NCBI GenBank assembly: GCA_002839705.1
Contig: PGYO01000009.1
Span: 1 to 64,000 of the forward strand
Length of the DNA: 64,000 nt
Direction of reading: 5' to 3'
From: Methanobacteriales archaeon HGW-Methanobacteriales-1
GTDB taxonomy: Archaea; Methanobacteriota; Methanobacteria; Methanobacteriales; Methanobacteriaceae
The notes under the pieces were generated by a model that ran no database searches, was not told the DNA's origin, and saw nothing but the letters and a program-made list of their open reading frames with translations. A program made the translations under genes and the position numbers. Positions 1 to 64,000 of this stretch are shown here, piece after piece (positions within the stretch are counted from its first letter, which is position 1; each line of letters starts with the position of its first letter).

Positions 1-72
1 ACCATAACCGGAATACTCACCTACCTACACCACAAAATGAAAAACTGGACACAAAAACACATAAAAAAATAA
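1..72 (+). CDS. 3' end of an unidentified gene (partial)
   Basis: An open frame enters from the left edge and ends at TAA (70-72), giving a basic 23-residue tail that ends KHIKK. It is too short to identify. Codon use is A/C-rich compared with the genes that follow. It may be a C-terminus or a chance open stretch. Confidence 0.25.
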   Translation, partial: TITGILTYLHHKMKNWTQKHIKK

Positions 73-167
73 CAACACCCACAAACTTTACAAACCCATA
101 AAATAAAAAAATATTTTTATAGGTATTTTAGGGGAAAATTAAATTACCTAATATCATGAAATAATCA

Positions 168-1622
168 ATGGGAATGAAAATGTTGGAGAATGATTTGACT
201 ATTTTACAAATGAATGATAGCCACGCTTATTTGGATATTCATCAAGAATTATTCTGGGAAGGTGATCATGCTAAATATGAGTTAGCAGGTGGTTATGCTA
301 GAATTGCTACTATATTCAATCAAATTCGAGGGGAAAACCCCAAAACTTTAGTTTTTGATTGTGGAGATACTATTCATGGTACTTATGCAGCAGTAAAAAC
401 CAAAGGCGAAGCATTAATCCCTATTTTGAACTATTTGAACTTTGACGCCATGACTGCACACTGGGAATTTGCATATGGCCCTGAACATTTTAAAAAACTA
501 ACAAAGAAATTGAATTATCCCATGTTAGCTATTAACTGCTATCATGAGTCAAATAATGAGCTTTTTTTTGAACCATGGATTATTAAAGAGATTGGGAAGC
601 TTAAGATAGGTATAATAGGCATAGCGGCCACTATAGTTGACAAAGTTATGCCTGCATCCTTTAGTAAAGGAATTTACTTTACATTAGGTAACGAAGAATT
701 ACCATATTATATTAATAAACTGCGAAATGAAGAAAAAGTTGATTTAATTGTAGTTGTCTCACATTTGGGTTTTCCTCAGGAAATGAAGTTAGCCCATGAA
801 GTTGAAGGTATAGATGTATTGTTAAGTGCACATACGCATAACCGACTTTATAAACCAGTACTTGTTAATAACACCATCTTAATTCAATCTGGATGTCATG
901 GTTCATTTGTTGGAATGTTAAATCTTAATATAAGTAGAGGAAAGGTGGTTAATTTCCAACACAAACTTATCACCGTATCTGAAGATATTAAACCTGATTC
1001 TGTGGTTGAAAACATGGTAAATCTCATTTTAAAACCATATAAAGATGAATTAAATCAAGTCGTAGGTTATACTGATACTGGACTTAATCGTAATACTGTA
1101 CTGGAATCTACCATGGATAATTTTCTTTTAAAAAGTCTTTTATCCGAGACAGGTGCTCAAATAGCATTTTCTAATGGTTGGAGATATGGTGCACCTGTTC
1201 CCCCCGGAAAAATAACTTTAAATGATCTTCATAATATTATTCCGACCAATCCTCCGGTTTCAACTGTAGAATTGACAGGTAAAGAAATTTGGATGATGTT
1301 GGAAGAGAATTTGGAACATTTATTTGCAAGAGATCCTTATAATCAGATGGGAGGTTATTTAAAGAGGTGTATGGGTTTAAATTTGTATTTTAAAGTGGAA
1401 AATCCCCATGGTCAACGTATACAAGAACTATATATAGCTGGAAAAAAACTGAATATGGATCAAACATATAGGGCAGCTTATGTTACCAGTCAGGGTGTTC
1501 CTTCGAATTATGGTAAAAAAAGAGATCAACTAGATGTTACTGCAGTAGAAGCGTTGTTAAATTACCTATCTCGAAATCAACCCTTAAAAGCTGAGCTTCA
1601 AGGTACAGTTATAACAATTTGA
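168..1622 (+). CDS. Metallophosphatase of the 5'-nucleotidase/SoxB family
   Basis: A calcineurin-like phosphoesterase domain (about residues 8-240) is followed by a 5'-nucleotidase C-terminal domain (about 300-480). Visible metal and catalytic motifs are NDSHAY (the D-x-H block), DCGDTIHG, SHLGF and SAHTHNR. The block that is GNHE in most nucleotidases reads AHWEFAYG, which resembles the GHWEFTYG block of SoxB-type proteins. The C-terminal substrate-binding block is FSNGWRYG. There is no signal peptide, so the enzyme should be cytoplasmic, unlike bacterial UshA. ATG 174 or ATG 180 could also be the start; no clear ribosome-binding site decides it. The substrate could be a nucleotide or another phosphoester. 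No sox genes are nearby, so thiosulfate oxidation is unlikely. Confidence 0.85.
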   Translation: MGMKMLENDLTILQMNDSHAYLDIHQELFWEGDHAKYELAGGYARIATIFNQIRGENPKTLVFDCGDTIHGTYAAVKTKGEALIPILNYLNFDAMTAHWEFAYGPEHFKKLTKKLNYPMLAINCYHESNNELFFEPWIIKEIGKLKIGIIGIAATIVDKVMPASFSKGIYFTLGNEELPYYINKLRNEEKVDLIVVVSHLGFPQEMKLAHEVEGIDVLLSAHTHNRLYKPVLVNNTILIQSGCHGSFVGMLNLNISRGKVVNFQHKLITVSEDIKPDSVVENMVNLILKPYKDELNQVVGYTDTGLNRNTVLESTMDNFLLKSLLSETGAQIAFSNGWRYGAPVPPGKITLNDLHNIIPTNPPVSTVELTGKEIWMMLEENLEHLFARDPYNQMGGYLKRCMGLNLYFKVENPHGQRIQELYIAGKKLNMDQTYRAAYVTSQGVPSNYGKKRDQLDVTAVEALLNYLSRNQPLKAELQGTVITI

Positions 1623-1925
1623 AAATGAAATTTTCATACAAATATATTATTTAAAATTTTTTTCTTTATAAATTCAAGTAATCCCATAATTCAATTAATT
1701 TCTTAATTTTAACCACAATAAACGAAATTCAAATAGGGTCATTCAATTATTTTTTTTAATTTATTTCTAACTATAAAATATTAAACATATTTTTTTTCAT
1801 TTTAGTAATTAATTGTATATATTTAAACCTTTTTATTTTAATTTTATACTAACAGTTAAATAGTAAATATAATAATCTATAAACTATGTCTTTATGTACA
1901 TGTTTAATATTTACGGAGTGATAGT
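1623..1925. other. AT-rich intergenic region
   Basis: Contains long T-rich runs after the phosphatase stop and a TATA-like stretch (about 1811-1826) that may serve the downstream membrane-protein gene. No other gene or repeat is visible. Confidence 0.5.
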
Positions 1926-2249
1926 TTGACAGATAATGTAAAAGAAACATCAAGAACAATGGAACTGGTGCTGGGAATTATCGGGGGAATATTCGGTCTG
2001 CTGGGTGGGGTATTTGCTGTTTTATTTGGCAGTTTGGCCTCAAGTGATGTGGTATTATTGGGAATAAGTGCGATTCTGGCCTCGATTGTGGGAATTGTAG
2101 GTTCTATATATGTTACCCGGAATTCAAAGATAGGGGGAATCATCTTATTTGTAAGTGCTGTCTGGTTACTGGTTAGTATTTCCCTCTTTGGAGTAATGGG
2201 GACCATATTTTTAGGTATCGCCGGATTACTGGCTCTTTTAAGAAAATAA
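1926..2249 (+). CDS. Small membrane protein, DUF4064-like
   Basis: A 107-residue protein with about three hydrophobic helices (about 13-36, 43-64, 72-104), glycine-rich and with very little soluble sequence. It starts with TTG, supported by GGAGTGAT just upstream. The GIIGGIFGLLGG opening and the overall helix pattern resemble DUF4064-type membrane proteins common in Methanobacteriales. It lies 28 bases before the start of a lipoprotein gene on the same strand and is probably cotranscribed. The function is unknown; the family assignment is by pattern only. Confidence 0.7.
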   Translation: MTDNVKETSRTMELVLGIIGGIFGLLGGVFAVLFGSLASSDVVLLGISAILASIVGIVGSIYVTRNSKIGGIILFVSAVWLLVSISLFGVMGTIFLGIAGLLALLRK

Positions 2250-2277
2250 TTATAATTTGAAATATTGGAGGTTAAAA

Positions 2278-2718
2278 ATGAAAAATAAATTAGTTATAGG
2301 TGTAGTTGTGCTTTTAATAATGGGAATTGTGGCCATTAGTGGCTGTACTGATAGTGGTAGCTCAAGTAATGGAACATCTGCTTCTAGTGATGCTGCTTCT
2401 TTGAATGTTAGTAATTTGAAAGTTGTATCTGAAGGATATGGTATGTACAAAGTTAAGGCCACCGTCATTCCAGATAAAGACTACGATTATCTGGAGATGG
2501 TTTTAATTTGGTACGATGCTAGTGGTGCAGTAATTGATAAAAATCCTTTAGCATGGAACATTAATGATGTTACCTCAGGTCAAACCTTAAAAGTAACTGG
2601 AAATGGTATACTAACTGGTGATGAAAAACCTGCTAAAGTAGATGTTTTATTCTTTGATAGTGTATTCTCTGGCAGTGACGTGTCTGGTGCCATATATAAA
2701 AAGACTATTGAAGTTTAA
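2278..2718 (+). CDS. Membrane-anchored lipoprotein with an FxLyD-like domain
   Basis: A 146-residue protein. The N-terminus is a lipoprotein signal: MKNK, a hydrophobic core, then the lipobox AISGC, followed by a Ser/Gly/Ala-rich linker. The C-terminal 100 residues resemble a small beta-sandwich of the FxLyD kind (a VSNLKVVSEGYGMYKVKATV strand, then an LxYDASGAVI-like stretch). The true start is ATG 2278, placed 6 bases after GGAGG; a TTG 21 bases upstream lies before the ribosome-binding site. It is probably anchored to the outer face of the membrane. It follows the small membrane protein and may work with it. Ligand and role are unknown. Confidence 0.8.
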   Translation: MKNKLVIGVVVLLIMGIVAISGCTDSGSSSNGTSASSDAASLNVSNLKVVSEGYGMYKVKATVIPDKDYDYLEMVLIWYDASGAVIDKNPLAWNINDVTSGQTLKVTGNGILTGDEKPAKVDVLFFDSVFSGSDVSGAIYKKTIEV

Positions 2719-2765
2719 TTTAGTTAATAAGAGCTAAATTATTATTTTTATTTTATTTTTTTAGA
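2716..2765 (+). terminator. Hairpin plus T-run after the lipoprotein gene
   Basis: TAATTTAG (2716-2723) pairs with CTAAATTA (2734-2741) and is followed by T-rich sequence. The stem begins inside the lipoprotein stop codon. Confidence 0.5.
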
Positions 2766-2897
2766 AATTGTAGGCTTTTAAAAAAGATATTTATTTAGAT
2801 TGTTGAAAAATCAGTATTTAAAATATTTAATAATTTTATTAAAAATAAACATGTATATTGGAATCATTTCCTATTTTAATCCCAATATTAAAAAAAT

Positions 2898-3092
2898 TCA
2901 TCGTTTTTTCTCACAATCAAAGCAGTATTCACTATCGCTATTAGTTTTGAAAACTTTACCACAGCCTTTGCATACAATTTCTCTCAAGTTACTTTCTTTT
3001 TCAACTATATCCAGAGAGCAAGAACATTTCCATCCCATTTTACCCTTTAATTCCTGTTCAAATGCCTTATCTTCATCTGTCTGTTTAACCAT
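2898..3092 (-). CDS. Small zinc-ribbon protein
   Basis: A 64-residue protein with an acidic/basic N-terminal half containing CSC (near residue 23) and a C-terminal zinc ribbon with two Cys pairs, CKGC and CFDC. It is the last gene of a minus-strand run with the cupin (24 bases upstream) and the Fe-S membrane protein. Such ribbons often bind zinc or nucleic acid. No specific function is recognised. Confidence 0.7.
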   Translation of the reverse strand: MVKQTDEDKAFEQELKGKMGWKCSCSLDIVEKESNLREIVCKGCGKVFKTNSDSEYCFDCEKKR

Positions 3093-3116
3093 ACTTAAAT
3101 CACCACCAAACTATTT

Positions 3117-3455
3117 TTACAGAATTCTGGTAGATTTAACCGGTCTTGGAACTTTCACGATCAGAATTCGAAGGTCTTCATTCCCCTCATTTCTCCAGAG
3201 ATGGGGTATTTTGGCAGGGCTGTCAATAAGTGAATCTTTCCCTACCATTTCTTTTTCATCCCCAATTTCAATGATGCCTTCACCCTCCAGAACATAGAAA
3301 AACACGTCCACTGGAGTTACATGTTTTTTTAAGAATTCACCGGGTTTTATTATCATGTGGACGGCAACTGCATTTTCAGTATCGTATATTTTACGTGCAT
3401 CTACTCCGTGGGGATTAGGAGCGGATTTGATCTCTTTCCAGTTTACTATCTTCAT
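3117..3455 (-). CDS. Cupin-domain protein
   Basis: A single small cupin barrel (112 residues). The first metal-binding motif region has HMIIKPGEFLKKHVTP; the second is represented by KIPHLWRNEG, with a glycine-rich turn YVLEGEGIIEIGDE between. The start is ATG 3455, preceded by AGGTGAT; the GTG nine bases earlier lies inside that ribosome-binding site. The gene begins 5 bases after the stop of the Fe-S membrane protein, so the two are cotranscribed and translationally linked. Cupins of this kind bind a metal and often a small ligand; the ligand here is unknown. Confidence 0.8.
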   Translation of the reverse strand: MKIVNWKEIKSAPNPHGVDARKIYDTENAVAVHMIIKPGEFLKKHVTPVDVFFYVLEGEGIIEIGDEKEMVGKDSLIDSPAKIPHLWRNEGNEDLRILIVKVPRPVKSTRIL

Positions 3456-3460
3456 CAATA

Positions 3461-4231
3461 TCACCTTCTACTTTTTTTAATATTATGTTCTTTATCTAAT
3501 GAATAATTTATTACATCCCTGGGACATGCCTCTGCACATTCGCCACATAGTATACAATTAGCATTTTCCATGGAATTTGCAAGGACCATCTGGCTGACTT
3601 CGATCCCCATGGGACATGCTTTATTACAGATATCGCATTTTGAACAGTTTTTCTGATTAGAAGTTAAATTTAATCTCTGTATTTTTAGTTTATTTCCTAA
3701 TTTAGCCCCTATGGTTAAAAAAACTCCTTGTGGACATAAATAACGGCAAAAGGCCCGGCTTCCAAACATCAGGGATAGGGTTCCTATAATAATAATGGAT
3801 AATGGTATTAGAACTGCCAATTGCAGTCCACCAGCACCCCGTAAGTTAGAGGCACCCGGTGATGTGAATAAATCCAGTCCCTGGATTTTACCCAGATTCA
3901 AAATGGAATAAGCGGCTACGGTGAGGAAAGCTAGGAAAATAAAATATCTCATATAATCGGCTTTCCTTTTACTGGCTTTTTTATTTAAAACTTTATCCCC
4001 ACATATCTCTTGCAGTGCTCCATATGGGCAGGTGTAACCGCAAGAGGCAGCTCTTCCCAGAAAAAAGGATGAAATGAACCATACTGCGAAAACAATTGCA
4101 CTTAATGTTATCATTCCATTTAAAACTCCCACTGCCATAATCACCGGTGAATAAATTATAAATAAAACTGGCAGCAGCAATACTAAAATAACCAATAAAT
4201 ACGTTCTTTTGCTTAATTTCTGAATCTTCAT
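3461..4231 (-). CDS. NapH-like membrane 4Fe-4S ferredoxin protein
   Basis: A 256-residue membrane protein with about four helices (about 10-30, 38-58, 92-112, 135-157), two membrane-proximal Cys motifs, CGYTCPYG and CRYLCPQG, and a C-terminal two-cluster ferredoxin domain (CSKCDICNKACP and CILCGECAEACP). This is the NapH/CcoG-type layout: electrons are passed across or along the membrane by Fe-S clusters. It heads a minus-strand operon with the cupin and zinc-ribbon genes. GGGAG lies just upstream of the ATG. The electron donor and acceptor are not evident. The operon faces a TrmB-type regulator with a palindrome in the shared promoter region. Confidence 0.88.
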   Translation of the reverse strand: MKIQKLSKRTYLLVILVLLLPVLFIIYSPVIMAVGVLNGMITLSAIVFAVWFISSFFLGRAASCGYTCPYGALQEICGDKVLNKKASKRKADYMRYFIFLAFLTVAAYSILNLGKIQGLDLFTSPGASNLRGAGGLQLAVLIPLSIIIIGTLSLMFGSRAFCRYLCPQGVFLTIGAKLGNKLKIQRLNLTSNQKNCSKCDICNKACPMGIEVSQMVLANSMENANCILCGECAEACPRDVINYSLDKEHNIKKSRR

Positions 4232-4259
4232 TTTAATGCTCCCTATTTTGATAGCATAC

Positions 4260-4274
4260 GAATTAGACTAATTC
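4260..4274. promoter_or_regulatory. 15-bp perfect palindrome, candidate operator
   Basis: GAATTAG-A-CTAATTC sits 29 bases before the NapH-like gene start, near the expected transcription start of that operon, in the region shared with the divergent TrmB gene. It is a candidate site for that regulator; this is inference. Confidence 0.45.
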
Positions 4275-4412
4275 TAAATTTTTATTATTCCTAAAATAAA
4301 TCTCTAAATTGGATTTGGATTAATATTGTCTAGTATGGGGGTGGACTGCACAACATTTATATCTTTTGTCACTAAAACAGTATAAAGTGAGAAAGTAAAG
4401 GAGGGAGTTTAA

Positions 4413-5216
4413 ATTCCAATAAAACAATCCACACTAAATGCTCTTAAAATTATGGGACTTACTGATTACGAATCCAAAGTATACCTATCTCTGGCATCCT
4501 TAATATCTGCAGATGCATTTGAAATAAGCGATAATTCGGGAGTACCCCGGTCAAGAACCTACGATGTCCTGAAAAATCTTCATAAAAAAGGTTTTGTTGA
4601 TATAACCAGAGGTAAACCTCTTAAATATAGTATTGTACCTCCACAAGATGTTTTTGAAAAATCGAGAAAGAGTATAAATGATCAGCTGGATGAGGGTGAA
4701 TCAGAACTAAAAACTATCTATGAAAACCAGATCCCCAAATCCCAAGCGCCAATCTGGTTGATCTATGGAACAGATAAAATCGTGAAAAAGGAGATGGAGA
4801 TTATATCCCGGTCCCGCGACTCCCTGCACATTGCTGCGGGGTTGATGTTTCAGGATGAAATTCCAAAATTAAATGAAAGCTTACATAAAGCCTTAAAAAG
4901 AGGAGTGCAGACCAGAATTATATCCGCACCTTCTAGCATTACAGATGGTGAAAAAATTGATATATCTAAGGGTTTAAGTGAGTTGGATTGTGAAATTAAA
5001 ACCTTCCAGATACCTTACATCAAGGTTATCATAAGGGACAAGAAAGAAATGCTATTGGTATTTTCCAGATTCTCAGAAGGAAGTGTTATTTCACAAACAG
5101 CCATCGGGGTCTGGAACCAATACACGGAATTTGTAGAAACCATAACTGAATTATATAATTTGGTATGGACCATGGATCTCTTAAACATGGCTATCCCTGA
5201 TAATAATGCATTATAA
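4413..5216 (+). CDS. TrmB-family transcriptional regulator, probable ATT start
   Basis: The N-terminal winged helix is typical of TrmB (ALKIMGLTDYESKVYLSLASL, recognition region SGVPRSRTYDVLKNLHKKGFV), followed by a short coiled coil (about 75-100) and a C-terminal effector-binding domain without the long sugar-binding extension. The first ATG is at 4452, but the frame is open upstream to a TAA at 4410-4412. The only good ribosome-binding site (GGAGGGAG, 4400-4407) is spaced for an ATT at 4413. The extra residues IPIKQSTLNALKI complete the usual TrmB helix 1. It is divergent from the NapH-like operon, which it may control. The effector is unknown. Confidence 0.85.
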   Translation: MPIKQSTLNALKIMGLTDYESKVYLSLASLISADAFEISDNSGVPRSRTYDVLKNLHKKGFVDITRGKPLKYSIVPPQDVFEKSRKSINDQLDEGESELKTIYENQIPKSQAPIWLIYGTDKIVKKEMEIISRSRDSLHIAAGLMFQDEIPKLNESLHKALKRGVQTRIISAPSSITDGEKIDISKGLSELDCEIKTFQIPYIKVIIRDKKEMLLVFSRFSEGSVISQTAIGVWNQYTEFVETITELYNLVWTMDLLNMAIPDNNAL

Positions 5217-5459
5217 ATAAAAAAGAATTAATTTATTTCTAGAATAAATTCAAAATATGGGTTTCTACTATAATTAAAAGAAAAATGCTTATTGATTATA
5301 TGAATTAACTCTTTTATCTTTATTCTACAAATTAATTAAAGAAAATTTATTCAAATTATTCTTATCTTCTTTAAATTCAATATAAATCAAAAATCTTAAA
5401 TTAATGATTTATTAAATATATAATATTGGTTAATATCTTTTATTCATGGTGACTAAATC

Positions 5460-5630
5460 ATGGTTATTGTGGAGAAGATTATTGGGGATGGAAAAATCAC
5501 TAATAGGGATATTAGGGAGCTTTTTGGAATCTCTGATACTTCGGCAATGAATGAAATTTCTAAATTAATGGATTTAGGCGTAATTGAGAGAAAAGGAAAG
5601 GGCAGAAGTACTCATTATGTATTAATTTGA
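5460..5630 (+). pseudogene. Remnant of an AlbA_2-type regulator (C-terminal winged helix)
   Basis: A 56-residue frame with a complete winged helix: GKITNRDIRELFGISDTSAM, NEISKLMDLGVIERKGKGRS, THYVL. This sequence is typical of the extreme C-terminus of long AlbA_2/HATPase-type putative regulators (RecG-like annotation). The rest of such a protein (several hundred residues) is absent upstream, where only AT-rich non-coding sequence is seen. It may be a decayed copy or may survive as a tiny DNA-binding protein. A tandem repeat begins 10 bases after the stop. Confidence 0.55.
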
Positions 5631-5640
5631 ATTCCTAATT

Positions 5641-5688
5641 AGGTTGCTGATTAGGTTGCTGATTAGGTTGCTGATTAGGTTGCTGATT
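5641..5688. repeat. Four perfect tandem copies of a 12-bp unit
   Basis: The unit AGGTTGCTGATT is repeated exactly four times, with partial matches on each side (CTAATT before, GGTTAATG after). It lies just after the winged-helix remnant and before the oxidoreductase promoter. Confidence 0.95.
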
Positions 5689-5807
5689 GGTTAATGTTTA
5701 GGTTTGCGATTTTGATAATGAGATTGGCGCGAGGTTTTTATGACTTGTAGGGGCTTAATGAGATTAAAATTATTGATAATTTTTCAATCAAAAAGGGAAG
5801 TAGAGAA

Positions 5808-6782
5808 ATGAAAGCCGTTTTGTGCACAAAATACGGATCACCAGATGTTCTTCAGCTGGAAGAAGTAGAAAAACCTACTCCAAAAGACAATGAATTATTG
5901 ATAAGGATACACGCATCATCAGTAACTGCCGGAGACTGCGAAATTAGAAGTTTCAAAATGCCTGGCTGGCTGTGGCTGCCTGCGAGAATAGGGTTTGGCA
6001 TCAGAGGGCCAAGAAACAAAATACTAGGTCAAGAGCTAGCTGGAGAAATTGAATCTGTAGGTAAAGATGTAAAACGATTTAGGAAAGGTGATCAAGTTTT
6101 TGGACGCACCGGTTTTGGGTTTGGTGCTCATGCTGAGTACATATGTCTGTCTGAAGATGGAGTATTAACAACGAAACCATCCAATATGACCCATGAAGAA
6201 GCCGCTGCTGTCCCTTTTGGGGGCCTTGATGCACTGCATTTTATTAGAAAAGGAAATATCCAGAACGGACAAAAAGTTCTGATTAATGGAGCTTCTGGTA
6301 GTATTGGTACTTTTGCAGTACAGATTGCCAAATACTTGGGGGCTGAAGTTACTGGAGTATGTAGCACCAGTAATCTGGACATGGTACATTCAATTGGGGC
6401 AGAACATGTTATTGATTACACTAAAGAGGATTTTACTAAAAAAAGCCAGATATATGATGTTATTTTTGATGTGGTAGGCAAGAGTTCGTTTTCCAATAGT
6501 TTAAGATCACTGAAGCAAAATGGACTCTATATTTTAGCTAACCCGGGTCTGCTGCAAATGGTTCGAGGTCCCTTGAATTCCACAAGAAGCAACAAAAAAG
6601 TGATAATAGGAGCAGCAAGTCCTAAAACTGAAGATTTAATATTCCTAAAAGAATTAATTGAGGATAAAAAAAAGATAAAAACGGCCATAGATCGATGTTA
6701 TCCATTAGAACAGATTGTTGAAGCTCACCGATATGTTGAAAATGGACACAAGAAGGGGAATGTGGTCATAACAATGACATAA
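5808..6782 (+). CDS. Medium-chain dehydrogenase, quinone-oxidoreductase type
   Basis: A 324-residue MDR protein: a GroES-like N-terminal domain ([44 protein letters not shown]) and a Rossmann domain with the NAD(P)H motif [26 protein letters not shown]. It lacks the zinc-ligand cysteines of alcohol dehydrogenases, so it is probably a zinc-independent NAD(P)H:quinone or enone reductase. AGGGAAG lies upstream of the ATG. It stands alone, after the tandem repeat. The substrate is unknown. Confidence 0.85.
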
Positions 6783-6935
6783 TATGATAGAAATGAAAAG
6801 GAATTAAATGAGTCAAGATTGTTGGTGATAATTTGAAAAAATAATAAGTAAATGAAATTATTTGGAAACTTTTTTCGGAAGTAGAAATTTAAATAGAAAA
6901 AAATCATATATAGGGTTAGATTTAGTGCAGATTTC

Positions 6936-6960
6936 ATTAAGATAACTGATTCATCTTAAT
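6936..6960. promoter_or_regulatory. Inverted repeat before the winged-helix gene
   Basis: ATTAAGAT and ATCTTAAT are perfect 8-bp arms separated by 9 bases. The repeat lies downstream of a TATA box (about 6904-6913) and 16 bases before ATG 6977, a position suited to autorepression by the encoded regulator. Confidence 0.5.
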
Positions 6961-6976
6961 ATTATTAGTGGTTGTT

Positions 6977-7255
6977 ATGAAGAGAGTTTTATGGTATTTG
7001 ATTGCTGGGAGTAGAGGTGGTTCTAACAGGGCCAGGATTATTAAAGCTATTCATGATAGGCCTTACAATGTAAACCAACTTTCTATAGAACTTAATCTTG
7101 ACTATAAAACTATTAAACACCATATTAAAGTCCTGGAAGACCATGATATTGTTAATTCGGGTGAGGAAAAATATGGTGCCATGTTCTTTTTATCAAATAG
7201 AATGGAGGAAAATTACTCCATTTTCCTGGATATTTTGAGTAAAATGAAAAAATAA
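6977..7255 (+). CDS. Winged-helix (ArsR-like) transcriptional regulator
   Basis: A 92-residue single-domain regulator. The helix-turn-helix is visible as ARIIKAIHDRPYNVNQLSIE, LNLDYKTIKHHIKVLEDHDI, followed by a wing (VNSGEEKYGAMFFLS). The start is taken as ATG 6977, not GTG 6968, because MKRVLWYLIAGSRGG is the usual opening of this archaeal group. No metal-binding cysteines are present. The gene is followed after 31 bases by a membrane-protein gene, a common archaeal pairing in which the membrane partner may sense the signal. Confidence 0.82.
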   Translation: MKRVLWYLIAGSRGGSNRARIIKAIHDRPYNVNQLSIELNLDYKTIKHHIKVLEDHDIVNSGEEKYGAMFFLSNRMEENYSIFLDILSKMKK

Positions 7256-7286
7256 TTGATTTATATTAATTTAGAGGTGATTAGAA

Positions 7287-7652
7287 ATGCTGGCGGAAGG
7301 ACAGGGATATCGTGGAGGAACTGGACAAGGAACCGGGCAAGGACTTGGATCGGGAATGAGTATTGCAAACTCTCAAATTATCACCATAGACATTATAATT
7401 GGTATTGGTAATATCTGCCTGCTACTGATTTTATTATATATGTATGTAAAAAGTTACCGGGAATTCAAATCTAAATTCACTTTCGGGCTTTTGTTATTTG
7501 CATCACTCTTGCTTTTGCAAAATGTGCTTTTCACCGGATTTTTATTATCCTATCAGGGATTTAGAGGGCCAGGTATGGGTACGCCAATATTCTTCTTAAA
7601 TATCATCGAATTTTTTGCCCTAGCCATATTGATATATGTAACCCGGGAATAA
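7287..7652 (+). CDS. Small membrane protein paired with the winged-helix regulator
   Basis: A 121-residue protein. A Gly/Gln-rich N-terminal tail (about 1-28) precedes three hydrophobic helices (about 33-54, 65-86, 98-118). GAGGTGATT upstream supports the ATG. It is probably cotranscribed with the regulator 31 bases upstream. The N-terminal low-complexity tail is the only distinctive feature. The function is unknown. Confidence 0.7.
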   Translation: MLAEGQGYRGGTGQGTGQGLGSGMSIANSQIITIDIIIGIGNICLLLILLYMYVKSYREFKSKFTFGLLLFASLLLLQNVLFTGFLLSYQGFRGPGMGTPIFFLNIIEFFALAILIYVTRE

Positions 7653-7738
7653 ACTGGTAAAGATCTGGGTGAAAACTTGGAAAAATCCTATATATTATGC
7701 TGCTATACTTTAATTCACCCCTAAAAGGAGGTGAAAAA

Positions 7739-8140
7739 GTGAAGAAAGTAGCCTTAATATGTGCACTGGTTATGACGGTTAGTTTAGTACCGATTTTCGC
7801 GGTGGATCAAATTAACAATACCACCCAACAAACGGCTCAAAATCAGACCGCACTTAATAACCAGACAACTGCTCAAGAAAAGTTAAAAAACTGTACCCAA
7901 GCAAACTGTACAAAAACTGGTTCTTGTGACTGTGATGAGCAACACAAGTACCAGAATGGACAGAAAAACGGTAACTCTGTAGCTAATTTAGGTCAGCACA
8001 AGTACCAGAATGGACAGAAAAACAAAGCTAAAGTTGTGGCAGCTAAATCAACTACCCAGAAAAAGTACCAGTACGGTCTAAAAAACGTTAAAACTGGTTC
8101 TAAAAACAGTAAAAATTATCAAAACTGTCCTAACAACTAA
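7739..8140 (+). CDS. Secreted repeat protein with KYQNGQKN units
   Basis: A 133-residue protein starting at GTG 7739, placed after AAAGGAGGTG. It has a clear signal peptide (KKVALICALVMTVSLVPIFA, then VDQ), a Gln/Thr/Asn-rich segment, a short Cys cluster (CTQANCTKTGSCDCD), and three repeats: HKYQNGQKN twice and KKYQYGLKN once. The first two are encoded by an identical 27-bp DNA repeat. The mature protein is small, basic and polar, with no hydrophobic anchor, so it is probably released or held in the cell wall. It is not a family I recognise. It lies after the winged-helix/membrane pair and before a strong terminator. Confidence 0.75.
   Translation: MKKVALICALVMTVSLVPIFAVDQINNTTQQTAQNQTALNNQTTAQEKLKNCTQANCTKTGSCDCDEQHKYQNGQKNGNSVANLGQHKYQNGQKNKAKVVAAKSTTQKKYQYGLKNVKTGSKNSKNYQNCPNN
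7943..8086 (+). repeat. Intragenic 27-bp direct repeat (two exact, one degenerate)
   Basis: Bases 7943-7969 and 7997-8023 are identical; 8060-8086 is a diverged third copy. Together they encode the three KYQ-G-KN units of the secreted protein. Confidence 0.9.
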
Positions 8141-8149
8141 ATAATATTT

Positions 8150-8182
8150 AATAAGGGTTTATTCCCTTATTTCTTTTTTTTT
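8150..8182 (+). terminator. Hairpin and long T-run after the secreted protein gene
   Basis: AATAAGGG (8150-8157) pairs with CCCTTATT (8164-8171) across a 6-base loop and is followed by a run of T. It resembles an intrinsic terminator. Confidence 0.75.
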
Positions 8183-8392
8183 AAACATATTTCTGATTTT
8201 TTTTATCAAGCCTTAATTTTAATTATCAATAATTATACTTAATATATTTAAAAATGTTTTCAGATTAATTTATTTCAAGGCTAAACATATATTTCAATTT
8301 AATTTCCTTATTAGCTTTGGATAGGCTGAGATTTTTTGAGGGACTAATATTTTTAGAAAAATTAATTATCTAAGATCTACCAATTAACTATC

Positions 8393-10021
8393 ATGAAAAA
8401 AAATGGGGTTTATTCTTTGGATTCTAAAAAAACTGTTAAATCATTTTTAAATGTTAAAACGAGCATTCCTTTCAGTGATAAAGTGGAAGATCCATCTGTT
8501 ATTGATCCTGCAGAACGCATAGAATTAATATTCAGTGAAGATTTAGATATGGATACTGTTAAAGATGGAATAAATCTTTATAAAGTAAAATCTGATGGCA
8601 AAGAAGAAGATATGGGTGATGTAATAGATTTGGATGAGAATTCACCATCTCTTATCTATATCAATAAATCAGAGGCCATTTCAGAAGGTGATGAATATAA
8701 ACTTTCTATTACAGACAAAGTAAAATCGGTAAGTGGAGCATCGATAAAAGAAGAATTTGTTAATTATTTTGCCTTGGATTATTCATTTAATCTGAATTCA
8801 GAAGGTATTTCTGATTTAGATAATGAAAGAACATTGATAGTGTGTATCAGCGATCTCCATTTAGGGGCCAATGATGCTTATGCTGAACTAACCAGTAACC
8901 GTGATGCTCTGGTTAATTTTTTAGAACATATTAGAAATTCCCCAAATGTAAAAGAACTGGTAATAGCTGGTGATTTGATTGATGAATGGTTTATCCCCAT
9001 GCATTTAGATACATTTAATGGAAAAACCCAGTTAGACTTTACCAAAGCCGTAGCTTCTAACAATAAACCAGTTTTTGATGCATTTAATAATATAATAAAA
9101 GATGGCCAAGTAAAAGTTACCTACGTTCCGGGAAATCATGATATATTAATAGATTCTGAGGATATTCAAAGTATAATGCCTGGAATATCTGAAACCCGTG
9201 ATGTGAGGGGTTTGGGGGCATATACTCCTTCAGATTTTCCAGAACTTATTATTGAACACGGACATCGATATAATTTTTATTGTGCCCCTGATTATTCCAA
9301 CCAGTCTTTAACCCAAACCGACTCCATACTGCCTCCAGGATATTTCTTTACTAGAATGGCCACCAGTTCAGTGGTTCAAGGCCGCCCTAAACTAAATATT
9401 AATTTTCCACCAGTTCAAAAAAATGATCTGGGTGAAGTCCAATTTCTTTATTTCCTTTATTGGAATGTTTGGAAAGGCCTTATCTCTGATTTCCCGGTAG
9501 AAGAAGGACTTGATAAAAAGGCCATTAATACGGGTATCGATGGATTCATTGACTGTTATGCTATAAGTGATTTTTTACCCTACCAAAACTCAGAAGATGG
9601 TCCTATTGACGTTAATTTATATAAAGGGATTATTGAAGGCTGGGATGAAAGACAAAGTAACAACTTAGTTCCAGTTAAAATTCCCACAGATGAAGCAGTA
9701 CTTAAGGGAGCTTTTGCCAGTCATCTTGATGATCAATCTGGGTTGCAATTCTTTAACAATCCTGATTCTGATAAGAGAATTGTTATATTTGGACATTCTC
9801 ATGAGGCACGAGTCATAACATCTTGCAATGAAAAAGGAGAAAAGCAAGTTTACGTAAATTCAGGTACCTGGATTGATAAAAATAAATGTACCATGACTTT
9901 TGTGGTCGTTGCACCACCTAAAAACAAAGATTCCACCCCAGCTTATGCGAATTTGTATCAATATTCTCCAAGTGGGGATATTAAAAAATTAGAGTCACAA
10001 GCACTCACCAATATTAAATAA
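8393..10021 (+). CDS. Ig-like (Big_5) plus calcineurin-like metallophosphoesterase
   Basis: A 542-residue protein. The N-terminal part (about 35-130) resembles an SbsA-type Ig-like domain (RIELIFSEDLDMDTVKDGI, then YKLSITDKVKSVSG). The C-terminal catalytic domain carries the four phosphoesterase motifs: SDLHLG, AGDLIDE, GNHD and GHSHEA. There is no signal peptide, so an Ig-like domain on a probably cytoplasmic hydrolase is odd. The start ATG lacks a strong ribosome-binding site and may be leaderless. The substrate could be a nucleotide, lipid or polymer phosphoester. Stands alone between AT-rich spacers. Confidence 0.82.
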   Translation: MKKNGVYSLDSKKTVKSFLNVKTSIPFSDKVEDPSVIDPAERIELIFSEDLDMDTVKDGINLYKVKSDGKEEDMGDVIDLDENSPSLIYINKSEAISEGDEYKLSITDKVKSVSGASIKEEFVNYFALDYSFNLNSEGISDLDNERTLIVCISDLHLGANDAYAELTSNRDALVNFLEHIRNSPNVKELVIAGDLIDEWFIPMHLDTFNGKTQLDFTKAVASNNKPVFDAFNNIIKDGQVKVTYVPGNHDILIDSEDIQSIMPGISETRDVRGLGAYTPSDFPELIIEHGHRYNFYCAPDYSNQSLTQTDSILPPGYFFTRMATSSVVQGRPKLNINFPPVQKNDLGEVQFLYFLYWNVWKGLISDFPVEEGLDKKAINTGIDGFIDCYAISDFLPYQNSEDGPIDVNLYKGIIEGWDERQSNNLVPVKIPTDEAVLKGAFASHLDDQSGLQFFNNPDSDKRIVIFGHSHEARVITSCNEKGEKQVYVNSGTWIDKNKCTMTFVVVAPPKNKDSTPAYANLYQYSPSGDIKKLESQALTNIK

Positions 10022-10157
10022 TTTTTTTATTTTTGGGGGAAATGTATTTTTAATAAATGAAATTACATTTTAGTATATAGATTTAATCAATATTTTATCG
10101 TTTATTTAAAAAAATTTAATTATTGCAACATAAAAATTAACATCTGGAGAAATTTCA

Positions 10158-11699
10158 TTGGACAATAAATCTAATCCTTCTGAAACAGGTTGGACTGCTA
10201 TTTTAATTGTTTCATTATCTTCATTTATTATTGCACTTGATTCTACTTTTATGAATGTAGCTATTGGCAATCTGGTGGTAGATTTGAACACCACTATACA
10301 TACCATACAGATAATTATTAGTGTTTATGCCCTTACCATGGCTTCTTTAATGCTTCTGGGAGGTAAGATGCAGGATTTGGTGGGCAGAAGAGAAACATAC
10401 ATAATTGGGGCGGTTATTTTTGGATTTGGAACCGCTATCGCTGCTTTGAGTGTTAATTCCACCATGTTATTAATTGGGTGGTCCATCTTAGAAGGTATGG
10501 GAGCAGCTCTCATGACACCTGCTACTGCTTCCATCATCGTTGGAATTTATAGTGGAAAGAATCGTGAATTTGCTCTGGGAATAAGGACTTCATTAGCTAC
10601 TGCCGGGGCGGGTGTCGGCCCACTTGTAGGAGGATTTTTGACTACATTTTTCAGTTGGAGATGGGGCTTTGGACTTGAACTGATCATTATAATAATTATT
10701 CTTTTATTATCCCGAAAACTGAAATACTTCCCCCCATCAATGAAATTTTCAGAGCTAGACAAATGGGGAGTGCTGTTATCTTCATTAGGAATTCTAATAT
10801 TTGTCATTGGAATTTTGAGTATAAATTCTATTGAAAACTTTGAAGTACCTGCAGTTATAATTGGAATAGGGATATTACTATTAATTTTATTCTATTTCAG
10901 AGAAAAAAAAGTTATTAATAGGGACGAAAGACCTCTTACTGATATCAGATTGTTTAAAAATAGAAATTTTGCCCTGGGAACGCTTTGCAGATTGGTACTA
11001 AGTTTGGCCCTTGCAGGGGCGGTTTTCATATTACCTGTTTTTTTTCAGCAAGAGACTGGTGCCGATGCATTTACAACAGGCCTTGCTATTTTACCATTAA
11101 CTATTGGGGTTTTAATATTTTCTATAGCCTCCTCCAAAATATCAAATAGAATTGCACCCCACCATCTCATTTCCATTGGATTTTTAATAGCATTATTATC
11201 TAGTTATTATCTCAGTTCTCAGTTCGACTTAGATACCCACGTATATAACATTATTCCGGGAACATTATTTCTGGGGATGGGTTTGGGCCTAGCACTGCCC
11301 TTAACCGCTAATGTAGTATTATCTTCTGCAAGTTCAGATAAGCAAGCTGATGCCACAGGTATTATGTCCACCAGTTCAAATCTTGGGTCAGCCATGGGAA
11401 CCGCGCTTATTGGAATTATACTCTTATTGGGAACAATGCATGGATTATATTCAGCATATGATCAGGTTTATCCCGGCCAATTTACAAAAAGTGAAATCAA
11501 TCAAAAATTTGATATATATCACGAAAAAAAGAATACAACAACCTATGAAATATTAGAAGGGAATAAAAACTCGCTCTTATATACTATTATTAACAAAACG
11601 GTCCGGAGTGCAATGAAAACTGCATTTGTTTTTGTATCTATCATATTCTTAATAAGCTTCATTATTTCACTCTTTATAAAACCATTGAAACTACAGTGA
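10158..11699 (+). CDS. MFS drug-efflux transporter, DHA2 (14-helix) family
   Basis: A 513-residue membrane protein with about fourteen hydrophobic helices, as in EmrB/QacA-type drug:proton antiporters. Motif A is GGKMQDLVGRRETYIIG; motif C is seen as SLATAGAGVGPLVGGFLTTF with SWRWGF after it. The N-terminal helix has ALDSTFMNVAIGNL, typical of this family. It starts with TTG, supported by GGAG 8 bases upstream. No regulator or membrane-fusion partner is adjacent. The likely role is export of a toxic or hydrophobic compound; the substrate is unknown. Confidence 0.9.
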   Translation: MDNKSNPSETGWTAILIVSLSSFIIALDSTFMNVAIGNLVVDLNTTIHTIQIIISVYALTMASLMLLGGKMQDLVGRRETYIIGAVIFGFGTAIAALSVNSTMLLIGWSILEGMGAALMTPATASIIVGIYSGKNREFALGIRTSLATAGAGVGPLVGGFLTTFFSWRWGFGLELIIIIIILLLSRKLKYFPPSMKFSELDKWGVLLSSLGILIFVIGILSINSIENFEVPAVIIGIGILLLILFYFREKKVINRDERPLTDIRLFKNRNFALGTLCRLVLSLALAGAVFILPVFFQQETGADAFTTGLAILPLTIGVLIFSIASSKISNRIAPHHLISIGFLIALLSSYYLSSQFDLDTHVYNIIPGTLFLGMGLGLALPLTANVVLSSASSDKQADATGIMSTSSNLGSAMGTALIGIILLLGTMHGLYSAYDQVYPGQFTKSEINQKFDIYHEKKNTTTYEILEGNKNSLLYTIINKTVRSAMKTAFVFVSIIFLISFIISLFIKPLKLQ

Positions 11700-11957
11700 C
11701 AATCAGTATTTATTAATAAGGCATATATTTAGACCTAATTAATTAATAGTATCCATATTTTTAGAATTTTATTTTTTTAACCAGTTCTCAGTGAATCTAA
11801 ATAAATTTATATAATGAGATTATTGATCTGGATGAATGCAAAATCATTATTAATTTTTTTAATTAAATTGAGCTGGCATTCACAATTTTAATATAATAAA
11901 TAGGACATATTATTACAATAGGATGTGTTTTTTATTTTTTTATAGTTGGAGGCAAAA

Positions 11958-12704
11958 ATGGTCAAAGTTCTTATAGTTGGGGATAAGAGCATAGAATCCA
12001 GAGGTCTTAAGAGTACATTAGAATCTTTTGGTTATGAAGTTCCTTACGTCACTTCCAGTAACAAAGAAGCTGTGGAGAAAGCTTTAGAGATTAAACCAGA
12101 TCTTATTTTGATAGATATTGTTAAAGGCGATATTGATAGTATTGGAACTGCTTCTAAGATTAAAAAGTTGGATATACCTGTAATATTTTTAACTGCTCAT
12201 TCTAAAGAAATTAAAATTGAAAAAATCAAACTCAAAGAACCACATGGATTTATAGTTAAACCATACGATCCTCTTGAACTTAAATATGCCATAGAACTTG
12301 CCATTTACAAAAAACAGATGAAAAATGAATTGAATGAATGCATTAATAATGAATTTTTGGGAAATATTGTGGAAAATATTCCCAACATGATCTTTATAAA
12401 AAGTGTGGATAATCTTCAATTTGAAATGGTTAACAAGGCAGGAGAAGACTTGCTGGGGCATTCAAGAGAAGAATTACTGGGTAAAACTGACTATGACTTT
12501 TTCCCAAAAGACGAAGCGGATTTTTTCACACAAAAAGATAGGGAAGTCCTGCAAAACAAGAAATTATTAGATATTCCCGAAGAAATTATTGAAACCAAGA
12601 ATTTAGGTTTAAAAGAATATTACACACCAAGAAAATTCCTATTCTTAACCAGGAAGGTAATCCTCAATATCTCCTTGGTATATCCGAAGACATCACCGAA
12701 CTAA
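11958..12704 (+). CDS. 5' part of a split hybrid sensor kinase: receiver plus PAS
   Basis: Begins at ATG 11958 after GGAGG. Residues 1-120 form a response-regulator receiver with phospho-acceptor Asp53 (LILIDIV), a FLTAHS switch region and a VKPYDPLEL lysine motif. A PAS domain follows (about 135-225, from NIVENIPNMIFIKSVDN to a KTDYDFFPKDEADFF block). At about 12623 the reading leaves the PAS frame and ends with an unrelated tail. Shifted by one base, the frame continues as HTKKIPILNQEGNPQYLLGI, SEDITELKKAEKS and runs straight into the next open frame. The two frames are therefore one gene broken by a single-base loss, or a sequencing error. Confidence 0.8.
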   Translation: MVKVLIVGDKSIESRGLKSTLESFGYEVPYVTSSNKEAVEKALEIKPDLILIDIVKGDIDSIGTASKIKKLDIPVIFLTAHSKEIKIEKIKLKEPHGFIVKPYDPLELKYAIELAIYKKQMKNELNECINNEFLGNIVENIPNMIFIKSVDNLQFEMVNKAGEDLLGHSREELLGKTDYDFFPKDEADFFTQKDREVLQNKKLLDIPEEIIETKNLGLKEYYTPRKFLFLTRKVILNISLVYPKTSPN

Positions 12705-12802
12705 AAAAAGCAGAAAAATCCCTAATCAATGCAAAGGACAATGCAGAATTAAAGGTTAAAGAGAGAACCGCTGAAATATTAGAATCTAAAGAAGAATTTA
12801 GG

Positions 12803-14299
12803 TTGAGTAATCGTTATAATCGTGAGTTAATTGAGGTGAGTATCGATCCTTTGGTTACTATTGGTCCTGATGGGAATATTAATGATGTTAATAGGGCTGT
12901 TGAATTGGTAACTGGTTATTCTCGTGATCAGCTTGTGGGGACTGATTTTTCTGATTATTTTACTGATCATGATATGGCAAAGGCGGGATATGAAGAAGTT
13001 TTTCATGAAGGTTTTGTAAAAGATTATCCTCTGGAAATTCAGCATAAGAATGGGGATATAACACCAGTTTTGTATAACGCTTCAACCTATAAAGATGAAA
13101 ATGGTCAGGTTATAGGAGTTTTCGCTGCAGCAAGAGACATCACTCAACTCAAAAAAGCTGAAGAAGTACTGAAAGAGCATATGGTTAATATGGAGATAAC
13201 AGTAAAAAAACGAACAGCTGAGTTGACTAATGCTAATGTCCTGCTTAAAGCAGAAATCAAAGAACGAAAAAGAATTGAAAACCTTATCAGGGATAATATC
13301 CAAAGAATGGATCTTGCTTTAGAATCGGCTGATATGGGTGTGTGGGATTTAGATATATTGAATGATGATACCATCCGGACGCTAGAATATGATCAAATAT
13401 TTGGTTATGAATCACTTTTACCAGAATGGGGGTTAAAAATTTTCTTTGAACATATTTTACCTGAGGATCAGGAATATGTCCAACAACGATTTGAAAATGC
13501 TTATGAAACTAATAAATTATATTTTCAATCTAGAATCATCAGGGTAGATAAACAAATACGGTGGATCGAAGCATTCGGCAATGTTTATCGTGACGAGAAA
13601 GATGTTCCAATTCGAATGCTAGGTGTAATCACTGATATCACAGAACGTAAAGAAACCGAAATCAAATTAATAAACCTTTTAGAAGAAAAAGATGTGTTAT
13701 TAAGGGAAATACATCACCGGGTTAAAAATAATATGCAAATTATTTCCAGTCTTCTAAGTCTGGAATCATCTAATGTCTTTGATAAAAGAGATGTTGGTCT
13801 TTTTACAATAGTTCAAGACAGGGTTAAATCAATAGCTCTTATACATGATAATTTATATCAATCAGAAGATCTTTCCAGTATCAAATTTGAAGATTACATA
13901 AAGAACTTAAGTTCTCAACTTTTCTCCACATATACCAGAAATTCTAATATAAAATTAGTAACTGATATTGTTGATCTTAAATTTAATTTGGAAACTGCCA
14001 TTCCATTGGGTCTGATTTTAAATGAACTGATAAGTAACAGCTTAAAACACGCATTTTCCGATTTTGAAGGTGAAATATTTATATCTTTACATCATAAAGG
14101 TGAAGAAATTGAAGTAATAATCAAGGATAATGGAGTGGGACTTCCTGAAGATGTAGATATTAAAAATCCGAAAAAATTAGGGTTACAATTAGTAAGCAGC
14201 TTAGTTGAACAACTCGAAGGCACAATTGAATTAGACAGAAGTCACGGAACCAAATTTAAAATTAAATTTAAACAATTACAGTATGAGGAGAGATTATAG
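12803..14299 (+). CDS. 3' part of the split kinase: PAS-PAS-HisKA_2-HATPase
   Basis: Coding in this frame begins before 12803, from about 12623, where it continues the broken receiver/PAS gene; TTG 12803 is only the first start codon left. It contains a PAS domain (LVTIGPDGNINDVNRAVELV), a coiled coil (about 120-165), a PAS_3-like domain (residues about 166-285, with DITERKE at its end), a HisKA_2 dimerisation/phosphoacceptor block ([19 protein letters not shown]) and a HATPase with NELISNSLKHAF and DNGVGLPED. The intact protein would be a cytosolic hybrid kinase of about 780 residues. A second sensor kinase starts 13 bases later. Confidence 0.85.
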   Translation: MSNRYNRELIEVSIDPLVTIGPDGNINDVNRAVELVTGYSRDQLVGTDFSDYFTDHDMAKAGYEEVFHEGFVKDYPLEIQHKNGDITPVLYNASTYKDENGQVIGVFAAARDITQLKKAEEVLKEHMVNMEITVKKRTAELTNANVLLKAEIKERKRIENLIRDNIQRMDLALESADMGVWDLDILNDDTIRTLEYDQIFGYESLLPEWGLKIFFEHILPEDQEYVQQRFENAYETNKLYFQSRIIRVDKQIRWIEAFGNVYRDEKDVPIRMLGVITDITERKETEIKLINLLEEKDVLLREIHHRVKNNMQIISSLLSLESSNVFDKRDVGLFTIVQDRVKSIALIHDNLYQSEDLSSIKFEDYIKNLSSQLFSTYTRNSNIKLVTDIVDLKFNLETAIPLGLILNELISNSLKHAFSDFEGEIFISLHHKGEEIEVIIKDNGVGLPEDVDIKNPKKLGLQLVSSLVEQLEGTIELDRSHGTKFKIKFKQLQYEERL

Positions 14300-14311
14300 G
14301 TATTATCTGTT

Positions 14312-16381
14312 GTGTTTAGTATGGAGAGGGGTTATAAATCATATAATATTGAGGAATTGAATCATGGTGATCATTTATGTGTTCTTTATCAGACGGATGA
14401 AGAACATAAAGATTTAATAACTCCCTATCTGCGATCTGGTCTGGAGAATAATGAGAAAGTATTTTACATTGTTGACGCACGCACCTCTGAGATGGTTCTC
14501 AACTATCTGCTTGATGATGGTATGGAGGTGGATCCCTACCTTGAAAGTGGCCAATTAAGCATGCTCACGGTAAGTGAGTCTTATATGAATGGTGGAGTCT
14601 TTGATCCAGAGGGTATGATTAAAATGCTCACTGAAGAGACAGAAAAGGCTCTGAAAGAGGGTTATGCAGCACTTCGTGTCACCGGTGAGATGTCATGGGC
14701 ACTGAGAGGCTTACCTGGATCAGAGCGTCTCATAGAATATGAAACTAAACTGAACGAATTTTTCCCTACTAACAAAGCTCTGGCCATCTGCCAGTATGAC
14801 TGCCGGGTCTTTGAACCTGAAATTCTCCTTGACATATTAACCACCCACCCTATAGCAGTTATTGGAACTGAAATCTATGAAAACTTTTATTACGTTCCCA
14901 CTGAAGATTTTCTGGCGGGAAAAGGCCCTAAAAGAACATTAGAGCACTGGATAGAGAACCTTAAACTACGTAAAAAGGCAGAATTAGATTTAAAAGCAAG
15001 TGAAAAGAAGTACCGGCAACTGGTTGAAAATGCTCAGGAAGGAATCTGGTCAATTGATACCGAATCGAAAACAACATTTGTAAATCCGCGTATGGCTGAA
15101 ATATTGGGATATGATGTTGATGAGATGATGGGTCATTCTTTATTTTCTTTTATGGATGAACGTGGTGTGGAACTTGCCAATTATAATCTGGAACGTGGTA
15201 AGCAGGGCTTAAAAAAGCAATATGATTTTGAGTTTATACGAAAAGATGGAAATAGGATTTACACTAGTTTAGAAACTTCCCCTATCTTTGATGGTGATGA
15301 AAAATATGTTGGAGCCATTGCCATGGTTTCAGACATTACTAATCGTAGAAAGATGGAAAATACTCTCCGGGAAAGTGAGGAACGTTATTCATTAACCCTG
15401 GACGCTGTTAATGATGGACTCTGGGAATGGAATGTAACATCTGGAGATGCATTTTTCAGTCCTAATTATTATAAAGTTTTAGGATATCATCCTGGAGAAT
15501 TTCCGGCTAACTATAAAACCTGGCGATTACTAGTTCATCCGGATGATAGGGATACTGTTGAAAAAGAGTTACAAGAAAGCATTAAATCTGGCAGCGGATT
15601 TGAAATAAATCTCCGGATGAAAACTAAATCCTGGAAATGGTTATGGGTACTTATCCGGGGTAAAGCAATCGAAAAAGATTCAACAGGAAATGCAACCCGG
15701 ATGGTTGGCACACTAAGTGATATAACAGAGCGTATAAGTGCTGAAAAAAAGATTAATGACTCACTCAAAGAAAAGGAGATGCTCCTCAAGGAAATCCATC
15801 ATAGGGTTAAAAACAATTTAATGATTATATCCAGTCTTTTAAACCTCCAGTCCAGACAAATAAAGGATAAGGCGTCCAAGGATATTTTTAAGGAAAGTCA
15901 GAACCGTGCAAGGTCCATGGCTCTCATACATGAGCGATTATATCAGTCTACTGATCTTAAAAGGATAGATTTTGGTGATTATATAGGGTCATTATCAAAA
16001 GAACTATTTCACACCTATGCTGGTGATTTGGGCCATATAGAACTGAAAGTTAATGTTGATGATATTTTTCTGGATATAAACACGGCGATACCTTTAGGTT
16101 TGATAGTAAATGAACTAATTACTAACAGTTTAAAACACGCTTTTCCAGAGGGCAAAATGGGAGAAATTAATATTGATTTCCATCCCCAAGATGATCACTT
16201 TGAATTCTCTGTAAAGGATAATGGAATAGGGTTTCCAAAAGATTTAGATTTTCATAATACTAATTCTCTGGGTATGCAAATGGTAACTAGTTTAACTGAT
16301 CAAATAGATGGTGAAATAGAACTTAATAGGAGTCAGGGTACTGAATTTAAGATTACTTTTAAAGATTTAGATATAAAATAA
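14312..16381 (+). CDS. MEDS-PAS-PAS-HisKA_2 sensor histidine kinase
   Basis: A 689-residue soluble kinase. The N-terminal MEDS domain (about 8-215) opens with [21 protein letters not shown] and contains [14 protein letters not shown] and [17 protein letters not shown] domains are found in methanogen and methylotroph sensors. Two PAS domains follow (about 230-350 and 355-485), then HisKA_2 ([19 protein letters not shown]) and HATPase_c ([21 protein letters not shown]). The GTG at 14312 has AGGT 10 bases upstream; ATG 14321 is possible. It lies 13 bases after the split kinase, so both may form one operon. There is no transmembrane segment, so the signal is intracellular. No separate response regulator is adjacent. 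Confidence 0.9.
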
Positions 16382-16410
16382 TTTCTTAAATAAATATTTG
16401 GTGATGAAAA

Positions 16411-16986
16411 ATGAAAAAATCTATTGGTGCAAAAACAATTGTATATCCAACTCCCGTATTTATAATTGGAACTTATGATAAAGATGGAAAAGCAAATGCC
16501 ATGAATGCAGCTTGGGGAGGAATATCTTGCTCTTCTCCGCCATGTGTTTCAATTTCTTTAAGAGAAGCAACTTATACGCACGGAAATATTATGGATAAAA
16601 AAGCTTTCACGGTAAATATTCCCTCTGAAGATTACATTAAAGAAGCAGATTACTTTGGAATTGCATCTGGAAGAAATGAAGATAAATTTGAGGCCACCGG
16701 ATTATCACCAGTAAAAAGTGAAGTAGTTGATGCTCCCTATATTGGAGAATTTCCACTTATTTTAGAGTGCAAATTAGTTAATATAACTGAATTAGGATTA
16801 CATACTCACTTCACTGGTGAAATAATGGATGTAAAAGTTGATGAAAATTTAATGAAAGATGGAAACCCAGATATAGAACAAATTAGGCCATTTTTGTATG
16901 ATCCTTCATCTAGAGATTATTATGGAATTGGGAATCGCATTGGAAATGCTTTTTCTGAAGGTAAAAATTTGATCAGTAAAAAATAA
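16411..16986 (+). CDS. Flavin reductase / flavoredoxin family protein
   Basis: A 191-residue FMN-binding split-barrel protein. Typical features are the opening [36 protein letters not shown], and the flavin-binding [16 protein letters not shown] segment. Such flavoredoxins bind FMN and pass electrons between proteins or reduce flavins with NAD(P)H. GGTGATG precedes the ATG. It follows the kinases by 30 bases but is functionally unrelated to them by sequence. The partner is unknown. Confidence 0.88.
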
Positions 16987-17022
16987 TTGAACTGTTCGGG
17001 GCAAATAATTAATTAGAAAAAA

Positions 17023-18204
17023 ATGAACAAAATATCCGCAACTTACCAAAAAATTCTCAAGGATGATGCCCTTAAATTCATATTCCTCTTAGGAATAGTA
17101 AGTTTACTATCAGACATGACCTATGAAGGGGCTCGCAGTATAACTGGCCCATATTTAGCCATATTAGGGGCCAGTGCATTTACCGTGGGATTCGTGGCAG
17201 GTTTTGGTGAATTATTAGGTTATGTATTAAGATTTTTTTCAGGACGTTTAGCAGATCGTACACGTCAGTATTGGGCTCTCACCATTGGTGGATATTTAAT
17301 TAATCTTCTGGCTGTGCCTTTATTAGCTTTAGCTGGAAGCTGGGAAATGGCCGCGGTATTGCTCATTCTGGAAAGAGTGGGTAAAGGTATCAGAACCCCA
17401 TCCCGCGATGTAATGTTATCTCATGCTAGTAGTCAGGTGGGCCATGGTTGGGGTTTTGGTTTACATGAGGCTATGGACCAGATTGGGGCCATTTTAGGCC
17501 CATTATTAGTGGCACTTATACTTTTTTCACATGGAAGTTACCAGACTGGATTTGCTTTTCTTTTACTACCAGCTATATTAACCGTAGCGGTACTGTTAAT
17601 CTCCCGATTTCTTTATCCAGACCCTCATGAATTAGAGGTTAAAACTCCTCAATTGGATACTAAAGGATTTAGAAAGGCTTACTGGATATATATAATTGCA
17701 GCATCTCTAATTGCCATGGGTTTTGCTGATTTTGCACTTATTGCCTACCATTTTCAGAAAGCAGCTCTGATTTCTGCAACATTAATCCCTATTTTTTATG
17801 CCGTGGCCATGGGAGTAGATGCTATTGCAGCATTGATATTTGGTATGCTATTTGATAAGATTGGAATGTCCATCATGATTGTGGTGGCTATTTTATCTTC
17901 ACTTTTCGCCCCATTAGTATTCTTAGGAGGATTTTATGCAGCCTTTCTGGGAATGGTAATCTGGGGAATCTGTATGGGGGCTCAAGAATCTATTATGAGA
18001 TCATCTGTAGCAGTAATATCCTCATCAGATAGGCGCGGCTCGGCCTATGGTATTTTTAATTCACTATTTGGAGTGGCCTGGTTTGTAGGAAGCATAATCA
18101 TGGGCCTATTATATACGGTTTCTCTAAATTATCTGGTGGCCTTTTCAATATTATTGCCTCTTATATCCATTCCATTTTTTATTTTAATGTTAAAAACAGA
18201 CTGA
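17023..18204 (+). CDS. MFS transporter (12-helix)
   Basis: A 393-residue permease with about twelve hydrophobic segments. Motif A-like sequence is seen at FFSGRLADRTRQYWAL, and the central MFS motif at LLILERVGKGIRTPSRDVML with an ASSQVGHGWGFGLHEAMDQIGAILGPLL continuation split by loops. The opening DMTYEGARSITGPYLAILGAS is characteristic of a prokaryotic MFS group with unknown substrate. It lies 36 bases after the flavoredoxin gene and could be cotranscribed. Export of a small molecule is likely; the substrate cannot be deduced. Confidence 0.87.
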   Translation: MNKISATYQKILKDDALKFIFLLGIVSLLSDMTYEGARSITGPYLAILGASAFTVGFVAGFGELLGYVLRFFSGRLADRTRQYWALTIGGYLINLLAVPLLALAGSWEMAAVLLILERVGKGIRTPSRDVMLSHASSQVGHGWGFGLHEAMDQIGAILGPLLVALILFSHGSYQTGFAFLLLPAILTVAVLLISRFLYPDPHELEVKTPQLDTKGFRKAYWIYIIAASLIAMGFADFALIAYHFQKAALISATLIPIFYAVAMGVDAIAALIFGMLFDKIGMSIMIVVAILSSLFAPLVFLGGFYAAFLGMVIWGICMGAQESIMRSSVAVISSSDRRGSAYGIFNSLFGVAWFVGSIIMGLLYTVSLNYLVAFSILLPLISIPFFILMLKTD

Positions 18205-18285
18205 TTATAAAATAAAAATAATAATCAATTATTTTCATGGGGCAAGTATGGGATTCATTTAAAAACAGTTTAAATCAGTTTATTC

Positions 18286-19392
18286 TTATGATTTGTGAGT
18301 TTCATCCAGATATTCTTTTAAACGACTTTTTAAACCATCTGGAACGTTATTATAAAATATATGGTCTGGCATTTGGCCCAAACTAATATCCTGGGCATGT
18401 TGAATAAATTTTTGATCTCTTACGGGTATCTTATCAATATTAATGACGTTTTTATTGGAAAATAATATTAATCGAGGATATAATCTATGTAAAAATGGAA
18501 TGGATTTTCTAATATCCTTTAATAAGGCCAGTGCAAATGATTCTGCTGATACGGGATCGGCACTGGTAAATATCAGGCCTGGTTTCAAATTGACAATATG
18601 TGCTTTGCCAAATTCTAATTTTCCAATTTGAAGAGCATTTCTGTTAGGCCCGAAGGTGGCCTGGGCCTGGGTGGCCACAAAAAGAGTAATTCGAAGTTTT
18701 TCTTTAATAGAATCGCTTATTTCAACAATTTTTTCTATGAAAGTATCTGATTTATCGTCAATAGATTTTAGACTGCTGCCATGGGCCTCATTTTTGATGA
18801 AGTTGTTGAAAGGGCCATTGGCATGGAAATCCATTCGACTGTCATCCCTTAAAATTCCCACCATGTTTTTAAAACCAAGAGTTGCCCCGGCCTGGCTGTG
18901 AGAGCTTAATCGTGGCAAATTAATGATGTGATCAACTTTTTCAATCCACTGGGTTACATGAAATCCATGGGGCCATGATGGAGTATGATTTGACTGATAA
19001 TGAATAAAACCATCATCCCACCCCTCAGATTCAAAACTTATAAATTCATCATCAATAGTACCCATTCCGGATTTAATATAATTATCCTGGGTTTCCCCAT
19101 GGATAACTCCGTAAGGATCGTGAAGCACATCTTTTAGGCCAGATTGATCTCCAATCAAAACCTTTGCCCCATTTTCAGAGAGGATTTCTGAGATTACCTT
19201 AATTGAAAGGGGATGGGTGGTAGACGGATAAGGATCAGGAGAATTCAGGGCCGGCTTTAAGAGAACAATATCTCCTGAGGATAACCATTCTAAATTATTG
19301 GTAGATTTTAAAAGCACATCTTTAATGGATTTACTGATAGAATTAGCCTTAGAATCTGATAATCCCTCAACAAAAACAGTGTTATCATTCAT
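18286..19392 (-). CDS. DUF362 domain protein
   Basis: A 368-residue DUF362 protein. Recognisable blocks are SGDIVLLKPALNSPDPYPSTT, HPLSIKVISEILSENGAKVL with IGDQSG, HIINLPRLSSHSQAGATLGFKN and FNNFIKNEAHGSS. It lacks the C-terminal ferredoxin domain many DUF362 proteins have. The family is often found with Fe-S enzymes, but no biochemical activity is firmly established. It is a single gene, convergent with the MFS gene. Confidence 0.82.
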   Translation of the reverse strand: MNDNTVFVEGLSDSKANSISKSIKDVLLKSTNNLEWLSSGDIVLLKPALNSPDPYPSTTHPLSIKVISEILSENGAKVLIGDQSGLKDVLHDPYGVIHGETQDNYIKSGMGTIDDEFISFESEGWDDGFIHYQSNHTPSWPHGFHVTQWIEKVDHIINLPRLSSHSQAGATLGFKNMVGILRDDSRMDFHANGPFNNFIKNEAHGSSLKSIDDKSDTFIEKIVEISDSIKEKLRITLFVATQAQATFGPNRNALQIGKLEFGKAHIVNLKPGLIFTSADPVSAESFALALLKDIRKSIPFLHRLYPRLILFSNKNVINIDKIPVRDQKFIQHAQDISLGQMPDHIFYNNVPDGLKSRLKEYLDETHKS

Positions 19393-19617
19393 TTCAACAT
19401 CTCTTACTTTAATTGCAACTTAGAACATGGATTATAATCTGTTAATGTTAATTTATTTTTTTTAAACAGTTTTACAGATAGAAAAACATGAATTTTTACT
19501 TAGAAATTAATTATTTTTTTATTTAAATAGAAACCTAACTGGATTAAAGATTTAAAATTAATTTTTGTAATTATTGGTTAGAATTAGTTAAGAATGGTTT
19601 AAAAATTAATAGATATT

Positions 19618-19870
19618 TTATAGAGTTTTAGCAATTTCACTAAATGGTTTAACTTCTCTGAGGTCAACTTCCATTGGCCCGAAGAATTTTTTGATTGTTT
19701 CTTTATTAGGAGCTTTTATTATGAAATAGCCTTTGTGCTGTGCACCTTTATCATTAGGGCAGCTCATATAAGCACCTAATATTTCAATACCTGCATTGCT
19801 AATGTTTTTTTCTGAGAATAGTTCTTTTATCATACCTTTTCCGCTGGGCATGTTCTGCTACAAATAACAT
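19618..19870 (-). pseudogene. Small alpha/beta protein disrupted near its N-terminus
   Basis: A 77-residue frame runs from ATG 19851, but that ATG has no ribosome-binding site. A second, overlapping frame begins at ATG 19870 right after GGTGATAAT and reads MLFVAEHAQ before ending out of frame. Together they look like one protein (MLFVAEH joined to GKGMIKELFSEKNISNAGIE) broken by an indel around 19845-19852. The body (ILGAYMSCPNDKGAQHKGYF, then FFGPMEVDLREVKPFSE) resembles small ferredoxin-like dimeric alpha/beta-barrel proteins of unknown function. It may be a true mutation or an assembly error. Confidence 0.6.
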
Positions 19871-20071
19871 ATTATCACCAATATTATTATTAACTTCAAG
19901 GACTATAAAGATTTTCCAATTAATTATACCAAAATATAATTAACACGAAAAAACATTTAAAATAATATTTAGGATTAATATTGCTTCAAAATGACAATCA
20001 AGTTTATTTTATCTTAAAAAATATTAGTGTATAAAATTAATAAATTAAAGAATACAAAATGGTGAAATTAA

Positions 20072-20266
20072 ATGAGTACTGAAAAAAATGAAGCAGAAAA
20101 TCTATTAATTCAGGCCCGCACTTGCAAAGTTGACTTAATTGCCCTACTTGAGAAAATAGATCAGGAACTGGAAAATGATAAACGCAATAAAACTGCATTG
20201 GAAGCTAAAAGGGTAGTGAAGGATAGATTAGCTGTTAAAGAAACCATGACGGGGATTCCTCAATAA
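20072..20266 (+). CDS. Small conserved-looking helical protein
   Basis: A 64-residue, highly charged protein, probably all alpha-helical, with a single Cys (ARTCKVDLIALLEKIDQEL). GGTGA sits 8 bases before the ATG. No domain is recognised. Regular codon use and a good ribosome-binding site argue it is real. Confidence 0.6.
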   Translation: MSTEKNEAENLLIQARTCKVDLIALLEKIDQELENDKRNKTALEAKRVVKDRLAVKETMTGIPQ

Positions 20267-20348
20267 TCAGTTATCTATCTTTTTCATCTATTGATAATGT
20301 TGAATTTTTGCTTGAAATTCATCTTTTTTTTAAAATAAACCATATAAA

Positions 20349-21008
20349 CTATTTCAAAGCTTCTTCAAAGGCATCACTATGATGTCCTGAGGCCAACTGC
20401 TTTTTACATTCTTCATCTGAAAATAATCTCATTTTTGCTGCTCTACAAGGATAATGCTGCAATTTAAGACCGGCTTCTGTGGGAAGGTTTTCAGGATCTG
20501 GAACTTGACCCGCATATTTTTCATTAATATAATCGGCCACAAAGGCGGTGGATCCACAAGGGGAAGTTCTTAAAACATCCACGCCTTTCAGTTTGTTTCC
20601 ATCTAATACCAATTCAATCTTAGGCTTCCCAATTTTTGATACAAACTCATCAAAGGCAGTATTACCATTTTCTTCCAGCTCACACATTATATATGGGCAG
20701 GTGACATTTCCATATCTTTCCAACTGATTTTTAAACCCTTCACCATTCCAGGCAGCAACAATAATCCAGTCAACATTTTTATTGATCATATGGATCAGAT
20801 CCAAGGTAACATCCGGGTGGGTGGTATAGGTTATTAGTATATTGGCTTCTTTTATTTTACTTAATAAGTTTTCAGGAATTTCTAACTCATCCATAAACGT
20901 AGATGATGGTTTTTCCAGTTCTATAAACTCGGCATCAAATTCCATTTGTATAGTTTCATAGGCCCGGTCGCCATATGGTCCGTCGGTAACAATTACCACT
21001 TTTAACAT
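20349..21008 (-). CDS. DUF166 protein
   Basis: A 219-residue protein of the methanogen-enriched DUF166 family, recognised from the opening VVIVTDGPYGDRAYETI, the WIIVAAWNGEGF region, and the Cys-containing LRTSPCGSTAFVADYI and HYPCRAAKMRL segments. These cysteines may bind a metal or Fe-S cluster; this is inference. The start is ATG 21008, 7 bases after GGAGG; a TTG six bases earlier is too close to it. It lies 53 bases after arsC on the same strand, suggesting cotranscription and a possible link to arsenic or redox stress. Confidence 0.8.
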   Translation of the reverse strand: MLKVVIVTDGPYGDRAYETIQMEFDAEFIELEKPSSTFMDELEIPENLLSKIKEANILITYTTHPDVTLDLIHMINKNVDWIIVAAWNGEGFKNQLERYGNVTCPYIMCELEENGNTAFDEFVSKIGKPKIELVLDGNKLKGVDVLRTSPCGSTAFVADYINEKYAGQVPDPENLPTEAGLKLQHYPCRAAKMRLFSDEECKKQLASGHHSDAFEEALK

Positions 21009-21061
21009 GTTCAATCCTCCAGAATTATAGATATATTTTTAAATAATTTTACTAGTTAATG

Positions 21062-21577
21062 CTAGCAACAAGAATCATCATTGCTTTTATTTATTTGATT
21101 TAGATCACAACAGCCTGATTTTTTACAATTATCATCTTCAGTTTTATTAATCTGATAATTATATAACTCCTGAACCCAATCTCCTAATTCATCCCGCATA
21201 TTTCTGTAAAATTCCACTCTTTCTTCTTTATTACCTTCAAACGAAGATAAATCTTCAAAGGGCTGTTTGAAATATTTTTTACCACCAATAAAGAAGGGGC
21301 AGGCATTGTATGGATTTCCACATATGGTAACAACATAATCGAATTCCTGGCCTTCATAGTCTTTTAAACTATTTGATAATTGTTTAGAAATGTCAATTTC
21401 AATTTCAGCCATTACCTCTATTGCCATAGATTCTATTTCTCGTGGGTCACTCCCGGCACTAAAAACATCAAATTCTTCTCCATAAAAATGCTGGAAAAAT
21501 CCTTCGGCCATCTGGGACCGGGCTGAATTGTGGATGCACATGAACAAAATTCTTTCTTTTTCAGATTCAATTACCAT
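21062..21577 (-). CDS. arsC: Arsenate reductase ArsC-like (low-MW phosphatase family)
   Basis: The P-loop CIHNSARS (C-x5-R-S) and SAGSDP block place this in the thioredoxin-coupled ArsC/low-molecular-weight tyrosine phosphatase family. The second redox pair is likely in VVTICGNPYNACPF. It should reduce arsenate to arsenite by a Cys relay. Unusually, the C-terminus carries an extra tail of about 25 residues with five cysteines (CKKSGCC ... DDSCC). ATG 21577 is taken as the start; GTG 21586 is possible. The divergent ArsR regulator about 350 bases away and the downstream DUF166 gene support an arsenic-response locus. No arsenite pump is in the window. Confidence 0.85.
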   Translation of the reverse strand: MVIESEKERILFMCIHNSARSQMAEGFFQHFYGEEFDVFSAGSDPREIESMAIEVMAEIEIDISKQLSNSLKDYEGQEFDYVVTICGNPYNACPFFIGGKKYFKQPFEDLSSFEGNKEERVEFYRNMRDELGDWVQELYNYQINKTEDDNCKKSGCCDLNQINKSNDDSCC

Positions 21578-21586
21578 AATTCTCAC

Positions 21587-21931
21587 TCTTAAAATTAGAT
21601 AAATTGTTTAATAAACACGATTAGAGTTTTAATTTACAATAAAATTTATTCAAGGAATTAACAATATTTAATAAATGGCCAGTGGAAATTGAGGAATAGA
21701 GATAATGCACTGGCCATAATTTGATCTTTACCTGAAAGATATTATCAAATCCTTTTTTGAGATATATTAAATAGAAAGTCACATTTCAAAACAATTCGAA
21801 TTCTAATATTATTACTAGGGGAACTATTTAATCAACATTGAATCGTGATATAACCATTTATTTGAGAAAATAGTAAATAATAGAAATTTAATAATTAAAA
21901 TTATAATCATTGTATATTTAGAGGCTTTTTC
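21587..21931. other. arsC/arsR intergenic region
   Basis: A 345-base divergent promoter region. It holds two stable inverted repeats (described separately as a candidate structured RNA) and otherwise AT-rich sequence that should contain the promoters of both genes. Confidence 0.6.
21675..21760 (+). ncRNA. Candidate structured RNA or leader: two hairpins
   Basis: ATGGCCAGTG (21675-21684) and CACTGGCCAT (21708-21717) form a perfect 10-bp stem with a 23-base loop. Two bases later, ATTTGAT/ATCAAAT (21719-21725, 21744-21750) enclose ATCTTT/AAAGAT, followed by CCTTTTTTG. Read on the plus strand this is a hairpin plus a terminator-like hairpin. It could be a small RNA, an arsC leader on the minus strand, or a decayed mobile end. 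Strand and transcription are not established. Confidence 0.3.
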
Positions 21932-22294
21932 ATGAAAATCAATCGTTGTTGTCCTACTGATCCGGAAATGAAAATGAATTGGGAGAATGAACTCCAAGAA
22001 GACTCCCATTCTCTTAAAAATCCAAATATTAATGAAACTGCTTCTTTACTTAAAATACTAAGCAATCCTTCTCGATTAAAAATGGTTCTTTTACTATCTA
22101 AAAGGGATCACTGTGTTTGTGAATTTGTTATTTTATTGAATGAAAAACAGAATTTAATCTCTTATAATTTGGGAATTCTAAAAAAACATGATATGGTTGA
22201 TTCCTACTATAGTTCCAAGGATAAATATTATACCTTAAATGAAAAGGCCGTAAATATAGTTCGATGTTTGAAACAGAATATAATTCTTGGCTGA
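21932..22294 (+). CDS. arsR: ArsR-family arsenic-responsive repressor
   Basis: A 120-residue winged-helix repressor. The HTH core is LLKILSNPSRLKMVLLLS ... LISYNLGILKKHDMVDS. The metalloid-sensing CxC motif is intact as DHCVCEF, matching the ELCVC motif of ArsR proteins. A second Cys pair, CCP, lies at residues 6-7. These are expected to bind As(III) or Sb(III) and release DNA. It is divergent from arsC, which it should control. No other resistance genes are present. Confidence 0.88.
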   Translation: MKINRCCPTDPEMKMNWENELQEDSHSLKNPNINETASLLKILSNPSRLKMVLLLSKRDHCVCEFVILLNEKQNLISYNLGILKKHDMVDSYYSSKDKYYTLNEKAVNIVRCLKQNIILG

Positions 22295-22375
22295 GATAAA
22301 TAGTTAATTATAAATTAATTTTTATTTGTTGTTTTAATTAATTATATAATAATTAATTAGAAAACTTATTATTCT

Positions 22376-23626
22376 ATGAAAAATAATTCAATCATAATAG
22401 GAGTGATTGAGATAATTTTAGATTTTTTTGAGCAAGTTTTTGTTTTTATAATTTTTCCTGGGCTTTTATATTTTCTAATAGGCTTTTTTTATCATTATTA
22501 TAGAAATAAAACTTATCTGAATATCATAATCGAATCTATTATTATAGGATTCTTATTTGGGTTTTTTACCAGAGTTGAAGGAGTCGGCTGGATAGAATGG
22601 ACTATAATTTGTATATTAATAGTATTATTTAGTGGTTTTTTTGCGCGTATAATCCGGGAATCTTCTAATTCAAAATCAGCTGAAAATGATTATAAAAAAG
22701 ATAATAAAACCGATTATAATGCTAATATTAAGAGAATAACCTATAAAGAGCATAAATTGAAAAAAGAGAATAATATTGAAGATAAAGTTCTAAAATTACA
22801 TCTAAAGAAAAAACAGGAAGATGTTGAGAATCTAATTCAACAATTAAATGATAATAGATGGCAAAGAAGGTACAAGGCCATAATATCCTTGATGAATATT
22901 GGGGATAGCACTGCGATAGATGATGTAAGAAAATTACTTGATGATGAAAATCATACGGTTCAAGAAACAGCTGCCACTTATCTTAGATTAAATGATGCTT
23001 TTCCGAAAACTAGGCTAGAAGATATAGAATTATATCCATATAGTATTGAAAAACCTTACACTCGCATTAAAAGAATTTCGGCCCATTCTGATTATTCTTT
23101 GGATTCAAAAGCTGTTAAAATAGAAGATGTTGATTCTAAATTAAGAGAAGAGGCTGCAAATTTAGGAGCAAATGCTATAATTGGGGTTAATCACACATAT
23201 AACATTTTTAAACGAAATAAAATTCTTAAAGGCCAAGGAAGCGCGGTTTTAATTAAAGACTTGAAAAATGTGGAAAAAGCTAAAGATTCAGGTTGGATTT
23301 TCTTTTATTGGGGTCTTTTTTGCATATTACAGTTTTTTAAATATGATTTACTGATTTTTATTCCAGTAGGGATTTTTACAATTATTTATGGATTTTTTGT
23401 TAGGAGGGGTTATAAAAATAAAACTTATCTTCTGTCTTTTCTATCTGTGGTGATTTTATCCGCAGCAATATGGACATATAATATTCTTAAAAATGGTTTT
23501 AAATATCCTGATTTTTATATTATCACAAGCATCTTTGTGATTACAATAGTTATCTTCTTTTATGAATATCTTAAAAGAAAAAACAATACTAATTTACCTT
23601 GGAAAGATCAATGGGGCTTTAATTAA
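22376..23626 (+). CDS. Membrane protein with HEAT-like repeat and YbjQ-like domain
   Basis: A 416-residue protein with an unusual order: two to three N-terminal membrane helices (about 10-90), a charged linker, a HEAT-like segment (NRWQRRYKAIISLMNIGDST, then VRKLLDDENHTVQETAATYL), a YbjQ/DUF74-like domain (residues about 225-300, LREEAANLGANAIIGVNHTY), then four C-terminal helices. YbjQ-like domains form pentamers and may bind metals. I know no function for this combination. It follows arsR by about 80 bases but has its own AT-rich upstream region. Confidence 0.65.
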   Translation: MKNNSIIIGVIEIILDFFEQVFVFIIFPGLLYFLIGFFYHYYRNKTYLNIIIESIIIGFLFGFFTRVEGVGWIEWTIICILIVLFSGFFARIIRESSNSKSAENDYKKDNKTDYNANIKRITYKEHKLKKENNIEDKVLKLHLKKKQEDVENLIQQLNDNRWQRRYKAIISLMNIGDSTAIDDVRKLLDDENHTVQETAATYLRLNDAFPKTRLEDIELYPYSIEKPYTRIKRISAHSDYSLDSKAVKIEDVDSKLREEAANLGANAIIGVNHTYNIFKRNKILKGQGSAVLIKDLKNVEKAKDSGWIFFYWGLFCILQFFKYDLLIFIPVGIFTIIYGFFVRRGYKNKTYLLSFLSVVILSAAIWTYNILKNGFKYPDFYIITSIFVITIVIFFYEYLKRKNNTNLPWKDQWGFN

Positions 23627-23693
23627 TACGTAAATTAATAAATTAAATATTATACTAATCAAAAATAATGAATTTGATGATCATCATCAAAAT

Positions 23694-24545
23694 CTATTCT
23701 CCTAATTCCCTTAAATTGGCCTGAAAACTACGCTCCACAATAGGATTAGCAGCCATTTCAGGAATTCCCAGTTCTTTTAAAACCTTTTTAGTAAATTCCA
23801 GTGAATTAGCATCCTCTTCATTTTCAGAAACTTGGGCCACCGTATCATTTATTGTTTTTAGATAATCAATAGCTTCTTCAAAAATTAGATACAATTCATC
23901 GCCTTGCTGTGGATCATCCCAGGAAGATAAAAGCCATTTCAACTTTTCTATATCTTTTAACTTCTGAACTGAATCTAATGAGGCCCTATAGTCATCATAA
24001 ATAGGTAATCCTCCTTTAAGGGGAATGGCATCTCCACTAAATAATATTTTTTCTTCCCTTAAAAATATGGAAATAGAGCCATTAGAATGGCCTGGGGTAT
24101 GGATAACCTTTAAATTTAATTTCCCATCCAATTCAAATTCATCTCCATCTTCCAGGACAATGTCAACCTCCACAGGCCCATCCAATAGAGAATGGAAGTT
24201 AGGAACTGGTCTTTCTTTGAATTGTAAATCAATATCTTCAATCCATTCTTTTTCGCCACTATGGGCGGCCACTTCACAGTATGTTTTTCTTTTTATAGAA
24301 CTGGCAGAACCAATATGGTCTGGGTGGGAATGGGTTAAAATCAGCAAAGTTAGATCTTCAGGATCTAATCCAATCTCTTCCATATAATCAAAGATTATCT
24401 CTTCTGAGTTTTTTACACCACTGTCAATGAGAACTAAAGTGTCTCCAGCTATTAAATAAGAGTATACAAATCTTTCCAGTATTCCCGTCTCGGTTTTTAT
24501 TTCAAATGGTATTTTTAAAGCGTGAACATATTTACTAATCTGCAT
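23694..24545 (-). CDS. MBL-fold metallo-hydrolase
   Basis: A 283-residue metallo-beta-lactamase fold protein. The metal-binding motif is THSHPDHIG; later ligands are in HTPGHSNGS (His) and FSGDAIP (Asp). A helical C-terminal extension (about 200-283) follows the catalytic domain. The overall look is of glyoxalase II-like or lactonase-like hydrolases; the substrate is unknown. Monocistronic. Confidence 0.88.
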   Translation of the reverse strand: MQISKYVHALKIPFEIKTETGILERFVYSYLIAGDTLVLIDSGVKNSEEIIFDYMEEIGLDPEDLTLLILTHSHPDHIGSASSIKRKTYCEVAAHSGEKEWIEDIDLQFKERPVPNFHSLLDGPVEVDIVLEDGDEFELDGKLNLKVIHTPGHSNGSISIFLREEKILFSGDAIPLKGGLPIYDDYRASLDSVQKLKDIEKLKWLLSSWDDPQQGDELYLIFEEAIDYLKTINDTVAQVSENEEDANSLEFTKKVLKELGIPEMAANPIVERSFQANLRELGE

Positions 24546-24784
24546 TATAATTTACTCCCTGAATTTTATTCTTTATATTCAATATGGTGACGGCTATGAT
24601 TAAAGTTTTTAATAAAAACGACTCAAAATCATGTTTATTATCTCATCAATAGTCACTGGATGAAAAAATCTTTTACTTTTAGAAATTCACCACGGGTGAA
24701 AAATCATCTTCAAATTATTTCCAGTTCTAATTAAAACAATGTTAAACAATTATATTATTTTAAACTAATATCTATAGTGATACT

Positions 24785-25567
24785 ATGAAAATTCTACGAT
24801 TTACAGGAAAAGAGGCCCTAGGCGAACCAAAAATTGGAGTCTTAATCAATGGAAAAGTTGTGGAAATAGGCCCATCTCTATTTGATTTCCCATTATCTGA
24901 AAAAGATTTAGATAAAAAACAAGAATATTTGCTGGAGGATATTAAAATTCTTCCTCCCGTTTCTCCATCTAAAGTTGTGGCTGTGGGATTAAATTACCAT
25001 GATCATGCGGTAGAATTGAATATGAAGATTCCAGATGAACCTATTATTTTTATTAAACCTTCTACTACGGTTATAGGGCATGAAGATAATATTATTTACC
25101 CACCTCAGAGTGAAAATGTTCACTACGAGGCCGAACTGGCTATTGTTATTTCTAAAAAAGCAGAAAAAGTATCAGAAGAAGATGCCATGGACTATGTTTT
25201 GGGTTATACTATCCTTAATGATGTTACGGCCCGTGATTTACAGGAAACTGATGGTCAATGGACCAGATCCAAAAGTTTTAATACTTTTTGCCCATTAGGC
25301 CCATGTATTGAGACAGATGTAAATCCACATGATAGGAATATTTCTTTAAGGGTCAATGGTGAATTGAAACAGGATTCTAATACTGAGAATCTAATATTCT
25401 CTGTAGAAAAGATTATTAATTTTATCTCAAATATAATGACTTTAAATCCTGGAGATGTAATTGCTACGGGTACTCCTCCAGGTGTGGGCAGCTTACAAGT
25501 GGGAGACATTGTAGAAGTAGAAATAGAGGGTATTGGTATTTTAAAAAATGTAGTTAGTTCACCATAG
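24785..25567 (+). CDS. Fumarylacetoacetate hydrolase family protein
   Basis: A 260-residue FAH-fold enzyme. A short N-terminal beta domain is followed by the catalytic domain with SKVVAVGLNYHDHAVELN, the metal ligands in VHYEAELAIVI, GYTILNDVTARDLQ and the oxyanion region SKSFNTFCPLGP. The C-terminus has IATGTPPGVG, typical of 2-hydroxyhepta-2,4-diene-1,7-dioate isomerase/acylpyruvase-like members. It is likely a hydrolase or decarboxylase of a 2-oxo acid. It is flanked by oppositely oriented MBL hydrolases. Confidence 0.87.
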   Translation: MKILRFTGKEALGEPKIGVLINGKVVEIGPSLFDFPLSEKDLDKKQEYLLEDIKILPPVSPSKVVAVGLNYHDHAVELNMKIPDEPIIFIKPSTTVIGHEDNIIYPPQSENVHYEAELAIVISKKAEKVSEEDAMDYVLGYTILNDVTARDLQETDGQWTRSKSFNTFCPLGPCIETDVNPHDRNISLRVNGELKQDSNTENLIFSVEKIINFISNIMTLNPGDVIATGTPPGVGSLQVGDIVEVEIEGIGILKNVVSSP

Positions 25568-25625
25568 CCCGTGGGTTAAATTATTATTTCACTTTTATAT
25601 TAATTTTTTAGAAACTTTCATTTAA

Positions 25626-26330
25626 TTAATTCCTATTATTTTTGGCGTACTGTTTTTTCAGTAAATTTACAGAAATTTCTGTCCCATGGCCTGGTAAGTA
25701 GGTCACACAACCAGTTTCAAGGAGTTTTCCCCAGCTTTGAATCATTAATTGAGTATCATCGGCAAAAGGTGGATATACTGACCATTTAAAAACTCCAAAC
25801 ATAGCATCCCCCACAATGGCCAATTCATCATCAATTATTAGGCTGATAGACCCGGGAGAGTGGCCAGGAGTAGGTATGATGTATGCCTGGAATCCAAATT
25901 TATTTAAATCAAATTTTTCATCAACTGCAATGTCCAGATGAACTGGATCATAATTGTATCTGCTTTGAATTCTTTTTCCAATGAAATTAATTAAAAATCT
26001 GGTTAGAATATTAGTTCCCTTGGGCAAGGGACTGTCTCCATTTTTTAAATAATTTGCTTCACACTCATGAACGATTACTTTGCAGTTATATTTCTCTTTA
26101 ATTTTGGTAGCATTTTCGCAATGGTCAAAATGAGTATGGGTCAGTATTAAGCAGGATAACTGGTTTTCACCCAGAATTCCATCCAAATTTTTACTTAATT
26201 TTTTCCAGGAGCTTGCTCTACCCGTATCTATTAAAAAGAATTTATCATTTGAGGAAACTAAAAAAGAATTACTTCTGCCAGATAGAACTTGATAAATGAT
26301 CAATCCATGGCTTGTTATCCATTTTTTCAT
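25626..26330 (-). CDS. MBL-fold metallo-hydrolase
   Basis: A 234-residue metallo-beta-lactamase fold protein with the motif THTHFDHCEN, later ligands in PTPGHSPGSIS and IVGDAMFG, and the final His in YLPGHGTEIS. It is shorter than the neighbouring MBL protein at 23.7-24.5 kb and clearly a separate subfamily, so not a recent duplicate. The substrate is unknown. Confidence 0.87.
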   Translation of the reverse strand: MKKWITSHGLIIYQVLSGRSNSFLVSSNDKFFLIDTGRASSWKKLSKNLDGILGENQLSCLILTHTHFDHCENATKIKEKYNCKVIVHECEANYLKNGDSPLPKGTNILTRFLINFIGKRIQSRYNYDPVHLDIAVDEKFDLNKFGFQAYIIPTPGHSPGSISLIIDDELAIVGDAMFGVFKWSVYPPFADDTQLMIQSWGKLLETGCVTYLPGHGTEISVNLLKKQYAKNNRN

Positions 26331-26558
26331 TTTTTTATCCCTTTATTTTGAACTTAATAAGATTTAATCCATATTTTATTAAATTTTATATTTTAAATAC
26401 GGTTTTATAATAGTTAATTCATTTTTAAGTTGGTATTGGCCTATATATTTTTAATTTTTTCTTCTAAAAATCATTATAAATTAATTTAATCCAGAATCAA
26501 TTATTATTCAATAAAAAAATTATTATATATGTCTTGATATAGTATTAATAGTGATTTC

Positions 26559-26999
26559 ATGATAAAAATTAATGAAAAAGCTCCAGTAACCGCCCGAGCT
26601 AAGATAGAAATTAATGCCGACCCCGAATTAGTTTGGAAAATTATGGTAAATATAGAAGAATGGCCCCGATGGAATCCGGAAATAAAGTCTGCTGCTATTT
26701 TTGGCGATTTAAGTGTAGGTACTAAGTTTAAGTGGAAAGCAGGGCCGGGAACAATTACTTCACAGATTTTGGAAGTGGATCCTCCTAAAACTCTGGCATG
26801 GAAAGGAAAAACAATGGGAATAAAAGCGATTCACCTATGGAATATTGATTTTATTAATGAAAAGACTGTGGTAAGCACTGAAGAGTCATGGGATGGCATT
26901 ATTGTACATTTAATGAAAGGAACAATGCAAAAATCCCTGCAAAAATCAATTAATGCTGGTTTAAAATATTTAAAAATCGAATCTGAAAAGAATAGATAG
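26559..26999 (+). CDS. SRPBCC (START/Bet v1-like) protein
   Basis: A 146-residue polyketide-cyclase/dehydrase-like protein: ARAKIEINADPELVWKIMVN, EEWPRWNPEIKSAAIFGD, FKWKAGPGTITSQILEVDPP and a C-terminal amphipathic helix. These proteins have a deep hydrophobic ligand pocket. GTGAT precedes the ATG. No ligand or partner is evident. Confidence 0.85.
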   Translation: MIKINEKAPVTARAKIEINADPELVWKIMVNIEEWPRWNPEIKSAAIFGDLSVGTKFKWKAGPGTITSQILEVDPPKTLAWKGKTMGIKAIHLWNIDFINEKTVVSTEESWDGIIVHLMKGTMQKSLQKSINAGLKYLKIESEKNR

Positions 27000-27048
27000 A
27001 AAAAACAATAAATGATTAATTCAAAATCAATTAATATTTTTACCAGTA

Positions 27049-27543
27049 ATGCCCATATTAAACACAGTGATCAAATTGAATGAAGAATCAAACAATAATA
27101 GTAAAAATTCCATCAATTTAAAAAGATTTTTAAAGGAAAAAGAACCTAAAAAACCAGAGTTTATTATAGCCATAATTGTGAATATTATTTTGTTATATGT
27201 GGTTAATAACCTGGTTTCCTGGAATATATCGTTTATCACGGCTTCTTTCAATGATATTTTGTGGATTTTGAATATTTCCATAGTTGCGAATATTGTGGCC
27301 AATATTATATTCCTAATTTACTTTTCGGGTTGGTTAAAAAGTTTAATTCAAATTTTACTCAACATACTCGGTATTTTAGTAATTTATTATCTTTATGTGA
27401 TATTTCCATTCGTGTTTTCCAACATCTGGATAACTTGGGGACTGGGAATAGCTTTGATACTTGCTCTTTTTGGTATGGTAATAGCCATTTTTATTGAAGC
27501 TGCAAGATTCATTTTGATTTATATTATTAAAATAGATAATTAG
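27049..27543 (+). CDS. Four-helix membrane protein of unknown function
   Basis: A 164-residue protein with a charged N-terminal segment (about 1-40) then four hydrophobic helices (about 41-58, 70-96, 99-122, 128-158). No family is recognised and no strong ribosome-binding site precedes the ATG. It is followed by a hairpin terminator. Confidence 0.6.
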   Translation: MPILNTVIKLNEESNNNSKNSINLKRFLKEKEPKKPEFIIAIIVNIILLYVVNNLVSWNISFITASFNDILWILNISIVANIVANIIFLIYFSGWLKSLIQILLNILGILVIYYLYVIFPFVFSNIWITWGLGIALILALFGMVIAIFIEAARFILIYIIKIDN

Positions 27544-27555
27544 GGATATAACTTT

Positions 27556-27592
27556 AAATAGTCCCTTTAAACTATTTTTTATTTTTATTTTA
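27556..27592 (+). terminator. Hairpin and T-rich tract after the membrane-protein gene
   Basis: AAATAGT (27556-27562) pairs with ACTATTT (27571-27577) over an 8-base loop and is followed by T-rich sequence that runs up to the end of the convergent peptidase gene. Confidence 0.6.
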
Positions 27593-28769
27593 TCCTAATC
27601 AAACCTTCACTTTTACCAGTAATGCACTCTGCACCCTTTTTCCCAACAATAAATGTGTTTTCTATTCCAACCATTCCTATATCTTTAATTCCTTTTTTAG
27701 GTTCCAGGGCAAAAACCATTCCTTTTTGTATAGGGTCATTGAATCCTTCAGCAATCACGGGTAATTCATCAACTTGCAAACCAATGCCATGGCCTAAAAA
27801 TTTCACAGTTCTATTGCCAAAACCCATGAAATTTTTTAAAAACTTGCTTTCTAAGTTATTTATTATATTTCGGTAAATTTCTGAAGGGACCGCCCCAGGA
27901 CTTAGCATATCAGCTATATCATTTTGAACTTTCACACATTTTATCTGGGCCTCTGCAACGTGTTCTGGAGGATTTTGGCCAAACATGTAGGTGCAAGTTT
28001 TATCGGTGTGATACCCATCCACGCCGGAACCAATATCCAGGTAAACCAGATCCCCTTTTTTTAATTTCCTCTGACGACTTCCAAATAATGGTACTGCAGG
28101 GCCCAAGCCATAATTACCACTGGCTCCATCAAAATATGATGGATAAATTGAACTTTCACCAAAACAGACATGTCCTAAAACCATTTCTGTTTCAAACATA
28201 CCAAAACGGGCCACTCCATGATGGCCCTCTTTAATCATAATGGAATAAAGTTTGGTGGCTAAATCTGCTTCGCTCATACCTTCTTTTAAAATTTCAGGTA
28301 CCATATTTTCCAGAACATTTTCATGAATTTTTCCAGATTTTCGCATTAAAGAGAGTTCATAATCACTTTTAATGGCCCGGACTGCCAAAACCTCTTTATC
28401 TAATGATTCAATATTTTTAAAGGGGAAATGCTTTTGAAATCTTTGATACATGGCCAGAGGCACTACTTCGGTTTCCAGATAAACTGTTTCTGGAATTTGA
28501 TCCGGAGCTGCTTCCCGGTAACTTCTCATAGGTTGAATATTATCAAATAATGATTCATCAAGGGCCCTTTCATAGCTGCGCCTTACCCAATAGGTGGCCT
28601 TATCGTCGCGAGGGATAATTAATATCCCGTCCTGCATGGTGCCGGTGAAATAATACTGGTTGATTTTGCTGAAAATTACACCGATTTCCCAAGAGGGATT
28701 TGATAAATTCATGTGATTTTTAAACCGTTTCATACGATTTTTTAATTCTGTGGAAGGAACTTTTTCCAT
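27585..28769 (-). CDS. M24-family metallopeptidase (Xaa-Pro peptidase-like)
   Basis: A 394-residue pita-bread-fold protein with an N-terminal creatinase-like domain (about 1-155) and C-terminal catalytic domain. The metal ligands are visible in [21 protein letters not shown] (two Asp), [16 protein letters not shown] (His), FALEPKKG (Glu) and VGIENTFIV (Glu). It is a cytosolic aminopeptidase of the Xaa-Pro/creatinase group; substrate specificity cannot be read. Monocistronic. Confidence 0.88.
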
Positions 28770-28910
28770 GTTAAGAACTCCTTATTTGAATAAATTTCAA
28801 TTGATAATCATTGGTTGTTATTTAATTATATTAAATTTTTAATGATTAAAAAAGTTTAGGAATTAATTAAGTTTATTAAAATAGAAATAAATACTTAATT
28901 AGTGATTTCT

Positions 28911-29375
28911 ATGAAAAAAGTGAGTGATTTTGAAGGTTTAAATGGTAACATAGTAGCATTTAAGGAACAAGTATCTGATGCAGAAAAAATAACTTTTATT
29001 GGGGCTCCAGGTGTTTGCACACCATTTGCAGAGCTTTTTGCTTATGCTGTCCGGGATAAAAAGTCCTGTTTTATTACCTTGACTGATATTGAAAGTGCCA
29101 GGTCTTTTAAACTTACTTCACAGGGAATGCAATTATCCGAAGCTGCAGATCCACAGGCCGATGTAGTGGCCTTACTTGGTGGATTGTCCATGCCCAAAGC
29201 TAATGTTAATGTCGATGAATTAAATGAAATGATTGGTAAAATTCTTAATGAAAATGGTAAAATCATTGGATTAAGTTACATGGACATGTTTGTAGAGGCT
29301 GGATGGGAAAATAAAGTTAATTTTGACTGTATAATAAATGGAACCCTAATAGGGTCGATTAATAGTTACAAATAA
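28911..29375 (+). CDS. DUF2124 protein
   Basis: A 154-residue protein of the methanogen-specific DUF2124 family, recognised by the N-terminal Rossmann-like ITFIGAPGVCTPFAELFAYA and the DVVALLGGLSMPK block. The start is ATG 28911, with GTGAT just before it; the GTG nine bases earlier is part of that site. The function is unknown. Confidence 0.83.
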   Translation: MKKVSDFEGLNGNIVAFKEQVSDAEKITFIGAPGVCTPFAELFAYAVRDKKSCFITLTDIESARSFKLTSQGMQLSEAADPQADVVALLGGLSMPKANVNVDELNEMIGKILNENGKIIGLSYMDMFVEAGWENKVNFDCIINGTLIGSINSYK

Positions 29376-29665
29376 CTTATATAAAAAAGAATTATTCTTT
29401 TAAACTAAAAACAAAAAAATTAAGCAATATTGGACAAAATAAACGATACTAAAATCTTAAACTCGTTATTAATTACTCTATTTGCTTGTTTCGGGATTTA
29501 AATAGAATAAATTTAAATTCAGTTGCATTTTATCTTTAATTAATTAAAAAAGATTATAGTTCACAAATAACTTTATTACTTTATTTAACTAAAATATAAC
29601 ATAAGAAATAAAATGATTTTTTTAAAAAATCCTTTTTGATAGTTAATTGAATAATGGGTGATAAT

Positions 29666-30031
29666 ATGGTAAAATGGGGACCGGTTATTGTCGGGTTTTT
29701 CCTGGCAATTATATTAGGTAATTTGTTTGGAAATTATGTAAATCCATACTGGGGAGTGAATTTAGGACTGTTTATAGCAGGTTTCATTGTTGGTTATTGG
29801 GTTCATGAAGGATTTTTCGGTGGAATATGGAATGCTACGGTGGCTGGATCATTAGGGGCCATTGTACTGGCTATTTTATTGGTTGTTGGTGGAACAATCT
29901 TTGGAGGCCTGGCTGGTTTTGCATCAGGTGTTGTAACTGGAGCAACTGTAGTAATTGTTGCTTTGATTCTTAATATTGTATTTATGGGAGTTGGAGGAGC
30001 AATTGGTGGAATATTGGCGGGTAGTGATTAA
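29666..30031 (+). CDS. DUF5518 membrane protein
   Basis: A 121-residue glycine-rich protein with four membrane helices (about 4-22, 28-45, 52-76, 82-116). The layout and the opening VKWGPVIVGFFLAIILGNLF fit DUF5518, common in Methanobacteriales. ATG 29666 is preceded by GGTGAT; an ATG 12 bases upstream lies before that site. The function is unknown. Confidence 0.8.
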   Translation: MVKWGPVIVGFFLAIILGNLFGNYVNPYWGVNLGLFIAGFIVGYWVHEGFFGGIWNATVAGSLGAIVLAILLVVGGTIFGGLAGFASGVVTGATVVIVALILNIVFMGVGGAIGGILAGSD

Positions 30032-30176
30032 AAAACGATCATTTAAACCGTTAAAATTTTTATTTCTTTTTTAATTTATTGATTTAAAAATTATAGTTAT
30101 TTCTTTTTATTTACTTAGAATATTAAAAAAATAAAATGATTTGTGAATAAAATTAATTATAATTTGATTGGGCAGA

Positions 30177-31373
30177 TTATAATCTATTAACTGCATTTTC
30201 TATTCTTTTTAAGGCCTCTTCAAGAATGGTTTGGGGACAAGCAATATTTATTCTTACAAATCCACTACCTTCTTCTCCAAATATAAATCCGTCATTTAAA
30301 CCTACTTTGGCCTCTTTTAGCAGGAATTTTTTCAGTTTTTCATCATTTAAACCTAATTCACGGCAGTCTAACCATATTAGGTAGGTTCCCTGGGGTTTAA
30401 TAACTTTAATCTTCGGAATTTTATTTTCAGTATATTGCACTAAAAAGTCTAAATTTTGGGTGATATACTCCATGACTTGTTCCAGCCATTCATCTCCATG
30501 ACGATAGGCCGCTTCCAGAGCAGTTAGGCCAAAAAGGTTAGGGCCAGGCACCATTCCATTTTGTGTATTAATAAAATTTTCTCTAATTTCTTTATTAGGT
30601 ATAATTATGGAAGAAACATCTAGACCGGCCAGATTGAATGTCTTACTAGGTGACATACAGATTATACTGTTTTGTTCAAATTCTTTGGAGATAGTGGCAA
30701 ATGGAGTATGTTTATTATCCTCAAAGAGGATTTCACAGTGGATTTCATCAGAAATTACTACTAATCCATTATCAATGGCCATCTTTCCCAGTTTGGTGAT
30801 TTCTTCCCTATTCCACACACGCCCCACAGGATTGTGAGGATTGCAGAATATCATGGTTTTTATACGATTAGGATTACTTCCCAGGCCGCTGTGGGGAAGA
30901 AGTTTTTCCTCTAGATCTTCAAAATCGATTTCATATTTTCCATCAATAAGTTTAAGCCCATTATTTACTATCTGACAACCACTACTGGTCACTGCTGGAA
31001 AGAATGGGTAATAAACTGGCTTTTGAAGTAAGACTTCATCGCCAGGATGAGTTAAAGAACGAATTGCAATATGTAATGCTGGAACCACACCTGGAGTAAA
31101 AACTACCCACTCCGGTTCAATATCCCAATCAAATTTATCCTTCATTCTTTTAACAACAGCATCAACAATTCCTACACCAGGACGGGTGTAGCCATAAAAC
31201 GGATGCTCAATTCTCTCTTTTAGAGCTTCTTTAATTTCCTCAGATACTGGAAAATCCATATCTGCTACCCATAATGGAATTATGTCATCTTCTCCAAATA
31301 CCGAGTCAATCAGATCCCATTTTAAACAATCAGTATCTTTTCTATTACATACCTGGTCAAAATCATATTTCAC
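30177..31373 (-). CDS. MalY/PatB-type aminotransferase (cystathionine beta-lyase-like)
   Basis: A PLP enzyme of fold type I, about 398 residues from GTG 31373, which has GAGGT 7 bases upstream and gives the typical opening KYDFDQVCNRKDTDCLKWD. Other signatures are IPLWVADMDFPV, FCNPHNPVGRVW, VISDEIHCEI and the PLP-lysine motif MSPSKTFNLAGLD. MalY/PatB proteins cleave C-S bonds of cystathionine or cysteine and also transaminate. A TAACNATNGTTA dyad lies 76 bases upstream, shared with cysK and cysE, supporting a sulfur amino acid role. Confidence 0.87.
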   Translation of the reverse strand: MKYDFDQVCNRKDTDCLKWDLIDSVFGEDDIIPLWVADMDFPVSEEIKEALKERIEHPFYGYTRPGVGIVDAVVKRMKDKFDWDIEPEWVVFTPGVVPALHIAIRSLTHPGDEVLLQKPVYYPFFPAVTSSGCQIVNNGLKLIDGKYEIDFEDLEEKLLPHSGLGSNPNRIKTMIFCNPHNPVGRVWNREEITKLGKMAIDNGLVVISDEIHCEILFEDNKHTPFATISKEFEQNSIICMSPSKTFNLAGLDVSSIIIPNKEIRENFINTQNGMVPGPNLFGLTALEAAYRHGDEWLEQVMEYITQNLDFLVQYTENKIPKIKVIKPQGTYLIWLDCRELGLNDEKLKKFLLKEAKVGLNDGFIFGEEGSGFVRINIACPQTILEEALKRIENAVNRL

Positions 31374-31448
31374 TTTTAATACCTCTATTAAATAATCATA
31401 ATTTTCTATTTTATTATACAACTTATTCTATAATATTTTATAAAAACT

Positions 31449-31460
31449 TAACTATTGTTA
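31449..31460. promoter_or_regulatory. Candidate sulfur-regulon operator (malY-like gene)
   Basis: TAACTATTGTTA, the exact reverse complement of the sites before cysE and the PNPOx-like gene. It lies next to a TATA-like sequence on the minus strand. Confidence 0.55.
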
Positions 31461-31506
31461 TACATATTATTTTGATTTTAAATGAAATAAAATTATAGAA
31501 AAATAA

Positions 31507-32373
31507 CTACTTAAATTCAACATCCACTAACTCATTGACACAATCAATGGACCTTTCCACAGCATCAGAGGTCATTATAACATTCAAGGCACCATTATTA
31601 CAAATTTCAGCACATCTACCGCAAATTCTGCATTTTTCTCTATCTATCTTCGCTTTCCCATTTTCCAGTTGCAGAGCATTAACAAAACAAATATCTTCCA
31701 GGCATCTACCGCATCCTGAATATTTATCCTCTTGAAATTTAAGTTCCACACCAATCATAGGCCCAATACTTCTGCCCATTTTTTCAGGAAGATCTGGAGC
31801 CATTTTCCACAAACAACAGCAAGGGCAGCAATTACAAATGGTTAAAAGTTCTTCTTTAGGCCCCGTATTTAACCACACACTATCCAGTTTGTTTCTACCA
31901 ATAATATGCACTAAACCTGCTTTTTGACATTTTTCAACGTGATTTATAGCTTCTTCAGCAGTCACAGTTTTTCCTAATTTTGATGAGATTTTTTTAGCAC
32001 CAGGGCCCAAAAATAAACAGCCTAAATCATGTGAATAATCCTTACAATTATTAGAAACACGACATAAGCATGAATCCATAATAACGTGGGTATTTGATTT
32101 TATTATTATTTCTTTCAATATCTGGCTGGGCAGTATGGTATCATTGGAAACTGGAATCTCGCTATCAAGGATTATTTCTGTTATATTAAGGTTGTTTTTA
32201 GCAATAGTACTATCTCTAGGAAGTACTATCATGTTATCTCCTTCAAAAAATAGTTTATTAGCTGTCCAGGCCAGTGGAGGTATTTTTTGACATGTCCGAG
32301 CCATGAAAAACCTAAGATTGAAGGTTGCCTTAACGATTTGTATACTAATCTCAGATACGGTTATTCTGGCCAT
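31507..32373 (-). CDS. Ferredoxin-type Fe-S protein with a Cys-rich core
   Basis: A 288-residue protein. The middle holds several cysteines ([36 protein letters not shown]) and the C-terminus two ferredoxin motifs ([10 protein letters not shown], which is incomplete, and [15 protein letters not shown]). The CNCCPCCC stretch marks a family widespread in methanogens and other anaerobes without an assigned reaction. It may be an electron-transfer subunit or an oxidoreductase. No obvious partner is next to it; the upstream region shows no operator of the sulfur type. Confidence 0.8.
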
Positions 32374-33273
32374 TTATTATCTCCATAATTTATCTATTAA
32401 TAAATATTTTAGAATTAAATGTAATTAATGGTTATTAATTAATTATTTTTAGTAGGAAGGTAGTACATTTTCTATTTTCGGATCATGGATATTATGTAAC
32501 TTTGGGATGTCCATTATTTAAGGAATATTTATACAACAATTTTATATTAAAAAATTAATTATCTCAAATTTTATCCCAACTTATTTTTCACTTTTAAAAT
32601 CCTTATTTTTTAAATTAAAACCCAATTTTTGCCTCTTTTGGGGGTAATTTGGGCCTAATATGGTACTAATTTTGGAATATTTATTTAAATATTCTTGGTC
32701 TATGAAGTTATAGAAGTGTGAAATGGTTTTATAATTTTTATTTATCCATTATTTGATAATATCACAGGATAATAAGATTTTAAATTCGGATTATTATTTT
32801 GCCATTATCCTTTCAACTGGCGCTACTCAAGGAAAAGGCGTCAAGCCATAGAAAAATACTGGATGGTTATTCTCCAAAAATGCATAGACCAGATGACGGT
32901 TATAACCACTAAATCTTTGATCATGTCTTATTCGCTCTAATACATTCTTTGCTAAGAATATTTACATCATGTTCACTATTCCTCTGGCATTCTATGGAAT
33001 ATTTCGTTAAATGTTCTTATTGACTCTAAGGGATGGGTGAAGAACCAAAATTACTATTTCTGGATAAAGGAATGGTTTTGAGTATGATTCTCTGGGTGAA
33101 CATTGTATTCTGGGTTCTTTACCTAAATAAATAGCCTCTTTAGATCACTTAGAATAATGATCAGATTTATTTGCTTAAATCAATAATTAATAAACATAAT
33201 TCTTAAATTTGAAATCTTAAGTCTCAAGTTTCAATCTATTAAATAATTTTATAATTCACATTGGAGTTCTATT
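32374..33273. other. 900-base intergenic region
   Basis: The outer parts are AT-rich without clear features. The centre (about 32800-33120) is less AT-rich than the surrounding spacers and contains broken open frames on both strands, which suggests a decayed gene. No RNA gene is seen. Confidence 0.5.
32827..32961 (-). pseudogene. Possible decayed coding remnant
   Basis: An open stretch between a TAA (32962-32964) and a TGA reads like protein (NVLERIRHDQRFSGYNRHLV, then YAFLENNHPVFFYGLTPFP) but has no usable start. The opposite strand also has a basic open stretch near 32813-32937 (NWRYSRKRRQAIEKYW). Only one, if either, can be real; the identity is unknown. Confidence 0.25.
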
Positions 33274-33927
33274 ATGAAATATGATTTACATACTCACTCA
33301 AAATACTCATCTGACGGATGGATGGATATTAAAACCATGATAAATACTGGTATTAAGCGAGGTTTATCTGGAATTGCTATAACTGACCATAATACTATTA
33401 AAGGAGGTTTAGAATCTCAAAAATTCAAATATAAGGACTTTGAAATTGTCATAGGCTCGGAAATAAGCACCGAACGTGGAGAATTAATAGGGCTCTTTTT
33501 ATCTGAAGAAATTCAATCAAGGGTTTTTTTAGAAGTTATTGATGAAATTAGAGATCAGGATGGCTTGGTTATTGTTCCTCACCCTTTTGACAGTGTAAGG
33601 GGAAATGGTATCAGTCCCGATGAAAAGGATGTCCATTTGATTGATCATGTGGAAATATTGAATTCCCGATGTCTTAATAGAAAATTCAACGAAAAAGCTG
33701 CCCAATACGCTGAAAAACATGATTTAAGGACTTTTGCTGGAAGTGACGCTCATTTTCCCTGGGAAATTGGAAATGCAGGTGTTGAAATCCAAGATTCATC
33801 GCTAAGAGAGGCGTTAAATAAAGAGAATATATCAGTTTTTAATCAAAAATTTTCATTTACAAATGCTGGATTAAACATGGGACTTACCACGGTGGTTAAA
33901 TTCTGGAAAAAATTAAATTCTGGATGA
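33274..33927 (+). CDS. PHP-domain phosphoesterase
   Basis: A 217-residue PHP protein with metal motifs DLHTHSKYSSDG, ITDHNT, GSEIST, VPHPFDS and a final GSDAHFP. PHP enzymes hydrolyse phosphoesters (for example 3',5'-nucleotide bisphosphates or histidinol phosphate). TTGGAG precedes the ATG. It stands alone, so the substrate cannot be deduced. Confidence 0.88.
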   Translation: MKYDLHTHSKYSSDGWMDIKTMINTGIKRGLSGIAITDHNTIKGGLESQKFKYKDFEIVIGSEISTERGELIGLFLSEEIQSRVFLEVIDEIRDQDGLVIVPHPFDSVRGNGISPDEKDVHLIDHVEILNSRCLNRKFNEKAAQYAEKHDLRTFAGSDAHFPWEIGNAGVEIQDSSLREALNKENISVFNQKFSFTNAGLNMGLTTVVKFWKKLNSG

Positions 33928-34031
33928 TTATTATTTTTTTCATTGCTGTTATGTTGTAATGGGCATTTACGCTGATTTTAACGAGATTATTATTCAATAA
34001 AAAAATTAAGAAGGTTGAAAGGTTTAATCAA

Positions 34032-34598
34032 TTATTGCAATTTAATAGTTGAAATTAAATGTTCTATTTCTTTGGTTCGACTAAGTACTTCTCCTACATT
34101 ACCATTGAATTGAATCATGTAAATGATTTTTTCTTGTCCAGTTATAACAAAAACACTTTCGCTATGGTCTGTATTATTAATTCCTAAATAATAAATACTT
34201 GAACTATTAATTACTGCTTTCTTATCGTATATTATTCTACTTCCAGATTTTTTAAGATCATTTTTTGTAAGATTTTTAAATTTTTCTACTGATTCTACAT
34301 CATAAATGGTATATTTATCAACTACCACGGTAGCGTTTTTAATCACAAAATCTCCTAAATTTTCTGTATTAGGTCCAACATTGGTATTTGGATCTAATTT
34401 ATACCAGCTTGCGGGATGGACAAAGCTAATCCCTCCACTTGAAAATGTCACACTATTTTTTTCACTATAAAACGTTCCATCATCAATATTACTATAAAAA
34501 GAATTTTCTAAAACATCATAAACAGAGTTACTAACACAGCCACTTGATAAAATAATCATTAATAAAAGTATTCCATATATAATCAAATTAAAACGTAT
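34032..34598 (-). CDS. Lipoprotein with PsbP/DcrB-like domain, probable ATA start
   Basis: A short membrane lipoprotein. The lipobox is LSSGC; the mature part contains VTFSSGGISFVHPASWYKLD and an alpha/beta pattern ending REIEHLISTIKL-like, as in PsbP/DcrB-fold proteins. The first conventional start is TTG 34586, but AGGAGAG (34604-34610) is spaced for ATA 34598. That start adds residues encoded by ATA CGT TTT AAT, supplying the Arg expected in the signal peptide n-region. It is extracellular and membrane-anchored, with unknown function. Confidence 0.72.
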   Translation of the reverse strand: MRFNLIIYGILLLMIILSSGCVSNSVYDVLENSFYSNIDDGTFYSEKNSVTFSSGGISFVHPASWYKLDPNTNVGPNTENLGDFVIKNATVVVDKYTIYDVESVEKFKNLTKNDLKKSGSRIIYDKKAVINSSSIYYLGINNTDHSESVFVITGQEKIIYMIQFNGNVGEVLSRTKEIEHLISTIKLQ

Positions 34599-34726
34599 TT
34601 TAACTCTCCTAAAAAAGTATTAACTGTTTTTATATTTATTTATTGTTGGGGCATCATTACAAATTTTATGAATAATTGATTTATAAATATTGAGAATGTA
34701 TGGTATAATTAATCCATTTTAGAAAT

Positions 34727-35662
34727 TTAATCTGCTAAATTCAGTGGAATTTCATAATGAGGATTTTCTATATGGATATTATCAATTAAATCTTTATCAA
34801 AAATATTTTCTACCTTTAAATCGGAATCTAAATATCCTAAATCTTTTAATAAAGGTAAAAATTTCATGCTTGAATCTATGTATTCCTCAGGCAGACTAGC
34901 ACAGTACTTGGGTGACACTTTGAATGTTTCCAGTGCAAATGAATTATTTTTAAGGCCTAATTCAGCACTGGCTATTTTTGATGATTTTTCTGGAAATTCA
35001 CGGATCATATTGCATGTTTCTTCATGGACTTTTAAAAATTCCTCTACAAATTCTACTTTTTCATTTAAAATATCTTCGCGTATGGCAATTCCATAACTGG
35101 GATTATAAGGCCATAAAAATTCTGGAGCTATCACCACGTTTGCAGATGCTATGGAAAATGCAGCCACGGCCATAGCAGGTGTACCCACACCAGCATCTAT
35201 TTCACCATCTTCTAAGGCATAGGGAATGAGGTCGGCCCAGGCATAATTTTTTATTTCAATATTATAATTTGCAGCCACTTCTCGTATTATAACATCGTGT
35301 ATGCATCCTCTAGACGGAACACCTATTTTTTTCCCTTTAAATTGTGAAATTATATTATTTAAATCTTTTTCATCTAAATTTTCCCCCTGAAGAACTTTAC
35401 TGTAATTATCCGGGGCTACCAGCACGGTTCCTTCCACATGTCCTCCAGCGATGCACTTTAAATTCAAGCCATTATTTATTCCAATCATTACTGGGGGAAG
35501 GCCAATGTATCCTAGATCTATTTTCCCTGCAGAGAAACCTTTTATCATTGCTGGGCCGGTGGCAAATAGCTGCCAATCTATTTTTTCTCCACCTATTTCA
35601 CTATATAAATTTTTTATTATCAGGGAGCTGTGATATATTGTGGATAAATAACCAATTTTCAT
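34727..35662 (-). CDS. Solute-binding-like protein without a signal peptide (NMT1/SsuA type)
   Basis: A 311-residue protein with the periplasmic-binding-protein type II fold of NitT/TauT/SsuA/THI5-like proteins: MKIGYLSTIYHSSLIIK, ATGPAMIKGFSAGKIDLGYI, GKKIGVPSRGCIHDVIIRE and EDGEIDAGVGTPAMAVAAFS. It has no signal peptide, and GAGG before the ATG plus an operator just upstream leave no room for one. No ABC permease or ATPase is adjacent. It may be a cytosolic sensor or enzyme, as THI5/MqnA relatives are. The TAACAATTGTTA dyad 39 bases upstream links it to the cysteine genes. Confidence 0.78.
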   Translation of the reverse strand: MKIGYLSTIYHSSLIIKNLYSEIGGEKIDWQLFATGPAMIKGFSAGKIDLGYIGLPPVMIGINNGLNLKCIAGGHVEGTVLVAPDNYSKVLQGENLDEKDLNNIISQFKGKKIGVPSRGCIHDVIIREVAANYNIEIKNYAWADLIPYALEDGEIDAGVGTPAMAVAAFSIASANVVIAPEFLWPYNPSYGIAIREDILNEKVEFVEEFLKVHEETCNMIREFPEKSSKIASAELGLKNNSFALETFKVSPKYCASLPEEYIDSSMKFLPLLKDLGYLDSDLKVENIFDKDLIDNIHIENPHYEIPLNLAD

Positions 35663-35700
35663 TTCTATTCCTCAGGATTCTATCATACTCTATGCTATTA

Positions 35701-35712
35701 TAACAATTGTTA
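35701..35712. promoter_or_regulatory. Candidate sulfur-regulon operator (solute-binding-like gene)
   Basis: TAACAATTGTTA within a perfect 14-bp palindrome ATAACAATTGTTAT. On the minus strand it directly follows a TTTAAATAT TATA-like element, 39 bases before the ATG. Confidence 0.65.
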
Positions 35713-35713
35713 T

Positions 35714-36017
35714 ATTTAAATGTTAATTTATATCATAAAGATTTTTTTTAATAAATTTAGAATCAAAAATTATCGAGCATAAGGGTGGTGAATAATCTAT
35801 TTTTAAATTAATTTTTATTAATTTTTAGAATCTTATTCTTGATTTATAATCATTTAACTTAGATTTTAGCTAAAATTATACAATTTAACTCTCATTTTTT
35901 ATAAAAAATATTTAATAATTCTCCAAAGTTTTTTATCAAATAAAAAATAAAAAAGTAATAAAGAAGGTATAATTACTAATTAATTTAGCTATTATAATTG
36001 GGAGTTGGGGTAACGCA
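35714..36017. other. AT-rich divergent promoter region
   Basis: Lies between the solute-binding-like gene and the KaiC-like gene. Apart from the operator at its left edge and the probable KaiC-gene promoter, nothing else is visible. Confidence 0.4.
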
Positions 36018-37472
36018 ATGTCTTATGATAAAGAAAAATTATCCAGTGGGATATCAGGGCTTGATGAGATTTTAATGGGTGGATTTGTACCTAAAAGATC
36101 ATATTTACTTCGGGGAATGCCCGGAACAGGTAAAACTGCTCTGGGAATGCATTTTCTATCTGAAGGTGTGAAAAATAATGAGAAAGTGCTTTTCATTAAC
36201 ATGGGGGAACCCACAGATCAGATCATTGAAAATGCCCAAAAAATGGGCTTTAAGGTGGATAATATTGATTTTTTAGATTTAAGTCCTGACGAAAGTTTTT
36301 TTTCTAAAATGGAGGCTTATGATATATTTTCTCCTGCGGAAGTGGAACGAGAATCGACTACCTCTGAGATTATTGAAAAAATTGAATCATTGAATCCGCA
36401 GAGGGTATTTTTGGATCCAATAACTCAATTTAGATATCTTTCGACCGATGAATTCCAGTTTAGAAAACAAGCTCTATCGTTTCTCAGATTTTTAACTGAT
36501 AAAGGAGCTACCGTTTTATTCACTTCAGAATTTAGTGCTAATGATCCGGATGATGATCTACAATTCATGAGTGATGGTATAATCAACCTTGATTTTTTCT
36601 CGGAAGGTAGAAGTATCTCTGTAAGTAAATTCAGGGGATCAGGTTTTCGTTTTGGAACCCATTCTATGAGAATAACTCCGTATGGTGTGAAAATATATCC
36701 TCGTTTGCGCCCTATGTTAAAAGAAAAAGAGTTCAAACATGAAACCATATCTTCAGGGGTTCCTGAGATTGACGAACTTTTACATGGGGGTATAGAAAGA
36801 GGTACAGCAACTATAATAAGTGGACCCAGTGGTGTTGGTAAAACTACAATCGGAATTCAATTTATGAAAGAAGCTGCCGGGCGAGGTGAACGTTCAGTTG
36901 TATATACCTTTGAAGAAAGTTTAGAAAGTCTCATAAACCGATGTGAATCAATCAATATACCGGTAAAAAGCATGATCAATACGGGTATGTTGGAGGTAGT
37001 CCCGGTAGAGCCTCTTCGATATTCACCTGAAGAATTTGCACAATTGGTACGTAAAGAAGTTGATTCTAATGAATCTAAGATTGTAATGATTGATAGTACA
37101 TCTGGATACACTCTATCCCTACGTGGAGAGGATCCAGTAAGTCACTTACACTCTATTACCAAATATATGACCCGCAGTGGTGTTACAGTTATTCTTATAG
37201 ATGAAGTTGAGAACATTACCGGAGGATTGAAAGTAACTGAAATTGGAATCAGTTACCTGGCAGACAACATTATCTTCTTGCGCTACTTTGAGATGAGTGG
37301 TGAAATGCGAAAAGCAATAGGAGTTCTTAAAAAACGTTTAAGTGATTTTGAAAAAGGCCTTCGTGAGATTACTATAACAAAATATGGAATTAGAGTTGGT
37401 CAACCGCTTAAAAACATACGTGGCATACTCAACGGTTCACTCGAAAGAGTTAACAACGAGGATAGTGACTAA
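36018..37472 (+). CDS. KaiC-like double-domain RecA-type ATPase
   Basis: A 484-residue protein with two KaiC domains. CI (about 5-235) opens SSGISGLDEILMGGFVPKRS and has Walker A GMPGTGKT (about 33-40). CII (about 245-475) opens SSGVPEIDELLHGGIERGT with GPSGVGKT. Walker B regions are RVFLDPITQF and KIVMIDSTSGY. The acidic pair after Walker A that marks catalytic KaiC is not obvious. It heads a three-gene operon with a receiver protein and a HisKA_2 kinase, so it is likely a signalling ATPase rather than a clock; no KaiA/KaiB is seen. Confidence 0.88.
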   Translation: MSYDKEKLSSGISGLDEILMGGFVPKRSYLLRGMPGTGKTALGMHFLSEGVKNNEKVLFINMGEPTDQIIENAQKMGFKVDNIDFLDLSPDESFFSKMEAYDIFSPAEVERESTTSEIIEKIESLNPQRVFLDPITQFRYLSTDEFQFRKQALSFLRFLTDKGATVLFTSEFSANDPDDDLQFMSDGIINLDFFSEGRSISVSKFRGSGFRFGTHSMRITPYGVKIYPRLRPMLKEKEFKHETISSGVPEIDELLHGGIERGTATIISGPSGVGKTTIGIQFMKEAAGRGERSVVYTFEESLESLINRCESINIPVKSMINTGMLEVVPVEPLRYSPEEFAQLVRKEVDSNESKIVMIDSTSGYTLSLRGEDPVSHLHSITKYMTRSGVTVILIDEVENITGGLKVTEIGISYLADNIIFLRYFEMSGEMRKAIGVLKKRLSDFEKGLREITITKYGIRVGQPLKNIRGILNGSLERVNNEDSD

Positions 37473-37473
37473 A

Positions 37474-37839
37474 ATGTCACTTAAACCACTAATCTTGGCT
37501 TTAAATAGAAATAAACGAAACTTGGAAATTTTAGAGAAGATATTGGGTAAAGAAGGATATCAAGTTGTAGGTGTTTTGGATCCTCCGGAATTGGATTTGG
37601 AAATTGAAAAACAAGAAAAAATTGATCTGGCATTAATGGACATTTCTGGTTTTGATAAAAGTATCTGGACTTCTTGTGAACGCTTGAGAATAAAAGAAAT
37701 ACCTTTTCTAATTCTAAGTCCACATCATCAAAGAGCAGTTGAAGAGCAAGGTAAAATTGAAGGTGCCCATGGAGTATTGGTTAAACCATTGGTTGTTAAA
37801 GAACTTTTAGTACTTATTAAAAGTCTAATTGATGATTAA
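37474..37839 (+). CDS. Stand-alone receiver-like protein
   Basis: A 121-residue protein. It has the pattern of a receiver domain: LILALNRNKRNLEILEKILG, then the phospho-acceptor region KIDLALMDISGFD, FLILSPHH and GVLVKPLVVKELL with the conserved Lys. The acidic pair normally at the end of strand 1 is replaced (ALNRN), so Mg binding and phosphorylation may be weakened. Its ATG is one base after the KaiC-like stop, so translation is probably coupled. It is followed after 24 bases by a histidine kinase. Confidence 0.82.
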   Translation: MSLKPLILALNRNKRNLEILEKILGKEGYQVVGVLDPPELDLEIEKQEKIDLALMDISGFDKSIWTSCERLRIKEIPFLILSPHHQRAVEEQGKIEGAHGVLVKPLVVKELLVLIKSLIDD

Positions 37840-37863
37840 ATACAATGATCTTGGAGAGATTAT

Positions 37864-38856
37864 ATGGAAAAGATTTTGATTTTACTTACAAATCCCAAGA
37901 ACAGTGAGATGATAGGTACTCTCTTAGGGGCTAATTATGATATTATTTACTCCCTATCTGAAATTGAGGAAGATTCTAAAGATATAGATACTATAAGTCT
38001 GATAATCACGGATTTAATTTCCTGGTCTCGAAATGGGGAAAAATTAAAATCTATCAAAGAAAAAGAAATGCCACTATTTTTACCTTTTCTTCTGGTTGTT
38101 GCTCCTAATGATCTTAAAAATGCACAAAATATTATTTGGGAAAGCTTTGATGAAGTGATAATCGTACCTATAACCAAGATAGTCCTTTCCTCCAGAGTAA
38201 AGGTTCTTTTGCAGACACGTGAACTTTCCCTCCAAGTAAATCAACTTCTCAAAGACAAAGAGATGTTAATTAAGGAAATCCATCATAGGGTGAAAAATAA
38301 TTTAACTGTAATCAGCAGCCTACTAAGTCTTCAATCACGTTATATTAAGGATGAATCCGATAAGGATTTATTTAAAGAGAGTGAAAACCGGGCTAAATCC
38401 ATGGCCCTAATTCATGAGAGACTCTATCGTTCAGAAGATGTTAAAAGTATTGATTTTTCAGATTATATTACCTCACTATCCAGAGATCTTTTTGATACAT
38501 ATGTCACATCTAAAGATAAAATCCAGCTAAAGTTAGATGTGGAAAATATAATGGTGGATGTAGATAATACTGTTCCTCTGGGCCTCATAATCAATGAACT
38601 GGTTACCAATTGTCTTAAATATGCATTCCCTTCTAATCGACCAGGTACTATTAATATTAATTTTCATAAGATAGGTTCAGAATATGTGCTGGAAGTAAGT
38701 GATGATGGTATCGGCCTACCAGAAGACTTTGATGTGGATAAAAGTGATAGTTTAGGTATGCGACTGATATCAGGCCTCACTTCTCAGCTTGATGGAGAAA
38801 TGGAAATGTTGAATGAATCAGGGACTACCTTCCGCATACGATTCAGTGATAGCTAA
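37864..38856 (+). CDS. HisKA_2 histidine kinase with N-terminal receiver-like domain
   Basis: A 330-residue soluble kinase. The N-terminal 120 residues look like a degenerate receiver (LIITDLISWS at the phospho-site, IIVPITKIVLSSRVKVLL at the end). HisKA_2 follows with the phosphoacceptor [19 protein letters not shown], then HATPase_c with NELVTNCLKYAF and DDGIGLPED. The catalytic half closely resembles that of the MEDS kinase at 14.3-16.4 kb, suggesting lineage expansion. Third gene of the KaiC/receiver/kinase operon. Confidence 0.87.
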   Translation: MEKILILLTNPKNSEMIGTLLGANYDIIYSLSEIEEDSKDIDTISLIITDLISWSRNGEKLKSIKEKEMPLFLPFLLVVAPNDLKNAQNIIWESFDEVIIVPITKIVLSSRVKVLLQTRELSLQVNQLLKDKEMLIKEIHHRVKNNLTVISSLLSLQSRYIKDESDKDLFKESENRAKSMALIHERLYRSEDVKSIDFSDYITSLSRDLFDTYVTSKDKIQLKLDVENIMVDVDNTVPLGLIINELVTNCLKYAFPSNRPGTININFHKIGSEYVLEVSDDGIGLPEDFDVDKSDSLGMRLISGLTSQLDGEMEMLNESGTTFRIRFSDS

Positions 38857-39044
38857 TTTCAATTAAAAAAATAAATTTAAAAAATTGTATTAATTTTTAA
38901 GTCTTTATTCTATTTTTTAAGTTTATATTAATTTCATTAAAATAGAATTTTTAACTATTAAAAATCAATATAAATGAATTTATAAAATCACAATTGATAA
39001 TTGACAAAAACACTTGATTAATGTATAAAAAATAAGATTGAGGT

Positions 39045-39320
39045 TTAACCACCAGCAATGGTTTGGAATATTACAACCTCGTCATTTGATTTTAAGGAAT
39101 AACTTTCAAAGCTTTCTGACTTGAGATCTTCTCCATTAACTAGGATTTTCATGTAATCTTTAATATTTCCTTCTTTATCAAATAGGGTTTCTTTGAATTT
39201 AGGATGGTAACTACTGGTCAGAATTTCTAAAAACTCAGCTAAATTTCCACTATATTCAAATTCTTTTTCTTTTTCTCCTGTTATTTCTCTAAAATTTCCT
39301 AAGAATTTAATTTTAACCAT
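39045..39320 (-). CDS. MoaD/ThiS-like sulfur carrier (SAMP-type)
   Basis: A 91-residue ubiquitin-fold protein ending in the activatable Gly-Gly (FQTIAGG). The opening VKIKFLGNFREITGEKEKEF and ILVNGEDL are typical of MoaD/SAMP proteins. After adenylation the C-terminus could carry sulfur as a thiocarboxylate for molybdopterin, thiamine, cysteine or tRNA thiolation, or be attached to proteins. GGAG lies before the ATG. A TAACGATTGTTA dyad in its promoter ties it to the cysteine genes rather than only to molybdopterin. Confidence 0.85.
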   Translation of the reverse strand: MVKIKFLGNFREITGEKEKEFEYSGNLAEFLEILTSSYHPKFKETLFDKEGNIKDYMKILVNGEDLKSESFESYSLKSNDEVVIFQTIAGG

Positions 39321-39398
39321 TTATACTAGCTCCAATGTTTTTAGTTTGTTTAAACGGGTTATGTTAATTAGAATATTAAAAATATGACAAATTACTTT

Positions 39399-39410
39399 TA
39401 ACGATTGTTA
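39399..39410. promoter_or_regulatory. Candidate sulfur-regulon operator (sulfur-carrier gene)
   Basis: TAACGATTGTTA, one base different from the perfect dyad, 79 bases before the minus-strand ATG and just after an AT-rich TATA-like region. Confidence 0.5.
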
Positions 39411-39531
39411 ACTTTATTTATTTAATATTTATATCTTTGGCTATTAATAAAAAAATGAAATTTAGTCTATTTTTTCATAAATGACATATAAATATTGATT
39501 AATAATAAAATTATATCAAAAAATATATACT

Positions 39532-39543
39532 TAACAATAGTTA
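39532..39543. promoter_or_regulatory. Candidate sulfur-regulon operator (PNPOx-like gene)
   Basis: TAACAATAGTTA directly after a TATA box (AATATATAC, about 39521-39529), where a bound protein would block transcription initiation. Confidence 0.6.
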
Positions 39544-39562
39544 TATTAAGACTGTGATTAAA

Positions 39563-39955
39563 ATGGTATTAAACAAAGAATTACAAGATGCAATAGAAAA
39601 GAATTTAGTATTTTTAGCAACCGCCAGCAAAGAAGGAGTTCCTAATGTTGTTCCTGTAGGATTTGCCAGGCCACTGGACGGGGAAACAATATTAATAGCA
39701 GACAATTACCTCAATAAAACTCGCCAGAACCTTGATGAGAATCCAAGATTATCATTAATTCCTCAGGACGCTAAAGCATTCCCCTTCCAGATAAAGGGAA
39801 CTGTTGAAATTTTTGAATCAGGAGAATACTTTGATCAGGTCACAGAATGGGCCCAAAATGTCATGACGGAATTGGAACCAAAGTCAGCTATTTTATTCAA
39901 AGTTGAGGAAATTTACTCGGTTCAACCGGGCCCTAATGCTGGTAAAAAATTGTAA
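39563..39955 (+). CDS. Pyridoxamine 5'-phosphate oxidase-like (FMN-binding) protein
   Basis: A 130-residue split-barrel flavoprotein: LVFLATASKEGVPNVVPVGF, ILIADNYLNKTRQNLDENPR, and a FQIKGTVEIFESGEYF strand. Members bind FMN or F420. The start is ATG 39563 after GTGAT. The N-terminal IKGT/TAS blocks do not show the residues needed for genuine PNP oxidase. Its promoter carries the cysteine-gene dyad, so a redox role in sulfur metabolism is likely; the substrate is unknown. Confidence 0.83.
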   Translation: MVLNKELQDAIEKNLVFLATASKEGVPNVVPVGFARPLDGETILIADNYLNKTRQNLDENPRLSLIPQDAKAFPFQIKGTVEIFESGEYFDQVTEWAQNVMTELEPKSAILFKVEEIYSVQPGPNAGKKL

Positions 39956-40139
39956 AATGTGAAAATTATCTATTTTTTTATTTTTACTACTTCTTTCAAT
40001 ATTTTTCATTTTTTTAGCATTTTTGTTAAACAATTTTTATTTATGCTACAACAACTTTTATTAATTATTAGTAATTAATATGAAATTGTTTATATTTTGA
40101 TAAACTTAAATTTTTAAACTTAAAAAACTCCGTGATAAC

Positions 40140-40499
40140 ATGAGCATAAAAGTAGCAATTGCAAGTAGTGATGGTAAATATATTAACCAACACTTTGGAA
40201 AAACAAACAAATTTCTCATTTTTCAGGTGAATGGGCCTGATGACTATGACTTTGTTGAACTACGAGAGGATGAACCTTCATGTGGTAGTTATCGAGAGGA
40301 TGGTCAAAGCCAAACTAAAGAACGTGCTGACTTACTTTCTGATTGTAAGGCGGTTATTGTCAGTCAGATTGGGCCTGGTGCTTCTCAAAAGCTTATTGAT
40401 AAAGGCATTATTCCTTTTGAGGAGTCATGTTTTATAACCGATGCTTTAGATCATCTGAGTAATGTGATGGATCAATTAGATGACATTTTAAAAAAATAA
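40140..40499 (+). CDS. NifX/NifB-type dinitrogenase Fe-Mo cofactor family protein
   Basis: A 119-residue protein of the dinitrogenase iron-molybdenum cofactor family: KVAIASSDGKYINQHFGKTNKFLIF, and AVIVSQIGPGASQKLIDKGI. Small stand-alone members are widespread in anaerobes and may bind Fe-S or metal clusters. GTGAT precedes the ATG. No nif genes are nearby and no sulfur operator is seen in its promoter. Confidence 0.85.
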   Translation: MSIKVAIASSDGKYINQHFGKTNKFLIFQVNGPDDYDFVELREDEPSCGSYREDGQSQTKERADLLSDCKAVIVSQIGPGASQKLIDKGIIPFEESCFITDALDHLSNVMDQLDDILKK

Positions 40500-40605
40500 T
40501 ATAATTTTTTTATTTTTAATTTTCAATTCATATTATTGATATTAGTTTTGTTTGAAATTATCTTGAGTTGTCGAAAACTTTATAAGTTTTAATACAAAAG
40601 AATTA

Positions 40606-40617
40606 TAACAATTGTTA
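40606..40617. promoter_or_regulatory. Candidate sulfur-regulon operator 1 (cysK)
   Basis: TAACAATTGTTA inside the perfect 14-bp palindrome; the first of two tandem sites before cysK. Confidence 0.7.
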
Positions 40618-40619
40618 TA

Positions 40620-40631
40620 TAACAATGGTTA
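40620..40631. promoter_or_regulatory. Candidate sulfur-regulon operator 2 (cysK)
   Basis: TAACAATGGTTA, starting 14 bases after the first site's start. It overlaps the TATA box TTATATATAA (40629-40638). Confidence 0.65.
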
Positions 40632-40673
40632 TATATAATTTAATGAATAAATAAAAAAATAACAGGTGAGAAT

Positions 40674-41651
40674 ATGGTAAAGATACCAGAACTTAAAAGA
40701 GGAATAGCAAACGATATCACAGAAACAATTGGAAATACACCTTTAGTAAGATTAAACAGATTAACTACGGGCCTTAAAGCTGATGTTGTTGTAAAAGTAG
40801 AATCATTTAACCCTATAAGTAGTGTAAAAGACAGAATTGGTGTTGCTTTAGTTGAATACGGTGAAGAGCAAGGACTAATTAAAGAGGATTCTGTACTTAT
40901 TGAACCAACCAGTGGGAACACGGGAATTGCTCTGGGGTTTGTGGCTGCAGCTAAAGGATACCGACTGATTCTCACTATGCCGGATACCATGTCTTTAGAG
41001 CGGAGAAAACTTCTGGCAGTATTTGGTGCAGAAATTGTTTTAACTCCGGGAGCAGATGGAATGCCGGGTGCGATAGCTAAAGCTGAAGAGTTAGCCAAAG
41101 AAATACCAAATTCTGTCCTACCACAACAATTTAAAAATCCTGCCAACCCTAAAATTCATAGGGAAACCACTGCAGAAGAAATCTGGAGAGACACTGAAGG
41201 TAAAGCGGACATTATAGTTGCCGGTGTAGGTACTGGAGGAACTATAACTGGTATAGCCGAAGTATTAAAGACGAGAAAACCTGGATTTAAGGCAGTTGCT
41301 GTGGAACCTGCCACTTCACAAGTACTGGCTACTGGTGTAAAAGGACCTCATAAAATACAAGGTATTGGTGCTGGATTTGTTCCTGAAGTACTCAGAACTG
41401 ATTTAATAGATGAAATTATCCCGGTTAAAGACGAAGATGCTGCTTCAACATTACTAAGACTTGCCCGTGAAGAAGGAATTTTCGCTGGTATTTCTTCAGG
41501 TGCTGCTACCTGGGCTGCTATTGAACTGGCCAAAAGACCTGAAAATGAAGGTAAATTGATTGTAGCTGTGCTACCTGATACGGGTGAAAGATACCTCAGT
41601 ATGGAATGGGTATTTGAAGAATTGTATAATGCCTATGATACTATAATTTGA
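40674..41651 (+). CDS. cysK: Cysteine synthase (O-acetylserine sulfhydrylase)
   Basis: A 325-residue fold-type-II PLP enzyme with the PLP lysine K52 in [10 protein letters not shown], the substrate loop [13 protein letters not shown] and the phosphate-binding [13 protein letters not shown]. It makes cysteine from O-acetylserine and sulfide. The next gene, cysE, supplies O-acetylserine, which gives a complete bacterial-type cysteine route. This is notable because many methanogens make cysteine on tRNA through SepRS/SepCysS. AGGTGAGA precedes the ATG. Two dyad sites lie over the promoter. Confidence 0.95.
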
Positions 41652-41701
41652 GCAATCAATACAATTTATAAGACATTAACCCCAGAATTTAATTAACTAT
41701 T

Positions 41702-41713
41702 TAACAATAGTTA
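41702..41713. promoter_or_regulatory. Candidate sulfur-regulon operator (cysE)
   Basis: TAACAATAGTTA 39 bases before cysE, overlapping the upstream edge of a TTATTTTATATTAA promoter element. It suggests cysE has its own promoter besides read-through from cysK. Confidence 0.6.
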
Positions 41714-41752
41714 TTTTATATTAATTTAATAATGTTTTATTGAGGAGATTTT

Positions 41753-42466
41753 ATGTTTGAAAGGATAAGAGAGGATGTAGAAATGGTCCAGATGAGGGAT
41801 CCTGCAGCACGCAGCAACCTTGAAATATTACTCTGTTATCCTGGATTGTTTGCAGTATGGTTCCATAGACTCAGTCAATGGTTCTGGAACCACAATTTAC
41901 TTTTTTTAGGAAGATTTATCTCTGCTTTTGCTCGCTTTTTCACAGGAATAGAAATTCATCCTGGTGCTACCCTGGGCCGAAGAGTATTCATTGACCATGG
42001 AATGGGTGTAGTTATTGGAGAAACAGCCATAGTAGGTAATGATGTCCTAATTTACCAAGGTGTTGTTCTGGGCGGCACTAGCCTTGAAAAAAAGAAAAGG
42101 CATCCTACAATTAAAGATGGAGTCGTAATTGGCTCTGGAGCTAAAGTAATTGGTAATATAATTATTGGGACTTGCTCTAAAATTGGTGCAGGATCTGTAG
42201 TTTTAAGGTCTATTCCTCCAGGTTCAACTTGCGTGGGAATTCCTGGAAGAGTTGTGCAAGAAGAGAGAAAATGTGCCATTGATTTAGATCATGGTGAACT
42301 CCCGGATCCTGTTGCAGAAGTTATTAATTTACTTTTAAAAAGACAGGATGAAATGGAAGCTCAAATAAAAGAACTGGGACTCACTTCAGAGGTAATGAAG
42401 ACCAATGGTTTGTTAAAAAGAAAATCAGAAATGGAAGAAATATTTTGTGAGGGGGCAGGTATCTAA
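41753..42466 (+). CDS. cysE: Serine O-acetyltransferase
   Basis: A 237-residue left-handed beta-helix acetyltransferase of the short EpsC/CysE type. The catalytic region is seen as [27 protein letters not shown] split by repeats, with hexapeptide repeats to about residue 170 and [18 protein letters not shown] charged helical C-terminal tail of about 60 residues follows. It activates serine for CysK. GAGGAG precedes the ATG. It starts 101 bases after cysK and has its own dyad. Confidence 0.93.
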
Positions 42467-42649
42467 AAAAATATGGAAAAACATAATATATAGTCAAAAT
42501 TAATTTAAATAAAATGATCATAATTGAAGATTTTAAACTAGGAATATAATTTATTAAAATATCTTTAATTAAAAATAATATGTTAAAAATCATTTTTTTA
42601 AATTAATTGTTTAATTATTAATATAAATAAAAAGGAAATCGTGATTTAA

Positions 42650-43030
42650 ATGAGACCTCCATGTGAAATGGTTGTGTGGTATGTTATACCAACAGTTCGT
42701 TCAGAACTGGCAAAAGAACTTCTAAAATTAGGTATGAAACAAAAAGAAATTTCTGAATTACTTGATATTACTCAACCGGCAGTTTCCCAGTACATCAGTG
42801 ATAAAAGGGGACATGGCATAAAATTCAATGAGGATATCCAGAAATTAATCAAAACTTTTGCATTAGACCTTAAAGAGGGCACAGCAACTAGTAGGGACAT
42901 AATACCCCGTACTTGCCATATATGTAAACGGGTTAAAACCGAAGATATTATGTGTCAACTGCATAAAGAAAAAGATAATATTCCATCTGATTGTAATGCG
43001 TGTATGGGTTCTGAAGCTAACTGCGGATGA
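42650..43030 (+). CDS. HTH regulator with Cys-rich C-terminus
   Basis: A 126-residue protein. The N-terminal helix-turn-helix (about 18-52) reads LAKELLKLGMKQKEISELLD, ITQPAVSQYISDKRG. The C-terminus holds six cysteines (C89, C92, C102, C115, C118, C125) plus C5 near the start: TCHICKR, MCQLHK, DCNACMG and ANCG. This could bind an Fe-S cluster or zinc and so sense sulfur, iron or redox state. Lying directly after cysK-cysE, it is the best candidate for the protein that binds the TAACNATNGTTA sites; that is inference. Its own promoter shows no such site. Confidence 0.8.
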   Translation: MRPPCEMVVWYVIPTVRSELAKELLKLGMKQKEISELLDITQPAVSQYISDKRGHGIKFNEDIQKLIKTFALDLKEGTATSRDIIPRTCHICKRVKTEDIMCQLHKEKDNIPSDCNACMGSEANCG

Positions 43031-43339
43031 TCCCAACTACATTAATTAAGAAACTAATCAAAGCCATATAATCTAATTTTTAAATATTAACCTAATATTT
43101 TTATAAATGCAGAAATTATTATATATTTAATATATTTTAGGTATTCTAATCTATTTTCAATGGAATATTTCATGAAATTTGACCTTTTTTAACTTTAATT
43201 AAATTAAATCTTAGAAATAATTAATTTTATATCATTCGCTTATAAAATACGATTTAGGATTTAATAAACTTATTAAATTAATTTTATTAATCAATACAAA
43301 CTAAACAGCCATTAAAATAAGTAAAAAATTGGGATATAA
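43031..43339. other. AT-rich intergenic region
   Basis: Probably carries the asnB promoter (several TATA-like stretches, e.g. about 43117-43135). No gene, repeat or strong structure is visible. Confidence 0.4.
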
Positions 43340-44998
43340 ATGTGTGGAATCGTAGGTATAGTGGGAGATAACATTTCTAATGATCTAAAAGAAATGTTAG
43401 ACCTTTTAAAACATAGAGGGCCTGATGATTCTGGCCTATGGATTAATAATCAATTGATTCATGGAGATATATCCCAAACAATCACTCCTGAAGGAAATTT
43501 TGGCCTGGGGCATAATTTATTATCTATTGTAGGGTGCCATGGATTGCAACCAATCACTAATGGTCATTGGGTATTGGTATGTAATGGTGAAATTTATAAT
43601 TTCCAAGAAATTAAAGAATCTATAAAAATCTCTTCTAAAAACGATTTTAAAACGGATTCTGATTGTGAAATAGCTATTAATTTAAACAAATACTTTATGG
43701 AAATTTTAATGGAAAAAAATGGCCTTGATTTGAACTTTAAGGATAATTCAAAGAAAAATGATTGTATTGACTATCGAACTGAGGTTTTATATAAAAAAAT
43801 ATTAGTAGATTCTTTAAAAAAAACCATGCAAAAAATTGATGGCGATTATGCTTTTGCTATTTATGATGGAAAGAATTTAGCATTGGCTAGGGATCCGGTA
43901 GGTGTCAAACCACTTTATTATGGTGAAATTAAAGGTAAAATACGAGCTTTTGCATCTGAGCGAAAGGCCTTATGGAAAGTAGGGATAAAAGAAGTTCATT
44001 CATTACCTCCGGGCCACATGCTGTTCAATGACGAACTGATTCTCGCGGAATCATTGTTTGATTTGAAAGATCCTACTACTATTCATAATCAGAATAATGC
44101 TTATAAAATAAATAATAATAATCTTCTAATTGAAAGTTCAAATCATTTAATAGATTCTTTAAAAGGTCCAGATTTAAAAGAATATTCATTAAAATCTTTG
44201 AAAAATGAATTAAAAAATGTATTAGAAAAATCTGTAGATAAAAGAATTCAGGGCCTGGATAAAGTGGGATTAGTTTTCTCGGGTGGTGTGGATAGTACCA
44301 TATTAGCTTCTATTTTAAAAAATAGGGACATCGAAACCACACTTTATACGGTTGGAACAAAAAACTCTTCTGACTTTCAATTTGCTAATAGGGCTGCTGA
44401 ATATTACGATTTAAAATTAAAAACTTTTGAAATTAATGAAAAAATTATTAAAAATTCATTAAGACCTGTTTTAGAGGCCATTGAAGAGTTCAATGTAATG
44501 AAAATTGGGGTGGCCTTGCCTATTTTCCTGGCTGCAAAAATGGCCAGTGCAGACAAATTAAAAGTTGTATTATCTGGTCAAGGTGCTGATGAACTATTTG
44601 GGGGATATCACCGTTACCTTAAAGATTATTCTAATTATGGAGAAGGCACTCAAGAAGTATTAAAGCAAGATATAAAGAATATTTATCATGTGAACCTTCA
44701 AAGAGATGACGCTGCTACCATGGCCCATGGAGTAGAACTTAGAGTTCCTTTTTTGGATAAAGAGGTAATTAAAACTGCTTTTAGAATACCAATAAAATAT
44801 AAAATCCAAAGTGAAAGTGATAAATTACGAAAACATATTTTAAGAGAAGTAGCTGGAGAAATGGGTGTCCCGGATTTCATTGAAAATCGCCCCAAAAAAG
44901 CAGCCCAATATGGCTCTGGTGTCCATAAAATATTGATAAAAAAGGTCCTTAAAGATTTTGATGAGGTGGCCTTCATGAAACAACTAAGAGGCTTTTAG
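43340..44998 (+). CDS. asnB: Asparagine synthetase (glutamine-hydrolysing)
   Basis: A 552-residue two-domain enzyme. The N-terminal Ntn glutaminase begins MCGIVGIVGD with catalytic Cys2; RGPDDSG, CNGEIYNF and the R-DPVGVKPLYYG block follow. The C-terminal synthetase has the PP-loop VFSGGVDSTILA and SGQGADELFGGYHRY. It makes asparagine from aspartate, glutamine and ATP. It is followed by gatC, which makes Asn-tRNA or Gln-tRNA by transamidation, so two asparagine-related routes are adjacent. Confidence 0.94.
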   Translation: MCGIVGIVGDNISNDLKEMLDLLKHRGPDDSGLWINNQLIHGDISQTITPEGNFGLGHNLLSIVGCHGLQPITNGHWVLVCNGEIYNFQEIKESIKISSKNDFKTDSDCEIAINLNKYFMEILMEKNGLDLNFKDNSKKNDCIDYRTEVLYKKILVDSLKKTMQKIDGDYAFAIYDGKNLALARDPVGVKPLYYGEIKGKIRAFASERKALWKVGIKEVHSLPPGHMLFNDELILAESLFDLKDPTTIHNQNNAYKINNNNLLIESSNHLIDSLKGPDLKEYSLKSLKNELKNVLEKSVDKRIQGLDKVGLVFSGGVDSTILASILKNRDIETTLYTVGTKNSSDFQFANRAAEYYDLKLKTFEINEKIIKNSLRPVLEAIEEFNVMKIGVALPIFLAAKMASADKLKVVLSGQGADELFGGYHRYLKDYSNYGEGTQEVLKQDIKNIYHVNLQRDDAATMAHGVELRVPFLDKEVIKTAFRIPIKYKIQSESDKLRKHILREVAGEMGVPDFIENRPKKAAQYGSGVHKILIKKVLKDFDEVAFMKQLRGF

Positions 44999-45249
44999 AT
45001 AATTAAGATTATAATAGGATAATTCATTTATTAATTAAGTAATTATACAATCTAATATTATTCAATAAGTTTAGTTTCTCGATTTTATGCAGGGGGTTTA
45101 TTTTAAAATCTTCTAAATTTATTATGAACAATATTTATAAAGCTAAACAAATTAATAATAATATAAATAAGATATTTTACTTATAATAAATTTTAAAAAT
45201 ATTCATAAATAAATTAAATTTTACCACTATACTAAAGAGCAGGATTTAA

Positions 45250-45462
45250 ATGAAAATCGAAAAAGAAGCAGAAAAAATCTTAAAAGAATTTTCAAAAACA
45301 TTGGAGAACATTCCTGAATTGGAAGAAACTCATTATATTGTCGATAATATTAATCTTACCCGTAAAGATGTAGCTCATGATAAAAATCCTTACCGGATTA
45401 TGAGAAATACTAATGTGGATGAAAATGGAAATATGATTGTTGAAAAGAGTAAATGGAAATAA
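45250..45462 (+). CDS. gatC: Aspartyl/glutamyl-tRNA amidotransferase subunit C
   Basis: A 70-residue archaeal-type GatC: an N-terminal helix (EKEAEKILKEFSKTLENIPE) and a C-terminal RKDVAHDKNPYRIMRNTNVDENGNM-like segment (split here). GatC stabilises the GatAB amidotransferase. gatA and gatB are not in the window. It lies 250 bases after asnB and about 125 before the ACT gene. Confidence 0.85.
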   Translation: MKIEKEAEKILKEFSKTLENIPELEETHYIVDNINLTRKDVAHDKNPYRIMRNTNVDENGNMIVEKSKWK

Positions 45463-45587
45463 TCTATTTCTTAATAATTAATTTTAACTAAGATTTTTAT
45501 TTTTACTTATTAATTTTATTTTTATTAATAAAATTAGGACTATTTAGATACTTAGAATTTATAATACATAATTAAAGAGGAGATAAA

Positions 45588-46076
45588 ATGCGTTTGAACC
45601 TGGTACTTGAACTTCTGGATGTTCCTGGGAAATTAGTAGCTGTATTAGAACCTATTGGGGCTTTAGGGGCTAATTTAGTTACAGTTATTCATCAAAGAGA
45701 TATTAAAACTGAAAGAGGATTAATTCCAGTTCAAATAACTATTGAAGGAGAACCTAATACTCTTGATTTGGTAATGAAAAAGCTAGATGAGCTGGGAATC
45801 AAAGTTATTGAAATGGATGGAGTTCTTCTCAAAGAAACCATAAAAACTATTCTTATTGGAAATATTGTTGACAGAGACGTTAAAGACACTATGGATCAAA
45901 TTAACCAGTTAGAAGGAGTTAGAGTAGCAGACTTAGCCCTTAAAATGGCTGAAGAACCGTTGGATTCATCTGCAAGAATAACTGTGGAAGCAGATTTTGG
46001 CAAAAAAGATGAACTAATGCACAGAATTAATAGCATTGGTCATAAAAAAGATTTTTTGGTTATTAGTGAAGTTTAA
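45588..46076 (+). CDS. ACT-domain regulator linked to homoserine dehydrogenase
   Basis: A 162-residue protein with an ACT domain at the N-terminus (RLNLVLELLDVPGKLVAVLE, PIGALGANLVTVIHQRD) and a second ACT-like half. It lies 123 bases before the homoserine dehydrogenase, which itself lacks the ACT domain found in many bacterial enzymes. It probably provides amino-acid feedback (threonine or a relative) in trans. GAGGAGAT precedes the ATG. Confidence 0.85.
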   Translation: MRLNLVLELLDVPGKLVAVLEPIGALGANLVTVIHQRDIKTERGLIPVQITIEGEPNTLDLVMKKLDELGIKVIEMDGVLLKETIKTILIGNIVDRDVKDTMDQINQLEGVRVADLALKMAEEPLDSSARITVEADFGKKDELMHRINSIGHKKDFLVISEV

Positions 46077-46199
46077 TACTACTATGTGAGTTTCTTAAAT
46101 CGTGATTCTATCATATTAGTCCATGATTCTCTAATTTAGAGTGATTTAAGTTAATTCAAACGTATTCTACAATAATAAGTTTGATATTGGAGGAATTTT

Positions 46200-47216
46200 A
46201 TGCGAATTTGTTTAATGGGTTTTGGTGCAGTTGGTCAAGGGGTGGCTAAGGTTGTATCACAGAAAAAGGATTATCTCCTTAAAAATTATGGAATGGATTT
46301 GAAAATAGTAGCAGTTACCGATTCATCTGGAGCAGCTATTTCCCAAGAAGGTTTGGATCCAGAATTATTATTAAAAGTTAAATTAGAATCTGGAAAAGTG
46401 AGTGATTATCCTGAAATGGGTGTTAAAGCTATTAATGGATTAGATGTTCTGGATAAAGTGGAATATGATTGTCTGGTGGAAGTAACACCTACTAATATTG
46501 AAAATGGTGAACCTGCTAAATCCCTCACAATTAAGGCTATGAAAGATAAGAAAGATGTGGTAACTTCTAATAAAGGGCATCTTGCTTTATTTTTCTCTGA
46601 ATTAATGGACGTATCACAAGAAAACGGAGTTGAATTTAAATTTGAAGCTTCTGTTGGTGGAGCTATGCCTATATTAAATTTCGCCCAGGAAACTCTCCCT
46701 GGAAATGAAATTAAATCCATATTAGGTATTCTCAATGGTACTACTAATTTTATTCTCTCTAGAATGACTGCTGAAGGTTCTTCATATGAACATACATTAC
46801 AAGAGTCTCAACAATTAGGTATTGCTGAGACTGACCCTACTCAAGACGTGGAAGGAATTGATGCAGCTTGTAAAACGGTTATTCTGGCCAATGCTATTTT
46901 AGGTATTGACTGTACATTGAAAGATGTTCAGGTAACTGGAATATCAAGAATAACCTCGGAAGCAATAGATCTTGCTAAAAAAGATGGTTATTTAATTAAA
47001 TTAATGGCTGAAGTTTCCCCAAATTCTTTAAATGTTTCCCCCAGATTAGTCCGCGAAGATTCTCCATATGCGGTAGATGGAACCTTGAATATGGCTACTC
47101 TTAAAACAGATCTGGCCGATGACGTAACTGTTGTTGGTAAAGGGGCAGGTTCTATAGAAACGGCTTCAGCTATTTTAAGTGATCTGGTTAATATCTGGAA
47201 GTCTAAAAAATTATAA
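46200..47216 (+). CDS. hom: Homoserine dehydrogenase
   Basis: A 338-residue enzyme: N-terminal Rossmann domain ([14 protein letters not shown]), [10 protein letters not shown], the catalytic-region [13 protein letters not shown] and [14 protein letters not shown], and the [19 protein letters not shown] block. It reduces aspartate semialdehyde to homoserine for threonine and methionine. No C-terminal ACT domain; the ACT protein just upstream probably supplies it. The next gene is the likely homoserine kinase. Confidence 0.94.
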
Positions 47217-47425
47217 AATAAATATAAAAAAACTAAAGATATTTCTGATTCTAAGATAAAAAATAGATAAAAATTTTAAAAAAATTTTAGAAATTATATT
47301 TTTTATTAGGCATTTTTTGTTTATATTTTATTAATAGAATGGATTTATGGTTTAATTAGAATATTAAAATAGAATTGGATAGTTAACAAAAAAATTAATT
47401 TTATAATGATTAATGGAAGATTTTC

Positions 47426-48622
47426 ATGAAATATGTTATATTAATTGGCGATGGGATGGCAGACTATCCCTTAAAAGAATTGGATAATAAAACTCCTCTT
47501 CAAGTTGCAAAAAAACCAAACATGGATAAATTAGCATCCATGGGATGCAGTGGATTTCTGAAAACAGTTCCGGATGGCATGGATCCGGGCTCAGATGTGG
47601 CTAATCTTTCTATTATGGGATATGACCCTGAAGAATATTATACTGGAAGAGGCCCATTAGAAGCAGCCAGTATGGGTGTAAATCTTTCAAAAAATGATGT
47701 TGCATTTCGATGTAATTTAATTACTGAAAATAACGGCATTTTAGATGATTTTAATGCGGGACATATTACCTCTTCTGAGTCTAAGGAGCTAATTGATATT
47801 TTAAACTGCAACTTTGATGATTTAGGCACTTTTTATCACGGCATAAGTTATAGAAATCTTTTTGTTTTCAGTAAAAAAGAATCTGCTAATTTAAAAACAA
47901 CTCCGCCTCATGATATTGTCGGTGAGGAAATATCTAAACATTTGATTTATCCCGAAACTGATGATAATGCGATTTTATTGAATAAACTTATGGAAGAATC
48001 ACGAGAAATTCTTATTAAGTCTGAAATCAATGAAAAAAGGTTAAATGAAGGTAAAAAACCTGCAAATAGAATATGGTTATGGGGTCAGGGTCCTGCACCA
48101 AAAATAGATCCTTTTTTAGAAAAATATTCTCTTAAAGGTGCAACTATCACTGGTGTTGATCTTATAAAAGGAATAGGGGTTTATTTAGGTCTTAAAAATA
48201 TCAATGTTCCTGGTGCTACTGGATATTTTGATACGGATTATTCTGCTAAGGGTAAATATGCAGTTGATACTTTAAAAGACTATGATATTATTTTTGTGCA
48301 TGTAGAGGCACCTGATGAGGCAGGGCATGCTGGTGATCTTGAAGAAAAAATTAAAGCCATTGAAGAAATAGATCTTAAAATATTAGGGCCTTTAATGGAA
48401 GCTTTGAAGGATTATGAAGAATATTCTCTGGTTTTACTTCCGGACCATGCCACCCCTATTGATATAGGAACGCATACCATGGATCCGGTTCCTTATGTGG
48501 TTTTTTCAACTAATCTAAAACCAGATTCTGTGAAGGAATATGATGAATTTTCTTGTAAAAATGGTTCTTTAGGTATTGATGTGGCCCATAATCTAATTAA
48601 TAAGCTGATTAATGAATTATAA
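47426..48622 (+). CDS. Phosphoglycerate-mutase-like protein, probable homoserine kinase
   Basis: A 398-residue alkaline-phosphatase-superfamily protein of the archaeal cofactor-independent phosphoglycerate mutase (ApgM) type. Metal and catalytic blocks are VILIGDGMAD, the serine in MDPGSDVANLSIMGYDP, FVHVEAPDEAGHAGD and LLPDHATPIDIGTHT. Within this superfamily a clade is proposed to be homoserine kinase, found beside homoserine dehydrogenase. That context is met here (209 bases after hom, preceded by an ACT regulator), while no ordinary GHMP homoserine kinase is in the window. A glycolytic mutase remains possible. Confidence 0.85.
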   Translation: MKYVILIGDGMADYPLKELDNKTPLQVAKKPNMDKLASMGCSGFLKTVPDGMDPGSDVANLSIMGYDPEEYYTGRGPLEAASMGVNLSKNDVAFRCNLITENNGILDDFNAGHITSSESKELIDILNCNFDDLGTFYHGISYRNLFVFSKKESANLKTTPPHDIVGEEISKHLIYPETDDNAILLNKLMEESREILIKSEINEKRLNEGKKPANRIWLWGQGPAPKIDPFLEKYSLKGATITGVDLIKGIGVYLGLKNINVPGATGYFDTDYSAKGKYAVDTLKDYDIIFVHVEAPDEAGHAGDLEEKIKAIEEIDLKILGPLMEALKDYEEYSLVLLPDHATPIDIGTHTMDPVPYVVFSTNLKPDSVKEYDEFSCKNGSLGIDVAHNLINKLINEL

Positions 48623-49018
48623 TGCTTATTAAAAAATTTAAGAGATTTTATTGGATAAATAGATAAAATGATAACTAGAATAAAAACTACAATAAATATA
48701 ATGTATACCCTAATGGTAATTCATAATAAAAACATATATTTACTCTGAAGTTCTAGTTAAAAAGGTATTATAATTTACAATTGTTTGATTTAAAGGCCGA
48801 ACTATAGTTAATTATATCCCATTATTAGTAATATGATTCTAGATATAAATTCAAAAATGAATCTAACATGGCTTTTAAATCTCTTTAATCTTTTTAATCC
48901 ATATTTTAATAATAATTTTACAGTTGATATTTGATTATATTTAATTTAAATATAGGTTATTATTGATTTAATTTTAATGATAACAATTTTTAAGGTAAAA
49001 TATTAGGAGTTGGTTGGT
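48623..49018. other. Long AT-rich intergenic region before pyrG
   Basis: About 390 bases with no supported open frame. It must hold the pyrG promoter and perhaps a long leader; no palindrome or repeat stands out. Confidence 0.4.
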
Positions 49019-50614
49019 CTGGCAAAGTATATATTTGTAACTGGAGGGGTTGTAAGTTCTATTGGTAAAGGGATTACTGCAGCTTCTATTGGAAGGATTT
49101 TAAGATCTTATGGTTTGGAAGTAACTGCTATTAAGATAGATCCCTACTTAAATTGGGATTCTGGAACTTTAAATCCTTATCAGCATGGAGAAGTTTTTGT
49201 AACCTGTGATGGGATGGAAACTGATCTGGACTTAGGTCATTATGAGCGTTTTTTAGATGTTAATCTTTCAGGTGAGTCTAATATTACCACGGGTAAAGTT
49301 TACATGTCTGTTATCAATAAAGAACGGAAAGGGTCATACTTAGGTTCTTGTGTGCAAATTATTCCCCATATCACTGATGAAATCAAACACATGATTCGTA
49401 AAATGGCTGATAAAACTCAGGCAGATGTCATACTGGTTGAAGTTGGGGGAACTGTAGGGGATATTGAAAGCCAACCATTTTTAGAAGCTTTAAGACAGCT
49501 TAAAAATGAAGAAGGTCATGATAATGTAATGTTTGTCCATGTTACCTATGTACCCTATTTGAAGGCTGCTGGAGAATTTAAGACCAAACCAACCCAGCAC
49601 AGTACTAAAGAGCTTCGAAGTACGGGTATTAATCCCGACATGATAATTTGTCGAAGTGAAACACCTATTGACACGCCTTTAAAAATGAAGATTGCTCATT
49701 TCTGTGATGTTGAACCAAAAGCAGTAATAAATTGTCCTGATGTGTCTTCAATTTATGAAGTGCCACTGGTAATGGATCGGGAGAATGTGGGTAAGTATGT
49801 TATTCAGAGAATTAAGCTGGGTGTTGAAGAAAATTCCCATGATCTTTCTGAGTGGGAGAATATTGTAGATTCTCTTAAAAAAGAGGAACCTCAGATTCGT
49901 GTGGGTATTGTAGGCAAATATATAGAACTAGAAGATTCTTACATCAGTATTAGGGAATCTTTAAAGCATGCTGCAGCTCATGTGGGTGTTAAAGTTGAAA
50001 TTGATTGGATCAGTGCTGAAGATTCTATAAACACTGAAAAATTAAAGGATTTAGACTCTATTTTAATTCCGGGTGGTTTTGGTGAGCGGGGAATATCTGG
50101 AAAATTAGATGCTGTCCGTTATTCTATTGAGAATAATATTCCATTATTTGGAATTTGTCTGGGAATGCAGTGTATGGTGGTTGAATTCGCCCGTTTGCAT
50201 GGATTTGATGATGCACACAGTACTGAATTCAACACAGAAACTGTTTACCCGGTTATTGATATGATGGAAGAACAGAAAAAGATTAAGGACATGGGCGGAA
50301 CCATGAGATTGGGATCTTATGATTGTAAGCTCAAAGAGAATACCATGGCTCATGAAGCTTATCAGGAAGAACTGGTTGAGGAACGCCACCGACACAGATT
50401 CGAATTGAATAATGATTTCCGTGAAGCCTTAGAAGAAAAAGGATTAATAATTTCTGGAACATCTCCTGATGACTTTTTAGTGGAAATTATAGAAGTTAAA
50501 GACCATCCTTGGTTTTTAGGATGCCAATTCCATCCAGAATTTAAGTCTAGGCCTAACCGGGCTCATCCAATATTTGTTTCATTTATACAGGCCACTGTGG
50601 ATAATTTGAAATAA
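49019..50614 (+). CDS. pyrG: CTP synthase, probable CTG start
   Basis: A 532-residue enzyme: synthetase domain opening AKYIFVTGGVVSSIGKGITAA (split), VEVGGTVGDIESQPF, and a C-terminal class I glutaminase with nucleophile Cys in FGICLGMQCM and the HPEF triad. It converts UTP to CTP. Homology puts the initiator at the codon before AKYIF, which is CTG 49019; GGAG (49006-49009) is 9 bases before it. The only conventional start, TTG 49010, directly abuts that ribosome-binding site and would add an atypical VGL. A run of eight T follows the gene. Confidence 0.93.
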   Translation: MAKYIFVTGGVVSSIGKGITAASIGRILRSYGLEVTAIKIDPYLNWDSGTLNPYQHGEVFVTCDGMETDLDLGHYERFLDVNLSGESNITTGKVYMSVINKERKGSYLGSCVQIIPHITDEIKHMIRKMADKTQADVILVEVGGTVGDIESQPFLEALRQLKNEEGHDNVMFVHVTYVPYLKAAGEFKTKPTQHSTKELRSTGINPDMIICRSETPIDTPLKMKIAHFCDVEPKAVINCPDVSSIYEVPLVMDRENVGKYVIQRIKLGVEENSHDLSEWENIVDSLKKEEPQIRVGIVGKYIELEDSYISIRESLKHAAAHVGVKVEIDWISAEDSINTEKLKDLDSILIPGGFGERGISGKLDAVRYSIENNIPLFGICLGMQCMVVEFARLHGFDDAHSTEFNTETVYPVIDMMEEQKKIKDMGGTMRLGSYDCKLKENTMAHEAYQEELVEERHRHRFELNNDFREALEEKGLIISGTSPDDFLVEIIEVKDHPWFLGCQFHPEFKSRPNRAHPIFVSFIQATVDNLK

Positions 50615-50735
50615 AATATTTATTAATCTTTTTTTTGGAATAAATGAGATAGAATAATATGATAAAAAATTTATTTGAATAATTTTTATTTATTATTTTA
50701 TATAGTTCAGGATTATTTGGGGATATTATGATTGA

Positions 50736-53228
50736 TTAGGTATTAGTTTCCCACAAATAGACTTTTCCTTTATTATAAATTAATTTAAATCCATTTAATC
50801 CTTGATTTTTTAATACCAAATCTACAAAAACAGAATTTTCGTATTTTTTATTTAAGACCACTGTTTTATTTTTTCCCGGGATTAGATATATATTAAAATC
50901 ACTACTTCTGTTTATAACTTTACTAAATGTTTTATTATCTTTAATTATAATCAATTTATTGGGATTCTCGTTATTCCAGGAGGCATAATCTTTTTCAAGA
51001 TTTATTATGGTTCCATCATCACTTTTGATTATATTATTTGGTATTGAGGTGTTTTTTATAATATTTCCAAAAGAGTATGGATAATTAGCATGATTTAGAT
51101 TATTAAAATCCCATGATCCATAGAAGAATACCCAGTAACCTTTTTCAATAAATTCATCTGAGGTGATAAGAACATATGGTGATTTAGTAGTAGTAGTAGT
51201 AGTAGTAGTAGGATGCGTGTAATCAATGATTTTTAATGTAGTTGCATTGTTTATATGGTATTTCTGATTCAAAACTAGAAGTGCATCATCTCTATTCAGT
51301 CCCAGTATATCTTCCAGTATTTTAACGCTTAAGGATTGGTTTTTGGTGTAGTCCTCTAATAATAGATAAGCCTGATCTCCACTTGTTGATATCATTCTTA
51401 ATATTCCTTGTGAGAGCGTAAAATTTGAGGTTGATAATGCTTTATTTTGCCAGTATTGCCGATAAACATTAGGAATTCTTATATCCATACCCGAATTTTT
51501 GTAAGCCCAAGATCTATCTTGAATCGTTTCAATATATCCTAATCGTCCATCAAAATTTACTGGTCGATGTGAAATCGCGGCAAAAAAATGCCCATGCACC
51601 CAATCAGTTATTATAACCGTATTTTTAGGAGTATGATTACTAATCCAGACTGCGGAATCCCATAAATCATCATTGGCACGAGGAATAAGATTTTGGTAAT
51701 GTGATTCAACAATCACCAGCGAGGGAGTAATTACCATTAATATCAAAATTATATTTAAAACAGCTGAGAAAATTCTACGGTTCTTATTTTCTCTAATATC
51801 ATTTATTCTTTTATTTCTATCAGTATTTTCATCGTTCTGGTTTTTAAGGATGAGATTTTTCAAATAATTTGATAATTTAATAAATGTAAAACCAGCAACA
51901 ATACTTAATGGTCCAATTAACATTAATTCAAATCGAATTCCTTTAAAAAGTGTTAATATCCCGGCTACAACCCATATTGTAAATAGAATACTCATAAAAT
52001 ATACTGATTGAGATTTAATGGGATTAAATTTTAATTTAGATGAATAAGAGGATATAATGGATTTAATCAAATTAAATACTACCATAACTATTCCTGAGAT
52101 GCCTAAAATAATTAATCCCGGCCCTATTCCTAAAATTATATCTGAAAATCTCGGAATTTGTAATTCTCCAATTGTACTATATGGGTCTGGCCAGGAACCC
52201 CATAATTGATTAGATGATAATTTAAATGCTGCTAATGGGCCGTAGATAATTTTTATAATATCTCCCAGACCATTTATTAAAATGATTAATATGATGGAAA
52301 CTACTAAAAAGACAAAGATTAAAATTCCAGTTTTAATTCTGTTTTTCCCTTCAATATTGCTAAAATCTAATAATTTTGAATTCCATTTGTTTATATTTTG
52401 ATTTTTTGTTTTTTTCTTCTTATTATACTTTATTTCACTATTATCTATCTCTGAGGCATGGATTTGATTTACCAGTATTTTTGGAAACTGTGTGCTTAGA
52501 TAATAAACCATAGCTGCTGCAAAAATTATAAAATAAAGTAGTTGCCAACCCGCCCAGGCCAAAGAAAATAATAACATGGATAATGAAGTGCATAGAATTA
52601 AAATTATTTGTTTTAAAGGTCCGGAACTTCTAATTGATTCAAAAAGTAACCAAACTGTCAAAAGTGAAAATAAAATAATAAACATGTCTGTATCAAAAAA
52701 ACCAGGTACGGTTCTCATAAAATAAAATGGAGATAAAACAATTAGTAGACCTGCAACCAATCCTCCTAAAATTCCAATAGAATCTCTCTTGATTCTGTAA
52801 ATAAATAAAAATGCAATAACTCCAGATAAAGGCCCAATTATGCTGGGGATCCAGAAACAAACAGTTATTAATGAAACGGAAATGAAATAATTTATTAATT
52901 TATAAAATAATACTGAAATATATGCTATTAATGGAGGATAATCAAAAGGAACTCCTGGAGGGTAATAAGAAAGAGTATCTATGGTTTGATTGTTGTTAAT
53001 GGATTCATAAATATGTCCTGTTTTTAATAAATTCTCAGTTAATCTATAATTATAATAAGAATCCATATCATACATGTAGTTTTGACCATTACTATCTTGA
53101 TAGTAACCTTTATTTTCTAAAGGAACTCCTGTAAGACCAACTGAATCTAATCTAATGAAAATACCCACTAATAATATGAAAATAATGGAAATGAAAATTA
53201 TTACTGAGTTTTTACTACAAATTTTCAT
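50736..53228 (-). CDS. aglB: AglB/STT3-like oligosaccharyltransferase, divergent motif
   Basis: An 830-residue protein with about 11-13 N-terminal membrane helices and a C-terminal soluble domain (about 500-830). STT3 signatures are YMYDMDSYYNYRL (first acidic motif) and GFFDTDMF (DxD). The usual WWDYG is replaced: the aligned site (residues 542-546) reads DWVHG. A run of eight Thr follows the active-site region, encoded by a CTA/TAG microsatellite. It should transfer lipid-linked glycans to Asn. It lies back to back with the prepilin peptidase and pilin genes, whose products are rich in N-x-S/T sites. Confidence 0.85.
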   Translation of the reverse strand: MKICSKNSVIIFISIIFILLVGIFIRLDSVGLTGVPLENKGYYQDSNGQNYMYDMDSYYNYRLTENLLKTGHIYESINNNQTIDTLSYYPPGVPFDYPPLIAYISVLFYKLINYFISVSLITVCFWIPSIIGPLSGVIAFLFIYRIKRDSIGILGGLVAGLLIVLSPFYFMRTVPGFFDTDMFIILFSLLTVWLLFESIRSSGPLKQIILILCTSLSMLLFSLAWAGWQLLYFIIFAAAMVYYLSTQFPKILVNQIHASEIDNSEIKYNKKKKTKNQNINKWNSKLLDFSNIEGKNRIKTGILIFVFLVVSIILIILINGLGDIIKIIYGPLAAFKLSSNQLWGSWPDPYSTIGELQIPRFSDIILGIGPGLIILGISGIVMVVFNLIKSIISSYSSKLKFNPIKSQSVYFMSILFTIWVVAGILTLFKGIRFELMLIGPLSIVAGFTFIKLSNYLKNLILKNQNDENTDRNKRINDIRENKNRRIFSAVLNIILILMVITPSLVIVESHYQNLIPRANDDLWDSAVWISNHTPKNTVIITDWVHGHFFAAISHRPVNFDGRLGYIETIQDRSWAYKNSGMDIRIPNVYRQYWQNKALSTSNFTLSQGILRMISTSGDQAYLLLEDYTKNQSLSVKILEDILGLNRDDALLVLNQKYHINNATTLKIIDYTHPTTTTTTTTKSPYVLITSDEFIEKGYWVFFYGSWDFNNLNHANYPYSFGNIIKNTSIPNNIIKSDDGTIINLEKDYASWNNENPNKLIIIKDNKTFSKVINRSSDFNIYLIPGKNKTVVLNKKYENSVFVDLVLKNQGLNGFKLIYNKGKVYLWETNT
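51185..51211. repeat. (TAG)9 microsatellite inside the AglB-like gene
   Basis: Nine perfect TAG units (plus strand), coding for a Thr run on the minus strand. Length change in whole units would keep the frame. Confidence 0.9.
51591..51605 (-). other. Position of the altered WWDYG motif in the AglB-like protein
   Basis: Codons 542-546 encode Asp-Trp-Val-His-Gly at the place where canonical STT3/AglB has Trp-Trp-Asp-Tyr-Gly. The context TVIITDWVHGHFFAAISHRP is otherwise as expected for the site. Confidence 0.6.
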
Positions 53229-53459
53229 TTAATTCACCAGTTTTTCCATATATTATTTAAAGAAATTTGGATTGAAAATTATTCCAAAACTTTTATTCAA
53301 ATCATTTAAATAACTTCAATAATTGACTAGAAATTGTTTATTAAGTCCACTTCAAATTATTATAAAACATAACATTAAATATTCTAGTTTTAAATATAAT
53401 TTAGTTTTATAATAATTAAGTTAATAATGTTTTAAGTAATAATAAATTAACGTGATGTC

Positions 53460-54635
53460 ATGATTTCGATTCCAATAAGTTCTACATTTATACCTTTGAT
53501 TTGTACATTTATAGCAATTTTAGCATGCATATATGCTTCATACACTGATTTAAAGCGAGGAATAATTGCTAATAAGCTTACTTTTCCACTCATAGGCTTG
53601 GGAATAGCTTTAAACAGTATTAATGCATTTTTAACTGGAAATTTAATGATTCTAGTTTATACATTGTTATTTACCGGAACTATTTTTGTTTTAGGATATA
53701 TATTCTGGAAATTAGGGGCCTGGGCCGGGGGAGATGTGAAAATGTTCACAGCACTGGCGGCTCTTTTACCATTACAACCAGTTCTAATCAGTTATAATAT
53801 TATAGGTTATTCCTTACCGGTAATGGCAAATTATCCCTTCCCATTCACAGTTATTATAAATAGTATATTGTCTATATTGCCATTTTTACTAATATTCGTA
53901 TTTTATATTGTTTACACTGAAAAAAGAGAACTTTTAGGGGAATTAATCTCTCCAGTAAAAGAATATCAGAAAAATTTCCTTTTAGCACTGGTTGTTACCT
54001 CAGCAATTACCATTGCTTTGTATATAACTCATATTTTTGCACTTCAAATATTAATACTAATATTAATATTGACCTACATTCTTACCATGGTTATTTCGAA
54101 AATTCCTAACCGCATAAAAGCTATTGTAGTATCTATTCTCACAGTTTATTCCCTTTTCCAAAATTTTAAAGTGACTTTGATGGGCATTATTGTAATTTTT
54201 ATTTCCATCACTATAATTGAAATATTAAAGAAATTACTAACTTCGGTTAATAGGGAAGCTCTTCAGGACGATCATTCGGTTGATGATTTAAAAGAAGGGA
54301 TGATTATGGCCCATGGACTTTATGAAAAGGATGATAAAGTCTATTTTGATATTGAAGGAATCATGTCCAAATTCAAAAAAGCTTCTAAAACAGGTGATTT
54401 ATCTTCGATTACCGCACCTAAAGGAAAAATACTTTTAGGAACTCTTGCTGCGGGCCTAACAGAAAAAGATATTGAATTATTAAAAGAATTAGTTACTGAA
54501 AATAAACTTAAAGATAATATCCGGGTTAAAAGAGGAGTTCCTTTTGCACCTTCCATATTTATTGGACTACTAATTTCTCTGTTTATTGGAGATTTAGCTT
54601 ACATATTTTTCCAGTTGATTGAAATTTTAGTTTAA
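53460..54635 (+). CDS. Archaeal prepilin peptidase (A24 family)
   Basis: A 391-residue polytopic aspartyl protease. The catalytic aspartates are D30 (YTDLKRG) and D92 (GGDVKMF, the G-x-GD-type motif). Hydrophobic helices span most of residues 8-260; a cytoplasmic domain (about 265-360) follows and a last helix is near the C-terminus. It should cut class III signal peptides before QxSxE or related hydrophobic helices. It lies directly upstream of the pilin-like genes, its likely substrates. The soluble C-terminal part is longer than in minimal PibD/FlaK enzymes. Confidence 0.9.
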   Translation: MISIPISSTFIPLICTFIAILACIYASYTDLKRGIIANKLTFPLIGLGIALNSINAFLTGNLMILVYTLLFTGTIFVLGYIFWKLGAWAGGDVKMFTALAALLPLQPVLISYNIIGYSLPVMANYPFPFTVIINSILSILPFLLIFVFYIVYTEKRELLGELISPVKEYQKNFLLALVVTSAITIALYITHIFALQILILILILTYILTMVISKIPNRIKAIVVSILTVYSLFQNFKVTLMGIIVIFISITIIEILKKLLTSVNREALQDDHSVDDLKEGMIMAHGLYEKDDKVYFDIEGIMSKFKKASKTGDLSSITAPKGKILLGTLAAGLTEKDIELLKELVTENKLKDNIRVKRGVPFAPSIFIGLLISLFIGDLAYIFFQLIEILV

Positions 54636-54728
54636 TTATATCCCTAATTAACCCTCAATTTTATCTTAATTTCATTTTTTTGCTATTAAGTTTAGATAAA
54701 TGAATTTTTTATTAAATTCAAGAGAAAA

Positions 54729-54740
54729 ACTTAATATATA
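54729..54740 (+). promoter_or_regulatory. TATA box of the first pilin gene
   Basis: CTTAATATATAT about 20-30 bases before ATG 54759; transcription would begin very close to the start codon, so the mRNA may be almost leaderless. Confidence 0.5.
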
Positions 54741-54758
54741 TGTTCGGAATAAATTATT

Positions 54759-55193
54759 ATGATGAGAGGTTTGGACAAAAGAGGACAAGTATCAGTAGAA
54801 TACCTACTAGTTGTATTGGTTTTAATATTAGTACTTAGTATTATCACGATTCCTCTTATTGGGCAATCAATAGATTCTAGTAACGATGTTTCAGATGCTT
54901 CTGATGCCAAAGTAGCTACAGATACATTGGCTAATGCTGCCGATGTTGTTTATGCTAATGGCCCTGGTGCTAAAAGGACAGTTAGTTTTTTTGTTCCCCA
55001 AAACAGTAACTTAACTTTCAAAAATAGCAATGTTTCATTGAGTTTAGTCTATTCTAATGGAACTAGCAGCGCTATTAATTCTTCAACTCAATACAATTTG
55101 GGTAATAACACCACAGCTGTGAACGCTGGTTGGCATACTGGTAGTGTTTTCTGGACTATAGGAAATTCATATGTATCTGTAACAATAACTTAA
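54759..55193 (+). CDS. Small archaeal type IV pilin (QVSVEYLL)
   Basis: A 144-residue prepilin. The class III signal is MMRGLDKRG, cut before QVSVEYLLVVLVLILVLSII; Glu at +5 and Tyr at +6 are conserved. The body is Ser/Asn/Thr-rich with several N-x-S/T sites (SNVSLS, NGTS, NSST, NNTT). It is probably a main structural pilin, glycosylated by the nearby AglB-like enzyme. ATG 54762 is an alternative start. Confidence 0.9.
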   Translation: MMRGLDKRGQVSVEYLLVVLVLILVLSIITIPLIGQSIDSSNDVSDASDAKVATDTLANAADVVYANGPGAKRTVSFFVPQNSNLTFKNSNVSLSLVYSNGTSSAINSSTQYNLGNNTTAVNAGWHTGSVFWTIGNSYVSVTIT

Positions 55194-55220
55194 ATTATTT
55201 TTTTATAATTGAGGGAGCTT

Positions 55221-56186
55221 ATGAAGATTTTTTCTAAATTTGGAGATATTATAATAACAATTTTCTCTTATACGGGCACTATAGTTGTTGGAATTATACA
55301 TCTTCCCACTACCATACGTAAATTGGATCTTAAAAGAACTGGCCCAGAAAAGATAAAAGAAACAGTTCAAAAAATTGATACTGATGAAATTGGTGAAAAA
55401 TTATCCCATATTACTAATAAAGTGGATGAAAAATATTCGGAGTATTCTGATAAATCTTCTAAAAAAGATAATGATGAGCTATCATCTACCAAAGTCATTC
55501 AAGAATCAGTTTCTGCTCCAGATATTGTAATGGAACCTGAAGATTCTGATATTGATGAAGGCGCTATCATTATAAAAAATGTTAAATTCGACTCTAAAGA
55601 AAAAGAAGATAATGTTTTAAAATTACAGATTGCTTCTGGAGCATTTCTGGTGGCCTCTGTTATTTTAGTATTTCATTTCATTTCATTTTATATATACGCT
55701 CTTGTAGGTGTTTTATTAGGAGCTTTTATTTATTACACTCTTTATTACAAGATAAAACTGATGTATCCTCAAGATTTTAATGCATATCGGGATTTCTTCT
55801 TGTTATATATTGTGGTAGGTATAGTCCTGGTTTTGGTGGGTGGTAATTCTAGTATAACTATGGCATTCCCTTTCCAATTTTTCCCTTCATTTTCACTCCT
55901 AATATTTGCTGTAATTGGGGTTGCTGCGGTTTTCTTACTATTTAGGATTAGATATCATCGTGATTACACCTATGGTGAGATTATTGAGGCAGGAAATAAC
56001 ACTTCTCATGTTAAAGTGGATTATGACATTCGTTCTAATGTAAAACCTGATATTTACATTGTGGAAAATAATGGATATGATGTTCTAGATCAGGAAATGG
56101 TTAAATTAGAAATTGATGGATCTATATTTAATATGAAAGGTAATAGGCCTTCTAAAATTATTGGAAAAGTTGAAGGTTTTAATTAA
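55221..56186 (+). CDS. DUF2101-like membrane protein
   Basis: A 321-residue protein with an N-terminal hydrophobic helix (about 5-25), a charged region (about 35-135), four membrane helices (about 138-240) and a soluble C-terminus (about 245-321). The layout and GRIIEAG-like GEIIEAGNNTSHVKVDYDI segment fit DUF2101. ATG 55221 follows GAGGGAG. It lies 27 bases after the first pilin and is probably cotranscribed, so a role in pilus assembly or export is plausible. Confidence 0.7.
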   Translation: MKIFSKFGDIIITIFSYTGTIVVGIIHLPTTIRKLDLKRTGPEKIKETVQKIDTDEIGEKLSHITNKVDEKYSEYSDKSSKKDNDELSSTKVIQESVSAPDIVMEPEDSDIDEGAIIIKNVKFDSKEKEDNVLKLQIASGAFLVASVILVFHFISFYIYALVGVLLGAFIYYTLYYKIKLMYPQDFNAYRDFFLLYIVVGIVLVLVGGNSSITMAFPFQFFPSFSLLIFAVIGVAAVFLLFRIRYHRDYTYGEIIEAGNNTSHVKVDYDIRSNVKPDIYIVENNGYDVLDQEMVKLEIDGSIFNMKGNRPSKIIGKVEGFN

Positions 56187-56249
56187 CTCTTTTTTATTTT
56201 ATTTGAATTAGGAATTTAATACAAAAATAGAATTTTTACTGATGGTTAA

Positions 56250-56636
56250 CTAAATTAAGATAGTATATATCTCGTTACTACCTTTAACAGTTGTATTATT
56301 AATGAAGGTAAACCCGGACTGATTGAGAATAGATTGCATAGTTTGATTTAAAACTAAAGATTTGTAATTGGCAGGTAATGTATTAGCAAATTGAATCTTA
56401 ATATAGGTAACATTTCCAGCATCAGTCATATTCATTTTAGTAACTCGATTAGGAGTAAAAGATGGATTAGTTGAGGATATTTCTGAAAGTGAATTACTGG
56501 CACCTTCCCTAGCAGCACTGGTAATAGAATTTTTTTCAATTTGTGGTCCTGCAAGTGAAGCAACAGTCAATACAATTACCATAATAAATCCTAAGATTAA
56601 AAGAAACTCTATTGATATTTGTCCACGCACATCCAT
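56250..56636 (-). CDS. Small archaeal type IV pilin (QISIEFLL), opposite strand
   Basis: A 128-residue prepilin from ATG 56636: MDVRG, then QISIEFLLILGFIMVIVLTVASLAG with Glu at +5. The body has several N-glycosylation sites (MNMTDAGNVTY, NQTM, NQSG, NNTT). It is encoded opposite to the rest of the cluster and has its own promoter. It is a second main or minor pilin. Confidence 0.88.
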   Translation of the reverse strand: MDVRGQISIEFLLILGFIMVIVLTVASLAGPQIEKNSITSAAREGASNSLSEISSTNPSFTPNRVTKMNMTDAGNVTYIKIQFANTLPANYKSLVLNQTMQSILNQSGFTFINNTTVKGSNEIYTILI

Positions 56637-56802
56637 TTCTAAAACACCATATATTTGATTTAATTCTAATATAATTAAGTATATCAATTAATAAAATATT
56701 TTATAATTTTTAATATATTTAATGTCATGAAAAACTATTATTTTATAAGAATTATTATTAGAATTATAAACCATTCTTTATTTATTAAATAATATTACGC
56801 AA

Positions 56803-56813
56803 GATATATAAAT
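56803..56813 (+). promoter_or_regulatory. TATA box of the large-pilin operon
   Basis: GATATATAAAT about 50-60 bases before the first gene, in the divergent spacer between the minus-strand pilin and the large-pilin operon. Confidence 0.55.
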
Positions 56814-56863
56814 GTTGTCAAATATAACTTTTATTGATATTATGATATTAATAATATGGAGGA

Positions 56864-57763
56864 ATGCATCTGAGAAGATTAAGAGCTGATTCGAGGGGTT
56901 TCGCATTTTCTTTAGATGTGCTTTTAGCTTTAATTCCTCTTACAATTATTTTAGGAATGGCTGTGGCCAATATGGATAATATTATGTATTTATCGGAGAA
57001 TACTATTTACCAAAGTTCCTTAGATCGGGTTGCTGCGGATGCTGCGGATGCTCTGGTTGAAACTCCAGGAACACCATATAATTGGGAAATGGGTGGAAAT
57101 ATATCTACCGTAGGTCTGGCAAGATTTGATACCAGTAAAAATTTAACTGTAAAGAATGTTTTGGCACCTCAAAAGGTCGCGGCTATAAATATAACTCAGT
57201 TGAATAATTTAGTCGGTCCGGGATATGGGGCCTATATGACCATTACTCTAGCTAACAATACTAATTCTACACTAATTCGGAGCGTGGGAACATATAATAA
57301 CTCTGCTCAGAATATTGTGAGGATGGAAAGATTAATTTCTACTTCTAATTTAGAGATTGTTGCATCTTTAGAAGGACTGATAAGGGACACTGGACAACCT
57401 AGAACTTATACAACTACTTTTCCAACGAATAAGATTTATGTAGCTGCTTATGACTATTGGGTTTTAGTTATTAATCGCGGCTACAACTCTGCAACTATTG
57501 ATGCCAATACCAATACTGTGGTTTCTCCAAGTGATATTAATCAACACATTACTACTGTAAAAAAACAAATAAACCCTACTTTTCTTTACAACGCCACGAA
57601 CTTCCAGGATAATGTAGTAAGTGTAAGGACTCCGAGTACGCCAGGATCTAGTATGGATGTTTATGTGGTAGCAGCACCTAGGGGAACTCCTGCAAGTGAT
57701 ATAAATTTGGATAATGTTAAATTAAGAAATGCTAAACTGGTATTGTATGTTTGGACAAGGTGA
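56864..57763 (+). CDS. Large prepilin-like protein 1 (RG-FAFSLDVLLAL)
   Basis: A 299-residue protein with a type III-like signal: RADSRG, then FAFSLDVLLALIPLTIILGMAV. Asp at +6 takes the place of Glu at +5. The rest is an extracellular Asn/Thr-rich domain with many N-x-S/T sites. GGAGG (56858-56862) is one base before ATG 56864 but 7 before CTG 56870, so initiation may be at CTG, two codons later. It heads a four-gene operon of prepilin-like proteins. Confidence 0.82.
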   Translation: MHLRRLRADSRGFAFSLDVLLALIPLTIILGMAVANMDNIMYLSENTIYQSSLDRVAADAADALVETPGTPYNWEMGGNISTVGLARFDTSKNLTVKNVLAPQKVAAINITQLNNLVGPGYGAYMTITLANNTNSTLIRSVGTYNNSAQNIVRMERLISTSNLEIVASLEGLIRDTGQPRTYTTTFPTNKIYVAAYDYWVLVINRGYNSATIDANTNTVVSPSDINQHITTVKKQINPTFLYNATNFQDNVVSVRTPSTPGSSMDVYVVAAPRGTPASDINLDNVKLRNAKLVLYVWTR

Positions 57764-57768
57764 TTTTG

Positions 57769-59931
57769 ATGGATGATCGTGGTTTTGTATTTACTACCGA
57801 TGCAGTTCTTGCTTTAGTCATATTTTTTGTATTTACAGCATCAATTTTAACTTATTATACTCTTCCCTCATATATTGGGGCCGATCATCAGCATTTGGAA
57901 ACAATAGCTGCGGATGCACTTGATGTCATGACTCAAGATGGTACTTTATATGCTACTGCTTCTGGATATGCAGGTAATAATATCAGTAAAGCGAAAGTAG
58001 AAGCTGATGTGAGAGCAGAATTAGATTCACTACTACCTAATGGTACGGCTTATAATCTTACAATAAAAGGTATAAATGGAACTACTTATTCTATAGCAGA
58101 TGATAAAGGAATTTCTGTTTCTAAAGATACAGTTACGAGAGTAGTAGTTCTTTCTGGACCTAGGCAGGGCTGGTTAGGCCGTGCATGGTACAAATTGGAA
58201 GATGTTCAATTTATTAATGAGCGAAGGAATAGTACAACGACATTATGGAACTTCCACAACTGGCTGACTAATTTTTCACCATGGGGGTCATCGGGACGGT
58301 CACAGCTGGCAACTTATTATTACTGGGGTTCAGCAAGTGGTCGTCCTTCAACAAGCATACCCATAACTTTTTCTTTCCCAAGTGATGCTAATATAACTGG
58401 TGCTTATTACTTATTAGGTTCTTGTAATCAATACAGTAACAATGCTGCCCCAGCTTATGGTGCAGATGTTTCTATTAATGGCTATGTAGATGATATAAAT
58501 AGCACTGACTTCTTAAAATTATATAATAGGCCCGGAACAGGAAACCCGGGTTATCCCATGTTTAATTACAGGGGTACGGTGAATGCTAGCAGACTACTTG
58601 CTGGATTAAATTCTATAAATTATGTTAGATTTACCAGCCCGGTTTCAAATTATCAAACTAGCACTAAGCAAGGCCATAATATGCCCTGGTTCTCGATTAT
58701 TGGTAATTATTCTAATTCAATACCCGTGCCTCAGGGAATTATTACTCGTACCTTTAAAGGAATAGATGCTGCAGGTTTGGCTGTTCCTGTAATCAGTGGT
58801 GCTCCGGCTTATGCAAAGGTATATGACTTAGATACTCGTACAATAACCACTATTCCAGGCCAAAGGACTATAAACTGGAATTCAATGGTAAATCAAAATT
58901 TCTCATATTCTGATGGGGTTCCTTTTGATATTCTCAATTTACCAAGTGGTGATGATGGTTGTGCAGTTTCCATGACTTATGATCTCCCTATACCTTCTGG
59001 GTCAAGAATATTTGATGCTTATACGGTTGTTAATGCGTATGGTGGTGTTGATTCAGCATTAGTTGAAGTATGGGATGGTACTAAATGGAATACTGTATTT
59101 AATTCCTTTGATTTAAATGGAACTGATTATAGTAGTCGTTCTGATGGCTATGGTAATACGCCTGGAACACTTTATATTGGTGACTATCTAAGATCTGGAA
59201 CAACTAATAAGGTCAGAGTCACTATATGGGATAATGTACCTGGAAATGATTATGATTTAGTAGGATTAGTAAACTGTTATTCTACTGTTTCATACAGTGC
59301 TTTACCAATAAAATGGGACACTTTTGATTTCCCTAGTTACCAAAACTCAACTAACTTTACTCAACCAGTAAGCTCCTTTGATATTGGTAGTGGTGCTGAA
59401 AAAGCATTTATGTTCTTTGGAACAGGACTTGATACTAAGAGCATTACTGTTCAAGTTAAAAATAGTACCTCTCCTTGGAAAACTCTTTATAGTGATAATG
59501 TAGTTCCCTTTGTACTGGATATTGGAAATCTGGATTTAAGTACTGGATCTCCTATATTCACTTCAGGAACCGTTGGTAATTATACTTGTAAACCAGGTCA
59601 TTACGATGTGCGAGTTACTCTTTATTCTTCTCCAAGTTGGCAGTCTGGAGATGGAGCCAGTTCTCCTGCGGCTTATTCAAATGCAGAAATATATTCTGGT
59701 ACCAGAGTAGGTATAGTATATCCTAAATTCCTGGCAAATATGTGGGCCAGTGATTTTGCTGACGATCCTTATGTAGCCCAAGCCGAAGCTAAGCAGAATC
59801 TAATTGATGAACTTATTGATGCTGGTTTTACTAATAGTTCAATTGATCCTAATTTAATAAAAACGGAAGCACTATACACTGGTAACTTACCAAATGCTAT
59901 TTCTATTAGATTAGATTTATGGAGAGATTAA
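57769..59931 (+). CDS. Giant prepilin-like adhesin (RG-FVFTTDAVLAL)
   Basis: A 720-residue protein starting at ATG 57769 after AGGTGATT (which overlaps the previous stop). Signal: MDDRG, then FVFTTDAVLALVIFFVFTASIL with Asp at +6. A region to about residue 130 is followed by a long extracellular part rich in Gly, Ser, Thr, Tyr and Trp with repeated beta-strand-like segments (YDLPIPSGSRIFDAYTVVNA, VRVTIWDNVPGNDYDLVG, YDVRVTLYSSPSWQ). There is no C-terminal anchor. It is much larger than ordinary pilins; a tip adhesin carried on a pilin-like stem is the simplest reading. Confidence 0.85.
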   Translation: MDDRGFVFTTDAVLALVIFFVFTASILTYYTLPSYIGADHQHLETIAADALDVMTQDGTLYATASGYAGNNISKAKVEADVRAELDSLLPNGTAYNLTIKGINGTTYSIADDKGISVSKDTVTRVVVLSGPRQGWLGRAWYKLEDVQFINERRNSTTTLWNFHNWLTNFSPWGSSGRSQLATYYYWGSASGRPSTSIPITFSFPSDANITGAYYLLGSCNQYSNNAAPAYGADVSINGYVDDINSTDFLKLYNRPGTGNPGYPMFNYRGTVNASRLLAGLNSINYVRFTSPVSNYQTSTKQGHNMPWFSIIGNYSNSIPVPQGIITRTFKGIDAAGLAVPVISGAPAYAKVYDLDTRTITTIPGQRTINWNSMVNQNFSYSDGVPFDILNLPSGDDGCAVSMTYDLPIPSGSRIFDAYTVVNAYGGVDSALVEVWDGTKWNTVFNSFDLNGTDYSSRSDGYGNTPGTLYIGDYLRSGTTNKVRVTIWDNVPGNDYDLVGLVNCYSTVSYSALPIKWDTFDFPSYQNSTNFTQPVSSFDIGSGAEKAFMFFGTGLDTKSITVQVKNSTSPWKTLYSDNVVPFVLDIGNLDLSTGSPIFTSGTVGNYTCKPGHYDVRVTLYSSPSWQSGDGASSPAAYSNAEIYSGTRVGIVYPKFLANMWASDFADDPYVAQAEAKQNLIDELIDAGFTNSSIDPNLIKTEALYTGNLPNAISIRLDLWRD

Positions 59932-59943
59932 GAGCTGATTAAA

Positions 59944-60996
59944 ATGGATGAAAAAGGATATACTTTCACACCCTTAACGGTTTTATTATTTATTCCCATA
60001 ATGATTTTAGCCATTTCTTATGGTAATATTGTAAATGAAGCTAATATGCTGGCTAATTTAGCTATGGGTGGGGATGTAACACTTTCAGCATCCTCTGATA
60101 TTTTTTCTAATATTGAAAAGGGAGCAAATGATGGTGGTAGAAATGCGGCATATATGGCTACTAGACAAGTAATTGATAACTCTTCTGTAAATTCAAGTTC
60201 TAGTCCTTTCTTTGCTAATGGGACCAGTAGAAATTATGTAAAACAGCTAACTATCAATGCTATCAACGCTCAAGTTATTAATGCTTCTCAAAACATTGAA
60301 CGAGAAACTGGGAGAGAAGTTTTTATAAATAATATTCCTATCACAAATTATACTAACTCTACTTTTACTTCCAATGATGTTAATATAACTCAAACAGATC
60401 CCTTTGGCTTTTTTGTTACTATTAAAGGTGGAATTCCAATCAAAGTAGTTCAAAAAGGCCAAGTATATCAGGGTTATACTCCCACTATATCTACTTATGT
60501 AAGTCTGGAAGGTCTGGAAGACCCATATATCTGGGTAAATACAAAGTACCGACAAAGTAATGTTATATACAAATACTCATATTACACCAACATTCCAGGG
60601 GTTGGCCCGGAATATTATTTCCAGCAAACTGTAGATAAATCTACTAATCGCCTTTACCACCTCTGGGAATGTTTAAATGGTACAGATAATCCAGGTAATA
60701 TAACTCCAAGGCCAAATTACTTTGTAGATTCTGCGGGATTATCATTCTTTGATCGATTGGAAAATAGAACTACTTCTGCTGATTTAAATGTTACTAGAAT
60801 GAGTACTTTTGTTTTAGGGGATGTCCTTCAGGAAGACCACAATAATGCTCACGTATCTATTGTTGACTGGGAATACTTCCGAGCAGTGCCAGGATCTCCT
60901 ATTGAAATTCAAAATAATCAATTTATGTATGATCCTATGGGTTCTATGATTTACATTTCAACTTCTTCAAAGGCCAGACTAGGAATAACTTATTAA
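59944..60996 (+). CDS. Large prepilin-like protein 3 (KG-YTFTPLTVLL)
   Basis: A 350-residue protein. Signal: MDEKG, then YTFTPLTVLLFIPIMILAISYG. No acidic residue is present at +5 or +6, unlike its neighbours. The extracellular part contains multiple N-glycosylation sites (NSSVNSSS, NASQN, NYTNST, NITQT, NGTD) and a Tyr-rich region (YKYSYYTNIPGVGPEYYFQQ). It starts 12 bases after the giant prepilin. Confidence 0.8.
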   Translation: MDEKGYTFTPLTVLLFIPIMILAISYGNIVNEANMLANLAMGGDVTLSASSDIFSNIEKGANDGGRNAAYMATRQVIDNSSVNSSSSPFFANGTSRNYVKQLTINAINAQVINASQNIERETGREVFINNIPITNYTNSTFTSNDVNITQTDPFGFFVTIKGGIPIKVVQKGQVYQGYTPTISTYVSLEGLEDPYIWVNTKYRQSNVIYKYSYYTNIPGVGPEYYFQQTVDKSTNRLYHLWECLNGTDNPGNITPRPNYFVDSAGLSFFDRLENRTTSADLNVTRMSTFVLGDVLQEDHNNAHVSIVDWEYFRAVPGSPIEIQNNQFMYDPMGSMIYISTSSKARLGITY

Positions 60997-61014
60997 ATAT
61001 TTCAGGTGATTACA

Positions 61015-61422
61015 TTGTCTATGGATCAAAAAGGAATAGCTACAGCAGATCTTTTATTCGCCACCCTAATTGCTATTGTAATAATGGCCAGCATGGTGAG
61101 TACCATTGGTAATGAAGTGTCTAAGAGTCAAAGTGGTGACCTGGGAACAATAAGGGTTGTTGGTGAAAAAGTTGCTGAAACAGTTAATATCGTTTATACT
61201 AATGGTAATGGATATGCTATGAATTTGACGCTTACGAATGTTACTAACTCATCTAATTACACTATCGGTGTTAGTAATGGTGGAGTTTTAGTTAATTATC
61301 AGGGAAAAACAATCAATATTAATACTCTCCCTAAAATAAACGTTACTAGTGTTAATATGACTCAAGGTAAAAAGTATTTGGTTAAAAATAATAATGGAAC
61401 TATTACTTTTACCTTGATTTAA
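61015..61422 (+). CDS. Small prepilin-like protein 4 (KG-IATADLLFATL)
   Basis: A 136-residue protein from TTG 61015 (after AGGTGATT); ATG 61021 is possible. Signal: MDQKG, then IATADLLFATLIAIVIMASMVSTIG with Asp at +5. The body is about 105 residues with several N-x-S/T sites. It closes the four-gene prepilin operon; T-rich sequence follows. Confidence 0.82.
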   Translation: MSMDQKGIATADLLFATLIAIVIMASMVSTIGNEVSKSQSGDLGTIRVVGEKVAETVNIVYTNGNGYAMNLTLTNVTNSSNYTIGVSNGGVLVNYQGKTININTLPKINVTSVNMTQGKKYLVKNNNGTITFTLI

Positions 61423-61478
61423 TTTCTTTTTTTATTTATTTTCTTTATAAAATAATAGCACAATATTTAACCTATGCA

Positions 61479-61487
61479 TTTATATAA
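61479..61487 (+). promoter_or_regulatory. TATA box before the PepSY-like gene
   Basis: TTTATATAA-type element about 40 bases before GTG 61527. Confidence 0.5.
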
Positions 61488-61526
61488 TCTTACACATAAT
61501 ATAAACTTAAATAGAGGTGAATTAAA

Positions 61527-61949
61527 GTGGATATCGACTTGTCTTGGGAGCAAAAGGCCCTTATAGGGGTTGGAGTGGTTGTTGTCATAATTTTAATATA
61601 TGCGTATGGCCCTTTCAATTCTCAACCAGAGGTTAATGTTACAAATGATACATCCTTTCCAATATCAAATCCACAATTAATCCCGGTAAATTCACCTTCT
61701 GGAAACAATTCTTCTAATAATACCAACGTAACGGCTAATATTACTGCCCAGAAGGCCAAAGAAATAGCATCATTACCTGGTTATGGTACTGGAACCCCAA
61801 CTGATGGTTCAATTGTAATTAACAACCAGACAGTTTTTGTGTGGATTGTTCCACTTTCTTTAAATAATAAACTAGCTAAAGAGGTTTATGTAGATAAAAC
61901 TAATGGAAATATTGTTGCCACTAGAGATATCACTAATTCCACAACATAA
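61527..61949 (+). CDS. Membrane-anchored protein with PepSY-like domain
   Basis: A 140-residue protein starting at GTG after GAGGTGA. It has an N-terminal membrane helix (about 10-28), an Asn/Ser-rich linker with many sequons (residues about 35-70), and a C-terminal PepSY-like domain (TAQKAKEIASLPGYGTGTP, AKEVYVDKTNGNIVATRDI). It is likely to face outward. It follows the prepilin operon with its own promoter and may be part of the same surface system. Confidence 0.72.
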   Translation: MDIDLSWEQKALIGVGVVVVIILIYAYGPFNSQPEVNVTNDTSFPISNPQLIPVNSPSGNNSSNNTNVTANITAQKAKEIASLPGYGTGTPTDGSIVINNQTVFVWIVPLSLNNKLAKEVYVDKTNGNIVATRDITNSTT

Positions 61950-62031
61950 TTGATAAATAATATAATTTATCTGATTTAATTAATCATCAATGAAAATCAT
62001 AAACATTCAATAATAACTTGAGACCGATAAA

Positions 62032-62841
62032 ATGGACCTATTAGTATCTCTTTTAATGATTATTTTATTCTTAGTCCTTCTTGTATTTGTTTTTTCCATG
62101 GCATTGTTAACACCAATAATTGGCAAGAAGAATCTGTTATTTGTAATATTTATGGGTTTTATGGTAGGTATTGTGGGGGGAGCTTTTTTTATAGCGCCTT
62201 TATATGATGACATTCCTCAAATGGCCCGTGGCTATTATCAATATACTAGTAATGCTAATGAGACTATTGGGGTTGATGTATCAACTAATATTGACGTAAC
62301 TGATTTTATGGATAGCACCAGCAAGTTGGATGGTGTTTTAGAAGTTTATAGTAATGGAATCATTATAAAGACAGATCCATTCACGGTTGAACGTAAGAAA
62401 CTTATTGAAGAAAAAATTCCATTAATTGATTCAAATATAACTTCCTGGAAAGTTAATGAATCTGGGGTTATTACTTTAACGGTGAAAAAAGGATACAATC
62501 CAGAAACAGCCATTAAAAATTTAGGGGATTGGATGATGTTAACTGGTGGTATAAACATTAAATACAGTATGGTACACGTATCCATTATTGCCCAAGCATC
62601 CCAGGTAAATAGTATTATAAACTCTATTTCTAAGCAACAGATAGTTGTCACTGGAGTCCAGGGCCCTGTAGAAGATAAAATAGCTTGGTTGACTGAAATT
62701 TTACCCAATAAATCTAATATTATAATCTTTTGTGGATTTTTAGGTATGTTAACTGGATTGGCCGGAGTATTTATTGATACGATTATCATGTTTGTTAAAG
62801 ATCTTAAAAAGAAAGCTCTTAGAAAACGAGATGATGAATAA
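62032..62841 (+). CDS. Membrane protein with large extracellular domain, unknown function
   Basis: A 269-residue protein with two N-terminal hydrophobic helices (about 2-24, 33-55), an extracellular-looking alpha/beta domain (about 65-225) and a C-terminal helix followed by a Lys/Arg-rich cytoplasmic tail (KDLKKKALRKRDDE). GAG lies upstream of the ATG. No family is recognised. Position at the end of the pilin cluster suggests a role in the same system. Confidence 0.68.
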   Translation: MDLLVSLLMIILFLVLLVFVFSMALLTPIIGKKNLLFVIFMGFMVGIVGGAFFIAPLYDDIPQMARGYYQYTSNANETIGVDVSTNIDVTDFMDSTSKLDGVLEVYSNGIIIKTDPFTVERKKLIEEKIPLIDSNITSWKVNESGVITLTVKKGYNPETAIKNLGDWMMLTGGINIKYSMVHVSIIAQASQVNSIINSISKQQIVVTGVQGPVEDKIAWLTEILPNKSNIIIFCGFLGMLTGLAGVFIDTIIMFVKDLKKKALRKRDDE

Positions 62842-62996
62842 TTAATTATATTTAATTTATTGAATTAAATTAAGATTAATAAATAAATATATGGAATTAA
62901 TTGAATACTTGAAAAAATATTCTTATAAATTTTTAATCATAACGGAAAATTAAATCGAAAAATTAATATTTAAATATTAAATCAAGAGATTTTATT

Positions 62997-63683
62997 ATGA
63001 ATGCCGCAGTTTTATTTTCTGGTGGAAAAGATAGTACCATGGCTGTTTATCAAGCTATGGAAGATGGAAATGATGTTAAATTTTTATTTTCCATGATTTC
63101 TGAGAATCCTCATTCTTACATGTATCATGTGCCTAATATTCATATAACTGAACTTTCAGCTCAGGCCATGGATATTCCTTTAATAAAAGGAATAACTAAA
63201 GGTGAAGAGGAAAAAGAAGTTGATGATTTAAAGGACGCTTTAATAAATTTGAAGAATTTGGGTGTGGAAGCAATTTATTCCGGTGCCCTATATTCTGTTT
63301 ATCAAAAATCCAGAATTGATAAGATTTGTGCAGATATTGGTTTAGAATCTATTGCTCCTTTATGGCAGAGAGATTCTGAAGAATATATGCGAGAATTAAT
63401 TGATCTGGAATTTGAAATTATTTTAACCGGAGTAGCTGCTGAAGGCCTGGATGAATCGTGGTTAGGTCGTAAAGTCGATGATGAATCTTTAGAAGAATTG
63501 ATAAAATTAAATGAGAAATTTGGGATAAATATTGCCTTTGAGGGTGGAGAAGCTGAAACTCTGGTTCTTGATTGTCCAATTTTTAATAAAAAAATTAAAA
63601 TATTAGAATCCAAAAAAAACTGGTCTTATGATAATGGCTTTTTGGACATTAAAGATGCTGTTTTAGAGGATAAAAACAAATAA
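62997..63683 (+). CDS. Dph6-like ATP-PPase (diphthine-ammonia ligase family)
   Basis: A 228-residue adenine-nucleotide alpha hydrolase with the PP-loop VLFSGGKDSTMAVY and the family blocks YSGALYSVYQKSRIDKICAD, PLWQRDSEEYMRELID and FEGGEAETLVLDCP. It probably amidates diphthine on elongation factor 2, the last step of diphthamide synthesis. It stands alone, with AT-rich sequence upstream. Confidence 0.9.
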   Translation: MNAAVLFSGGKDSTMAVYQAMEDGNDVKFLFSMISENPHSYMYHVPNIHITELSAQAMDIPLIKGITKGEEEKEVDDLKDALINLKNLGVEAIYSGALYSVYQKSRIDKICADIGLESIAPLWQRDSEEYMRELIDLEFEIILTGVAAEGLDESWLGRKVDDESLEELIKLNEKFGINIAFEGGEAETLVLDCPIFNKKIKILESKKNWSYDNGFLDIKDAVLEDKNK

Positions 63684-63782
63684 GAATCTTTTTTAATTAT
63701 AATTAATTTAAACCATTTAAATAAATTCGAGCTTTATAATTCTTTAAAATAAAATATACTTAAATTAAATAATTTAATTATT

Positions 63783-64000
63783 TCAAAATTTATCAAATTC
63801 TTCAATAGGGGCCAGCCAATTTAAAACTTCTTCTAAATTAGATGAATCTATTTTAATTTGGATATCTCCTAAAGGACTATTACCTTCTGAAAAATTGATT
63901 TCATTAACAAAAGCTGTTTGTTTACTTATATAAAAAGTTAAAGTGTTATCATTAAGGCTATTATCCATAATTAATCTGGCTACGGCTATTATCTCTCTTT
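63783..64000 (-). CDS. Unidentified protein, 5' end outside the window
   Basis: An acidic reading frame open through the right edge. Met at 63968 is possible, but upstream codons continue in frame (EIIAVARLIMDNSLNDN), so the gene likely starts beyond the window. The visible C-terminus (GDIQIKIDSSNLEEVLNWLA, then PIEEFDKF) shows no known domain. Confidence 0.6.
   Translation of the reverse strand, partial: REIIAVARLIMDNSLNDNTLTFYISKQTAFVNEINFSEGNSPLGDIQIKIDSSNLEEVLNWLAPIEEFDKF

Follow-up and report, generated by a model that had tools for sequence, protein, structure and literature searches.

A conserved pseudo-receiver encoded between kaiC and a histidine kinase gene in a methanogenic archaeon and in cyanobacteria

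On balance, we lean towards the interpretation that three adjacent genes of Methanobacteriales archaeon HGW-Methanobacteriales-1, which encode a KaiC-family ATPase, a stand-alone pseudo-receiver (PsR) and a histidine kinase, make up a single signalling unit, in which KaiC would provide input or timing, the kinase would provide the output, and two receiver-shaped domains (the free PsR and a second one at the N-terminus of the kinase) would couple them. Through the PsRs, KaiC probably exerts its control over the kinase by physical contact instead of the usual phosphate transfer. The gene order recurs in other genomes, kaiC and PsR are inherited together, the loss of the acidic pair from the PsR is conserved, and the motifs of the kinase and of the CII domain of KaiC are intact. 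The genes are located in a stretch of 64,000 nucleotides, hereafter the window (contig PGYO01000009.1, positions 1 to 64,000), and their relatives were surveyed in Methanobacteriota, Cyanobacteriota and plasmids, with an additional scan of IMG/VR for viral relatives.

The reading of the open reading frames in the window placed kaiC, PsR and kinase in this order on the forward strand, the kinase gene as a whole extending over positions 37864-38856 (Table 1). The PsR starts with the ATG at 37474 and the kinase with the ATG at 37864, and the gaps of 1 base (kaiC to PsR) and 24 bases (PsR to kinase) are exactly those given by an earlier, sequence-only reading of this DNA. The GAGGA sequence of the PsR still lies within the coding region of kaiC, close to its end, suggesting that translation of the two genes is coupled, and from the gene spacing we infer that the trio is co-transcribed in this archaeon. 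Purifying selection was indicated by dN/dS values of about 0.06-0.14 for KaiC and the kinase; for the short PsR the estimate is noisy (0.11-0.34).

Table 1. Features of the three-gene unit, in window coordinates.
Feature	Position	Strand	Basis
KaiC-family ATPase, CI and CII KaiC domains, 484 aa	36018..37472	+	PF06745, Walker A motifs, Aliterella atlantica identity
Probable ribosome-binding site (GAGGA) for the PsR, within the 3' end of kaiC	37457..37461	+	Read from the sequence
Stand-alone PsR of 121 aa, with N-R replacing the acidic pair	37474..37839	+	Pfam, alignment, AlphaFold2, Foldseek
N-terminal pseudo-receiver domain of the kinase, about residues 1-130	37864..38253	+	Homology to kaiC-adjacent kinases, hhalign, PDB profile
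Kinase core, HisKA_2 and HATPase_c	38275..38853	+	PF07568, PF02518, intact motifs

The PsR gene product barely passes the Pfam cut-off for Response_reg (PF00072, 34.9 bits vs 30.2), and it is the weakest of the 26 receiver matches in the host genome. The AlphaFold2 model is nevertheless a regular (beta-alpha)5 fold (pLDDT 82), whose best solved matches in Foldseek are receiver domains (TM 0.8-0.88). The sequence-only reading had described both receivers of the unit as degenerate and had pointed to ALNRN in place of the acidic pair of the PsR. This sequence is present, and in the alignment with YycF its N-R faces the acidic pair (N-R-D-S-K against D-D-D-T-K); the acceptor Asp56, the Ser and Lys104 are retained, a point absent from that reading. 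The protein therefore combines a PF00072 match and a receiver fold with the loss of key catalytic residues, as pseudo-receivers do, and it lacks the complete set of acidic pair, Asp, Thr/Ser and Lys of an ordinary two-component receiver. The other 25 receivers of the host are nearly all canonical (EDDTK or EDDSK), and since all but few of them keep EDD, the change in the acidic pair is specific to the PsR slot. Two host receivers besides the PsR are atypical, with GDDTK (window 11967-12293) and ETNTK (host genome C6:65332-65664), respectively.

The same residue pattern was observed throughout the family. Residues were tallied in 52 distinct homologues, two of them fused to GGDEF, after removal of a duplicate row (G488) and of a second match in genome G732 (L137), which is canonical and belongs to a different kind of receiver. 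The second acidic position (DD2) was acidic in none of the 51 homologues that cover it, one further row being gapped; it was occupied by R in 34, H in 6, K in 4, C in 2, T in 2, and I, F and Y in one each. The acceptor Asp was found in 52/52 and the Lys in all 50 sequences covering that part, and the Thr position holds S, A, T, L or Y, with S or T in most. Canonical receivers in homologous operons, which the sequence-only reading had named as evidence that would speak against it, were sought, and none was found in this slot among the 52 homologues. Chance or recent decay of the window PsR was rejected on the basis of this constant pattern; as judged from the aligned residues, the "broken" receivers are an old conserved design. 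One homologue (G691, L119 1501-1866) contains an in-frame TAG after approximately 90 codons, between intact kaiC and kinase genes, and represents either a pseudogene or a sequencing error.

These residues bear on two other interpretations. According to the first, which we regard as somewhat unlikely, the unit is a two-component branch in disguise: the kinase would phosphorylate Asp56 of the PsR despite the altered metal site, and the phosphorylated PsR would act on KaiC as its effector. The universal Asp and Lys, the S or T in most stand-alone PsRs and the intact window kinase are all in agreement with such a branch, and phosphorylation can persist after DD substitutions (PMC12632262); however, DD2 is a direct ligand of the metal, it is never acidic in the PsRs and is mostly Arg, Lys or His, and the retention of EDD by nearly all other host receivers confines the change to this slot. 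Because every stand-alone PsR has both Asp and Lys, a slow or special phosphorylation is possible, and the term "phosphorylation-independent", offered in the sequence-only reading, is too strong. According to the second interpretation, which is quite improbable on its own and which can also be accommodated as a sub-case of the contact model favoured here, the basic residue at DD2 would imitate the phosphorylated form and lock the PsR in an active-like state, so that a constitutive signal would be set by its amount or by binding to KaiC. A basic residue (R, K or H) occupies DD2 in 44/51 PsRs, and the constitutively active CheY D13K/Y106W mimics CheY-P (PMC11528121); this precedent, however, is a double mutant, and in some PsRs DD2 is occupied by C, T, I, F or Y.

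The window kinase was assigned to HisKA_2 (PF07568, 2e-31) and HATPase_c (PF02518, 6e-10), the host genome having 29 HisKA_2 matches in all, this one included, and its H, N and G boxes are complete (HHRVKNN, NELVTN, DDGIGL, SLGMRL). No Pfam match was obtained for residues 1-130. Residues 1-125 are nevertheless receiver-like: hhalign aligned them to the PsR alignment (A3) with a probability of 95.7% (E 1e-8), and the best PDB profile match was PleD REC2 (E 7e-14). The AlphaFold2 model of this domain, which was built from a two-sequence input, is unreliable (pLDDT 43). The domain is homologous to that of kaiC-adjacent kinases in cyanobacteria and haloarchaea, and of the five catalytic positions it keeps the Asp alone, so that the description of both receivers as degenerate holds for the kinase as well. 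Among 50 such kinase PsRs the Asp is always there and the Lys is gone in 45, while the residues assigned to the acidic pair depend on the alignment. Two further kaiC-adjacent cyanobacterial kinases (L145 and L147), additional to these 50, show a Cys at the position of the acceptor Asp (DLCIVCG and DLCIICG, respectively).

The window KaiC contains two KaiC domains (Pfam PF06745, 7e-74) and is 62% identical to that of the cyanobacterium Aliterella atlantica. Walker A motifs are present in both CI and CII, and the catalytic FEE is intact in CII; the corresponding pair in CI is MGE, not FEE. The equivalents of S431/T432 in CII are S-Y (GISYLADN), which is a phosphorylatable pair. In the clade of this protein the Walker A motifs of the two domains and the FEE of CII were retained wherever they were read, the Ser-Tyr phosphosites are near-universal, and MGE or LGE replaces FEE in the CI of the methanogen and most cyanobacterial members. 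A Tyr at the phosphosite is also known from some KaiC3 proteins (PMC5520375). In the KaiC tree the clade is separate from the clock KaiC1 clade (support 100/100), and the window protein has no long C-terminal tail beyond the last conserved block. KaiB (PF07689) gave no match above the cut-off in 139 Methanobacteriaceae genomes and none at all in the host genome, and as a partner of the window KaiC it was thus ruled out. No kaiA was found adjoining the operon among the window open reading frames; KaiA has been reported from cyanobacteria only (PMC5520375).

PsR and this KaiC occur together in 4/139 Methanobacteriaceae genomes, namely those of the host, its two congeners and a member of one other genus. 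The gene order agrees in all four; in two of them the locus is interrupted at contig ends, and its pieces are consistent with this order. At the locus of A. atlantica, the PsR is 45% identical to the window PsR and is accompanied by a kinase with the matching N-terminal domain. A PsR profile search of 391 Cyanobacteriales genomes (E < 1e-20) identified 39 PsR-bearing genomes, 34 of which have the order kaiC, PsR and PsR-kinase. In the remainder, two had kaiC and PsR with no PsR-kinase seen, one lay at a contig end, and two had a PsR-GGDEF protein without kaiC. The order of the trio thus holds in 34/39 PsR-bearing Cyanobacteriales and is consistent in 4/4 Methanobacteriaceae carriers, and it was also found in two further genomes of the cyanobacterial phylum sample (G165 and G367). 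The sequence-only reading had referred to coupled KaiC-like proteins and phosphorelay parts as reported in archaea; this is understated, since the full trio is chiefly cyanobacterial among the genomes searched and the methanogen copy looks acquired.

This KaiC was detected in 66/391 Cyanobacteriales genomes: 36 carry both KaiC and PsR, 30 only KaiC and 3 only PsR (Fisher p 4e-29, a statistic that ignores kinship). Of 20 Cyanobacteriales kaiC loci without a stand-alone PsR that were read, 19 have kaiC followed by the PsR-kinase. Taken with the 34/39 genomes above, this indicates that kaiC and the PsR-kinase are the constant core, to which the free PsR is often added as a third component. In two cyanobacterial loci (L131 3381-4811 and L136 3392-4357) a PsR-GGDEF protein with an intact RYGGEEF stands at the place of kaiC, before the PsR-kinase, which suggests a c-di-GMP version of the module; as these loci are without kaiC, PsRs are apparently able to work without KaiC.

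In haloarchaea the arrangement is partly different. In Haladaptatus and Halorussus, kaiC and a PsR gene that overlaps it are found on plasmids, with no kinase adjoining them, and other haloarchaeal kaiC genes adjoin kinases or PAS proteins bearing the kinase-type PsR. Among 19 plasmid records with the kinase-type PsR, 14 have this kaiC within approximately 3 kb, as judged by coordinates. A tblastn search of the plasmids with the window kinase PsR as query gave no match; with a cyanobacterial kinase PsR as query, matches were found. A Haladaptatus caseinilyticus plasmid (L045 69-5825) carries two kaiC-PsR pairs in a stretch of under 6 kb, and gvpD is a common annotation for plasmid-borne kaiC of this clade. 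In Halorussus vallis, the PsR is preceded by a 42-residue open reading frame (L089 2849-2974) whose start and end both resemble those of kaiC; the middle of the gene has apparently been deleted, which would have left the PsR behind. Two proteobacterial plasmid kinases (L050 5472-7598 and L098 4481-7408) adjoin more distant kaiC genes; their starts are receiver-like by eye, with the Asp (LLTEE) and the Lys (ERPL) missing, and their N-termini gave weak matches or none to profile A4. Virus-borne spread was discarded, the IMG/VR scan having yielded no relative.

The haloarchaeal loci in which a PsR follows kaiC without an adjoining kinase would also fit a reversed flow, in which a sensor kinase acts through the PsR to set the ATPase or autokinase activity of KaiC, KaiC being the output. 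We consider this unlikely. KaiC-like proteins have been proposed as signalling hubs in archaea, in literature cited by PMC5847659; on the other hand, adjacency of the kinase to kaiC is more widespread than that of the PsR, and the neighbourhoods have no output gene in common. The near-invariant adjacency of kaiC and PsR-kinase fits control of the kinase by KaiC, although gene order by itself is equally compatible with KaiC governing the kinase or the kinase governing KaiC.

Regarding the origin of the methanogen copy, the methanogen KaiCs group with the cyanobacterial ones (SH-aLRT 99) and are nested among them (87). The AU test did not reject a grouping of methanogen with haloarchaeal KaiCs (p 0.38), so that a cyanobacterial donor is favoured rather than proven, and strict proof of the transfer fails on this test. 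Where a phosphoacceptor box was recognised in the cyanobacterial and haloarchaeal partner kinases, it is of the HisKA type, and the Methanobacteriaceae kinases have a HisKA_2 core. A coupling domain that is kept and a catalytic core that is different suggest domain exchange after arrival.

The closest prior system is the KaiC/Nt_HK family (De Luca et al. 2011, PMC3164672). As described in that paper, a Ramlibacter kaiC with SY phosphosites is co-transcribed with the gene of a kinase with a receiver-like N-terminus, and kaiC-receiver neighbours are placed in a separate heterogeneous group. The window unit shares with this family the SY-type KaiC, the absence of kaiB and the downstream kinase with a conserved receiver-like N-terminus, and differs from it in the stand-alone PsR between the genes and in the HisKA_2 core of the methanogen kinase. 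The stand-alone circadian or hourglass timer proposed there for the Ramlibacter pair would agree with the phosphorylatable S-Y pair in CII and the missing kaiB of the window unit; we nevertheless regard a timer of this kind as very improbable here, in a strictly anaerobic methanogen with no obvious daily cue, in which KaiB is absent and the catalytic Glu pair of CI is altered to MGE. The KaiABC clock with SasA and CikA likewise couples KaiC to histidine kinases and pseudo-receivers (KaiA, CikA), but the window unit is without kaiB, its KaiC belongs to another clade with S-Y rather than S-T, and the long C-terminal tail is missing. CirC of Haloferax volcanii, known by context and expression only (PMC3941300) and compared here through its Haloferax larsenii relative (pHl5678-2, L092), is also an archaeal two-domain KaiC beside a sensor-kinase-like gene (fixL). 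With the pseudo-receivers reviewed in PMC12632262 the window PsR has in common a PF00072-recognised receiver fold with key residues gone, but its family is distinct, being tied to kaiC and having the motif D-I-S-G-F-x-x-x-I-W-x-x-C. That review knew of no functional study of any archaeal PsR, and no description of the pseudo-receiver trio was found in the open-access literature. What is new in comparison with prior work is the conserved PsR between kaiC and kinase, the spread across domains, and the exchange of HisKA for HisKA_2 in the methanogen core.

In the contact model that we favour, a KaiC hexamer would be the input or timing element, and the free PsR and the kinase PsR would form a complex with it as adaptors reading its nucleotide or phosphorylation state. 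This reading would set the autophosphorylation of the kinase, in the way that the pseudo-receivers of CikA and KaiA work in the cyanobacterial clock. The analogy is with the PsRs of CikA and KaiA, which act by binding, and that of PleD, which acts through domain contacts (PMC12632262). The kinase would then phosphorylate a canonical receiver encoded elsewhere in the genome, and the HisKA_2 core of the methanogen may plug the module into the relay of the host. Speaking against this model, the conserved Asp and Lys of the PsR are unexpected in a pure adaptor, and two cyanobacterial loci have the PsR-GGDEF protein in place of kaiC.

More tentatively, we suggest that cyanobacteria and methanogens, and in part haloarchaea, may share a KaiC switch whose two PsRs would pass the state of KaiC to a kinase without Asp phosphorylation. 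Such a switch would be a second KaiC output beside SasA/CikA, and it would have moved into an archaeon where its kinase core was exchanged for the host type. If true, the trio would give a direct test case for KaiC output through pseudo-receivers that is conserved in dozens of cyanobacteria, and it would reveal how a non-clock KaiC talks to two-component signalling. It would also mean that a module of signalling genes can pass from one domain of life to another, swapping its kinase core while the coupling domain stays.
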